A stretch of DNA of 44,388 nucleotides, taken from Clostridia bacterium. GTDB lineage: Bacteria; Bacillota; Clostridia; Peptostreptococcales; Anaerovoracaceae. The notes under the pieces are model-generated. The model was given only the letters and a program-made list of their open reading frames with translations, did not search any database and had not been told where the DNA came from. The stretch is taken from the NCBI GenBank assembly GCA_024402995.1, contig JAKSSR010000002.1, forward strand, positions 1 to 44,388, written 5' to 3'. Below, in pieces: positions 1 to 44,388 of the stretch (position 1 is its first letter; each line of letters starts with the position of its first letter). Position numbers and translations under genes: made by a program.

Positions 1-454
1 AAGCGTTTGCAGCAGCCTGCGCGGCAACCAGTCTGGTTTTAGTCGCGTCGGTCTTATCTTTGTTGGTAGTCATTGAATTAGAGGTATCAATGACCAGGAC
101 GGTCGCAGTGTTGGGGCTGACAACCTCGCCGATAATTTCTTCACTCGTCTTGACTGTAAGAGTAATGTCGAAGACGTTTTCGGTATCTGTTGCGGAAATT
201 TCCTTTGAAACGATGACCTTGCTGTCTTCTTCACTGGTCTTGGAATAAGTGGTAACCGGAGCATCGGTCTTGGTGGTATCGACAGCCTTACTGCCGGCGC
301 CGAAGTTGCCGCTGTCCATGATCTGCCATCCACTGCCTGCAGGCTTTGCATCATCTGCAGCAAAGGAGGTGAGGCTCATTCCGCTCATCACCATACAAAA
401 GGTGAGAACGAGAGCAAGAGCTCTCTTTAACTTGGTGAAACTATTAGTCCTCAT
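1..454 (-). CDS. Secreted von Willebrand factor A (vWA) surface protein, N-terminal part (runs off left edge)
   Basis: Only the first 151 codons are in the window; the reading frame is open to base 1. The start ATG (452-454) has the SD-like GAAAGGGAG upstream. Residues 1-32 are a signal peptide (basic KLKRAL, hydrophobic core, SFA cleavage site) closely resembling that of the large protein downstream, so the two are paralogues. After a Ser/Thr-rich segment, a hydrophobic strand ends in DTSNSM (residues 123-128), the D-x-S-x-S metal-ion-dependent adhesion motif that opens a vWA domain. Known family role: extracellular adhesion or pilus-tip proteins. The ligand, the repeats and the anchor lie outside the window. 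The promoter carries the GTTACAT direct repeats also found before the small gene at 6146-6559, which suggests shared control. Confidence 0.85.
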   Translation of the reverse strand, partial: MRTNSFTKLKRALALVLTFCMVMSGMSLTSFAADDAKPAGSGWQIMDSGNFGAGSKAVDTTKTDAPVTTYSKTSEEDSKVIVSKEISATDTENVFDITLTVKTSEEIIGEVVSPNTATVLVIDTSNSMTTNKDKTDATKTRLVAAQAAANA

Positions 455-502
455 TTTTACTCTCCCTTTCAGAATAAAAGCTTTTTTATGTTTGTTGTGT
501 TG

Positions 503-537
503 ATTATATAACTCATAAGTTACATAATCGGTTACAT
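503..537 (-). promoter_or_regulatory. Promoter with two 12-bp-spaced GTTACAT direct repeats
   Basis: On the minus strand a perfect TATAAT (503-508) lies 48 bp before the vWA start codon. No TTGACA-like hexamer sits at the usual distance; that place is covered by two direct repeats of GTTACAT (plus-strand sense, 519-525 and 531-537), one 12-bp period apart. The same repeats at the same 10-bp distance from a -10 box occur at 6602-6636. This looks like an activator site replacing the -35 element. The remainder of 455-688 is AT-rich and holds no gene, only this promoter and the terminator of the next gene. Confidence 0.55.
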
Positions 538-625
538 ATTTCACAAATCAATTCAAAATAATAAAATTTTTTGTAATTCTATCTTTTTTACGTAATCTCT
601 CCGCAAAGCGTAATAATGGGTAACT

Positions 626-657
626 AAAAATCAGGAGACCCTTTCGGATCTCCTGAT
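626..657 (-). terminator. Rho-independent terminator of the large surface-protein gene
   Basis: On the minus strand ATCAGGAGA pairs with TCTCCTGAT (649-657 with 630-638), extended by GG/CC with a one-base bulge, and is followed by a T run (626-630). It sits 32 bp after the stop codon at 689. Confidence 0.85.
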
Positions 658-688
658 CTTCGTTCTTATTAAGCTTTGGTTCCGTCAA

Positions 689-3600
689 TTAGAACTTTCT
701 TGCCTTCTTTTCCTCGATGGTGAGGACTGCCAGGCCGAGGGCCGCCATGATGGAGAGTACGAACCAGATGATTGCTCTGTCGCCGGTTGCGGGAACTGCA
801 GCGAGAGGAACTTCATCCTCGAGCAGGTCTTCGAATTCTTCGGGAGCAGCTGCGAGAGGTACTTCCGGTTCAGTGACATCTTCGAATTCTTCGGTGATCT
901 CGGGTTCTTCAGTAAGAGGAACTTCGGGTTCTTCAATGTCTTCGGGTTCTTCCGGTTCAACGGGAGTTTCAGGTTCGGGGTTGCGCGGTCTGGTGTTTCC
1001 GCCTACATATTCCCAAACTGCGAAAAGTTCAAGGCCAAAGGTACGAGGATCGTTTTCAGAAACCAGCTGATCCTTCATGGAGAGGGTGATTGCATCGCCT
1101 TCCTTGTAAACAGCTTCTCCGTCAGAGGTGGTTGCCCAGCCTGCAAAGCGATAGTTTGCTCTGGAGAAGCGTCCGCCGTCAACAGCGAAGGTCCAGGCGG
1201 TTTCTTCGGTATCTTCAACGTTTTCAGCATCTGCAAGTCTGGTGCTGCCATCGGCGTCTGCGCCGCCATTGCCGTTGTAGAACAGACCGTAGTTATAGGT
1301 GTCGTAGACGTAGGTCATGGTAATGACGTAGTTTCCGTTTTCGCTTTCAAGAGTGATGCTCTCAACGTCGGAACCGGAGAACTTGTATTTTACATCTCTG
1401 TAGGTTTCCTGCTTTTCAATGTCGCTTGCCTTGATGACGTCATCCAGTTTGCCGGTTCTGACGTCTTCTGTGCTTGCGACAAATGCGCCGTTTTCGTAGT
1501 ATTCGTGGATTACAGTGTAGCTGACATCCGGACGTTCAAGAGTGTGCTTAAAGGTAAAGACTACTTCGTTGTTTTTGCCTCCCTCAAGAGTGATCTTATA
1601 ACCGTTCTCATACTCAAGAGGCTCACCGTTGAATTTTGCGGAAACCATTTCGTACTGATCCTTTGCGGTGGGCTCAACGGAAACGCTTACAGTCGCGAAG
1701 CTGCTTCCGCCTCTGCCGTCAACAGTTTCAGTATCGACAAGCTTGCCGTTCCAGTCATATACTTCGTAAACATTCTTAACGGTGTATTCTGCGGAAACGC
1801 TGTTGTCAATTGTCTTATAGTAGTCAAAGACTACAGTAACATCGGAACCTGCGGTAAAGCTCAGGCTGCCGTCGTTATTGAGGGTGTAGTCAACACCTTC
1901 AGTGACCGTGAAGTCATATCCGCCGTTTTCCTTTTCGGGGAATCCGTTGGGGGCAGGAGCTGCTGAAGCGTTTTCACCAGCATAGGGCGTGGTAACGACA
2001 TCATTCTTTTCGTTGTATTCATCGGTGGTGGTCTTTTCACCGTTTACACCGATAACAGTTGTATGGTACTGATGCTTTACAGTTACTTTTACGGTGGACA
2101 GATCTTCAACACGGTAGTAGGTGAAGGTCCACTCATTGCCGTTTGCACGGAGCTGCTGCTGGGTTGCGGGAGCCTGACCATCAACAAAGGGATAGCTGCT
2201 GTCTGCGCCGGAATCAATGGTTACATACTGACCGACGTATCCGGTTCCCTTTACCGCGTCATGGCCTTCGACATTATCGGTGACCCATTCATAGGTGGCC
2301 TTACCGTCTTCACCGATGACCATCTTCTTGGTCTTGTAAACGTAATTTACAGTGTAAGTGGTTTCTTTGTAATCGTTGTAGGAACGTTCATACTTAACCT
2401 CAACGGTGGTATTGGTTCCGTTCTGGAGAACGATTTCCTTAGGTTCATAGCCCTTAACTACTCCGTAGGTCTTACCGTCCTTTTCGGTCACTTTTTCCGC
2501 GGTGAACTTGTCGCCGGTTTTGAGTCCTGTAAAGTTTTTGACGAACTCTCCTTCGGACTTATCAACGGTATCAAGCTTGGAGCTTACCAGAGCGCCGCTT
2601 TCGTCAAAGGTATTTACAACCTGCTTGACATGCGCAACGTAGCTGTGCTTTACACTGATATCTGCGCCGTCTCTGTCATCGACCTTTGAGGTGGAGAAGT
2701 AGTAAAGATTTACGGTATTCCCGTTTTCAGCTACCCTGCCGCTAAGAGGATCGGAGCTATAATCTCCGTATTTTTCCATAAAGGTGTAGCCTTCCCTGGC
2801 GACCTTATCAACAGTATAGCTTTCTCCGACATACTTTCCGGAAATGGTTGCAGTTACAGGATCGCCGTTCTGAGCGACAGTCTCTTTGACCTCGGTACCG
2901 ATAACAACACCGTTCTCATCTGTTACGGGAACCGTAGTTTCGGTAATGTCATAGTAGTAATGATTTACAGTGACATCTGCCTTTGCGGGTTCAATGCGCT
3001 TGGAGTAGTAGAGCTCGACTACGTTCTTTTCCGGGTCACTGTCTACAGTGTACGGATTGAGGAGCTTGTTCGCATTTCCCGGGTCCGAAGTAAAACCATT
3101 GGGCACTTCTATCGGAGTGAAAGATTCACCGACATGCTTTTCCACAGAGACCGTGGTGGGATCAGGGGTCTCAATTTCTTCAGATTTTACGCCGTTTTCA
3201 TTAACTGTTACAGTAGTTGTGGTGTAATAATGCTTTACCGTGAAGTTGGTCTTGGCGGGTTCCTCAGCATCCTTCTCAAAGTAGAGAACGATCTTATTTT
3301 CCCCGGGGACCAGAGTTATGGTGTTGTTACCATCAGAATATGCGTAACCTTCATATCCTTCGATAGGCTGAAGCGTGGTTGCTGTGTAGGTTTCGGTAGC
3401 TTTCTTTTTTTCAGGGCCTTCAACAGGGATCTCTTCGCTTATAACGTCCTCTGTCTCGTATTTGCCGTACACGACTTTCTTATCGTGGAGTGTGTAAACA
3501 TGATATACTGTGACAGTTGCGGGCTTGCGATTATCAACGGTCGCCTCGTAGTTGAAGGTAATCACGTTCTCATTTTCGTCTGCTTCTGCGGTGATACTTG

Positions 3601-5977
3601 CAGCGGTGGAACCATCTTCAACAAATGTGTAGCTTACGCCGTTATAACCGGTGTAATCGCTTGCTGTCTTTGCGAAAGTATCTCCAACCTGAAGATCTTT
3701 CGTTTCGGTGACTGTAACAGGATCGGCCGTGGTAGACTTGCCGTCTTCGGAGATTGTGGTAAGCGTGTAGTTTCTGACAAATGTCGCTTTAGTTGCCTCA
3801 CGGGCATAGAAAATATTGATTACGTTCTTTGCGCTGTCAAGATCTACGGTAATGCTTTTGGGATCAGCCTTTTCAAAGACATAGTTGTTGTCAGCATACT
3901 TATCAGCATATCCTTCGGGAGCACTTACGGTGCTGCCTGCGGTTGCGGTCCCCTTCTGGGTGTCAGCACTTACGAGAGTGTAATTTGCAAGGTCGCCTTT
4001 GGTGGCAGTTCCCTGCTGATAGTAGTTAATGGTGTAATCTCTGACAGCTTCTTTCCAAGTGCCCTTGATCTCAACATTTTCGGAGGGCATCGTGAAATCT
4101 TCAGTTTTATCCCATCCGGAGAATTCGTACTTGAGTCCGTTGACAGTGACAACATCGTCTTTCTTGAAGGCGGTGTCAGCCTTAACGTCAACGCCGGGGA
4201 GGTATACAGCCTTTGCCGGGACAACTGCAGCTGTCTGACCTTCGGGAAGACCGGTCCAGGAATAAGTTACGGAGTATGCGTTGACAACGATCTCGGGGGA
4301 TTCGGTCAGGTTGATCAGATTAGTGGTAGTGGTGCCGTCTTCGCTGGTCTTGGAAATGAGAGCGAAGTCCTCTGCGTTGGTGGGAACAAGGTTTGCGCCT
4401 TCCTTCCAGTCAGCAGTAGGATCGACCTTGATCTTGAAGGTTACGACCAGCTTAGTGCCCTGAACATTATCAATAACGACGTTTTCGTCGCTGATGTAAT
4501 CAAAACCGGTGACAGAGATCAGTTTCTCATCGGCGTCATAGCTGACTTTTGTTTCTTTAGAAGCATCCGCAAGAGTGGTGCTCCAGCCGTTTTCGGTCAT
4601 CTTTACAGTCTTGACGATGGTGTCTTCAAGAGTGCCTGCAAAATCTACGTAGCCGGAAAGCTTGTCTACCAGTTCAGAGCTTTCATCAGCCTGAGCAACA
4701 GTACCGATGGAGTTCTCAGCAATGGTAGTGAAGATGGAGTCAAAACCGTTGTCAGAGGTTACAAGGCTGCTGTAACTGTCTGAGGCCTTTTTTCCTGCAT
4801 TCGCTGTATTTAAATCATGATTTGTGCCGGAAAAACAATTGCCGTTAGCGTTAGGGTAATTAGAAGATATTACATTAATAAATGTTTCGGCAGCTGCAGC
4901 ATCTCCGGAGAATGCGCCTACAGTATAAACAGTCGCACCATTTTGTTTTGCCTTGTATCCGTCCTTGACAGCGTCATTGGCAACCTCATTTTCAAAACCG
5001 TTGGAGCTAGTGGGAGATCCGTCAGTAAACACGATTATGATCTTATCGCTGTCGGGCTTGTCTGTTTTGGCCTTATTAAGAAGGGTATTTGCGTGATGAA
5101 GACCGTAATCCACATGAGTTGCACCGGCTGCTGTAAAAGCGCTTACAGCCGTCTTGAGATCGGCGCTGCCGGTAGAAGCAACTGTAAAGTCCTTTACGAT
5201 CTGGCTCTTATTATAATTTTTGCTATCAAAGTCATTTCCGATTGTTTCGGAACTGCCCATAGCAAACTTGACAAGAGAGATCCTGTGTTCAACGTCGAAG
5301 GCTGTTGCATCATTTGCAACATAGTCGATAAACTTGTTTACTGCATCCTGCAGTAAGGCAAGTTTTGTATTGGAGGTAGACTTGGTTGTCTTTTTATAAA
5401 GTATGCCAGTCCAGATAGTAGTATCGTACGCTATTTTTTCTGTCGGCCTAACAGTTGTTGTACCGGTTCCTGAAAGATAATAGGTCACTCCGTTCTTTGT
5501 GTAATAAAGATAAAATGCCTGGTCTCTTACTCCCAAAGAGGCGACATCCAGTCGGTAAACGCGGCAATACTCATCTCCGTCCTTGATATAATACTCTTTG
5601 TTTCTGAGATCGGTCCATGAATAAGACTGATCCTTACGAGCCACGTATTTAATGGTTGTTGTAGTCAGTGAGTCTTTCATAGAGCCGGAAACATCCAGCA
5701 CCAGAATAAAGTCTACGGGCTTATGAGTTGTGGTAACAGTGCTTGTACCGGTAGCATAAGCCTCAAGGGTGAGGTCATAAGTGCCGTCCTCATTCATGTC
5801 AGAAACGGACTTGGTGATATGAAGAGCGCTGGGATCATCAGCCGCAGTGGAAACAGACTTGACAGGGTCGTCTATGGTTCCCGTTGCGTATGAAGTCAGG
5901 CTCATCCCGCCCATCACCATGCTGAACGCAAGGATCAGGGAGAGGAGTCTCTTCCATTTGGTGTAACTTTTAGACAT
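689..5977 (-). CDS. Giant sortase-type surface adhesin: vWA domain, InlB/MucBP-like repeats, VPATGD anchor
   Basis: 1762 residues from the ATG at 5975-5977, which has AAAGGAAGGAAG upstream; an in-frame ATG 39 bp earlier lacks an SD and would place residues before the signal peptide. Order of parts: signal peptide about 1-31; vWA domain from about 88 with DVSGS at 95-99 and a later FTDGSP; a fimbrial-like linker; an InlB-type module ending FSGWD...GTW; about ten 85-100-residue MucBP-like repeats, each opening with a strand such as VTVNHYYY or VSYTVIHEYY; a Listeria-Bacteroides-type repeat (GLFYNGNGG...FAGWATT); a Pro/Glu-rich spacer with repeated EVPL; then VPATGD, a hydrophobic helix and the tail EEKKARKF. 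This is the sortase-signal layout, with Val for Leu in LPXTG. Inference: wall-anchored adhesin switched by c-di-GMP. No sortase gene is in the window. Confidence 0.93.
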   Translation of the reverse strand: MSKSYTKWKRLLSLILAFSMVMGGMSLTSYATGTIDDPVKSVSTAADDPSALHITKSVSDMNEDGTYDLTLEAYATGTSTVTTTHKPVDFILVLDVSGSMKDSLTTTTIKYVARKDQSYSWTDLRNKEYYIKDGDEYCRVYRLDVASLGVRDQAFYLYYTKNGVTYYLSGTGTTTVRPTEKIAYDTTIWTGILYKKTTKSTSNTKLALLQDAVNKFIDYVANDATAFDVEHRISLVKFAMGSSETIGNDFDSKNYNKSQIVKDFTVASTGSADLKTAVSAFTAAGATHVDYGLHHANTLLNKAKTDKPDSDKIIIVFTDGSPTSSNGFENEVANDAVKDGYKAKQNGATVYTVGAFSGDAAAAETFINVISSNYPNANGNCFSGTNHDLNTANAGKKASDSYSSLVTSDNGFDSIFTTIAENSIGTVAQADESSELVDKLSGYVDFAGTLEDTIVKTVKMTENGWSTTLADASKETKVSYDADEKLISVTGFDYISDENVVIDNVQGTKLVVTFKIKVDPTADWKEGANLVPTNAEDFALISKTSEDGTTTTNLINLTESPEIVVNAYSVTYSWTGLPEGQTAAVVPAKAVYLPGVDVKADTAFKKDDVVTVNGLKYEFSGWDKTEDFTMPSENVEIKGTWKEAVRDYTINYYQQGTATKGDLANYTLVSADTQKGTATAGSTVSAPEGYADKYADNNYVFEKADPKSITVDLDSAKNVINIFYAREATKATFVRNYTLTTISEDGKSTTADPVTVTETKDLQVGDTFAKTASDYTGYNGVSYTFVEDGSTAASITAEADENENVITFNYEATVDNRKPATVTVYHVYTLHDKKVVYGKYETEDVISEEIPVEGPEKKKATETYTATTLQPIEGYEGYAYSDGNNTITLVPGENKIVLYFEKDAEEPAKTNFTVKHYYTTTTVTVNENGVKSEEIETPDPTTVSVEKHVGESFTPIEVPNGFTSDPGNANKLLNPYTVDSDPEKNVVELYYSKRIEPAKADVTVNHYYYDITETTVPVTDENGVVIGTEVKETVAQNGDPVTATISGKYVGESYTVDKVAREGYTFMEKYGDYSSDPLSGRVAENGNTVNLYYFSTSKVDDRDGADISVKHSYVAHVKQVVNTFDESGALVSSKLDTVDKSEGEFVKNFTGLKTGDKFTAEKVTEKDGKTYGVVKGYEPKEIVLQNGTNTTVEVKYERSYNDYKETTYTVNYVYKTKKMVIGEDGKATYEWVTDNVEGHDAVKGTGYVGQYVTIDSGADSSYPFVDGQAPATQQQLRANGNEWTFTYYRVEDLSTVKVTVKHQYHTTVIGVNGEKTTTDEYNEKNDVVTTPYAGENASAAPAPNGFPEKENGGYDFTVTEGVDYTLNNDGSLSFTAGSDVTVVFDYYKTIDNSVSAEYTVKNVYEVYDWNGKLVDTETVDGRGGSSFATVSVSVEPTAKDQYEMVSAKFNGEPLEYENGYKITLEGGKNNEVVFTFKHTLERPDVSYTVIHEYYENGAFVASTEDVRTGKLDDVIKASDIEKQETYRDVKYKFSGSDVESITLESENGNYVITMTYVYDTYNYGLFYNGNGGADADGSTRLADAENVEDTEETAWTFAVDGGRFSRANYRFAGWATTSDGEAVYKEGDAITLSMKDQLVSENDPRTFGLELFAVWEYVGGNTRPRNPEPETPVEPEEPEDIEEPEVPLTEEPEITEEFEDVTEPEVPLAAAPEEFEDLLEDEVPLAAVPATGDRAIIWFVLSIMAALGLAVLTIEEKKARKF

Positions 5978-6009
5978 CGTTTTCTTCCTTCCTTTCATAG
6001 GTTGAAAAC

Positions 6010-6088
6010 ACGGCAACCGGACGAGCTGGCACCCTTAGGTACTTAAGCTTCCGGGCTTTGTGTCCCGTCCTTTCAGACGGTTTACCGT
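6010..6088 (-). promoter_or_regulatory. Cyclic-di-GMP-I (GEMM-I) riboswitch
   Basis: The minus-strand leader 33-111 bases before the adhesin ATG matches the GEMM-I core. It has ACGGTAAACC (6079-6088), then a stem CCGTC/GACGG capped by a GAAA-containing loop, then GGGACACAAAGCC, then a second stem containing CTTAAG and CCTAAGG with TGCCAGC, and closing CCGGTTGCCGT (6010-6020). The conserved G of GGGAC, the A of the CTAA segment and the closing GGTTGCCG are the ligand-contact and junction positions of the family. No T run lies between aptamer and start codon, and the SD is within 25 bases, so control at translation is likelier than termination; ON or OFF polarity cannot be told from sequence. 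Confidence 0.88.
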
Positions 6089-6145
6089 TTAATAGAAATA
6101 ATAATAGGAAAAATATTTAAAACTTAATGTTTTAACCGAGATTGA

Positions 6146-6559
6146 TTAAGATGCCATGCAGGCGCTGTTCATCAGATAGATGAGCTCGAGAACGCTGCGG
6201 AAGGATTCCTCCGCTTTGCCCTCCAGCCAGGTAACAGAGCCCTGCCAGCTGGCGTTCTGCCTGAAAAGGATCTTAATGCTGAAGGTTGCAAGCTGGCCGC
6301 GCTCTGAAATTGCGGAGCTGCGGATGTCACCAGCTGCGTCTGTATTCCTTGTAAAGCTTCTGATGCTGCATCCCTGCTGGACATTGCCCATTTCGTTGAG
6401 CAGGCCGTCAATGCCGAGTATCAGATCCAGAAGACCGGTGAAGTCCTGGCCGCCTGTAAGATACGGGTTATAAAAGCTTCCGCTCATTATATTTCCGTCC
6501 AGTTTATCTATGCAGACAGTAAAATATCTATATTCATTTCCGCGTATGCGTTCTGCCAT
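6146..6559 (-). CDS. Conserved small protein of unknown function, 137 aa
   Basis: The start is chosen at MAERIRG (ATG 6557-6559) because GGAGGAAT precedes it; an in-frame ATG seven codons earlier lacks an SD. No signal peptide, membrane segment or known catalytic motif is visible. The sequence mixes short beta-strand-like stretches (YRYFTVCIDKLDG, ATFSIKILFRQNASWQG) with a C-terminal helix (SFRSVLELIYLMNSA). The segment FRQNASWQGSVTWLEG resembles conserved clostridial hypotheticals as I recall them, but I cannot name a family. It lies directly upstream of the riboswitch-adhesin unit on the same strand with no terminator seen between, so read-through into the riboswitch leader is possible. Its promoter carries the same direct repeats as the partial vWA gene. 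A regulatory or assembly partner of the surface proteins is a guess from context. Confidence 0.75.
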   Translation of the reverse strand: MAERIRGNEYRYFTVCIDKLDGNIMSGSFYNPYLTGGQDFTGLLDLILGIDGLLNEMGNVQQGCSIRSFTRNTDAAGDIRSSAISERGQLATFSIKILFRQNASWQGSVTWLEGKAEESFRSVLELIYLMNSACMAS

Positions 6560-6601
6560 AAACGGTATTCCTCCATACATATTGGTTCAATTTACACAGT
6601 T

Positions 6602-6636
6602 ATTTTAAACGTCGGGAGTTACATTTCCGGTTACAT
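6602..6636 (-). promoter_or_regulatory. Promoter with two 12-bp-spaced GTTACAT direct repeats
   Basis: On the minus strand a TAAAAT -10 box (6602-6607) lies 42 bp before the start codon at 6559. Direct repeats GTTACAT (plus-strand sense, 6618-6624 and 6630-6636) cover the -35 position. The repeat period (12 bp) and the repeat-to--10 gap (10 bp) are identical to those at 503-537. Confidence 0.5.
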
Positions 6637-6685
6637 TTTCAGCTTACTTGTTCATTTTTTAAAAAATAGCAAAAATTTTTTCGGT

Positions 6686-6720
6686 AAAAAAAAATCATCG
6701 GCTTTATGCTTTCCGATGAT
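6686..6720 (-). terminator. Rho-independent terminator
   Basis: Minus-strand stem ATCATCGG / CCGATGAT (6713-6720 with 6694-6701) is followed by a run of nine T (6686-6694). It lies just after the stop of the PD-(D/E)XK-like gene at 6731. Confidence 0.85.
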
Positions 6721-6730
6721 AGTGTCTGGC

Positions 6731-7615
6731 TTATAGTGGCTGGGTCATGATATTTTCAAGCTGTCTGCGGATAAGCTCTGTATCGCAGGAGGTGTCTGAC
6801 CTGTCAAATGTTACAAGAAGATTATATCCCTGCAATATTCCGATGCTCGCATACAGATCCAGCTTGAAGAGAAACCAGCGGTCATTGCTTTCTCTGTCGA
6901 TCCAGCCGTGATGTTCCACATAAATGAGCTTGCCGTCTTCGCGGGCAATGATCAGGTCCGGCGATATCTCGCGGCCGTCGATAAGGACTGTTGAATCATA
7001 ACGGTAGCGCAGCCCCATGTCGTCTGCCAGATCAAGGAGCATTGCTTCTCCCTTTGAACGGCAGCATATTCCGCGTCTGCTGCGATGGGTTTTGTTTCGG
7101 AGTTCTTTTGTGTTTTCGCAATACAACGCAGCAGCCCACTCTTCCGGGGTTTCGTCCTCCAGGGTGAGTCTGGCCCGTTCAGGGAAAACGTACGGGTCAC
7201 GCGAAGGGTTCGGCCAATCCGGCCGCCTTGCGTTCGGATCGATAACGCGGCTGTAATCAAGTTTGTCAAAGCCCTTCGGAAGGGCGGCCATTACCGAGCT
7301 CGGATCTTCCGGCAGAAGACGTTGGGCAATTCCGGCAAAAATCTTATTGTTATGCTCTTTGCGGCGCTTAAGCTCTGTCCGGTATTGCTTATTTGCCAGC
7401 TTGTAGATGATCTGCTCCCTGCCGGTTATTCTTTTCCTTTTATACTTGCCGTTTTCGTGAGTAACGCGAAAATATACAGGCTTTCCCTTTTCGGCAGTAA
7501 CCATAAGTTTCCCGTATATCGCATCTTTAAGCGATCGGCTCAGTATCCTCAGCTGCTCTGTATGAACTGCATAAAGACTGTTGAAGGCATCTGTCTCCGT
7601 TGTAAATCTATCCAT
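6731..7615 (-). CDS. PD-(D/E)XK nuclease-like protein of unknown role
   Basis: 294 residues, soluble; the start has AAGGAAAC upstream. The N-terminal half is basic and probably helical (KYKRKRITGREQ, RTELKRRKEHNN). The C-terminal half carries what looks like a PD-(D/E)XK nuclease core: RSKGEAMLLDLADDMGL (helix with Glu), YRYDSTVLIDGREISPDLII (strand with the Pro-Asp), and LIYVEHHG (the E-x-x motif, with His-His where Lys is usual), then a helix and a beta-strand NLLVTF. The family includes restriction and repair nucleases and element-borne proteins. Neighbours give no methylase or toxin-antitoxin partner, so restriction is not supported. It stands alone, with its own terminator and beside a tandem-repeat region, which fits an accessory gene. 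Confidence 0.6.
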   Translation of the reverse strand: MDRFTTETDAFNSLYAVHTEQLRILSRSLKDAIYGKLMVTAEKGKPVYFRVTHENGKYKRKRITGREQIIYKLANKQYRTELKRRKEHNNKIFAGIAQRLLPEDPSSVMAALPKGFDKLDYSRVIDPNARRPDWPNPSRDPYVFPERARLTLEDETPEEWAAALYCENTKELRNKTHRSRRGICCRSKGEAMLLDLADDMGLRYRYDSTVLIDGREISPDLIIAREDGKLIYVEHHGWIDRESNDRWFLFKLDLYASIGILQGYNLLVTFDRSDTSCDTELIRRQLENIMTQPL

Positions 7616-7760
7616 ATCTGTTTCCTTACCTCACTGCATCACAGCGCATTGAAAATGCTGATTTTTATGAGAAGGCTAACGCAAGAGTCCGATGAAAACT
7701 GCCCGCAAATATCGTTGGCTTTGCGCATCAATGCTTCCATAGCCTTGCAGAAAGAATGGC

Positions 7761-7998
7761 GCAAAGATCTTGAGCATACACTCTGCAAGGATCTTTGTCA
7801 TGCACTCTGCAAAAGTCTTGAGCATACACGATGCAAAGACCTTGGCATGCACTCTGCAAAAGTCTTGAGCTTACACGATGCAAAGACCTTGGCATACTTG
7901 CTGTAAAGAATCTTGGGCATACACTCTGCAAAGATTATTGAGCATGCACTCTTCAAAAGTCTTGAGCATACACGATGCAAAGATCATTGGGGCACAGA
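7761..7998. repeat. Imperfect 24-bp tandem repeat array, about 10 units
   Basis: Ten head-to-tail units of 23-25 bp have the approximate consensus GCAAARNTCTTGRGCATRCAC followed by TCT or GAT. Unit boundaries are 7761, 7785, 7809, 7833, 7856, 7880, 7903, 7928, 7953 and 7977. Units ending in GAT (7809, 7856, 7953) alternate with units ending in TCT or GCT, giving a near-identical 47-bp double unit at 7809-7855 and 7856-7902. Mixed unit lengths break all reading frames, so it is not a peptide repeat. No spacers occur. Confidence 0.85.
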
Positions 7999-8463
7999 CG
8001 CCGTCCTCTTAATGATTCACGGGGAAAGATACTCCGCTGAACCTGTCATTTTTGTTCAGCTCCAGCAAAATGGAACATTGAGGAGTATTTTCTTGTTTTA
8101 CGTCATGTAAATCGAACTCTTCCTCAAAGTAAAAAGGGCGTCAGGCTGATTTTCTTACCAGTAGGAGAAGTTTTCCGCAGATGTTTCTCATATCTATTAC
8201 CATATATTACCTCTTGCGGGTATTATTGTCAATAATTGTCAGTAGAAATTCACCCTGATACCCATAACCGCATGACAGAAACGTACAAAAGCACATCAAA
8301 TGTTCCAATTTCATGGAGCTGGTTTTCAGAGGCATGACGCAACAATTCGAATCGCATAAAAATGTCACAAAACTCCCATATATTAGATGCGAGCGTTTTC
8401 TTGCTGCAGTAATGCTTATTGTCCTACGGGGATATATAGACGCAAAGGGTATCAATAAGCTGC
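7999..8463. other. Gene-poor stretch, nothing recognised
   Basis: AT-rich sequence between the tandem array and the metK terminator. Short open frames exist on both strands but none has a convincing SD, composition or recognisable motif. It may hold degenerate remnants of a lost gene. Confidence 0.5.
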
Positions 8464-8494
8464 AAAAAAAACAGCACCGATACAACAGTGCTGT
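8464..8494 (-). terminator. Rho-independent terminator downstream of metK
   Basis: Minus-strand stem ACAGCAC / GTGCTGT (8488-8494 with 8471-8477) with a 10-base loop is followed by a run of eight T (8464-8471). It is the first terminator after the metK stop, 84 bases beyond it, and lies past the duplicated metK tail. Confidence 0.85.
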
Positions 8495-8540
8495 CTTATG
8501 ATCGCGCGCATCCGTGTTCCGGATGTTTCATGTTTTATGG

Positions 8541-8607
8541 TTTATTTCCGAAGGTACTTTTTCAGCGCTTCTATGTTTTATTTCTGCAGATACTTTTTCA
8601 ATGCTTC
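8541..8607 (-). repeat. Direct duplication of the metK 3' end
   Basis: Bases 8577-8607 are the end of metK (EALKKYLQK and stop). Bases 8541-8571, starting 5 bp past that copy, repeat the same 31 bp with 26 identities and read EALKKYLRK and stop in the same orientation. Four of the five differences are silent in the encoded tail; the other gives Arg for Gln. The extra copy is therefore a diverged relic of a second metK 3' end rather than a recent slippage product. Confidence 0.8.
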
Positions 8608-9729
8608 CGCCTTGTCTGTGCGTTCCCAGGTGAAGTCGGCATCTTCGCGGCCGAAGTGGCCGTAAGCTGCGGTCTTGCGGTAAATGGGACGGCGCAGATC
8701 GAGAGTCTTTATAATCGCGGCGGGACGGAAGTCGAAGTTTTCTGCAACGATCTCGGAGAGGCGGCCATCGGAAAGCTTACCGGTGCCGAAGCTGTCAACG
8801 AGAATGGAAACGGGCTCTGCAATGCCTATGGCGTAAGCCAGTTCGATTTCACACTTGTCTGCCAGGCCTGCGGCAACGATGTTCTTTGCTGCATAGCGGG
8901 CTGCGTAGCAGGCGGAACGGTCGACCTTTGTGGGGTCCTTGCCGGAGAAGCATCCGCCGCCGTGGCGAGCGTATCCGCCGTAGGTATCAACGATGATTTT
9001 GCGGCCGGTGAGACCGGAGTCGCCGTGGGGACCGCCGATAACGAAACGGCCGGTGGGGTTGACGTAGTACTTGGTCTTATCGTCCAGCAGCTCTGCGGGA
9101 ATGATGGGCTTGATGACGTGCTCGATAATGTCAGCCTTGATCTGCTCCTGAGTTACATCCGGTTCGTGCTGAGCGGAAACCAGAACGGTATCAACGCGGA
9201 CGACCTTGCCTTCTTCGTCGTATTCAACGGTGACCTGAGTCTTGCCGTCGGGACGGAGATAATCAAGAGTGCCGTCCTTGCGGACCTGAGCAAGGCGGTA
9301 TGCCAGCTTGTGTGCTAGGGAGATGGGCATGGGCATAAGTTCGGGAGTTTCATTGCAGGCGAAACCGAACATGATGCCCTGGTCGCCGGCGCCGCCGACT
9401 TCTTCGTTGGTACCCATGGCGATGTCAGGGCTCTGCTGATGAAGAGCAACGTTGACGCCGCAGGAGAAGCCGTCGAAACCGAACTTTCCGCGGTTGTAGC
9501 CGATGTCCATAATGACGTCGCGGGCAAGCTGCTGAACATCAATGTAACCTTCGGTGGTCATTTCACCGATGACGTTTACCATACCGGTTGTAACGGTAGT
9601 CTCTGCAGCTACGCGGCTGAGAGGATCCTGTCGAAGAGCTTCGTCCAGGATAGCGTCTGAGATCTGGTCGCAGATTTTATCGGGATGACCCTCTGTGACC
9701 GATTCTGAAGTAAAAAGTCTGTGTGCCAT
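8578..9729 (-). CDS. metK: S-adenosylmethionine synthetase
   Basis: 383 residues, the usual MetK length, making SAM from methionine and ATP in the cytoplasm. The start is set at [18 protein letters not shown] (ATG 9727-9729, SD GGAAAGGAC); the frame runs 34 codons further upstream through the riboswitch terminator, but that part is leader. Family motifs seen: [18 protein letters not shown], the P-loop-like [16 protein letters not shown], and [20 protein letters not shown] with its [18 protein letters not shown] continuation, which binds phosphate and metal. It is a single-gene unit controlled by a SAM-I riboswitch and its own promoter, the classic feedback arrangement in Gram-positives. Its 3' end is duplicated just downstream. 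Confidence 0.98.
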
Positions 9730-9759
9730 TATTTTGTCCTTTCCGAGCTCATAAGTAAG

Positions 9760-9785
9760 AAAAAACCTCTTCAAAAGAAGAGGTT
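9760..9785 (-). terminator. Riboswitch-controlled terminator before metK
   Basis: Minus-strand stem AACCTCTTC / GAAGAGGTT (9777-9785 with 9764-9772) with a TTTT loop is followed by T6 (9760-9765). The GATGAGG of the riboswitch P1 3' strand can pair with CCTCTTC of this stem, giving the expected antiterminator alternative. Confidence 0.93.
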
Positions 9786-9799
9786 GAATTTCATCTTTC

Positions 9800-9890
9800 C
9801 TCATCTTTCTCTTTCGAGTAGGATTTAGCACCTTGATCTAACAGGTTGCCGGGCTTCGCAGGGCCTATTCCCTCAGCCGCTCTTGATGAG
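9800..9890 (-). promoter_or_regulatory. SAM-I (S-box) riboswitch
   Basis: The minus strand reads CTCATCAAGAG, then GGCTGAGGGA, GGCCCTGCGAAGCCCGGCAA, then AAGGTGCTAAATCCT and closing GATGAG. All S-box landmarks are present: P1 (CTCATC/GATGAG), the kink-turn GGCTGAGGGA, the P3 arm and the GGTGC-TAAATCC junction. High SAM stabilises P1 and allows the terminator at 9760-9785, switching metK off. Confidence 0.97.
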
Positions 9891-9910
9891 CTCATTAAAT
9901 TAGCAGGGAT

Positions 9911-9939
9911 AATATATTACTGATAAGGACTTTTGTCAA
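9911..9939 (-). promoter_or_regulatory. Sigma-A promoter of the metK unit
   Basis: TTGACA (9934-9939) and TATATT (9911-9916) are separated by 17 bp on the minus strand. The predicted transcript start is near 9904, just before the S-box aptamer. The -35 lies 5 bp from the stop of the upstream sulfatase gene. Confidence 0.9.
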
Positions 9940-9944
9940 CTGTT

Positions 9945-11813
9945 TTATTCTTTTTCCAGATGAGCAAAATAGTTGCATTTCATCAGTTTCCAGGCAATGT
10001 CCAGCCAGCGGATTGATTCCGCAGAAGGAGTATCGCTATAGGTGCCGTTATAGTACGCGCCGGAGCGGAAAACCGCAACGCCGGTGGTGCCGCCGAAGGA
10101 GTCGTAAGGGGCAAAAGCGTCGCAGCCGGGATACCAGGCGTAATTGACGTCAAGCCCGAAAAGATTGGCCATAGTCGGAGCGATATCCGCAGTAGAAGTA
10201 ACGCGGCTGATCTTCTGCGCCTCCAGCTTGGGTGAGTAAATGAAGAAGGGAGTTCTGCAGATCAGATCCATGTTTTCCGCGCCTTTGAGCTTCATGACCA
10301 GGTTGGTATCGGTCATGTACTTGCCGTAGTGATCGGTGAAAAAGACCAGAGCGGTATTCTTATCCAGACCGGAAGCTTCAAGCTCGGCAACCAGATTGCC
10401 CACAAACTCATCGGTCTCCATTGCGTGAGCAATGGCCAGGGTATATTCGCTGTCCTGAAGGGCTTCCGCCGGCGCGATCTTTGCGGCAGCATCCCTTGCG
10501 GCATCAATGTGGCGGTCTGAGATGCCCGCAAGTTCTTCGGTATACGGACCGTGACCGGAGTAGGTCAGAATGAAGGTAAAGAAGGGATCCCCTTCCGTCA
10601 TCTTGGCAAAACCGCGAGTCAGCTGACTGTCCAGCTCGTAGTCGTCCATGCCGATGTTGGGCCAGTAATTGTAGCTTTCGTAACCGAGATTCAGATGTAT
10701 CTTTCCGCGGTTGTAGATGGACGGGTCGGCGCTATGGAAGGACTTTGCCTTATATCCCTTTGCGGAAAAAAGCTTGGCAAGGGACGTGGAAAAGTCGCTG
10801 TTCTGGTAGCTCTTGGTGTCTAAGCCCGCCGAAGGCGGTATCTGACCGGTGTTTGCGATGAACTCTGTGTTGAAGGTTGCTGCGCTTATATAAAGAGTTG
10901 AGTAGTGGTCGGTAAAGTCCACGCTCTTCTGCTGAAGGGCGTAGAGATTAGGCATGTATTCTTCTGTGAGCATCCATGTATCAATGGATTCAAGAAGAAC
11001 GAAGATGCAATTCTCCCCTTCTAAAGCTCCGCTCATTTCGTTGACTTCGTGGTTTGCCTTGGGGGAACTTGCCATATACTCGTCAAGTTCCTTGTAATTT
11101 TCTGCATTCTGCAGGCTGTCGCCCAGACCGGTGGTAACGGAAAAGCTTCTCCAAAGATACTGGTAGATGCCGCAGAGGTGGAGGCTGCGGTTGACGTCGC
11201 TCATGTCCTGATAGACGTCTGCGTCGGAGACGGAGCCGTTGACGGTCCAGGACATGGTGTCCTTGACCTCGCTCATGTATCCACGGTGCTGAATGGTGAT
11301 GCCTCCAAGACCGACGGCCATTGCCAGCAGGCCGATGCCCAGCTGTTTTGCGCTCCACTTCTTTCCTTCGGGATTATGGTGCCAGGCGGAAATGAGTATG
11401 ATGCCGATGACCGCGGCGGCGCAGGCAGCCAGCAAGCCCTTGCGTATGACCAGGTAAGTAATGCTGAAGAATTTAGCCCCGTCACCTGCGTAATAAAGGT
11501 CGGAAATAGCGAAGAAATTGCCGAAGAGGTGATGCATTACGCCGTGGGTCAGGCAGATCAGTACATTGAAGATCACCACCACAGGCATGTATATTTTCCT
11601 GGCCTTTACGGGCAGGGCACAGGCTATGCCTGTGAGCAATGCAGCCCAGCCCAAAGTGAAGAGCAAAGGCGCTGTGCCGTTCATTTCAAGGGATTCGGCA
11701 GTCTGGTAGAAGTACCGGAAGGCCAGATCCAGCATTACGAGTATGACAAAGAAAAGTGGCAGAGCCAGCTTTCCTATGAGATTTTTCAGTTTTTCAATTT
11801 TTGTTGATTTCAT
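9945..11813 (-). CDS. LtaS-family membrane sulfatase/phosphoglycerol transferase-like protein
   Basis: 622 residues. Five hydrophobic segments in the first ~190 residues (starting about 16, 50, 75, 127 and 155) match the membrane part of lipoteichoic acid synthases. The extracellular sulfatase-fold domain follows: CIFVLLESIDTWML holds the first metal Glu, FNTEFIANTG the likely catalytic Thr region, KAKSFHSADPSIYN and TYSGHGPY the substrate-side residues, and FFTDHYGKY the Asp-His metal ligands. The known family reaction is transfer of glycerol phosphate from phosphatidylglycerol to a polymer; related enzymes modify other envelope polymers, so the product is not certain. The ATG overlaps the stop of nth by 4 bp (ATGA), indicating translational coupling. 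It is the last gene of a four-gene operon. Confidence 0.88.
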   Translation of the reverse strand: MKSTKIEKLKNLIGKLALPLFFVILVMLDLAFRYFYQTAESLEMNGTAPLLFTLGWAALLTGIACALPVKARKIYMPVVVIFNVLICLTHGVMHHLFGNFFAISDLYYAGDGAKFFSITYLVIRKGLLAACAAAVIGIILISAWHHNPEGKKWSAKQLGIGLLAMAVGLGGITIQHRGYMSEVKDTMSWTVNGSVSDADVYQDMSDVNRSLHLCGIYQYLWRSFSVTTGLGDSLQNAENYKELDEYMASSPKANHEVNEMSGALEGENCIFVLLESIDTWMLTEEYMPNLYALQQKSVDFTDHYSTLYISAATFNTEFIANTGQIPPSAGLDTKSYQNSDFSTSLAKLFSAKGYKAKSFHSADPSIYNRGKIHLNLGYESYNYWPNIGMDDYELDSQLTRGFAKMTEGDPFFTFILTYSGHGPYTEELAGISDRHIDAARDAAAKIAPAEALQDSEYTLAIAHAMETDEFVGNLVAELEASGLDKNTALVFFTDHYGKYMTDTNLVMKLKGAENMDLICRTPFFIYSPKLEAQKISRVTSTADIAPTMANLFGLDVNYAWYPGCDAFAPYDSFGGTTGVAVFRSGAYYNGTYSDTPSAESIRWLDIAWKLMKCNYFAHLEKE

Positions 11814-12451
11814 TGATTTACGTTATTTTTCTTGCACAGATGCTCTATGCAGCAGCCTTCACACTGGGGATTTCTGGCGCTGCAGACTCTTCTGCCGTGC
11901 CAGATAAGAGCGTGGTGAGTCCTTGTCCAGTTTTCTTCGGGAATGACCTTCATGAGGGCCAGTTCGGTTTTAAGGGCGTCCGGTTCGTCCACAAGGCCGA
12001 TGCGGTTGGCCAGACGAAAAACGTGAGTGTCAACGGCTATCCTCTGCTGACCGAAGCCTTCTGCAAGGACTACGTTGGCAGTTTTGCGTCCCACGCCGGG
12101 CAGCTCCACCAGCTTATCGTAATCGCCGGGAACCTCGCCGCCGTACTTTTCCACCAGGGCCTTGGCAAGTTTTGAAACGTTGGCGGACTTGGTCTTGTAC
12201 ATGCCTATGCTGTGGATCTTTTCCGCTATTTCCGCAGGATCCAGGTTAGCCATGGACTGAGCGTCGGGGGCAATTTCAAAGAGAGCCGGCGTGACCCTGT
12301 TGACGCTGACGTCAGTTGTCTGGGCCGAAAGGACTACGCTGACAACCAGCTGAAACATATTGCCGTAGTGAAGAGCGCAGCCTTCCTCCGGGTAGGCGGC
12401 AAGAAGAGCATCTTTAACTTCCAGGCATTTTTGCTTTGATAATTTAGACAT
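11810..12451 (-). CDS. nth: Endonuclease III, base-excision repair DNA glycosylase/AP lyase
   Basis: 213 residues, the full family length. Visible features: FQLVVSVVLSAQTTD near the N-terminus, the helix-hairpin-helix LPGVGRKTANVV with the catalytic Lys, the catalytic Asp in VDTHVFRLANRIGL, and the C-terminal [4Fe-4S] loop with spacing C-x6-C-x2-C-x5-C (CSARNPQCEGCCIEHLC). It removes oxidised pyrimidines and nicks abasic sites. It starts three bases after the trmL stop and overlaps the next gene by 4 bp, so it is the third gene of the ybaK-trmL-nth-sulfatase unit. Confidence 0.97.
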   Translation of the reverse strand: MSKLSKQKCLEVKDALLAAYPEEGCALHYGNMFQLVVSVVLSAQTTDVSVNRVTPALFEIAPDAQSMANLDPAEIAEKIHSIGMYKTKSANVSKLAKALVEKYGGEVPGDYDKLVELPGVGRKTANVVLAEGFGQQRIAVDTHVFRLANRIGLVDEPDALKTELALMKVIPEENWTRTHHALIWHGRRVCSARNPQCEGCCIEHLCKKNNVNQ

Positions 12452-12454
12452 ATT

Positions 12455-12925
12455 TTATTCCAGTTCGGGGAAGCCAAGCTGTCTAAGGGCTTCAAAGAGG
12501 ACTATGGCTACGGAATTAGAGAGATTGAAGGAGCGGAGACGGGTGTCGGCGCTCATGGGGATCCTTATCGCCTGCTCCTGATGGGCGGCAATAAAAGGTC
12601 TTGGGAGGCCTGCAGTCTCCTTGCCGAAGAGTATCATGTCCTCGTCCTGATACTTGACGTCGGTGTAAAGCTGCTGTCCCTTCGTAGTGGACAGCCACAT
12701 GCGGCGGCCCTTGTATTTTTCAAGAAATTCATCAAAGCTCTCGTGGACCTCCACTGTAACGTAGGGCCAGTAATCCAGACCGGCACGCTTTAAAGTGCGG
12801 TCGTCAATGGAAAACCCCAGAGGCTTGACCAGATGAAGTACACAGCCGGTAGCTGCGCAGGTTCTTGAAATATTGCCGGTATTTGGAGGAATCTCAGGTT
12901 CCACCAGAACTACGTGAAGTGCCAT
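12455..12925 (-). CDS. trmL: tRNA (cytidine/uridine-34 2'-O) methyltransferase, SPOUT family
   Basis: 156 residues, the compact single-domain size of TrmL. It methylates the wobble base of leucine tRNAs using SAM bound in the trefoil knot. Seen: EPEIPPNTGNISRTCAATG (motif 1, substrate-contact Asn and Arg), LVKPLGFSIDDRTLKRAGLD, the knot segment LFGKETAGLP, and RSFNLSNSVAIVLFEALRQ at the C-terminus. The ATG directly follows the ybaK stop codon, and its SD AGGAG lies inside the end of ybaK, so the two are translated together. Confidence 0.96.
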   Translation of the reverse strand: MALHVVLVEPEIPPNTGNISRTCAATGCVLHLVKPLGFSIDDRTLKRAGLDYWPYVTVEVHESFDEFLEKYKGRRMWLSTTKGQQLYTDVKYQDEDMILFGKETAGLPRPFIAAHQEQAIRIPMSADTRLRSFNLSNSVAIVLFEALRQLGFPELE

Positions 12926-13414
12926 TTATATCTCCTGATTCGTAATATCCGCAAACTTCAGCGGAATGATCTGCGCCAGGACCTCTGCAGGTAATTCTAC
13001 CTGATAGCCTATTCTGCCGGCGCTGAAAATAATAGTGTCATAAAGCTGGGCGGTCTCGTCCAGGACGGTGGGGAAAAGCTTCTTCATGCCAATGGGCGAG
13101 CATCCTCCGTGAATGTAGCCGGTGAGAGGCAGAAGTTCCCTGGACTTGATCATTTCAATGTTCTTTTCACCCACAGCTGCTGCAGCCTTTTTCAGGTCAA
13201 GCTCTTCTGCTACGGGGATCACGAAAACATAGTTCTGCTTTGAACGCCCCACAGTGACCAGAGTTTTGAAGACGTGGTCCGGATCCTGGCCCAGGGCGGC
13301 AGCGACATCCACGCCGCTGATAGCCTCTGTGTCGCCGTAATAGTAACTGTTGTACGCGACCTTCTTCTGATCAAGAATTCTCATTACGTTGGTTTTTTCT
13401 TCGCTTTTTTTCAT
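12926..13414 (-). CDS. ybaK: Cys-tRNA(Pro)/Cys-tRNA(Cys) deacylase, YbaK/EbsC family
   Basis: 162 residues, the family size. It hydrolyses mischarged Cys-tRNA(Pro). Motifs: YNSYYYGD near the N-terminus, a central strand-rich region (HVFKTLVTV, NYVFVIPVAEELDLKKAA) and the signature HGGCSPIGMKK with the conserved Gly-Gly and Ser-Pro-Ile-Gly. The first ATG is used, though its SD is weak; an in-frame ATG ten codons later (13384) is a possible alternative. It is the first gene of the four-gene operon and diverges from the EamA permease gene. Confidence 0.93.
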   Translation of the reverse strand: MKKSEEKTNVMRILDQKKVAYNSYYYGDTEAISGVDVAAALGQDPDHVFKTLVTVGRSKQNYVFVIPVAEELDLKKAAAAVGEKNIEMIKSRELLPLTGYIHGGCSPIGMKKLFPTVLDETAQLYDTIIFSAGRIGYQVELPAEVLAQIIPLKFADITNQEI

Positions 13415-13440
13415 GACACATTTTCGCCCGTAAAAAGGTA

Positions 13441-13449
13441 TGCTATAAT
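13441..13449 (+). promoter_or_regulatory. Extended -10 promoter for the EamA permease
   Basis: TGCTATAAT is a perfect extended -10 (TGn plus TATAAT at 13444-13449). The -35 position 17 bp upstream (TTTTCG) is poor, as is usual for extended -10 promoters. If used, transcription starts near 13456, which excludes the ATG at 13448 as a start codon. Confidence 0.5.
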
Positions 13450-13480
13450 GAGTGAAATTATCCCACTAATAATACAACAA

Positions 13481-14359
13481 ATGGACAGAGTAATAAAGAA
13501 AGAAAACACAATTCGCTATGCGGCCTTCATATTGATCCAGAGTGTGGTCTACGGTTTCGGCAACCCTCTGACCAAGGTGGCGTACAGGACTCTTACGCCC
13601 TTCTGGCTTCTGTCTGTGCGCTTTCTTCTGGCATTTGCCCTTTTCTGGATATTCAAACGTCAAAGCATTAAGTCTCTCCTTAGGCCTTCCGAAATGAAAC
13701 TCTGGCTGCCTTCGGCTCTCTGCGGATCTGCAGCCTACATTTCCATCAACATGGCCTTAAACCTGACCTCGGCAACCAACGTTGGTTTTCTTATGTCTCT
13801 GCCGGTGCTTTTCGCACCGATCCTGGAAAGCGTCGTTAAGAAACGCAAATACCAACTGCGTCACCTCCCCCTCCAGTTCCTGGCAGTTGTGGGACTGTAC
13901 ATGCTCTGCTGCAATGGCGGTTCCTTCACTTTCAGGACGGGAGACCTTCTGGCCCTCCTCAGCGCCATTTTCCTTGCAGGCATGCTGGTCTTTGGGGAGT
14001 CTGCCGTTTCAAAGCTTGACCCGGTCGCCTTTACAGCCTGTCAGGCTGGTACAACGGCAGTATGCAGCCTTGTCCTCGCCCTGCTCTTCGAGGACTCCGC
14101 TGTGCTGAAAAGAGCAGATCTTCCGGCCTGGCTGGTGGTCGTATATCTGGCCGTGACCTGCACGATCCTGGCCTATCTTATGCAGAACATTGCCATACGC
14201 CACTTGAGCTCCCGCAGCGTTTCCATGCTGCAGTGCACCCAGCCCATACTGACTGCGGCAGCGTCCTTCCTGCTTCTCCGCGAAACTCTGTCCACCATAG
14301 GACTCATAGGAGCAGCGGTCATAATCGTCGCCGTACTGCTGGATACAATTCAACAATAA
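13481..14359 (+). CDS. EamA/DMT-superfamily permease
   Basis: 292 residues from the ATG at 13481, with about ten hydrophobic segments in the two five-helix EamA halves. Typical features are VVYGFGNPLTKVAYR in helix 1, SATNVGFLMSLPVLFAPILE in the first half, and QCTQPILTAAASFLLLRETL in the second half, the usual pro-rich turn before the last helices. Substrates in the family are amino acids, nucleosides and other metabolites; nothing here decides which. The start is uncertain: ATG 13448 has AAAAAGG upstream but overlaps a perfect -10 box, while ATG 13481 lacks an SD. It is one of only two plus-strand genes in the window, and its transcript probably ends at 14687-14727. Confidence 0.9.
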   Translation: MDRVIKKENTIRYAAFILIQSVVYGFGNPLTKVAYRTLTPFWLLSVRFLLAFALFWIFKRQSIKSLLRPSEMKLWLPSALCGSAAYISINMALNLTSATNVGFLMSLPVLFAPILESVVKKRKYQLRHLPLQFLAVVGLYMLCCNGGSFTFRTGDLLALLSAIFLAGMLVFGESAVSKLDPVAFTACQAGTTAVCSLVLALLFEDSAVLKRADLPAWLVVVYLAVTCTILAYLMQNIAIRHLSSRSVSMLQCTQPILTAAASFLLLRETLSTIGLIGAAVIIVAVLLDTIQQ

Positions 14360-14686
14360 TCATCCAACCGTCAGCGTGATCTTAGCTCGGAGGAAAAGAA
14401 AAATATAAGAAATTCAACACATTTAGGTGATGGAGCCCAAAACCAGGCCTAATGCCTAAAATAATGGCCCATATTAACATATCTTTTGCAAATATCGCGT
14501 TTGATGTGTGGCACATACACTTTTCGTTGAATAATATACATTCAAGGACATTGAGACTGAATAAAATACAGCATGCACAATCAGCGCAGATCTGCAAATA
14601 GTTTTTTTAGGGGAATTGCCGTCCTAAAGACCTTTTCGCCTAAAAGCCTGCTAAAACATCAAAATTCCCGGGAACAATGAATTTAA
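14360..14686. other. Intergenic stretch without recognised gene
   Basis: AT-rich sequence between the permease stop and the shared terminator. A 71-codon minus-strand frame (14382-14597) has no SD or recognisable composition. Small stem-loops around the GGCCTAATGCC segment (about 14436-14456) and the ATTCCCGGGAA palindrome are too weak to call. Confidence 0.5.
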
Positions 14687-14727
14687 AAACAAAAGTCTCC
14701 GCAACCACCATACGGAGACTTTTGTTT
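14687..14727. terminator. Strong bidirectional terminator
   Basis: AAACAAAAGTCTCCG (14687-14701) pairs perfectly with CGGAGACTTTTGTTT (14713-14727) around an 11-base loop. The A-rich and T-rich arms make it functional on both strands. It ends the minus-strand MmgE/PrpD operon 21 bp after its stop and can also end the plus-strand permease transcript. Confidence 0.93.
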
Positions 14728-14747
14728 ATATGCCATCTGTGAGGGGC

Positions 14748-16085
14748 TTATACTTTCCAGTATTCAGCCTTATTGACCTCGTCTACGATGGCGCGAACGG
14801 AGACATTCTCTTCACCAAGTATCATGGACAGGAGTTTTTCCTGACCTTCGGCTGCAAACATAGGTCCGGTAATACGGCGGAACTTGTCGGCAAGCCAGTC
14901 ATTCTGGATATTTTCGTAAGCTTCTCCTCTGGGTTCGCAGTCTGCGGAGGTGAAGCTGCGGCCGTCCTTAAGAGTGATCTCTGCTCTGCAGATCCTGTGA
15001 GCGGGGAATTTTGCCTCTAATTCATCGTCAACGACGAAGGAGAGACGCTTCATCATAGCCAGAATTTCGGGATTTGTGAAATATTCCTTCTGGAGCTGGA
15101 GCCAGCCGAAATCGCCGAGAACTATGGAAGCTGCAACAGGATATGCAATGTTGTACTGAGCTTCGTCAACAGTCTTGGGGATGATCTTGGAAAGCTTGGT
15201 AGCCCTTTCACAGGTCTTGATCGTTACACTTTCAATATCGTCCTTGGTAAATCCGTATTCCTTCATAAGTTCCAGGCAGGAATCAATTGCCGGATGACCC
15301 CATCTGCAGCAGGTGTAAGGCTTGAAATAAAGGTCCATGACCAGATATTTTTCACCTATGCCGTCCAGATAATGCTTGTAGGCCTCACCTTCAAGACAGT
15401 TCTTGTTCCCTTCAAATCCGCAGTCATCTTCTTCCAAAGCAAGGCATCCGACCATGACGCCGAAGGGAACACCGTCTTTGTTCATGGAGGGGTATTCAAC
15501 ACTTCTGCCGCCGGGAATGATTGGAGCGTTGAAATCAGCAATGGAAAGTGCGTTATTCAGCTTTTCCTTGCTGTATCCCAGAATCTTTCCGACGCCGCCG
15601 ACAATGCCCATGGGACCGAAGGTACCTGTGCTGTGGGGATTCTGATAGTAGTCCATAATGGCCTGACCGCCTCTGATGCATGCTTCATAGGCACAGTTGA
15701 GAGCGTTGAGGAACTCATTTCTGGAAATATTCATTTCGTATGCCTTGGCAAGGACAGGGCCGATGACCGCAGTACCGGGATGGGCGCGGATAAGGTTGTG
15801 ACCGTCATCGATATCATAGGCATTGGAAGAGTGGCCCATTGCTGTTGCCGCTCCGAGGAAATTAAAGGTCTTGTCGCTTCCGACAACGGGGATATCGCCT
15901 TTGCCGAAAACCTTCTCTGCAAGTTTAAGGCCTACCTCAAACTGATTGCTGCGAGCGCCGGTCACAAGAGCGCCCATAAGGTCCACGAAGCATCCCTTCA
16001 GACGTTCCCGGACTTCTTCGGGAAGCTTCTCCCAGCTGGAATCTACAATGAAATTTTCAAGTCTGTAGTCTGTTTCAAAACGCAT
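14748..16085 (-). CDS. MmgE/PrpD-family protein (dehydratase/epimerase/decarboxylase fold)
   Basis: 445 residues. Family features: VDLMGALVTGARS, the active-site stretch SSNAYDIDDGH (Asp-Asp-x-His with the preceding Ser), RAHPGTAVIGPVLA, GTFGPMGIVGG, and the C-terminal KPYTCCRWGHPAIDSCL region. Known members include 2-methylcitrate dehydratase, cis-aconitate decarboxylase and iminodisuccinate epimerase, so the family name does not fix the substrate. It is the last gene of a three-gene operon after an Ald-like dehydrogenase and a PLP racemase, ten bp after the racemase stop, with AGGAG overlapping that stop. The context points to an amino-acid-derived or imino-acid substrate rather than methylcitrate; no prpB or prpC neighbour is present. 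Substrate unknown. Confidence 0.9.
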   Translation of the reverse strand: MRFETDYRLENFIVDSSWEKLPEEVRERLKGCFVDLMGALVTGARSNQFEVGLKLAEKVFGKGDIPVVGSDKTFNFLGAATAMGHSSNAYDIDDGHNLIRAHPGTAVIGPVLAKAYEMNISRNEFLNALNCAYEACIRGGQAIMDYYQNPHSTGTFGPMGIVGGVGKILGYSKEKLNNALSIADFNAPIIPGGRSVEYPSMNKDGVPFGVMVGCLALEEDDCGFEGNKNCLEGEAYKHYLDGIGEKYLVMDLYFKPYTCCRWGHPAIDSCLELMKEYGFTKDDIESVTIKTCERATKLSKIIPKTVDEAQYNIAYPVAASIVLGDFGWLQLQKEYFTNPEILAMMKRLSFVVDDELEAKFPAHRICRAEITLKDGRSFTSADCEPRGEAYENIQNDWLADKFRRITGPMFAAEGQEKLLSMILGEENVSVRAIVDEVNKAEYWKV

Positions 16086-16094
16086 GGTTTTCTC

Positions 16095-17198
16095 CTAATC
16101 ATGTATGTATTTTTTCGTAATATGGCGCGTTGAAAATGCGCACAGCATTGCGCCGTAACGAAGTCTGAATTCAATAATGTCACCGGGAACAAACTTGTGA
16201 GAAGACGCTGTGGTATCAAGCACAACGTGGTCGCTGCTTCCGCCGATGACCTTGACTCCGTCGGCCATGGGAACCAGGTTCATGGCGTCGGCTATATCCT
16301 GGCTGCCGACGGCAACTATGGTTCTGACGGTAGGACCGCTTTCGCCGAAGGTGAGAGTCTCACCTTTCCAGTTCTTACCTATGTGGCCCGCAGCCACACC
16401 GGGCTTTTCTTTGCTTTCCACGACCATTGCCTTAAGGCAGACTGTATCTTCGCGCATTTCAGGGATATCAACGCATCTGTTGATACGCATATTGTACGGG
16501 TTGGCAATGTAGCCTCCCACTCTTGCGTGACTGATCTCCGCAGGATAGGTTTTACCCTGACTGATCCGGATGAAGGATGAAGAACTGCATGCGGATACGA
16601 TCTCAAGCTTGTGGCCAACTGTCTTCTCGACCCTTCTGGAACCTTCCGCAACCATTTCCAGGTTTTCGTCATCAGGCAGAACACCGCTCTGGCAGCCGTA
16701 ATTTGTCCCGACACCGGCAACGGTAATGCGGGGAAGGCTTTCGGCATAAGAAGCTAGGGCAGTCAAGTCGTCAAAAGTCACGACGCCCTCACGTCGGTCA
16801 CCGATATCCAGCATGAGGACCACCTTATGATCTTTGTTCAGTTTAACACATGAATCGCTGAGGGCTTTGATCACTTCAGCCTCGGAATTAAGGCTGTAAT
16901 CGGCATATTCAACAACTTCATCTGCTTCACAGATCATGGGAATGCGCAGAAGCAGGGTGGGGACTCCGGGGAACCAGCCCTTAATGTCTTTGAGGTGGAC
17001 AACACGTGACGAAGCAAGCTGAGAGCATCCTCCGTCCAGATAAGCCTGACAGATCTCTTTTGCCCCATCTGAGAATTTAATCACTCCGGCGGTCTTTACT
17101 CCGTGTTTTGCAAGAGCATGGCAGACAACGCGGGAGTTATTTGCGATAGCGTCTGTATTTATTTCAATTACGGGATATTTCTCGTTCATAGTATTCAA
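16095..17198 (-). CDS. PLP-dependent alanine/ornithine racemase-family protein
   Basis: About 367 residues, single fold-type III PLP barrel plus C-terminal beta domain. VIEINTDAIANNSRVV and AGVIKFSDG (candidate PLP Lys) open the barrel, and LLLRIPMICEADEVVEYAD and YSLNSEAEVIKAL match the ornithine-racemase branch better than classic Alr. SHARVGGYIANPYN replaces the usual R-P-G-I-x-x-Y-G. Start: GGAG lies 7 bp before a TTG at 17196-17198, while the ATG three codons later (17189) is 16 bp from it, so TTG fits better. An upstream in-frame ATG (17258) has no SD. It is the middle gene of the dehydrogenase-racemase-MmgE/PrpD operon, which suggests interconversion of L and D forms of the dehydrogenase substrate. 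The actual amino acid is not known. Confidence 0.85.
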   Translation of the reverse strand: MNTMNEKYPVIEINTDAIANNSRVVCHALAKHGVKTAGVIKFSDGAKEICQAYLDGGCSQLASSRVVHLKDIKGWFPGVPTLLLRIPMICEADEVVEYADYSLNSEAEVIKALSDSCVKLNKDHKVVLMLDIGDRREGVVTFDDLTALASYAESLPRITVAGVGTNYGCQSGVLPDDENLEMVAEGSRRVEKTVGHKLEIVSACSSSSFIRISQGKTYPAEISHARVGGYIANPYNMRINRCVDIPEMREDTVCLKAMVVESKEKPGVAAGHIGKNWKGETLTFGESGPTVRTIVAVGSQDIADAMNLVPMADGVKVIGGSSDHVVLDTTASSHKFVPGDIIEFRLRYGAMLCAFSTRHITKKYIHD

Positions 17199-17281
17199 AA
17201 ATAAGGCTCCAAATAAAGTTTTCGGCGACTGCATTGTCCGTCGAAAGAAGGAGAACACAGCCGCCGTGTTGTTGATGGAGA

Positions 17282-18445
17282 TTAAAGCTTAATGAAGTTT
17301 GTGCTCTTGGTAGTGGTGGCAGCAGGTGCAGGATCAAGACGCCTGTCTGCAATACCGAGAATATCTTCGGGCTTGATCCAGGGTCTGCCCTGAATACCGG
17401 AAGTTTCTTCGTGGGTGAGGTATCCCTTATAAGTGGTAAGGCTGCGTCTGATGAAGCCATCTCTTACGCATGCTTCTGCAAGACCGTTGTTCATGATATT
17501 GAGGAGCAGGGGGAGAGTTTCTGCAGCGAGGGAAACGGAAGTGGAACGTGCAACAGCGCCGGGGATGTTGCTTACACAATAGTGGACAACGCCGTTGACA
17601 ACATATCTGGGATTATCGTGGTGAGTCTCATGGCTGGATTCGATGCAGCCGGGGTCATCGTTGGAGATGTCGACGAGAACGGAACCGGGTTCCATGGTCT
17701 TGAGCATTTCCTTGGTGATGAGGAAGTCCTTACGCTGCTTCGGCCACTTGACGCAGTTGATTACCAGGTCCATCTGGGGCAGAACGGAAGCGATGGTCTG
17801 CTGGTTGCAGAACATGGTGTTGATCTTGCTGCCATATTCCTTGCCGACCTGACGGAGGATACCGACGTTGATGTCCATAACGGTAACGTTAGCACCAAGC
17901 TGATGGAGGACCCAGAGAGCACCCTGTCCAACAGTGCCTGCGCCCATGATCAGAGCGTTGATTCCGGGAGCGCCTGCAAAGCCGCCTACGAACTTGCCCT
18001 TGCCGCCGTTGATGGTCAGAAGAGATTCAAGTCCGAAGAGAGCGCCCTGCTTACCGGCTGCTTCGCAGTTGGGGGAACCGTAACGGTGAGAATCTTCTGC
18101 GGTGATAGCGATGCACTTGCTGTCCAGCAGAGCCTGAACTTCTTCAGGATGTCCTGCGGGATGGACGCAGCAGTAGATCATCTGATTTTCTCTGGGCTTC
18201 TTGAATTCGCTGGGTTCGATTTCCTTGACCTTAGCAACGAAATCGCACTTTTCCCAGATCTCATCTGCGGTTGCGATGATAGCGCCCTGTTCTGCGTACT
18301 GTTCGGTAGTGAAACCGGAACCGAGACCGCAGTCCTTTTCTGCATAAACGGTATGACCTGCAGCAATAATTGATGCAACTTCAATAGGAGTGCAAATAAC
18401 TCTGTTTTCGCCTTCCTTAATGTCCTTTAAAATACCAAAAATCAT
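17282..18445 (-). CDS. Alanine dehydrogenase-family NAD-dependent amino acid dehydrogenase
   Basis: 387 residues, slightly longer than usual Ald (about 370) because of an Ala/Thr-rich tail. Substrate-site residues are in place: Arg in EGENRVICTP, Lys in FVAKVKEIEP, and His in the YCCVHPAGHPE segment (normally T-Y-L-H-L-A). The Rossmann loop is MGAGTVGQGALWVLHQLGA with MDIN at the end of the next strand, and VVHYCVSNIPGAVARSTS is very Ald-like. However, the usual D-Q-G-G loop reads NDDPG and the H-L-A motif is altered, so a substrate other than alanine is possible. It catalyses reversible oxidative deamination in known members. SD AGGAGG. It is the first gene of a three-gene operon transcribed away from lysR. 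Confidence 0.87.
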   Translation of the reverse strand: MIFGILKDIKEGENRVICTPIEVASIIAAGHTVYAEKDCGLGSGFTTEQYAEQGAIIATADEIWEKCDFVAKVKEIEPSEFKKPRENQMIYCCVHPAGHPEEVQALLDSKCIAITAEDSHRYGSPNCEAAGKQGALFGLESLLTINGGKGKFVGGFAGAPGINALIMGAGTVGQGALWVLHQLGANVTVMDINVGILRQVGKEYGSKINTMFCNQQTIASVLPQMDLVINCVKWPKQRKDFLITKEMLKTMEPGSVLVDISNDDPGCIESSHETHHDNPRYVVNGVVHYCVSNIPGAVARSTSVSLAAETLPLLLNIMNNGLAEACVRDGFIRRSLTTYKGYLTHEETSGIQGRPWIKPEDILGIADRRLDPAPAATTTKSTNFIKL

Positions 18446-18492
18446 TTGTAAGCTTCCTCCTTGTATAGTTCGTGCTTAATGATGGTAACCTT

Positions 18493-18521
18493 ATTTTATG
18501 TGACCGCATTGCCATTGTAAA
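18493..18521 (-). promoter_or_regulatory. Sigma-A promoter of the Ald-like operon
   Basis: TTTACA (18516-18521) and TAAAAT (18493-18498) are separated by exactly 17 bp on the minus strand, 48 bp before the start codon. Its -35 box overlaps that of the divergent lysR promoter. Confidence 0.75.
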
Positions 18522-18543
18522 ATACCGAAAACGGGAATATAAT
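18515..18543 (+). promoter_or_regulatory. Divergent lysR promoter
   Basis: TTGTAA (18515-18520) and a perfect TATAAT (18538-18543) are 17 bp apart on the plus strand, 32 bp before the ATG. A second TATAAT (18557-18562) is too close to the start codon to leave an SD. The -35 hexamer coincides with that of the opposing promoter. Confidence 0.7.
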
Positions 18544-18575
18544 ATTCAGCGAGCACTATAATAAGAGGTTTTACT

Positions 18576-19469
18576 ATGACAAATTTGGAAATACAGGCCT
18601 TTCTTGCGATCTGTAAGCTGAAAAACATATCAAAGGCGGCAGAAGAACTGTTTATCAGCCAGTCTTCTTTAAGTGCCAGACTCAAGACTCTCGAAGACGA
18701 ACTGGGATACACTCTGATTCTGAGAAATAAGGGTGCGAGGGAGATTGCCCTTACCCCCCAGGGCCAGACTTTCTACACTTTGGCCCTGCAGCACCAGGAA
18801 ATCGAGAGGAAAATGAAAAATATCGGCAAAACCGATATTACCGACGAATTGAAGGTTTCCGTTCTTGACAGCCTGGGCAATTACATGTTTACCCATATTT
18901 TTGAAGTATTTACCAGGAAATATCCGAATATAAAGCTGACCATCCAGGATATGGAGGCTGAAATGGCGTCCATCAACATAATCTGCGGCAGAACGGACGT
19001 TGCCTTTTCCAATGCCGACATCCAGACAGAGCAGATAATCTCAACGCCCTTCCTGGCAGAGCCTTACGCCATAGTTACCGCTCTTAGCTCTGATCTGCCC
19101 GATGTTGTCGCCTTTGACGACCTGCCCATGGACGGAGAGGTCTACACCAGCTGGTCCGTCGCCTATAAATATTGGCACAGAGATACCTTCGGGACTGACT
19201 ACATTCCGCGCATTGAGCTGGACCTTATGGGACAGTTCGGCCTTTTCGCCTCTGAACCGGGACGCTGGGCCATTATTCCGGAGAGTATTGCTGACAATAT
19301 AACCGTGACTTACCCCCTGCGCAAATGCAAACCCGGCTTCACGGTCCCCGACCGCGTCATCAATGTTCTCCAGGACCGCGATAAAACAAAAGCACCCAAC
19401 GTAGTTATCTTTCTCGATACTGTACGTCAGGTGCTCAGTGAAACGGTTCCGGGAGTGCGTCTGCTCTAA
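18576..19469 (+). CDS. LysR-family transcriptional regulator
   Basis: 297 residues, normal LTTR length. The N-terminal winged helix-turn-helix is clear: FLAICKLKNISKAAEELF and ISQSSLSARLKTLEDELG, followed by the LILRNKGAREIALTPQG wing. The rest is the two-lobed effector domain (SVLDSLGNYMFTHIFEVF and KLTIQDMEAEMASINII onward). SD AAGAGG. It is divergent from the Ald-racemase-MmgE/PrpD operon, with shared and overlapping promoter elements; that arrangement is typical of an LTTR controlling both itself and its neighbour. The effector is unknown, but an amino acid or keto acid of that operon is likely. The 3' end carries a terminator for the opposing catabolic operon. Confidence 0.95.
   Translation: MTNLEIQAFLAICKLKNISKAAEELFISQSSLSARLKTLEDELGYTLILRNKGAREIALTPQGQTFYTLALQHQEIERKMKNIGKTDITDELKVSVLDSLGNYMFTHIFEVFTRKYPNIKLTIQDMEAEMASINIICGRTDVAFSNADIQTEQIISTPFLAEPYAIVTALSSDLPDVVAFDDLPMDGEVYTSWSVAYKYWHRDTFGTDYIPRIELDLMGQFGLFASEPGRWAIIPESIADNITVTYPLRKCKPGFTVPDRVINVLQDRDKTKAPNVVIFLDTVRQVLSETVPGVRLL
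19382..19434 (-). terminator. Candidate terminator of the 25-kb operon, inside lysR
   Basis: On the minus strand GCACC (19430-19434) pairs with GGTGC (19392-19396) and ACGTA (19423-19427) with TACGT (19399-19403), separated by a TG/TG internal loop, then TTTTGTTTTA (19382-19391). The M20 gene ends at 19474, only 4 bp from lysR, so this is the nearest place its transcript could stop. Confidence 0.45.
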
Positions 19470-19473
19470 AAGC

Positions 19474-20844
19474 CTATTCGTAGACCTTGTCAAGTTCTAT
19501 AAGGCTGAGAGCATATACCAAGGCTCCGAAAATAAGGCGGTCCACATGGACGAATTCGTCCGCATTGTGGGCATTGCCGCCTGCGGAAAGCCCAAAGGCG
19601 TAACCGCGGGTAAAGTGGCGGGCATAAGTTCCGCCCGAAAGTGTAAAGTTCTGTTTCTTCTCGCGTCCGAATTCAGGAGCAAGGCTGTTATAAACAGCGG
19701 CACAGGCAGCTGCGCCGGGTTCATTGGGATCAGAATACTTTGACGGATTTATTTCATCCGGCCTTATATCAAGACCTGCATTCCCGCAGGTCTTTTTGAT
19801 TTTCGCAAGAAGTTCCTCGCCGGTCTCAGACATGGGGTGGCGTATATCACAGCCGAGGCTGATAACACACTTGTCAAGGTTCAGGACTGTTCCCGCAAAA
19901 TGCAAGTTGCCGACAACATCGTCGCAGCACTTGATGCCAAGTATTTCGCCGGTATCGTCCCTGCACACGTCGGCAATAAAGCGCAGCTGAGGAGCAGCGC
20001 CATCCTTGAAGATACCGGCATTGTCCAATGCGTCAATGAGCTTTGCATAGGGATTATCTGCTCCCAATGCCCTGGCACTGTGGCCGCCTTTACCTCTTGC
20101 GGTGACAGTAACGACATCGCCGTCAAGGTCAATATCCACGTCCTCCAGCTTTTTCAAGGCGTCGCCATTGAGCTGTGAAAAGCGCAGCACAGCCTTTGCT
20201 TCTGTTGGGAAGAGATTAAGAGCGCTCCCGCCGCCGATACTCATAAGGCCCTTTTGGGAAAGGGGAGCTTCCATAAAGAAACGGAGCACGCCTTTCTCGG
20301 CGTATCCTACAGCAAAATCAGCATCCGGAGCAAGATTGAAGAAAGGTTCTTCGTTTTCCGCCAGCCAGGCCTTAATATCAGCCATGCCGGTTTCTTCGTT
20401 GGAGCCTGCAAATACTGCAACATTGTGTTTCAGCTCAATGCCCAGTTCCTTAAGGCAGCGAAGAGCGTATAAGGCCATGACCAGCTGCCCCTTGTTGTCG
20501 GTGGTACCGCGGCCGTATATTTTGCCATCTCTAAGCAAAGGTTCAAAGGGAGGATCAGTCCACTGACCGCCCACGGGAACCACATCTGAATGGGTCCAGA
20601 TACCGAAATCCACCTTACCGGGCTTCATTGAAGCCTGACCGACCATATTCCCGAAAATGCTTGTTCCAAAGCCAAGGCGGTCTGCGATTTCCATTGATTT
20701 TTCAACGGCTATGAAGCAATCCTCACCAAAGGGATACTCAGCGGTCGCTTCGCCCTGAATGCTCGGAATCCTGACAAGAGCACAAATGTCCTCGATCATC
20801 TCATCATGATGAGACAGCAGCCAGGAGTAAATCTTGCCTTTCAT
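19474..20844 (-). CDS. M20 family metallopeptidase, Sapep/PepV-type dipeptidase
   Basis: 456 residues, fitting the Sapep/PepV branch (larger lid domain) rather than short M20 hydrolases. Zinc-site motifs in order: FGIWTHSDVVPVG (His, Asp), KIYGRGTTDNKGQ (bridging Asp), FAGSNEETGM (catalytic Glu-Glu), PDADFAVGYAEKG (Asp), and a C-terminal GGTYARHF (His). Known members cleave Xaa-dipeptides with a free carboxyl end in the cytoplasm. It is the last gene of the large operon, one codon boundary from the NlpC/P60-like gene (no intergenic base). The context suggests peptide remnants of an imported substrate. SD lies in the preceding gene's end (GAAAGGAAAGAAC). Confidence 0.93.
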   Translation of the reverse strand: MKGKIYSWLLSHHDEMIEDICALVRIPSIQGEATAEYPFGEDCFIAVEKSMEIADRLGFGTSIFGNMVGQASMKPGKVDFGIWTHSDVVPVGGQWTDPPFEPLLRDGKIYGRGTTDNKGQLVMALYALRCLKELGIELKHNVAVFAGSNEETGMADIKAWLAENEEPFFNLAPDADFAVGYAEKGVLRFFMEAPLSQKGLMSIGGGSALNLFPTEAKAVLRFSQLNGDALKKLEDVDIDLDGDVVTVTARGKGGHSARALGADNPYAKLIDALDNAGIFKDGAAPQLRFIADVCRDDTGEILGIKCCDDVVGNLHFAGTVLNLDKCVISLGCDIRHPMSETGEELLAKIKKTCGNAGLDIRPDEINPSKYSDPNEPGAAACAAVYNSLAPEFGREKKQNFTLSGGTYARHFTRGYAFGLSAGGNAHNADEFVHVDRLIFGALVYALSLIELDKVYE

Positions 20845-22317
20845 TTATGAGTTCTTTCCTTTCAATGCGGGTCTGAGCACTGCAAATACAAACTTGCCGA
20901 AAAGAGAATCAATGAGTGCCGCGGCCTCTTCATCACGACCGACAAAGCCCTTACCGTCCCAGAGAAGCTGGCCCGCTCCGTCAAGAGTTGCGCTGTCAGC
21001 ATAGCAGACGATGTCGCCGGGAAGCAGATCCTTTGCGGAAATGTAATTTGTGCGGAACCACTGGTTGGTGGAGGCCTGAGGCGTTACCACGCCCTTGCCG
21101 CCGAACTGCCAGAGCAGGCAGCCATCTTCAGCCGGATGCTGCGGACGGCGGGAGAGCACGTCTCCCGAAAGAGCGTCGTGGAGGAAGAAAAGACGGCCCA
21201 GATTCCAGTTGGCCTTGGGCTGTATCGCATATCCAAGAGCCTTGTAAGCATTGAAAATCGCGGTTTCTGAAGGAGTTCCGGCAGCCATTTCGTCCTTAAC
21301 ATCCTCGATCAGCGTCTCGGCTTCATCATCTTTCAGTCTCTTGCCAATTGCAACGGCAGGCCCTTCCACACGAAGTCCGTTGACCGTAAATACCGGCGGA
21401 AGAACCATTTCTTCATCTTCGTCCGCCACAGCAAAGAACCTGAGTTGTGCTTCTTCTCCCCCTGCAATTTCAAGTGTTTCAGAGGCACACTTGCCCGTGC
21501 TTCGTTTTCCGGGTCTATAGTCAACAGAGACCTTTACAGTCTCTACGTTATCATTTCGAATGTAAAGGGTATAATCTAGGGTCTTGCCCGGCTCGACGCC
21601 GCATCCGCCAAAGCAGCTGCTTTCAGCACGGCACACAAGCCCCTTTGCCGTTGTCATGCGGGCGATCGTCTGGGGAGTTATGTCACCGACCTGATCCAGA
21701 GGGCGGTGAATGGCAAAACACTTTCTTACGCTGCGGAAAAGATAACGCTTGTTGCTGTCGTCAGCGGTTTCGGTAAAAAAGTCTTCAATGTCAAAGGTAC
21801 GGATTCCGCCGGGAGTAAAGTAGTTGCGGTTCTCGTCATACTTATAGCCGCTGTAAGTATCTTCTGCAGACGAGTAGGCGCAGTGAGTGACCTTACCGTC
21901 TCCAAGGTACATCATTATGTGACCGCCGCTCTTTCTGTACAGCCAGGTAAGAGTATCCCCGGGCTGGAGAGTTTCGCGGACCTGAGCCAGTACAGCCTGT
22001 TTTTCTTCCTCGGTTTCTTCTCCCGTGATTTCGTATTTGAAAACGCAGGGGGTCGCAAAGTCGTAGATATGCCAGGTCAGATCAGATTCCATCATATAGT
22101 CAAAGGCCTGATTGTAGCAGGCCCAGATGTATGAAGAACAGTCAAGGAAAAGATAGTGCTGAGAAGTCGCTGCCTCCGGTGCGGCAAAATCATTTCTCCT
22201 TGAGCTGGCCCTTACCACGCGGTCAAGACTGAGCTGATCGTACTGAATGTAAGGGCCTCTTTTTTCAAAGGCTTCGCAAATCGCCCTGATTGCGGCCAGC
22301 TTCTGTGACTTGTCCAT
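20845..22317 (-). CDS. Cytosolic NlpC/P60-like cysteine hydrolase with a beta-domain and second LPGD segment
   Basis: 490 residues, no signal peptide or membrane segment; SD AAAGGAGG. The N-terminal third looks like an NlpC/P60 core: LDCSSYIWACYNQAF (Cys60 candidate nucleophile), LQPGDTLTW (lead strand), GGHIMMYLGDGK (His133) and VTHCAY (His145). Residues about 235-330 resemble an immunoglobulin-like or Big-type beta domain (VEPGKTLDYTLYIRND, VSVDYRPG). The C-terminal part has another LLPGDIVCYAD and a GKFVFAVLRP end, perhaps a degenerate second NlpC/P60-type copy. Known family members cut gamma-D-Glu-linked murein peptides, but are normally secreted. Its place between an M20 dipeptidase and SGNH esterases fits an intracellular amidase or peptidase acting on an imported conjugate. 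The assignment rests on motifs only. Confidence 0.6.
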   Translation of the reverse strand: MDKSQKLAAIRAICEAFEKRGPYIQYDQLSLDRVVRASSRRNDFAAPEAATSQHYLFLDCSSYIWACYNQAFDYMMESDLTWHIYDFATPCVFKYEITGEETEEEKQAVLAQVRETLQPGDTLTWLYRKSGGHIMMYLGDGKVTHCAYSSAEDTYSGYKYDENRNYFTPGGIRTFDIEDFFTETADDSNKRYLFRSVRKCFAIHRPLDQVGDITPQTIARMTTAKGLVCRAESSCFGGCGVEPGKTLDYTLYIRNDNVETVKVSVDYRPGKRSTGKCASETLEIAGGEEAQLRFFAVADEDEEMVLPPVFTVNGLRVEGPAVAIGKRLKDDEAETLIEDVKDEMAAGTPSETAIFNAYKALGYAIQPKANWNLGRLFFLHDALSGDVLSRRPQHPAEDGCLLWQFGGKGVVTPQASTNQWFRTNYISAKDLLPGDIVCYADSATLDGAGQLLWDGKGFVGRDEEAAALIDSLFGKFVFAVLRPALKGKNS

Positions 22318-22328
22318 AAGTTCCTCCT

Positions 22329-23402
22329 TTATGCGTTCTTTCCTTCCATGAGCATCTCCCTGATAACAGGCTCCATGGTTCTGGCCATATACATGAATCC
22401 AAGGTCGTTGGGATGACCTCCGTCGACCTTGGCCATGTCGATCATGTCAAGGGGGATCAGCTGATCGCCGGGTATATACCAGACATTAACGTCGCCGCGC
22501 GCGACGGCATTTTTATATGTTGCCTCAACGCATTCTTTGCGGCGCTCTTCCCAGTCCAGAAGGCGTGTCCTCGGACGGCTTGTGATCAGGATGGGCATGT
22601 CCGGATGAGCTTTTCTTACCGCAAGGAAAAGCTTTTCGTGGGTATTCTGAAGATGCGTCAGATTTGGGGCGTTGTAGTCATAATCAAGCACAAAGGCTGA
22701 CATTTCAAGGCCTGCCAGATAGTCGATCATAGGATCTTCTGCCTTTGCACTGCCGGAAAAACCTAGATTAATATAATCGAAATCTATTGCGCGGGATAAT
22801 ATTTCCTGATAAGTATTGCCCGGTCTTGAAGCACAGCCTCCCTGCGTTATGGACGAACCGTAGAAAACCACAGGTTCGGCATAGGTATAATCCGGAGCAG
22901 CCTCAAGACTTGCTCCTTCGGGAAGGCCTATTTCCAGCCACATCAGATCAGAGTAAATGGGCATATTGACAGTAACGGTCCTCTTTTCTTTTCCGTACAG
23001 CTCGATTTTGGAAATAAAGGCATTTTCAACATTGTAAGGAGGAATGAAGGTCCCGCAATAGACCTGAGTACCGTCGGCATCCACATACATATCCAGTGAC
23101 GCTGTTCCTGTCAGGGAAAAATGGGACATGCGGGCAACATTGTCCAGGACAGCTTTTACTATCACATACTGGGCGTCAGTAGTAAAACGGACTCTTCCTC
23201 CCGCCGTATTGGCATGAAGCTGAAGAACACCCCGGCTGGTTGCTTCGGCAACGTCCCGGGGAATGCGGCGGAAACGGTCTCCGTCGTAGAATACACCGTG
23301 GATTTTGAAGGGCGGTTCCAGAACGCTGCGAAAAGTAAAGCCTGTAAGGTCTATTTTCGTTTCAACGATAAAGTTCTTATCTGCAACTGTAATGTCTGCC
23401 AT
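22329..23402 (-). CDS. SGNH/GDSL esterase with N-terminal beta domain
   Basis: 357 residues, no signal peptide; SD AGGAG. Residues about 20-170 are a beta-rich accessory domain (GVLQLHANTAGGRVRF, LDMYVDADG) of the kind found before GDSL-3-type lipases. The SGNH core follows: FYGSSITQGGCASRPGNTY (nucleophile Ser in block I), NLGFSGSAK (block II Gly), a DYDYNAPN segment at the block III position, and DGGHPNDLGF (block V Asp-x-x-His). Such enzymes remove acetyl or other acyl groups from sugars. It is followed 11 bp later by the NlpC/P60-like gene and preceded by a second, unrelated SGNH enzyme. Inference: intracellular de-esterification of an imported glycan piece. Confidence 0.88.
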   Translation of the reverse strand: MADITVADKNFIVETKIDLTGFTFRSVLEPPFKIHGVFYDGDRFRRIPRDVAEATSRGVLQLHANTAGGRVRFTTDAQYVIVKAVLDNVARMSHFSLTGTASLDMYVDADGTQVYCGTFIPPYNVENAFISKIELYGKEKRTVTVNMPIYSDLMWLEIGLPEGASLEAAPDYTYAEPVVFYGSSITQGGCASRPGNTYQEILSRAIDFDYINLGFSGSAKAEDPMIDYLAGLEMSAFVLDYDYNAPNLTHLQNTHEKLFLAVRKAHPDMPILITSRPRTRLLDWEERRKECVEATYKNAVARGDVNVWYIPGDQLIPLDMIDMAKVDGGHPNDLGFMYMARTMEPVIREMLMEGKNA

Positions 23403-23426
23403 TGTATACTCCTGTAAATGGATGAT

Positions 23427-24074
23427 TTATTCTGTTCTGAGCTTTAAGAGTGCCTCTGTCAATTTATCGGAAATCATCTGATGACCGGCGGGATAGGGAT
23501 GGACGCCGTCGGCCAACCAGCAGTCTTCAGGGCCTTTTTCGCACAGAGCATCAAATTCCTGCTGCAGAGGGATGAACACACATCCGTACTTTTCTGCTAC
23601 GCGCTTTGCAGCCTCTGCCCTGAGAGGAACTTCCCTGCTGAACAGATCCCAATGCTCCTCTGTAGCGCTGCCCTTCCTGACAAAGGGTTCCAGAATAATG
23701 ATTTTTACATTGAGGTTCTGCTCTCTGGTGTACTGAACAAGTAATTCCAGATTCAGTTCTGTACGGGCCGCCTCAATTCCGGCAGGCACAGCGTCCAGTT
23801 CATGCCAGACGTCATTTACACCGACAAGTATGGTGACGATGTCCGGAGCAAGGTTAAGGGTATCAGTACGCCAACGGGCGTAAAGGTCTGCGCTGCGGTC
23901 TCCGCCTACACCTCTGTTAAAAAACTCGTATTCTCCGGGAAACCTGTAACTGAGACGAGCGGCCGTATATGCAGCATAGCCGCCGCCCATGAGCCTGTCG
24001 TAGTTTCTGCTTCTTCCCACGTCTGTAATGGAATCACCCTGAAAAACGACTCTTATTCTCTTACTTTCTGTCAT
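23427..24074 (-). CDS. SGNH/GDSL hydrolase (single domain esterase)
   Basis: 215 residues, the minimal SGNH hydrolase size and cytosolic. All four blocks are present: VVFQGDSITDVGRSRNY (Ser), FFNRGVGGDRSADLYARW (Gly), VTILVGVNDVWHELD (Asn), and WLADGVHPYPAGH (Asp-x-x-His). This layout is typical of the TesA/PAF-acetylhydrolase-like group and of sugar acetyl esterases. The substrate is not determined. The ATG lies three bases after the D-aminoacylase stop, with GAGGAAAT as SD. The presence of two distinct SGNH enzymes side by side suggests two different ester groups on the operon's substrate. Confidence 0.93.
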   Translation of the reverse strand: MTESKRIRVVFQGDSITDVGRSRNYDRLMGGGYAAYTAARLSYRFPGEYEFFNRGVGGDRSADLYARWRTDTLNLAPDIVTILVGVNDVWHELDAVPAGIEAARTELNLELLVQYTREQNLNVKIIILEPFVRKGSATEEHWDLFSREVPLRAEAAKRVAEKYGCVFIPLQQEFDALCEKGPEDCWLADGVHPYPAGHQMISDKLTEALLKLRTE

Positions 24075-24077
24075 TTT

Positions 24078-25610
24078 TTATTTCCTCGGATTCGCAATAA
24101 ATCTGCCGGGGGCAGCCCCGGTAAGAGCACCGTTTTCATATACGACCACACCGCCGTTGACCACCATTTCAATGCCCTTGGGAAGCCCTGTAGGATCGGT
24201 ATAGCTTCCGCCGGGTGCTATTGTATCTGCGTCAAACAGCAGCAGATCTGCATCAAAACCGGGACGAATAAGTCCTTTGGTCTTAAGCCCCAGATGGGCC
24301 GCTGTAACTGATGTCATCTTGGCAATGGCCTGCTCCATTGTCATGAGTCCCTTCTGCCTCCACATATAGTCCAGGGCCTGGGGGAAGGCGTTGTATCCTC
24401 TCGGATGAGTCATGCCGCAGCGGCTGTAAACAAGGCCGTCAGAGCCGACCACGGCACGGGGAGATGAAGCGATACGCGCCAGATCTTCGTCACCCATGGT
24501 GAAGTACATAGCCAAAGGTGCCTTGCAGTATTGAAGAATATCAAAAAGGGCCTCACAGTCAGTCTTTCCAACGGAATCGGCATAATCAGAAAGAGTACGT
24601 CCAACGGCCTGGGGAAGTTCATCCGCCATGGCAATAAAAATACCCTTTCCTCCGCCGCACTGACTGAAGCGGCCGTCCATGGAAATCAGTTCTTCTGCGT
24701 AAGCCCTGCGAATATCAGGATTTTTGAGGTCTTCCCTCATAGCATCCAGTCCCCGGTTGAGAGCCGCTTTGGGAAGGCATACATTTAAGCTGGTGCAGGA
24801 TGCCAAATATGGGTAAAAATCATACCAGACATCCTTAAGTCTGCTTCCGGCCTCTTCAATAAGTCTGAGAGTCTCCGCGGACTTGCCCCAGTTGTCTTTT
24901 CCGCACACCTTATGGTGGGAAATGTTAAGACGCACTCCGGCCTCGGCAGCACTATCGATAGATTCCCTGACAGACTCTACCAGACCGGAGGCTTCATTGC
25001 GCATATGTGTTGTATAAAGACCGTCATATGGAGCGACGACCTTCAGCAGTTCCACGATCTCTTCCTTTTCAGCATAGCAGCTGGGGGAATAAATGAGACC
25101 GGAACTCATGCCGAGAGCTCCATGGTCCATGGCATCCGCCAGAAAGACCTTCATCTTTTCCAGTTCTGCCGCGGAAGCAGGTCTTTCGTCATAGCCCATG
25201 GCGTATTTGCGCAGGGCAGAATGGCCCACAAGCTGCAGGTAATTTGCAGTATGAGGGAGACCTTCGGCATATTCTATAAACCTTGAGAAGCTCGTGCAGC
25301 TTCCAAGGTCGGGTTTTTCTTCATCTACGGGGAAAAGAGTAGATCCGCACTGCCCGCATACTTCTGTGGTAATGCCCTGGGCAGTCTTGCAGAGCAAGCC
25401 GTAATCCTTGCCGTAAACCTTATCGCCATGGGAATGGCAATCAATAAAGCCGGGAGAAAGATACAGTCCGTCACCGTCAATGACGCGTTGGGCGCTTTCA
25501 TCGGAAGAACAAATGCTGATAATGCCGTCCTTGACTGCGACACTGCCCCTGACAGCAGCAGCACCGCTTCCGTCTGCGATGTTTACATTACGAAACAACA
25601 TATCGTACAT
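24078..25610 (-). CDS. N-acyl-D-amino-acid deacylase (D-aminoacylase-type amidohydrolase)
   Basis: 510 residues, family length. Metal and catalytic motifs: PGFIDCHSHGD (His-x-His), TTEVCGQCGST (bridging Cys, typical for D-aminoacylases), TTHMRNEA (His), LNISHHKVCG (His), and VVGSDGLVYSRCGMTHPRG (catalytic Asp). The C-terminal strand DADLLLFDADTI closes the composite beta domain. Known reaction: hydrolysis of N-acyl-D-amino acids or D-aminoacyl N-acyl bonds in the cytosol. First ATG with AAAGGGGA upstream; a second ATG three codons on is possible. With M20 peptidases, NlpC/P60-like protein and NagA it points to a substrate bearing D-amino acids, as peptidoglycan or D-capped peptides do. Confidence 0.92.
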   Translation of the reverse strand: MYDMLFRNVNIADGSGAAAVRGSVAVKDGIISICSSDESAQRVIDGDGLYLSPGFIDCHSHGDKVYGKDYGLLCKTAQGITTEVCGQCGSTLFPVDEEKPDLGSCTSFSRFIEYAEGLPHTANYLQLVGHSALRKYAMGYDERPASAAELEKMKVFLADAMDHGALGMSSGLIYSPSCYAEKEEIVELLKVVAPYDGLYTTHMRNEASGLVESVRESIDSAAEAGVRLNISHHKVCGKDNWGKSAETLRLIEEAGSRLKDVWYDFYPYLASCTSLNVCLPKAALNRGLDAMREDLKNPDIRRAYAEELISMDGRFSQCGGGKGIFIAMADELPQAVGRTLSDYADSVGKTDCEALFDILQYCKAPLAMYFTMGDEDLARIASSPRAVVGSDGLVYSRCGMTHPRGYNAFPQALDYMWRQKGLMTMEQAIAKMTSVTAAHLGLKTKGLIRPGFDADLLLFDADTIAPGGSYTDPTGLPKGIEMVVNGGVVVYENGALTGAAPGRFIANPRK

Positions 25611-25633
25611 AACTAAAATCCCCTTTCTTCTGG

Positions 25634-26800
25634 CTACTCCGCAATTTTTTCCTGGTATTCTGCCTTAATGGCAGCCAAATAATCAGGTTCGTTGAGACAC
25701 TTGAGCGCAGTAAGGCCCGCGATCTGACTTGCTGTGACCATTGACCTTCTTGCGCAGGGCTTTTTCCCGTCAGCGGCGTACTCTTCGGTATGAGCGGGAG
25801 CCTTGGTATAGTAGGTATGGAAATAAATGGTGGGCGCCACCCAGGACACGTTGCCTACATCAGTAGAGCCGCGTCCTGCAGGGTGAGAATAATTAATATT
25901 CTCACAGCCCAGTTCTTCCATGACAGATAACATTTCCCTGCGGGGAGTTTCCAGAGACAGAAGGCTGTCATACTGCTTACGCATGGTAACATCAACGCCG
26001 GTACCGGTCATAAGGCAGGCGCCCTTGATAATGTCGGCAAAACGCTCCTTCATGTCAGCCAGATATCTGGAATTTGTATTTCTCAGGGTAACGGCCACCT
26101 TGCAGGTGTCTGGAACAACATTGGAAGGGCCTGTACCCTCGGAAATGGTGTAGTGGATACGTGTTCCCTCTGTGCAGTGCTCTCTCATCATTTCCAAAGC
26201 GTGGAACATGAGCAGAGCTGCATCAAGGGCACTGCGTCCTTTATAAGGCGCACCTGCCGCGTGGGCCTTTTTCCCATGGAAGGTGATGCTGTAGCCCTGG
26301 AGAGCAAGGTTTTCCCAGGAGATACCGGTACTGCTGCCGCTGTGATAAGCAAACACAAGATCGGCGTCGTTGAAGACACCGGCCTGAGCCATGTCGATTT
26401 TTCCGCCGGATCCTTCTTCGTCGGGGGTGCCGTAGATCACCAGCTTAACAGCCTTGTCGCTGACGTCACGAAGAGCAAGAGCCGCACCAATACCGGCCGG
26501 TCCCTGCAGATGGTGACCGCAGGCGTGATCAACATTCTTCAGGGCATCGTATTCCACCATAAAGCCTATGGTCGGACCGCCCTGTCCTCTTTCAAAAGTT
26601 CCTTTGAAAGCAGTATCTAACCCCGCAATGCCGTGTTCAATTTCAAAGCCCTGAGTTTTGAGGTAATCTTCCAAAGTCTTGCAGGCATAGTATTCCTGAC
26701 GGCCTGTTTCGGGATGATCGAAAATGTCACATGCCACCGCGAAAAGTTCGTCGGCTCTGTTTTCGACTGCTGCGCAAAGTGCTTTGCCCTGTTCTTTCAT
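25634..26800 (-). CDS. M20D-type amidohydrolase/peptidase (AbgB-like)
   Basis: 388 residues. Motifs: MVEYDALKNVDHACGHHLQG (His ligands), IYGTPDEEGSGGK (catalytic Glu pair), VFAYHSGSSTG (His), and the dimer-domain segment HGKKAHAAGAPYKGRSALDA. The C-terminal STDVGNVSWVAPTIYFHT carries the last His. This pattern fits aminobenzoyl-glutamate utilisation protein B and related N-acyl amino acid hydrolases. A conventional secretion signal is absent. SD AGAGGCAG. It sits between a Gfo/Idh/MocA oxidoreductase and the D-aminoacylase, so the operon has at least three different enzymes that cut amide bonds. The natural amide is not known. Confidence 0.9.
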   Translation of the reverse strand: MKEQGKALCAAVENRADELFAVACDIFDHPETGRQEYYACKTLEDYLKTQGFEIEHGIAGLDTAFKGTFERGQGGPTIGFMVEYDALKNVDHACGHHLQGPAGIGAALALRDVSDKAVKLVIYGTPDEEGSGGKIDMAQAGVFNDADLVFAYHSGSSTGISWENLALQGYSITFHGKKAHAAGAPYKGRSALDAALLMFHALEMMREHCTEGTRIHYTISEGTGPSNVVPDTCKVAVTLRNTNSRYLADMKERFADIIKGACLMTGTGVDVTMRKQYDSLLSLETPRREMLSVMEELGCENINYSHPAGRGSTDVGNVSWVAPTIYFHTYYTKAPAHTEEYAADGKKPCARRSMVTASQIAGLTALKCLNEPDYLAAIKAEYQEKIAE

Positions 26801-26810
26801 ATTCTGCCTC

Positions 26811-27974
26811 TTAGTATGAAGTGCTTGTGTCAGCGGTAACTTCCTTAACGTCAGTTTTGAGCCTTGAAGTTGCGACTCTCTTCATCAGTTCCTCATAATA
26901 AAGATCTTCGTCAATGGGAAGTTCAACGGTCTTTCCGAGGAAAGCAGACAGGTGCATAGCGTTGGAGAGCATCAGTCCATTGATTCCTTCTTCTCCTCTT
27001 GCTACAAGAGGTTCACCGCGCAGAATCGCGCCGCCCCATGCATTGAGAACGCCTGAGTGCTGAGGATTTTCACCGTCGGTGTCGGGAATAGAAACAGTAG
27101 TTCCGACAACACCGAAGGGTTCGGTGCAGGTGCGGGAGAATTCCTGCTCGGTCATATCATATTCAATAAGGGTAAGCTGATCGTTTTCGACTATCAGCTT
27201 TGCCTTGTCCATCTGGACTTCAAAGCGATTGGTTCCGCATGCGTCGCCGGTAGAGGTGACAAAGACACCGGTAGCGCCATTTTCGTATTCGACGTAAGCA
27301 GTAACATCATCTTCGACTTCAATATCGTGCCACTGGCCGAAGTGGAGCTGGGCATTGACCTTTACAGGCATGCCGCAGATCCACTGCCACAGATCCAGCT
27401 GATGGGGGCACTGGTTGAGAAGAACTCCGCCGCCTTCGCCGGCCCAGGTCGCTCTCCATTCACCGGAGTCGTAATAGCACTGGGGACGGTACCAGGTTGT
27501 GATGAGCCAGTTGGTTCTGCGGATCTGACCGTATTTGCCGGACTGGACCAGTTCTCTCATTTTGCGGTAAAGACAGTTGGTACGCTGGTTGAACATCATA
27601 CCGAATACAAGTTCGGGATGCTTTGCGGCTTCTGCGTTCATTTCACGGGCCTGCTTAGTATATACTGCGGCGGGCTTTTCGCACATGACATGGATGCCGC
27701 GCTTCATGCACGCAATTGCATAGCGGGGGTGGTCATAGTGAGGAACGCAGATTATGCAGGCATCGATCATTCCGCTGTCCAGCATTGCTTCCGCATTATC
27801 AAAATATGTAATGCCTTCGGGGAGATTTGCCTTGCCCCATTCGATTCGCTTAGGGTTCTTGTCGGCAATTGCCAACAGATCAAAATCGGGGCACTTTCCG
27901 GCCTTAAGGTTATTGGAGTGGGCGGTACCCATGTTGCCCAGACCTATGATTCCCAGTCTGATTTTATCCTGCAT
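26811..27974 (-). CDS. Gfo/Idh/MocA-family oxidoreductase
   Basis: 387 residues. N-terminal Rossmann domain with IGLGNMGTAHSNNL and DKNP at the end of the second strand; CEKPAAVYTKQAREM supplies the catalytic Lys of the EKP motif. The alpha/beta domain has WYRPQCYYDSGEWRATWAGE and GGGVLLNQCPHQLDLW (His of the active site). Known reaction type: NAD(P)-dependent oxidation or reduction of a sugar, inositol or uronate hydroxyl; family members also catalyse redox-assisted glycoside cleavage. It is one of three such enzymes in the operon and lies between uronate isomerase and the M20 gene. SD AAAGGATG. The substrate cannot be assigned. Confidence 0.93.
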   Translation of the reverse strand: MQDKIRLGIIGLGNMGTAHSNNLKAGKCPDFDLLAIADKNPKRIEWGKANLPEGITYFDNAEAMLDSGMIDACIICVPHYDHPRYAIACMKRGIHVMCEKPAAVYTKQAREMNAEAAKHPELVFGMMFNQRTNCLYRKMRELVQSGKYGQIRRTNWLITTWYRPQCYYDSGEWRATWAGEGGGVLLNQCPHQLDLWQWICGMPVKVNAQLHFGQWHDIEVEDDVTAYVEYENGATGVFVTSTGDACGTNRFEVQMDKAKLIVENDQLTLIEYDMTEQEFSRTCTEPFGVVGTTVSIPDTDGENPQHSGVLNAWGGAILRGEPLVARGEEGINGLMLSNAMHLSAFLGKTVELPIDEDLYYEELMKRVATSRLKTDVKEVTADTSTSY

Positions 27975-27991
27975 TTTTCATCCTTTCCGTA

Positions 27992-29257
27992 TTATTTACT
28001 GAAAAAAGCTTCTGCATTTTCGTAGCAGATGTTCTTGACTAAAATTCCGAGAGTTTCCATGTCGTCGGGATAGAGTCCCTCCTCCACCTGTTCTCCTATA
28101 AGCGCGCAGAGTATTCGTCTGTAATACTCGTGACGAACAAAGGATGTGAAGGAGCGGGAATCTGTAAGCATTCCCGCAGTTGACGCAAGGGATCCGGTTT
28201 CCATCAGTTCAAGGAGCTGACTTTTTATTCCGCGAATATGATCGTTGAACCACCAGGCTGCACCGAAAAGAACATCCGGAGCAAAGTCTCCGGCCAGGGT
28301 GGCCAGCATGCGGTTGTCCGACGGGTTCAGGTTATAGAGCACAGTCTTAGGCAGAGCGTCCTGTTCCTGGAGAGCCGAAAGGAATCCGGCAACTTCTATG
28401 GGGTCGATGGCCGGACCGATGCTGTCGCAGCCGCCGTCTCTGCCGAAGGATCCCATGATCTTCGGGTTTACGTTGCGCATGGGTCCCAAATGGATCTGCA
28501 TGACGATACTGCGCCTTTTATACTCTGCCGCCAGCATGCGGAGGAGAGGGTTGTCGGAGAATTCACCGGCACCGAAATCTGCGCAGATGCAGCCGTTTTC
28601 ACAGAAAAAGTCCAGGGCCTTGATGAGGGCCTCATCCACTCTGTCTGTGCCGTACTTTTCACAAAGAGCAGAACAGTCCGCATCCTTGACGCAATATTTA
28701 TCAGGGCGAAAACTGGGCAGGACCTTGAAGGGAATGGTCTTGTCCTGACGGATCATACGGTGCCACTCAAGAGAATCGGCAGGATCATCAGTAGTGCAGA
28801 GGACACGGACATTCATCTTCTCAAGAAGAGAAACTGTATCAAAGCCCTCTCCTTCGAGAATTCTGCAGGTCTGTTCCCAGATGTTTTCTGCTGTCTTGGG
28901 TGTAAGAACTTCATAAATGCCGAAGTAACGCTGGAGTTCCAGATGGCACCAGTGATGGAGGGGACTTCCCACCAGACCGGGCATCACTTCTGCCCACGCT
29001 TTGAATTTTTCAAAAGCGGGAGCATTGCCGGTAATAAGACTTTCGTCAATTCCCGCAGCGCGCATGGCGCGCCATTTATAGTGGTCTGTCTCCAGCCACA
29101 GTTCTGTCAGATTGGTAAAACGTCTATGCTCGGCAATATCTTTTGCGGAAAGATGATTGTGATAATCAAAAACGGGCATCTTTTCCGCAAAATCGAAATA
29201 AAGCCTCTTTGCAGTTTCTGTTGTAAGAAGGAAATTTTCGTCCAGATATTTTTTCAC
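27992..29257 (-). CDS. uxaC: Uronate isomerase (glucuronate/galacturonate isomerase)
   Basis: 421 residues, somewhat shorter than E. coli UxaC (470). Cytosolic aldose-ketose isomerisation of D-glucuronate to D-fructuronate or D-galacturonate to D-tagaturonate. Seen: PVFDYHNHLSAKDIAEH (metal-binding His-x-His), LTELWLETDHYKWRAMRAAG (typical UxaC block), GSPLHHWCHLELQRYFGI, and CTTDDPADSLEWH. The start is a GTG (29255-29257) abutting the preceding stop, with AAGGAGCG 7-8 bp upstream; no ATG fits. It is preceded by the LarA-type gene and fixes uronic acid as one of the operon substrates. Confidence 0.96.
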   Translation of the reverse strand: MKKYLDENFLLTTETAKRLYFDFAEKMPVFDYHNHLSAKDIAEHRRFTNLTELWLETDHYKWRAMRAAGIDESLITGNAPAFEKFKAWAEVMPGLVGSPLHHWCHLELQRYFGIYEVLTPKTAENIWEQTCRILEGEGFDTVSLLEKMNVRVLCTTDDPADSLEWHRMIRQDKTIPFKVLPSFRPDKYCVKDADCSALCEKYGTDRVDEALIKALDFFCENGCICADFGAGEFSDNPLLRMLAAEYKRRSIVMQIHLGPMRNVNPKIMGSFGRDGGCDSIGPAIDPIEVAGFLSALQEQDALPKTVLYNLNPSDNRMLATLAGDFAPDVLFGAAWWFNDHIRGIKSQLLELMETGSLASTAGMLTDSRSFTSFVRHEYYRRILCALIGEQVEEGLYPDDMETLGILVKNICYENAEAFFSK

Positions 29258-30529
29258 TTAAAAACGCTCCTTATTGATCCAGAGGCCTAAAGCCGGATTA
29301 GGGATGTAGTATATTTCTTCGCCGTCGACCGTGTTGTAACCGTAATGGAGTTTTTCGGGGTCATATTTGGCGGCGATCTCATCGTAGTCGGCGCTGTTAT
29401 AGCCTACTGATTCAATTTCCTGGCGGCTGATGTCCCTGACCGCGTAGGTAATGGAAAAACGGCCGTCAGAAGATCCGTGGATAAGATGTGCGGCGGCGCC
29501 CATATTGGCCCTCAAATCGGCGTTTTCGGCCTTTTTAAAGGCATCTAATGTGGTAAGTCTGCCCTTGTATCCGTACTTGCGGATGAGAAGGTCTACTGTA
29601 TCATCTTCACCGAAGCGTTCAACACCGGGAGCAAGAATTATCAGCTCGCCGCCGTCAGCCATGGCCATGCGAGTCCGGTAGACAGCCTTGTTGCCCAGCC
29701 AGGTGCTCTTGAACTCGGAGGGATCAAGATACACGACGCACTTTTTAAGGCCGTGCTCAACAAAATCTATATTCTTTTCCTGAGAAAGGGCTATGGCCTC
29801 TTCCAGGCACTTTCTGCCTTCACCGGCAAAGAATCCGTGAACGTGGACGTCACTTCCGTCAGCAGTAGTAACAGTGAGCATGTAGAGTACGGGCAGGTCT
29901 GCCAGGTAATGCTCAAGGCAGTAGTCGAACAGCTTGCGGACAGGGGTATGATCCTTGCCCATCATCCGTTCCATGCCGTAAACGGCTCCAAGCATGTGGG
30001 ACTTGTTGATCATGTCGCTGCCGCCAACGCCAACGAAAAGGTTTTTGGCGTGGTTTGACATACCTATGACTTCGTGAGGGACCACCTGACCGGGAGAAAT
30101 GATCAGGTCGTAACCGCCGTCTATGAGTCTGTGGTTCAGTTCTGCCCTGACGGGCTCATCCCAGAGTCCTTCGGAAATATCCTTCAGGAACTCAACGGGG
30201 ACCTGGCCCAGACTTACGACGTCATTGCGCCAGTCATGGACCAGCATTTTATCGTAAGGAATGCCTTCAAACATTTTGTCCCACTGCTGACGGCTGACAG
30301 GGACATGGGTCCCGAGGGCAGGAAGAACGTCCACGGACACACCCTTCTCTGTCAGTACCTTGTAGCAGTAAGAACTGATGAAACCGGCATTTGAGTGGTA
30401 TCTTGTAAAATCAGGGGGAATAATGAGGACCCTGGAAGGCTTGTAAGCGGCCAGACTATCGTTTAATGCCGATTTAAGTTCTTCCGGGCTCAGTCCGCCC
30501 GTTTTTGATATTCTGAAAACGTCTGACAT
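29258..30529 (-). CDS. LarA-family (nickel-pincer) racemase/epimerase, candidate gluconate/mannonate 2-epimerase
   Basis: 423 residues from the ATG at 30527-30529; a GTG three codons earlier (30538) is also possible. It aligns by eye with lactate racemase LarA: IPPDFTRY for D-H-T-R, LPALGTHVP (His75), VVPHEVIGMSNHAKNLFVG (His152 and the cofactor-attachment Lys162), and DMINKSHML (His178), so all four LarA active-site residues are kept. Known family reactions include racemisation of lactate and malate and 2-epimerisation of D-gluconate, using the pyridinium dithiocarboxylate nickel cofactor made by LarB, LarC and LarE, none of which is in the window. Between uxaC, an SDR and gnd, C2-epimerisation of an aldonate such as mannonate to gluconate is the best contextual guess. 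Confidence 0.8.
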   Translation of the reverse strand: MSDVFRISKTGGLSPEELKSALNDSLAAYKPSRVLIIPPDFTRYHSNAGFISSYCYKVLTEKGVSVDVLPALGTHVPVSRQQWDKMFEGIPYDKMLVHDWRNDVVSLGQVPVEFLKDISEGLWDEPVRAELNHRLIDGGYDLIISPGQVVPHEVIGMSNHAKNLFVGVGGSDMINKSHMLGAVYGMERMMGKDHTPVRKLFDYCLEHYLADLPVLYMLTVTTADGSDVHVHGFFAGEGRKCLEEAIALSQEKNIDFVEHGLKKCVVYLDPSEFKSTWLGNKAVYRTRMAMADGGELIILAPGVERFGEDDTVDLLIRKYGYKGRLTTLDAFKKAENADLRANMGAAAHLIHGSSDGRFSITYAVRDISRQEIESVGYNSADYDEIAAKYDPEKLHYGYNTVDGEEIYYIPNPALGLWINKERF

Positions 30530-30530
30530 T

Positions 30531-31379
30531 TTATACACCGCTGTATGCAGAGAAACCGCCGTCTACGGGAATGACAACTCCCGTTACAAATGACGCAGCT
30601 TCCTCGCAAAGGAGGAACAGAGTAGCGCCGACCAGTTCTTCGGGCTTACCGAAACGGTCCATGGGAGTTGCGGCAATGATCTTGCCGGTTCTTGCTGTGG
30701 GAGTACCGTCAGGATTCCAAAGCAAAGCGGCATTCTGCTTTGTGGAGAAAAATCCGGGAGCAATGGCGTTGACACGAATTCCGACCTTGGAGAAATGGAC
30801 TGCCATCCACTGAGTAAGGTTGGACAGAGCGGCCTTTGCGGAAGAATATGCGGGGATCTTGGTCAGGGGAGTGTAAGCATTCATGGAAGAAATATTCAGA
30901 ATGCTGCCGCCCTTTTCCAGCATATCCTTTGCGAAGCACTGGGTCGTGAGAATGGTACCGGTAATATTGAGGCCGAAAACCTTTTCAAAGCCTTCGCGGG
31001 GAAGATCAAAGAAGCTCTTGCGATTTTCGTCCATAAAGCATTCCATGGAGAAATATTCCTCGTCAGTGGATGCCATGGGGTTGTTTCCTCCGGCGCCGTT
31101 GATGAGAATGTCACACTTGCCCAACTCAGAGACCACCTTTTCGTGGGCAGCCTCCAGGCTCTTTTCGTCCAGAACGTCTGCGCTTACGGCGATGGCGATG
31201 CCGCCTGCGGCCTTGATCTCATCAGCCAGAGCCAGACCGGCATCAAGGTTTCTGTTGAGTATGGCCACCTTTGCCCCGGCGGAAGCCAGAGCCCTTGCAA
31301 ACTCGCTGCACAGGACACCGGAGCCTCCGGTTATAACCGCCACCTTACCTGTAAAATCAAAACTGAAAGTCTTTGCCAT
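30531..31379 (-). CDS. SDR-family dehydrogenase, candidate fructuronate reductase (UxuB/YjmF type)
   Basis: 282 residues. SDR fold: cofactor motif TGGSGVLCSEFARALASAG, ILINGAGGNNP, catalytic Ser in ILNISSMNAYTP and Tyr-x-x-x-Lys in PAYSSAKAALSNL, then GIRVNAIAPGFFSTKQN and a C-terminal VTGVVIPVDGG. The long insert around residues 95-125 (ASTDEEYFSMECF...) and the FFSTKQNAALL segment resemble the SDR-type D-mannonate oxidoreductases of Bacillus. That identification is by recollection, supported by the uxaC neighbour. The start is MAKTF (ATG 31377-31379) with AAGGTGA five bases upstream; an in-frame ATG at 31394 lacks an SD. Expected step: D-fructuronate plus NADH to D-mannonate. Confidence 0.85.
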   Translation of the reverse strand: MAKTFSFDFTGKVAVITGGSGVLCSEFARALASAGAKVAILNRNLDAGLALADEIKAAGGIAIAVSADVLDEKSLEAAHEKVVSELGKCDILINGAGGNNPMASTDEEYFSMECFMDENRKSFFDLPREGFEKVFGLNITGTILTTQCFAKDMLEKGGSILNISSMNAYTPLTKIPAYSSAKAALSNLTQWMAVHFSKVGIRVNAIAPGFFSTKQNAALLWNPDGTPTARTGKIIAATPMDRFGKPEELVGATLFLLCEEAASFVTGVVIPVDGGFSAYSGV

Positions 31380-31397
31380 TTGAGTCACCTTCATGCT

Positions 31398-32849
31398 TTA
31401 AGCATTGTATGCCTTGGAAGTGGTCTTGCCGCCGTGGCCGGTCCAGTCAGTATGGAAGAATTCACCGCGGGGAGCGTCGGTTCTCTCGTAGGTGTGAGCG
31501 CCAAAATAGTCGCGCTGAGCCTGGAGCAGGTTGGCAGGAAGATTTGCGGTGGTGTAGCCGTCGAAATAGCTGAGGGCGGATGCCATGGCGGGTACGGGAA
31601 CGCCGCTCATGACTGCAGCGGAAACAACTCTTCTCCAGGAGGGGACAAGAGCCTCGATCATAGCCTGGAACCGGCCGTCAAGCAGCAGATTTTCAAGGGC
31701 AGGATCCTCGGTGTAAGCCTTGGTGATCAATCCAAGGAAGACGCTTCTGATTATACAGCCGCCGCGCCACATCTGAGCGATGCCTGCGTAGTTCAGGTTC
31801 CAGCCGTAGGTCTTGGCTGCGGCTCTCATGAGGGTATAGCCCTGAGCGTAGGAAACGATCTTGGCTGCCAGAAGAGCCTTGCGCAGGTCTTCTGCAAATG
31901 CGGCCCTGTCGCCTTCAAAGGCTGCGATTTTCTTGGAATACCGGGCGCTGGCCTTGACTCTTTCATCCTTCATGGAGGAGAGGCAGCGTGCGAATACTGC
32001 CTCGGCGATAAGGGTGCGGGGTACGCCTTCATCCAGTGCGGAGATGCCGGTCCACTTACCGGTACCCTTCTGGCCAGCCTTATCCAGGATCTTTTCCACC
32101 AGAGCGCTGCCGTCCTCATCCTTGTGGCCCAGGATCTCGCCGGTGATCTGGATCAGGTAGGAGTCCAGCTCGGTGGAGTTCCAGTCCTTGAAGACCCGGC
32201 TCATTTCGTCGTCGCTCATGCCGATGTAGTCGCGCATCAGCTGGTAGGACTCGCATATCAGTTCCATGTCGCCGTATTCAATGCCGTTGTGGACCATCTT
32301 GACGAAATGTCCGGCTCCGTTTTCGCCGACCCAGTCGCAGCAGGGAGTGCCGTCGTCGGTCTTGGCGCAGATGCTCTGGAAAATGGGTTTGACAAAGGGC
32401 CAGGCGGCAGGAGAACCGCCGGGCATCATGCTGGGTCCCAGAAGAGCGCCCTCTTCGCCGCCGGAAACGCCGGTGCCGATGTAGAGCTTACCCTTGGATT
32501 CAACATACGCCGTGCGTCTTGCGGTGTCGGGGAAATGACTGTTGCCGCCGTCGATAAGGATGTCGCCGTCCTCAAGGAGAGGCAGGAGCTTTTCTATCAT
32601 GTCGTCGACGGCGCTGCCGGCCTTGACCATCATGAAGACCTTGCGGGGCTTGGCCAGATTGTCAACCAGCTCCTGAAGGCTGTGGCAGCCGATGACGTTT
32701 TTACCTGCGGCTCTGCCGGAGGTAAAGGCGTCCACCTTCTCCACGGTCCTGTTGAAAACCGCGACGGTAAAGCCCTTGGATTCCATGTTCATTACGAGAT
32801 TTTCGCCCATTACGGCAAGGCCGATGAGGCCGATATCTGCTTTTTTCAT
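31398..32849 (-). CDS. gnd: 6-phosphogluconate dehydrogenase (decarboxylating)
   Basis: 483 residues, full length. It oxidises 6-phosphogluconate to ribulose-5-phosphate plus CO2. Motifs: LIGLAVMGENLVMNMESKG (Rossmann), FNRTVEKVD (cofactor end of strand 2), DGGNSHFPDT, GTGVSGGEEGALLGPS, the catalytic KMVHNGIEYGDM, and WRGGCIIRSVFL near the C-terminus with FHTDWTGHGG. SD AGGAGG. Unusual position: an oxidative pentose-phosphate enzyme inside a uronate operon, between an SDR reductase and a PfkB kinase. That placement is the main evidence for a gluconate-6-phosphate route. Confidence 0.97.
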   Translation of the reverse strand: MKKADIGLIGLAVMGENLVMNMESKGFTVAVFNRTVEKVDAFTSGRAAGKNVIGCHSLQELVDNLAKPRKVFMMVKAGSAVDDMIEKLLPLLEDGDILIDGGNSHFPDTARRTAYVESKGKLYIGTGVSGGEEGALLGPSMMPGGSPAAWPFVKPIFQSICAKTDDGTPCCDWVGENGAGHFVKMVHNGIEYGDMELICESYQLMRDYIGMSDDEMSRVFKDWNSTELDSYLIQITGEILGHKDEDGSALVEKILDKAGQKGTGKWTGISALDEGVPRTLIAEAVFARCLSSMKDERVKASARYSKKIAAFEGDRAAFAEDLRKALLAAKIVSYAQGYTLMRAAAKTYGWNLNYAGIAQMWRGGCIIRSVFLGLITKAYTEDPALENLLLDGRFQAMIEALVPSWRRVVSAAVMSGVPVPAMASALSYFDGYTTANLPANLLQAQRDYFGAHTYERTDAPRGEFFHTDWTGHGGKTTSKAYNA

Positions 32850-32873
32850 TGTATTATCCTCCTGATCTCCCGA

Positions 32874-33947
32874 TTATCTCTGAACGCGGGCATTGCCTGC
32901 GTAGATGGCCCAGACCTGCTTTTCGTCAGCAGGTTCGGCGTAGTCATTAAGAGAGCTTGCGGCAAGAGCACCGGTAGCCCAGCCGAACTGGATCCACTTG
33001 TCGGGAGTCCATTCCTTGAGAATGCCGTAAAGGAGACCGCCGGTAAATCCGTCGCCGCCTCCGATGCGGTCCAGAATATCGATTTCGCGAGGTTCTTCTA
33101 CAAACCATTCATCACCGGCAAGCATAATAGCGCCCCAAAGGTTTCTATTGGCAGAAAGAACTTCTCTCAGAGTGGTGGCAAAGACCTGAGCGTTGGGATA
33201 CTGGGCCTTGGCTTCTCTGATCATGGCCTTGAACTTATCGATCTTGGATGCAAGTCCTTCGCCGCCGGCTTCAGGTCCGCGGATCCCTAGGCAAAGCTGG
33301 AAATCTTCCTCGTTGCCCACCAGAATGTCTGCAATGGAAGCGATGCCCCTGAAGACGCCGGAAAGAAGTTCTTCATTGCCCTTCCAGAAGGTGGCGCGGT
33401 AGTTCAGGTCAAAGGAGACCAGAGTGCCGTGAGCATGGGCTGCCTGAGCCAGCTCAAGGCAGGCCTTGGCGGTGGACTCGCTCATGGCGGCGATAAGGCC
33501 GGAAATATGGAGAATGGCCACTCCCTCTTCACCGAAAATGCGCTCGGTGTCAAAATCGGCCGCGGTTATAGTGCGGCCGACTTCACCGGCTCTGTCGTTC
33601 CAGACTCTTGCTGCTCTGAAGCCAAAGCCGGAGTCTGCGATATTGAACTGGTGACGGTAGCCCCAGGGACCGCCCTGAGGAACTTCCAGACCTTCGAAAT
33701 CAATGTTTCTTGCGCGCAGTTGGCTCTTGATGAACATGGCGATGGGGCTGCCCTCCACAAACTTGGTCATGGCCAGGCACTTGTTGCCCAGACTGGAGGC
33801 AACGTTAAGAACATTGGTCTCAGCGCTGGTAGCCTGCATGTAGAAGCAGTTGCTGTTGTGGACGCTCATGCGGTTTTCCGGAGTGATCCTGACACCCATA
33901 CTGGTGGGGCAGGCCAGAGCATATTTTACATTCTTCCTGATTTCCAT
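32874..33947 (-). CDS. PfkB-family sugar kinase (KdgK-like; 2-keto-3-deoxygluconate or gluconate kinase)
   Basis: 357 residues, ribokinase fold. The N-terminal strand region has SAETNVLNVASSLGN; ILHISGLIAAMS and LVSFDLNYRATFW resemble KdgK-type kinases (the Arg in N-Y-R contacts the carboxylate of KDG); ADILVGNEEDFQ follows; and IDILDRIGGGDGFTGGLLYG is the PfkB anion hole and catalytic Asp, with Gly-Gly-Gly-Asp in place of Gly-Ala-Gly-Asp, a form I recall in KdgK-like members. The family phosphorylates KDG in the usual uronate pathway, but here mannonate dehydratase and KDPG aldolase are absent from the window and gnd is next to it, so gluconate 6-phosphorylation is an alternative. Good SD (AAGGAGG). 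Confidence 0.88.
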   Translation of the reverse strand: MEIRKNVKYALACPTSMGVRITPENRMSVHNSNCFYMQATSAETNVLNVASSLGNKCLAMTKFVEGSPIAMFIKSQLRARNIDFEGLEVPQGGPWGYRHQFNIADSGFGFRAARVWNDRAGEVGRTITAADFDTERIFGEEGVAILHISGLIAAMSESTAKACLELAQAAHAHGTLVSFDLNYRATFWKGNEELLSGVFRGIASIADILVGNEEDFQLCLGIRGPEAGGEGLASKIDKFKAMIREAKAQYPNAQVFATTLREVLSANRNLWGAIMLAGDEWFVEEPREIDILDRIGGGDGFTGGLLYGILKEWTPDKWIQFGWATGALAASSLNDYAEPADEKQVWAIYAGNARVQR

Positions 33948-33959
33948 GGTTTTACCTCC

Positions 33960-35837
33960 TTACTCAAGCAGACTGGCACCGGCATCAGCATCGGTGTAGA
34001 GACGTGCGTCGTCCTGCAGACGAAGAATGGTCGCGGGACACTTTTCTGAAATCTCGTCATTGATCATGTGACGGATGGCCTCAGCCTTGGTCTTGGCGGG
34101 GACGGAGCAGAAGAGGTGCTTTGCCTGCATAAGGCCGGGGACGGTGACGCTGAGAGCGTGGGTGGGAACCTGACTGATGTCCTCAAAGCAGCCGTCGTGG
34201 ACCTGCTGCTGACGGCAGACCTGTTCCAGTTCAACGATCTTGACCATCTTCGGATCGTTGAAATCTGCCACGGGGGGATCATTGAAGGCAACGTGACCGT
34301 TCTCGCCGACACCCAGAATGCAGACATCCAGAGGATTGTCGCGGAGCAGCTGGTCGTAACGCTTTGCTTCTTCTTCCGGATCTTCGGCGTTGCCGTTGAG
34401 CAGATTGATGGTTCTGAAGGGCTTGGCGTCAAAGATGGCGCGCTTCAGGAAGTTTCTGAATCCTGCGGGATGAGCGGCATCCAGGCCTACATACTCGTCC
34501 ATGTGGAAGGCGTTGATCCTTGTCCAGTCGATCTCGGTATCGGCGCAGAGCGCTTCCAGAGTTTCATTCTGGGAGGGAGCTGCGGCGAACATGACGTTCA
34601 GGGTCTCCTTTTCTTCCAGAAGTTTTTTGATGCACTCGACGGCCTCGCTGCCGGCGCAGTCGCCCATGGCTCTGCGGCTGTCAAAGACGCGGACATGGAG
34701 CTTATCACAGTAAAAATCTTTTAATACAGACATTGCTTTCTCCTCGTTATATTTAGATTTGATAAATGACAGGTACCGGATCCAGTCTTCGTGGATAAGG
34801 CCGTGCTTGCCGGCTCTTATGTGATACTGGATGCATCCGCTTCCGAAAGTATCTCCGGGAACGGGCATGCGGTCGGGGCAGACCAGGCCGCTTCTTTCAA
34901 AGCGTTCCCAAAGGGGCGAAACGCTGAGTGAAGTCAGGAACTCTGCTTCCGGATCAGCGCCGGGATCTTCTTCCGCACTGCCGACGCACATAAGTCTGGG
35001 AGCGATGAGAGACAGCAGGAAGTGCTGATCAAAGGGGCGTTCATCCTCTCTGTCCAGATAATCGAGGAAGGTTTCGCAGAACCAGTCCTTGCTGCCGTGT
35101 CTCACAAAGTCGGAAATGCGTTCGCCCTTGCCGTGTTTTGCGCAGGCTGCTCCGCCAAAGCCTGAATCGTTGCTGACGACACACCAGAAACGGAAGTCGT
35201 TGGCGGCAGCCCACAGGGCTGTCTTGCCCAGGCGGGAATGACCGACCAGAGTTACGTGGAAAGGATCAAGACGGGGGACAGAGGTGATCCAGTCCATGAC
35301 GCGGCTGCATGCATAGGCCCACAGACCGATCTTTCCGGTCACATCCGGCTCACGCTTTTCTTCCTTGGTGACGTTGACGAACTTTTCTGCCAGGCCTCTT
35401 GTAAAGTCGCTGTCGAGGGAATCCTTGACGACGTCGTGATAATTGAAATTGACGTAGGCAAAACCGCTGTCTATGATCAGCTGGATATCCTCGGTGCCGG
35501 GCTTTACGTCGCGGAAACGTATGCACAGGATAACAGGCACATCTTTGGCTCCGGCCGGGATCATCAGTTCCACCGGCATGGTGAAATTGCCGTTGGGTGT
35601 GGGGGAGGTCAGAGCGATCTTGCTGCAGTCCGCCTTGACTTCGTAAAGTTCATCGCAGGTCTCCAGAACCTCTGCAGTAGGTACTCCGCAGAACTTTGGA
35701 TATCTGCCGTAGCATTTTTCCTCAAGAAGTTCGCGGATCTTTTCCCGTTCTTCGCCGAATTCGGTGCCCATTTCCGCAGTCATCAGGCTAAGAGGCAGGT
35801 AGTCTTTTTCCTTAAGCCTCTCTTCTAAAAAACTCAT
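33960..35837 (-). CDS. Fusion: CE15 glucuronoyl-esterase-like domain plus NagB-like deaminase
   Basis: 625 residues in one uninterrupted frame. Residues 1-362 are a cytosolic alpha/beta hydrolase of CE15 type: VILCIRFRD, FAYVNFNYHD, nucleophile Ser201 in VGHSRLGKTALW, DSGFGGAACAKHGKGE, and GKHGLIHEDWIRYLSF near the end (candidate catalytic His). Residues 369-625 are a complete glucosamine-6-phosphate deaminase-like domain: FHMDEYVGL (base Asp), ILGVGENGHVAFNDP and VCRQQQVHDGCF. The D-G-H of classic NagB is N-G-H here and the later Glu is Asp, so the substrate may differ. A perfect internal SD precedes Met369. The 3' end of nagA overlaps this start (ATGA). Known roles: esterified glucuronate release, and deamination of amino-sugar phosphate. 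A fusion of these is unexpected. Confidence 0.85.
   Translation of the reverse strand: MSFLEERLKEKDYLPLSLMTAEMGTEFGEEREKIRELLEEKCYGRYPKFCGVPTAEVLETCDELYEVKADCSKIALTSPTPNGNFTMPVELMIPAGAKDVPVILCIRFRDVKPGTEDIQLIIDSGFAYVNFNYHDVVKDSLDSDFTRGLAEKFVNVTKEEKREPDVTGKIGLWAYACSRVMDWITSVPRLDPFHVTLVGHSRLGKTALWAAANDFRFWCVVSNDSGFGGAACAKHGKGERISDFVRHGSKDWFCETFLDYLDREDERPFDQHFLLSLIAPRLMCVGSAEEDPGADPEAEFLTSLSVSPLWERFERSGLVCPDRMPVPGDTFGSGCIQYHIRAGKHGLIHEDWIRYLSFIKSKYNEEKAMSVLKDFYCDKLHVRVFDSRRAMGDCAGSEAVECIKKLLEEKETLNVMFAAAPSQNETLEALCADTEIDWTRINAFHMDEYVGLDAAHPAGFRNFLKRAIFDAKPFRTINLLNGNAEDPEEEAKRYDQLLRDNPLDVCILGVGENGHVAFNDPPVADFNDPKMVKIVELEQVCRQQQVHDGCFEDISQVPTHALSVTVPGLMQAKHLFCSVPAKTKAEAIRHMINDEISEKCPATILRLQDDARLYTDADAGASLLE
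34731..34745 (-). promoter_or_regulatory. Internal ribosome-binding site and ATG for a stand-alone NagB-like protein
   Basis: GAGGAG (34740-34745) lies six bases before an in-frame ATG (34731-34733) inside the fused gene. Translation from here gives a 257-residue NagB-like protein, the normal length for the family. The SD is read as Glu-Glu in the fusion. Confidence 0.65.
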
Positions 35838-37018
35838 AAATTTACCTCCTGGCAGTTCTTATAGTCCTTATCAAATATTGTGAACACAGCCTTTTTGCCC
35901 TTTTCGATGGTGCCGTATTCTGTGAGTCCCATGTACTCCGCAGGAGTCTGAGTCCTCATTTTGACCACATCTTCAAGGGGGATCCCGGCTGCTGTCATAT
36001 TCTTCAGAATCATTTCGGAAGTCGCTATGCTTCCGGCAAAGGCGCTGCGGTCGCAGAGCTTGGCGACGCCATCCTCTATGATGTAAGGGACGCTGCCGTT
36101 GCTTTCCAGACCGTCGGTGCTGTCCAGACCGGCAAAGCGGACTGCGTCGGTGACCATGCAGACCCTGTCAGTTCCTTTGATCTTTATGATCATCTTCATG
36201 AGGGGCCCGGGCAGATGGCTTCCGTCGGCAATGGCTTCCACGTACATGTCATCCAGCAGATAGGCTGTTTCGATTATGCCCAGATGTCTGTAGCCGCCGT
36301 GACGGGTAATGGTAGACGTGCAGGAATAGAGGTGAGTGACGCACTCGGTACCGTGGTCAAAGGCGGTAAGAACATCCTCGTATTCCGCTGCGGAATGTCC
36401 CACGGAACCTTTGATACCGCGGGCCTTGAGGAAATCAGCAAAGGTCCCGTCCGGATCCAGCTCGGGCGCATAGGACCAGCGGGCAATGAGTTTGCCGAAA
36501 CGGTCCGCCAGTCTCTCGTACTCTTCCCTGAGAGGAGCGTGAAGCACGCTTGTATCCTGAGCACCGCAGGCTTCGGGAACAAAGTAAGGTCCCTCCAGGT
36601 GAGCGCCGGGAATGATCATTTCCCGACCTTCAGATTTTGCCGCGTAACTCTCCAGAGCCTCCAGAGACTTCCACAATGTATCGTAATCCGTGGCGGAAAT
36701 GGTCGGGTAAATTATGCGTGTACCGTGATCGAAATGCATTCTGCAGGCGCCTTCAATGGCTTCTGCAGTGCCGTCGATAAACTCATGGACTCCACCGCCG
36801 TGGCAGTGAAGTTCGATGAATCCGGGTGCTATGTATTTGCCGTCGAGATCGACAGTTTCCGCGTGAATGCCCGACTCAGAGGCGCTTGCCTCCCAGCGGC
36901 TGAGCGCATCGCCGTCCAATATTTCCTCGATCCGGTCATCCTTTACCAGCAGAGCCTTTCCGCAAATCTGCGTGCCGCCCGAGACGATGGTTCCGTTTTT
37001 GTAAATCTTAAGATCCAT
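35834..37018 (-). CDS. nagA: N-acetylglucosamine-6-phosphate deacetylase-like enzyme (NagA family, variant)
   Basis: 394 residues. Amidohydrolase fold with FIELHCHGGGVHEF (His-x-His), IPGAHLEGPYFVPEACGAQD (metal Glu), VGHSAAEY (His), THLYSCTSTITRHGG (His), AIADGSHLPG and MVTDAVRF (catalytic Asp). Known reaction: GlcNAc-6-phosphate to GlcN-6-phosphate plus acetate. Some loops depart from classical NagA: the T-H-L-F-N-A-M motif is THLYSCTS and the GxH loop lacks the usual Val-His-Pro. Combined with the non-canonical NagB next to it, a related N-acylated sugar phosphate is possible. SD GGAGGAG. The start overlaps the preceding stop by one base (TAATG) and its own stop overlaps the next ATG by 4 bp. 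Confidence 0.9.
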   Translation of the reverse strand: MDLKIYKNGTIVSGGTQICGKALLVKDDRIEEILDGDALSRWEASASESGIHAETVDLDGKYIAPGFIELHCHGGGVHEFIDGTAEAIEGACRMHFDHGTRIIYPTISATDYDTLWKSLEALESYAAKSEGREMIIPGAHLEGPYFVPEACGAQDTSVLHAPLREEYERLADRFGKLIARWSYAPELDPDGTFADFLKARGIKGSVGHSAAEYEDVLTAFDHGTECVTHLYSCTSTITRHGGYRHLGIIETAYLLDDMYVEAIADGSHLPGPLMKMIIKIKGTDRVCMVTDAVRFAGLDSTDGLESNGSVPYIIEDGVAKLCDRSAFAGSIATSEMILKNMTAAGIPLEDVVKMRTQTPAEYMGLTEYGTIEKGKKAVFTIFDKDYKNCQEVNL

Positions 37019-38328
37019 TATAGACTCCTCCAGTCTATATTCCTGAACTCCATGTTCCTGGTTCTCTCTCTTGTAAAGAACATTGAACCATCCCTGTAGT
37101 CCATGGTCGTCTCGCCGTTGTCGCTTATGAAATGATCGGCAGTTGTCTGGCGGTACACTGTATTGCCGGCCTTCATGTGGGTTACGACCAGTTTGTCGGA
37201 ATATGCCACTGAAGTGTAAATGGTCTGCAGCTCGTCAGCGTACCAGGTGCCGGTAAGAGCGGCCTGCTGCTGAGCGGTCAGATCGGTGAAAACAGGAACT
37301 TCCTTTTCCACCTTTGCAGGTTCTTCGTGCTCAAGGCCCAAAAGAACGTCAAGTACAAGATTGGCGTGACGTCCGGGCATGCTGTCGCTGAAATTGCCCA
37401 GAACGACAATATCCCAGGGACCGCAGGAAAGCACCTGCGTGCGGTAACCTGCGTTGGAACCGCCGTGACCGCGGGTCTGGTGGCCTCTGTAATCCGCAAT
37501 GCGGACGCCGCGGCTGTAAGCGACAAGCTCGCCATTGTTCAGATGGACGGGCTCCACCATGCGGTCAAGGACTCTCTGGCTGCAGATGACGGGATGGCGC
37601 CAGTTGTCGAGCCACTTGATCAGATCCAGAGCGGTCGTATTGAGGCTGGTGGGTCCGACAATGTCAAAGGTCAGGACGGAATGCTTCCACTGGCCGTCCT
37701 TTTCCACGTAGGAATAGACCTTGTCCTTTACTATGTCCTTATGGTTATCCCTGAAGAAAGACTTGCTCATACCCAGAGGCTTGAAAATGCGCTCGTCGGC
37801 AAACTGGCGCAAAGTCTTTCCGCTGACAGCAGCAACGATCTCGCCGAGCAGCAGATAGCTGGCGTTGCAGTAAAGATATTCGCTGCCGGGTTCAAAATTC
37901 TTGTGGCGCTGACTGCATGTCAGGCGCAGCATATTGTCTTTAGTTACCAGGTCTTCCAGACTGCAGCCTGAGAACTGGAACAGATCCCAGTGCTCGCGGA
38001 CTCCGCTAGTGTGATTGAGCATATTGCGTATGGTCACATCGTCGAAAATGTCGGGAAGATAAGGAAGGTACTTTTTAGGGCAGTCATCAACTGAAAGCAA
38101 GCCGTCATCTTCCAGCAGGCTGATGCACATTGCAGTAAACTGCTTGGATACAGAAGCAACGTGGAAAACATCGGAAGGTTCGATCATTTTCCCGGTCTCA
38201 AGATTGCCGCATCCAAAACCTTTTGCATAGAATAGTTCGCCGTCCTTAGCAACAGCGACAGCATATCCCGGTCTTTCAGGACCGTTGTATTTCTCAAATA
38301 TTTCGTCTATCTTTCTTGTGTCGACCAT
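37018..38328 (-). CDS. Beta-lactamase-fold serine hydrolase (class C/EstB/D-aminopeptidase type)
   Basis: 436 residues without signal peptide. Active-site motifs: HVASVSKQFTAMC (Ser-Val-Ser-Lys, i.e. S-x-x-K), LYCNASYLLLGE (Tyr-x-Asn), and RGHGGSNAGYRTQ (His-Gly-Gly at the K-T-G position). The C-terminal ~90 residues form a lipocalin-like beta tail (LTGTWYADELQT, VAYSDKLVVTHM) found in D-aminopeptidase/EstB-like proteins. The cytoplasmic location argues against antibiotic resistance. Known members hydrolyse esters, amides or D-amino-acid peptides. Its position in an operon with D-aminoacylase and M20 enzymes fits a peptide or ester substrate. SD AAGGAGG. Confidence 0.9.
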   Translation of the reverse strand: MVDTRKIDEIFEKYNGPERPGYAVAVAKDGELFYAKGFGCGNLETGKMIEPSDVFHVASVSKQFTAMCISLLEDDGLLSVDDCPKKYLPYLPDIFDDVTIRNMLNHTSGVREHWDLFQFSGCSLEDLVTKDNMLRLTCSQRHKNFEPGSEYLYCNASYLLLGEIVAAVSGKTLRQFADERIFKPLGMSKSFFRDNHKDIVKDKVYSYVEKDGQWKHSVLTFDIVGPTSLNTTALDLIKWLDNWRHPVICSQRVLDRMVEPVHLNNGELVAYSRGVRIADYRGHQTRGHGGSNAGYRTQVLSCGPWDIVVLGNFSDSMPGRHANLVLDVLLGLEHEEPAKVEKEVPVFTDLTAQQQAALTGTWYADELQTIYTSVAYSDKLVVTHMKAGNTVYRQTTADHFISDNGETTMDYRDGSMFFTRERTRNMEFRNIDWRSL

Positions 38329-38345
38329 GCTATCCTCCTTGTCAG

Positions 38346-39215
38346 CTAAATGCTGAACTCCACTTTACGCCCGCTTTCGTAGGCTTCCTTAATGGTCTCA
38401 ATGAGCTTTACAGGGAAAGCCAGCTCATCATAGGAATAGTGCATTTTTCCGGTCTTCACCATATCCGTAAAACTCTGAAGTTCCTTGGTATAGCAGTAAT
38501 AGTAATTGTCCGCAAAGGCTTCCTTCAGGCCATCCTTTGAATAGGCGACGGCGCTGTAGAAATACCCATCCATGTAGCGGCCGGTAACGTCAAACCCGTC
38601 GTAGTGGAAGACCACACTCATGTTGTTTTTCGTGACATCCGGGCAGTCGGCGCTGACGCTCTTTATGTCATAGCCAAAGACCTCGGTCATAATATCGATG
38701 AGGTGCTCCGCATAGAAGAAGAAATTGCCATAATCATTGACCATCTGGACAGGTGCTGTAACGTGACCGCCCATAAGCTTGTCTTCAGCTTTTGCCTTTT
38801 CAAGATAGCGCTTTACAGGAAGGAGCTCATCCAGATAACGGAGAGAGGAACCGCGGCACATAAGGCAGCCGCTCTTCTTTGCTTCCTCAACCATTTCAGC
38901 AGCCTGGGCCGATGTAAAGGCAAAGGGCTTATCAATAAATACAGGGAGCCCGGCCTTAATATAAGGCATACCGTATTCGTAGTGATGCTGACCGTGGCGG
39001 GCGGTGATCATTACGCCGTCAACCTTGCCGAGAAATTCATCAGGTTCTTTTGCCACATAGCTGACAAGGTCCTGGCTGAGGAGTTTTTCGTTGGCTGCAG
39101 GGTCGTAGCCGTAGACTCCGACCAATTCAACATCCGCAAAAGCAGGATCCTCTTTTATCAACTTTGCAAAAGCGTAAGCGTGAGAGTTTTCGGTTCCGAG
39201 AATTGCTATTTTCAT
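38346..39215 (-). CDS. Gfo/Idh/MocA-family oxidoreductase, short divergent member
   Basis: 289 residues from the ATG at 39213-39215; a GTG three codons upstream is inside the SD AGGTGA. Rossmann part: AILGTENSHAYAFAK, GVYGYDP, then VMITARHGQHHYEYG and IDKPFAFTSAQAAEMV, where the usual Glu-Lys-Pro is Asp-Lys-Pro. The second domain is short and contains AEHLIDIMTEVFG as the likely His segment. The Gly in the first loop is G-T-E-N, unlike the G-x-G-x-x-G of most members, so cofactor binding may be altered. It follows a second Gfo/Idh/MocA gene directly (9 bp between). The pair is reminiscent of two-component sugar oxidation or keto-glycoside systems. Confidence 0.88.
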   Translation of the reverse strand: MKIAILGTENSHAYAFAKLIKEDPAFADVELVGVYGYDPAANEKLLSQDLVSYVAKEPDEFLGKVDGVMITARHGQHHYEYGMPYIKAGLPVFIDKPFAFTSAQAAEMVEEAKKSGCLMCRGSSLRYLDELLPVKRYLEKAKAEDKLMGGHVTAPVQMVNDYGNFFFYAEHLIDIMTEVFGYDIKSVSADCPDVTKNNMSVVFHYDGFDVTGRYMDGYFYSAVAYSKDGLKEAFADNYYYCYTKELQSFTDMVKTGKMHYSYDELAFPVKLIETIKEAYESGRKVEFSI

Positions 39216-39224
39216 TGGCTTCAC

Positions 39225-40289
39225 CTAATAAATCATGGGCATGGGATTCTGCGCATGGATCTTATCGATAACCTTGAGCTGGCAGAGTACCTGTTCGGGC
39301 ACAACGGTCATGGGAACGCCGTTTCTCAGGTAATCATAGATCATGGAATAGTATCTGCTGACAGCGTCGTTGGGGAATGCTGCATCGACCTGAACGCATT
39401 CCTCAGTCCACTCTAACTGCTCGCGGCAATAAGCGGGGGTACCGTCTTCCTTGCAGAGAGGCTCAAGAATGAGCTTCTGTTCCGGAGCGGTGTTAGGATT
39501 GTAATACTTATAATCGATCTGCTTGAAACTAGCCTTAAGGCTGCCGTATTGGCAGAGGATAAGGTAGTTATAGGGAATATACGCGTTGTTGGAAGCGATC
39601 TCTACGTCAAGCAGGGGGCATCCGGGAGCAGTGAGAATGACCTTGGCATAGTCTTCAGCATCGCCGAAGGTATTGACCTTTGCCAGCTTGGAGAAGACAG
39701 TAACGTCTTCGGGGAAGTTCATAAGGCCCAGAGCCTGATCGAGAGGATGGGGACCCTTGTTGCGGATATTTCCGCCGTTCATGCTCTTAGCGCACTGCCA
39801 GTCCCAACGTCTTGCGAATTCGGAGAAAACGATGTTGACTTCCAGGATTTCGCCAAGTTTTCCGGATGCTAAGATCTTCTTGATCTCCTGATAATGAGGA
39901 GCAAATCTGGACTGCTGGAACACGTTGAGCATCTTTCCGCTCTTCTTTGCGGTTTCAACAACTCTGCAGCCTTCCTCATAGGTCTTGGTGAAGGGTTTTT
40001 CGCAGATCACGTTAAAACCGTGTTCAAGGAGATCCATGGTGATCTCTGCGTGAAGCTGGGAGAATGTTGAGTTAACGACCAATTCAATGTCATCGCGTCC
40101 GAAGAGTTCGTGATAGTCTGCGTAGACATCGCAGCCATACTCTGCCTTGGCTCTTTCCCTTCTTTCGGCAATTGCGTCAACTACTGCGACTACCTGGAAC
40201 TTGGTGTTGTTCTCGCTTCTGAGAAAAGCACCGTGTATGTCACGGCCGGATCTTCCCTGGCCGATAATTGCAAGTCTGATCTTATCCAT
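39225..40289 (-). CDS. Gfo/Idh/MocA-family oxidoreductase
   Basis: 354 residues. Rossmann motif AIIGQGRSGRDIHGAFL with VVDAIAERRERA, NSTFSQLHAEITMDLL, catalytic ICEKPFTKTYEEG, QQSRFAPHYQEI, and the second-domain His in NKGPHPLDQALGL. It looks like a fully functional NAD(P)-dependent dehydrogenase for a sugar or cyclitol. SD AAAGGACG. It overlaps the end of the TIM-barrel gene by 8 bp, so expression is coupled. Its neighbour pairing (TIM-barrel isomerase, Gfo, Gfo) is a known arrangement in inositol and 3-keto-sugar metabolism, as family knowledge; the actual substrate is unknown. Confidence 0.93.
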   Translation of the reverse strand: MDKIRLAIIGQGRSGRDIHGAFLRSENNTKFQVVAVVDAIAERRERAKAEYGCDVYADYHELFGRDDIELVVNSTFSQLHAEITMDLLEHGFNVICEKPFTKTYEEGCRVVETAKKSGKMLNVFQQSRFAPHYQEIKKILASGKLGEILEVNIVFSEFARRWDWQCAKSMNGGNIRNKGPHPLDQALGLMNFPEDVTVFSKLAKVNTFGDAEDYAKVILTAPGCPLLDVEIASNNAYIPYNYLILCQYGSLKASFKQIDYKYYNPNTAPEQKLILEPLCKEDGTPAYCREQLEWTEECVQVDAAFPNDAVSRYYSMIYDYLRNGVPMTVVPEQVLCQLKVIDKIHAQNPMPMIY

Positions 40290-41151
40290 TTATACGTCCT
40301 TTCGCTTCTTCAACGAGTCTGTTGATTGAGATCATGCTTTCTTCGCTGGCGTCGTAACCGCCTTCGGAAAAACCGAATCCTCCGGGTCTTACCAGCTGTT
40401 CGTCGGAAAGTTCCGAGCGCTTGCGGTAATGAGTTTCCAGCATAATGCAGCCTTCGTAACCGTCCCTCATAAGGGCCTCAAAGAGTCCCACGTAATCGGG
40501 AAGGCCGTCGCCCACCCTTACGCCTACAGGCTTTCCGTCTTCGTAAGCAATGTCCTTAATGTGAATGTGGCGGGCAATATCCTTGACGCTCTCGTATTCA
40601 TCGGGATAAGCCTTGCAGTCCGGAGTAACGAAGTAACCGTTGCCGGGATCAAAGACCATCTTTACATAGGGAGAATCTATAGCTCTGACAAAGGCCGCCG
40701 CCTTCTCTGCGGTATTGGAATGCTGGCTGGGATCATATTCGACAAGAGCCATGACTCCGTACTTCTTGCAGAGTTCGATTATAGGTCCATATACTTCGGC
40801 GCGAGTTTTCATATCGACTCCGGAGTCAAAGAAATCAAAAGTTCTTACGTACTTTGCACCCAGGTCGGCTGCCATCTTTGCGCAGCGTTCAAAACCTGCA
40901 GTACTCTTTGCCAGTTCTTTTTCGTCTTCAAAATTGCACTTATACACAGGGGAAGAAATAGCGACGACTTTTTCACCGTATTTTTCCGCGGCTTTCTTTA
41001 TTTCGGCAAGGTCTTCGTCTGTAATGTCGAATGCACCTCTGCCATTGACTGAACGGATCTCAAGGCAGGTAAAACCGTGCTTTGCGGCAAGAGCCGCAGC
41101 CTCTTCTATGTTCTGAGATATTTCGTCGGTAATAACACCTAACTTAAACAT
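40282..41151 (-). CDS. Sugar phosphate isomerase/epimerase-type TIM barrel (AP-endonuclease 2 family)
   Basis: 289 residues. Xylose-isomerase-like barrel: GFTCLEIRSVNGRGAF, VVAISSPVYKCNF, metal Glu in VMALVEYDP, Asp in KMVFDPGNGYF, His in RHIHIKDIAY, and Glu in CIMLETHYR. Known reactions in the family are keto-aldose isomerisation, epimerisation and, in some members, dehydration or beta-elimination on keto-sugars. SD AAGGAGG; overlap with the next gene is 8 bp. It is paired with a second barrel of the same family upstream. Both could act on the product of the two Gfo/Idh/MocA enzymes. Confidence 0.92.
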   Translation of the reverse strand: MFKLGVITDEISQNIEEAAALAAKHGFTCLEIRSVNGRGAFDITDEDLAEIKKAAEKYGEKVVAISSPVYKCNFEDEKELAKSTAGFERCAKMAADLGAKYVRTFDFFDSGVDMKTRAEVYGPIIELCKKYGVMALVEYDPSQHSNTAEKAAAFVRAIDSPYVKMVFDPGNGYFVTPDCKAYPDEYESVKDIARHIHIKDIAYEDGKPVGVRVGDGLPDYVGLFEALMRDGYEGCIMLETHYRKRSELSDEQLVRPGGFGFSEGGYDASEESMISINRLVEEAKGRING

Positions 41152-41160
41152 TTTTCCTCC

Positions 41161-41931
41161 TTACAGGCCAAAACCGTGAGCCTTTATTGCATCTATACTT
41201 GCCTTCAGATCTGCCATAGGACCATTGGGGCAGGTATCCTGCTCAACGTAGGCAGCTTCGGTTCCGGCGGCTTCAAGAGCCTTTATTATATCTTCCATTG
41301 GTGCAAGACCTGTAAATAGAGACACTGTTCTGTCACCTTCAAATTCACCGTCAAATGCAGGGCTTCTGTAATCTTTCAGATGAACGTAGCGAAGTCTGTC
41401 CTTGTAGCGCCGGATCAAAGCACATACGTCTGTTCCCGCATAATGAGCCCAACCGGTATCAAAGGTCATGAGCCAGCCGGTTTCGCGGAAAATCGTTTCG
41501 AGAACTGACTCTTCAAGGGTTGGGTCAAATTCGAACCAGTGATTGTGGTAAGCTAGCTTAAGGCCTGCCTTTTCCAGTTTTTCCGCAGCGGGATCCAGGT
41601 CATCGATCATGTCCTTGATCCTGACCTTACGTGTATCTCCGATGAAATAGCCTGTGGGATAACCGACTCCGACAACAGAGCAGCCGAGGATCTTATGGTT
41701 CTCTATGACCTGGTCGGTATTGTTAATGATCTCAGGGATCGGTGTATGGGTAAGGCCTACATGAAGCTCAAGTTTGTCGGCGAATTCCCTGGCAGTTTTG
41801 TACTCAAAGGGGAAACCGCTGAACTGAACAGAGGCGTATCCCATATCCTTCAATTCTTTCATGGTCTTATATAGGCCCTCGGGTGTCTGGCAAAGATCCC
41901 TTGCCGTATATAACTGTGCACCAAATAACAT
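41161..41931 (-). CDS. Sugar phosphate isomerase/epimerase-type TIM barrel
   Basis: 256 residues from MLFGAQLYTARD (ATG 41929-41931, SD AGGAG five bases before); an in-frame ATG seven codons upstream lies before that SD and is not used. Motifs: GYASVQFSGFPFEYK, LHVGLTHTPIP, AYHNHWFEFDP (metal region), LMTFDTGWAHYAG, RYVHLKDYRSP, and EAAYVEQDT. This is the inosose/xylose-isomerase-like fold. It is the first non-transport gene of the operon, separated from the ABC genes by 75 bp that hold a long hairpin. Substrate unknown. Confidence 0.92.
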   Translation of the reverse strand: MLFGAQLYTARDLCQTPEGLYKTMKELKDMGYASVQFSGFPFEYKTAREFADKLELHVGLTHTPIPEIINNTDQVIENHKILGCSVVGVGYPTGYFIGDTRKVRIKDMIDDLDPAAEKLEKAGLKLAYHNHWFEFDPTLEESVLETIFRETGWLMTFDTGWAHYAGTDVCALIRRYKDRLRYVHLKDYRSPAFDGEFEGDRTVSLFTGLAPMEDIIKALEAAGTEAAYVEQDTCPNGPMADLKASIDAIKAHGFGL

Positions 41932-41956
41932 AATGTCTCCTGTAAAAAGCAAAGTG

Positions 41957-41986
41957 ACGTTCCCCGTTTTTTCAAACGAGGAACGT
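41957..41986 (-). other. Intercistronic 13-bp hairpin with GAAA tetraloop
   Basis: ACGTTCCTCGTTT (minus strand, 41974-41986) pairs with AAACGGGGAACGT (41957-41969) through 13 bp with a single G-U pair and a GAAA loop. The T5 run (minus strand) begins 8 bases later, too far for a standard terminator. It may act as an attenuator or a processing/stability element between the ABC transporter genes and the catabolic genes. Confidence 0.7.
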
Positions 41987-42006
41987 TTCTGAAAAGTCTT
42001 TTTCTT

Positions 42007-43020
42007 CTATTTTTCCATACTGCCGCTGACCAGGTGACATGCGACCATATGGCCGTCACCAATATCAACGCTGGCGGGCTTTTGCATGCAGGCGTCTGTA
42101 GCAAAGCGGCAGCGAGTTCTGAAGTGGCAGCCTTGAGGCGGATTGACGGGGCTGGGAATATCTCCTTCCAGGAGAATTCTTTCACGTCTTGCGCCTTCGT
42201 CTACCTGAGGAATTGCGGAAAGCAATGCCTGAGTATAGGGATGAGTGGGATTGTCATAGATCTGATCGACAGTACCAAGCTCGACCATCTGTCCCAGATA
42301 CATGATCGCGACTCTGTCGCAGATATGTTCAACAACAGAAAGGTCATGGCTGATGAACAGATAAGTGAGTCCCAGCTTTTCCTGCAGATCCTCAAGAAGG
42401 TTGAGGATCTGAGCTCTGACGGAAACGTCCAGAGCGGAAACAGGTTCATCGCAGACCAGCAGGCTGGGGTTGGTTGCCAGCGCTCTGGCGATGACGATCC
42501 TCTGGCGCTGTCCTCCGGAGAATTCGTGAGGATAGCGGCTTATGTATTCTCTGTCGAGGCCGACCATATCCATAAGCTCGTAAATACGCTCAAGCTGAGC
42601 CTTCTTGTCGGTAATGACACCGGTAATATCCATCTGCTCCCTGAGGATCCTCTCAACCTTCATTCTCGGGTTAAGGGCGCTGTAGGGATCCTGGAATACG
42701 ATCTGCATGTGCTGGCGGATCTTGCGCAGCTTCTTACCTTTAAGAGCTCTCAAGTCCTGACCGTCATAGTAGATCTCGCCTCCGGTAGGTTCTGCCAGTC
42801 GGAGAATGGTTCTGGCCAGAGTGGTCTTGCCGCATCCGGATTCACCGACAATACCGAGAGTCTCGCCTTTGACGAGCTTGATAGATACTTCGTCAACGGC
42901 CTGAACATACTTCTGCTTTTCAAAGATCCACTTCTTTACAGGGAACCACTGTTTCAGATTCTTAACGACTACGAAGGAATCTTCCATGTCAACATTCTTG
43001 TTTTCAACATACTTTGCCAT
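42007..43020 (-). CDS. Oligopeptide/dipeptide ABC transporter ATP-binding protein (OppF/DppF type)
   Basis: 337 residues. GIVGESGCGKTTLARTIL is the Walker A, MQIVFQDPYSALNPRM the Q-loop, FSGGQRQRIVIARAL the signature, LLVCDEPVSALDVSVRAQIL the Walker B and D-loop, and FISHDLSVVEHI the switch His. The C-terminal oligopeptide-transporter extension with the cysteine pattern PPQGCHFRTRCRFATDACM is present, typical of the OppD/OppF subfamily. It pairs with the ATPase upstream (3 bp away). Family substrates are di- and oligopeptides, nickel chelates and some oligosaccharides. The catabolic genes downstream suggest import of a sugar-peptide type compound. Confidence 0.96.
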   Translation of the reverse strand: MAKYVENKNVDMEDSFVVVKNLKQWFPVKKWIFEKQKYVQAVDEVSIKLVKGETLGIVGESGCGKTTLARTILRLAEPTGGEIYYDGQDLRALKGKKLRKIRQHMQIVFQDPYSALNPRMKVERILREQMDITGVITDKKAQLERIYELMDMVGLDREYISRYPHEFSGGQRQRIVIARALATNPSLLVCDEPVSALDVSVRAQILNLLEDLQEKLGLTYLFISHDLSVVEHICDRVAIMYLGQMVELGTVDQIYDNPTHPYTQALLSAIPQVDEGARRERILLEGDIPSPVNPPQGCHFRTRCRFATDACMQKPASVDIGDGHMVACHLVSGSMEK

Positions 43021-43023
43021 GAC

Positions 43024-43998
43024 TTAGTCCTCCTTTGCGTAGCGGAAGCATCTGACCGTATGGTTGTCTTCCAGATGAATCGTTTCAGGCTTTTCGTTCT
43101 GGCAGCGTTCAGTTGCGTACTGGCATCTGGGGGCAAATACACAGCCCTTGGGGAAATGTCCGGCTGCGGGAACAGTGCCCGGAATAACGTAGAGCTTGCC
43201 CTCTCTCTGGCCTGCGTGAGGCAGAGCGTGAAGGAGTCCTTCGGTATAGGGATGGGCGGGATTCTTGAAGAGAACTGCTGTAGGAGCTTCTTCCATGATC
43301 TCACCGCAGTAAAGGACGATGGCTCTTTCGCACATTTCGGCGACGACGCCAAGGTCGTGGGTAATGAACATGATGGCTGTTCCGGTCTCATCGCGCAGCT
43401 GTCGCATAAGAGACAGAACCTGTGCCTGAATGGTAACATCCAGAGCGGTGGTAGGTTCATCAGCGATGAGAAGTCTGGGCTTGCAGGCAAGTGCCATAGC
43501 TATCATAACACGCTGTCTCATACCGCCGGAAAGCTGATACGGATATTCCTTGACGCGCTTTTCAGGGAGAGCAACGTTTACCATTTTCAGAGCTTCGATG
43601 GATGCGGCCATAGCCTGTGCCTTATCCATACCCTGGTGAAGTCTGAATGCTTCGGAAAGCTGATAGCCGATGGTAAATACGGGGTTAAGAGAGGTCATGG
43701 GATCCTGGAAAACCATGGAGATCTTATTACCTCTCATTTTACGCATTTCACTCTTGGGGATCTCAAGAAGGTTCTGACCTTCAAATAAGATCTCGCCTTC
43801 GATTCTTGCGGGAGGTGACTTGAGAAGTCTCATGATGGACATAGCGGTCATGCTCTTTCCGCAGCCGGACTCACCGACTATGCCAAGGCTTTCACCGGCT
43901 CCGATCTCAAAACTGATACCATCGATGATCTGGGTGGTACCGTAATTGCCGTCGAAGAACAGCTTAAGATTTTTTACTTCCAATATTTTTTCGCTCAT
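43024..43998 (-). CDS. Oligopeptide/dipeptide ABC transporter ATP-binding protein (OppD/DppD type)
   Basis: 324 residues. Walker A GIVGESGCGKSMTAMSIMRL, Q-loop ISMVFQDPMTSLNPVFT, signature LSGGMRQRVMIAMALACKP, Walker B LLIADEPTTALDVTIQAQVL, switch MFITHDLGVVAEMC, and the C-terminal cysteine motif FPKGCVFAPRCQYATERC. It energises the permeases that begin with the gene to its right. The stop of the permease gene lies 13 bp before this ATG (SD AAAGGAGG). Direction and spacing show transport genes first in the operon, then degradation. Confidence 0.96.
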   Translation of the reverse strand: MSEKILEVKNLKLFFDGNYGTTQIIDGISFEIGAGESLGIVGESGCGKSMTAMSIMRLLKSPPARIEGEILFEGQNLLEIPKSEMRKMRGNKISMVFQDPMTSLNPVFTIGYQLSEAFRLHQGMDKAQAMAASIEALKMVNVALPEKRVKEYPYQLSGGMRQRVMIAMALACKPRLLIADEPTTALDVTIQAQVLSLMRQLRDETGTAIMFITHDLGVVAEMCERAIVLYCGEIMEEAPTAVLFKNPAHPYTEGLLHALPHAGQREGKLYVIPGTVPAAGHFPKGCVFAPRCQYATERCQNEKPETIHLEDNHTVRCFRYAKED

Positions 43999-44011
43999 GC
44001 TGTCCTCCTTT

Positions 44012-44388
44012 CTATCTTAATGTCGGGTCAAGAACATCGCGGACACCGTCGCCCATAATGGCAAAGGCGAAAACGGTAATAGCAATGGCAACACCGGCAT
44101 AAACGACCTGATAGGGATATACCATAACGAGGAGTCTGCCTTCGTTGACGATACCGCCCCAGGTGGGGATTCTCGGGTCAAGGCCTACGCCCAGGAAACT
44201 CATGGATGCCTGAGTAAGAACGGTGGCGCCGAGACCGTTGGTAAAGCGGATTATGAGGGGAGACAGAGTCTGGGGCAGGATGTACTTGATCATGAGTCTC
44301 ATGTCAGTAGCACCGGATGCCTTTGCGCTTTCAACAAACTCAGTTTCCTTAATAGACATAACTCTCTGTCTGACACGTCTTGCGATAC
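44012..44388 (-). CDS. ABC transporter permease (OppC/DppC type), C-terminal part (runs off right edge)
   Basis: Only the last 125 codons are present; the frame is open to base 44388. The EAA loop VESAKASGATDMRLMIKYI and LPQTLSPLIIRFTNGL identifies a binding-protein-dependent permease of the peptide/nickel family, followed by VLTQASMSFLGVGLDPRIPT, which is characteristic of the DppC/OppC end, and a last hydrophobic segment with GDGVRDVLDP. A Met inside the window (44359) is not the start: IARRVRQRV precedes it in frame. The other permease and the binding protein are expected beyond the right edge. Confidence 0.95.
   Translation of the reverse strand, partial: IARRVRQRVMSIKETEFVESAKASGATDMRLMIKYILPQTLSPLIIRFTNGLGATVLTQASMSFLGVGLDPRIPTWGGIVNEGRLLVMVYPYQVVYAGVAIAITVFAFAIMGDGVRDVLDPTLR

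Follow-up and report, generated by a model that had tools for sequence, protein, structure and literature searches.

The fused frame and its operon

The window, which is the whole stretch of 44,388 nucleotides that was analysed, contains one open reading frame of 625 codons plus a stop on the minus strand (33960..35837), in which a CE15-like esterase (residues 1-363, 34749..35837, minus strand) is joined by the residues NEEKA to a NagB-like protein (residues 369-625, 33963..34733, minus strand). When this single 625-aa protein was compared with Pfam, both families were found on it, GCE_fung (CE15) at residues 84-287 (E 3e-22) and Glucosamine_iso at residues 389-606 (E 6e-17), which confirms the preliminary description of one continuous frame with the two domains. 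As judged from the sequence, the esterase half and the NagB half are each complete. The frame starts with an ATG behind the Shine-Dalgarno (SD) sequence AGGAGG (35845..35850, minus strand) and overlaps by four bases with a nagA-like deacetylase gene (35834..37018, minus strand), and a PfkB-family kinase gene lies directly downstream after a gap of 12 bases (32874..33947, minus strand).

These genes belong to a run of 21 genes from 43998 to 19474 (24.5 kb), in which no frame is broken and the 20 gaps measure -8 to 54 bases. The operon encodes a glucuronate isomerase, the nagA-like deacetylase, a KDG-kinase-like PfkB protein, a 6-phosphogluconate dehydrogenase and several Gfo/Idh/MocA oxidoreductases, and this predicted content fits the breakdown of a compound that contains both uronate and amino sugar. 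Within such a catabolic operon, the esterase would cut a uronate ester and the NagB would isomerise and deaminate an amino-sugar phosphate. The pairing of these two activities that had been proposed earlier is weak, being an association within the operon; the NagB subfamily with the FAAAPSQ and FNDP motifs appears in public records under two names, GlcN6P deaminase and 6-phosphogluconolactonase. Among 394 sampled genomes from the order of the window, the esterase was found in only one other. In the searched members of the window's own family, neither this esterase nor this NagB subfamily was found, the only matches being NagBs of about 22-32% identity. Hence, the operon (19474-43998) was probably acquired horizontally from outside the family, as far as this distribution indicates. 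Mis-binning of the contig was also considered and is not supported, its composition falling inside the range seen among the other contigs; GC climbs to 0.53 at the window's right end.

The esterase and NagB halves

The esterase half aligns with the CE15 structure 6gry up to its end (query residue 363 with chain residue 396 of 397; E 1.7e-49), and in 44 of 45 relatives from other genomes the free esterase ends 0-8 residues past the column of the 6gry end. Ser201, Arg202 and His345 are invariant in all 45 relatives. Of the catalytic residues named in the preliminary description, Ser201 and His345 were thus borne out; His349 was rejected as the catalytic base because this position is Arg in 40 of the 45. 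In the alignment with the OtCE15A chains, as read by eye, D224 was opposite the E of NESG and D291 opposite the D of SAEDD..ADP, which places an Asp at each of the two CE15 acid positions; OtCE15A has two redundant catalytic acids (PMC6937553). The half scores 80 bits with PF22244 (cut-off 27) and has both the Ser-Arg nucleophile motif and the catalytic His. In summary, family match, motif and acid positions identify it as a putative CE15 glucuronoyl esterase, for which ester cleavage is predicted. It has no obvious signal peptide, as read by eye from the N-terminus, and is therefore probably intracellular. This type of CE15-like esterase is common across the class, being found in 56 of 391 genomes at 1e-10, and may represent an unstudied intracellular branch of CE15 (34749-35837 and, for example, L119 and L122); two CE15-like esterases occur in tandem in another genome (G847:C59).

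The NagB half has free relatives with 48-76% identity among the best 80 loci listed and, compared with the best 80, shows no departure at any of 67 near-invariant columns. It matches the superfamily profile PF01182 with 62.7 bits (cut-off 27) and falls below all NCBIfam equivalog cut-offs (132.5 versus 528 bits; TIGR00502, 123.2 versus 236.9). Because gnd is located two genes downstream, we considered whether this half is a 6-phosphogluconolactonase; this was rejected, as it also falls below the cut-off of TIGR01198 (53 versus 124.45 bits) and the scores favour the NagB type. D447 and H515 are kept and Asp520 occupies the E148-equivalent position, as it does throughout the subfamily, where the reference is E. 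coli NagB with D72, H143 and E148, which we take to be its catalytic residues. In this subfamily (33963-34733, L021-L100), the replacement of the TGSTP loop by FAAAPSQ and of FNEP by FNDP is invariant or nearly so, and its members adjoin nagA in dozens of genomes. One NagB-like gene is split across two frames and is probably a frameshifted copy (L073, 13201-14045). The genome of the window has another, canonical-looking NagB (G000:C24) and hence a free NagB made from the fusion may not be needed.

The joint and the separate genes of relatives

Between the two halves lie only five codons, AAC GAG GAG AAA GCA (codons 364-368), which appear to be the former intergenic spacer AACGAGGAGAAAGCA (34734..34748, minus strand). 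The order on this strand is an SD-like GAGGAG (34740..34745), the six bases AAAGCA and the internal ATG of Met369 (34731..34733), and the coordinates agree with the earlier account of a GAGGAG six bases before an ATG that is translated as Glu-Glu (Glu365-Glu366). In this order, the five codons look like an ordinary spacer between two genes. In the listed genes of the window there are 294 in-frame internal ATGs; an SD-like match of at least five bases precedes 15 of them, and GAGGAG at a distance of 4-9 bases is found at one only, the joint of the fusion. The nine closest free NagBs among the matches listed (L021-L029) have their own ATG exactly at Met369, most of them with an SD. By these comparisons, the internal ATG is the orthologous start of the free NagBs and is not explained by chance. 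Initiation at this site would give a product of 257 residues, the length that had been claimed, and it is plausible from the retained signals that free NagB is made. A hairpin predicted at the internal start (-40..+40, -9.8 kcal/mol) could weaken internal initiation. Searching the literature for gene fusion and internal initiation gave no specific result.

We looked for the fusion in other genomes and found the two genes separate in all relatives compared (221 loci), the nearest of which are distant (76% identity for NagB and 47% for the esterase). The 221 fetched loci contain 59 distinct frames that match the esterase and 116 that match NagB; both matches occur in the frame of the window only, and none of the other 58 esterase frames and 115 NagB frames holds both. 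Likewise, of all long open frames around the esterase hits, only that of the window has a NagB match. The wider search for homologous fusions that had been proposed was negative: a pattern scan that took one genome from each of 84,980 species gave none among the best 80 loci listed, about 1,270 whole genomes contained none, IMG/VR had no match and no plasmid record covered 80% of the query. Separate esterase and NagB genes are thus the usual state in the sequences compared, which suggests that the fusion is a lineage-specific event.

The free genes are found in several arrangements. In one locus (L047), an esterase gene, a GH109-like gene and nagB are consecutive in one run, with esterase and NagB of the subfamilies joined in the window, and so esterase and nagB share operons elsewhere; this GH109-like gene (Glyco_hydro_109_C, L047 1784-3004) hints at an N-acetyl-amino-sugar glycoside as the substrate. 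In the locus with the closest NagB among the matches listed (L021), a TIM-barrel gene, two Gfo/Idh-type genes and nagA come after nagB; these four genes are in the same order in the window, where nagB instead lies after them, behind the esterase. In another genome (G1159), a long apparent open frame with an esterase was rejected as a fusion, since it consists of two genes in the same frame, an esterase and an unrelated SGNH-type gene, with one TAA between them and the spacer INDEEKK-Met. By analogy, this arrangement is a pre-fusion state, one mutation away from such a fusion. A second esterase fusion, with another partner, may exist at L183 892-3144 (minus strand, G1135:C54), where a CE15-like esterase is part of a 751-residue frame; its C-terminal 250 residues contain MAAGMGSRYGG, a stretch that by eye resembles those of sugar nucleotidyltransferases, with no Pfam match at 1e-5.

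Probable origin of the fusion and comparison with known systems

We consider it likely that adjacent esterase and nagB genes became one frame by stop loss, giving a bifunctional product, and that the internal start can still be used. This agrees with the preliminary description of two neighbouring genes that lost the intervening stop and kept the SD and start, as the free relatives end and begin at the joint; it is from these relatives that we infer the loss of the esterase's stop. Of the nine codons that precede the ATG, six (360, 362, 363, 365, 366 and 367) would each become a stop by one substitution. A substitution may have removed the stop codon of the esterase or, alternatively, a small deletion may have removed the intervening sequence together with the stop, setting nagB with its ribosome-binding site against the last codons of the esterase. 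An ancestral TAG in place of GAG365 would have put the stop inside a ribosome-binding site TAGGAG, a form that is present upstream of several free NagBs (L043, L052 and L064, for example, among the matches listed). The main product would be the two-domain protein with two independent active sites intact, and initiation at the retained SD and ATG may, in addition, yield the free 257-residue NagB. NagB enzymes are oligomers, and mixed oligomers of the fusion and free NagB could form. The fuller proposal, that one gene with an internal start supplies both a bifunctional enzyme for a single esterified amino-sugar/uronate compound and a free NagB that enables mixed oligomers, is unlikely.

A sequencing or assembly artefact, in which a missed, extra or wrong base in the spacer hides the stop of the esterase and the genes are really separate, is unlikely, even though the fusion is known from a single draft assembly (120 contigs, 84% complete), the two genes are separate in all relatives compared and reading the spacer in the +2 frame gives two TAA stops. 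The esterase frame remains family-like up to its last expected residues (FIKSKY, compared with FIKSKMN in L151) and the NagB starts at its proper ATG, so that about 6-18 bases of the spacer are left in which an indel could lie; moreover, the 21 packed genes of the surrounding 24.5 kb show no other frame break, which makes such an error improbable. A very unlikely explanation is that of an established functional fusion, selected for channelling or a fixed stoichiometry, in which GAGGAG would simply be two Glu codons and no free NagB would be made. Both active sites are preserved, and NEEKA with the poorly conserved N-terminal lead of the NagB (MSVLKDFYCDK) could act as a linker; however, the fusion was found in no other genome searched (for the species scan, among the best 80 loci listed), the SD and start are undamaged, which would be expected if the fusion is young, and a shared substrate of the two halves is not known. 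Decay, with one half damaged by the fusion and the esterase being lost, is barely credible: the esterase keeps 48 of 53 near-invariant columns, its five departures being near the top of the relatives' range (0-7), and the highest identity that it reaches with a relative, 0.47, is one of the lowest such values, but all catalytic residues are kept, there is no stop or frameshift, and divergence alone explains the departures. In summary, this esterase-NagB pairing, so far unique, is probably real, and it most likely arose by stop loss, an ordinary mechanism.

If it is real, the locus would offer a clean snapshot of a young fusion of operon genes, in which the former ribosome-binding site can still be recognised where the genes meet and relatives show the unfused state. 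It would also link amino-sugar-phosphate metabolism with a CE15-like esterase, and our literature search found no paper on this pairing. The fusion, probably a local, lineage-specific event, leaves existing knowledge of either enzyme unchanged.

Like the bacterial CE15 glucuronoyl esterases (6gry/6gu8, OtCE15A 6syr and MZ0003 6ehn), the esterase half has the nucleophile motif GHSRLGK with Ser-Arg, the catalytic His in HIRAGKH and acids at both known positions (PMC6937553); it differs from them in lacking a signal-peptide-like N-terminus, as seen by eye, and in the fusion of its C-terminus to NagB. The NagB half shares with the NagB GlcN6P deaminases (2ri0, 1dea) the Glucosamine_iso family and the DEYVGL, GHxAFN and VPAxTKA motifs; unlike them, it has FAAAPSQ for the TGSTP loop, the Asp of FNDP for Glu and an esterase at its N-terminus. 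PRK02122/NF002557 (NagB-like, 653 aa) resembles the fusion in that it, too, is long and multidomain and includes a NagB domain, but there NagB is N-terminal and only that part matches (residues 361-622 to profile positions 11-275; 86.8 of 384 bits). Finally, the multimodular proteins with RfCE15 in CesA and CkXyn10C-GE15A (PMC11345330, PMC8280721) also join a CE15 in frame to another enzyme; their partners are polysaccharide-acting domains, whereas the partner in the window is a sugar-phosphate enzyme.
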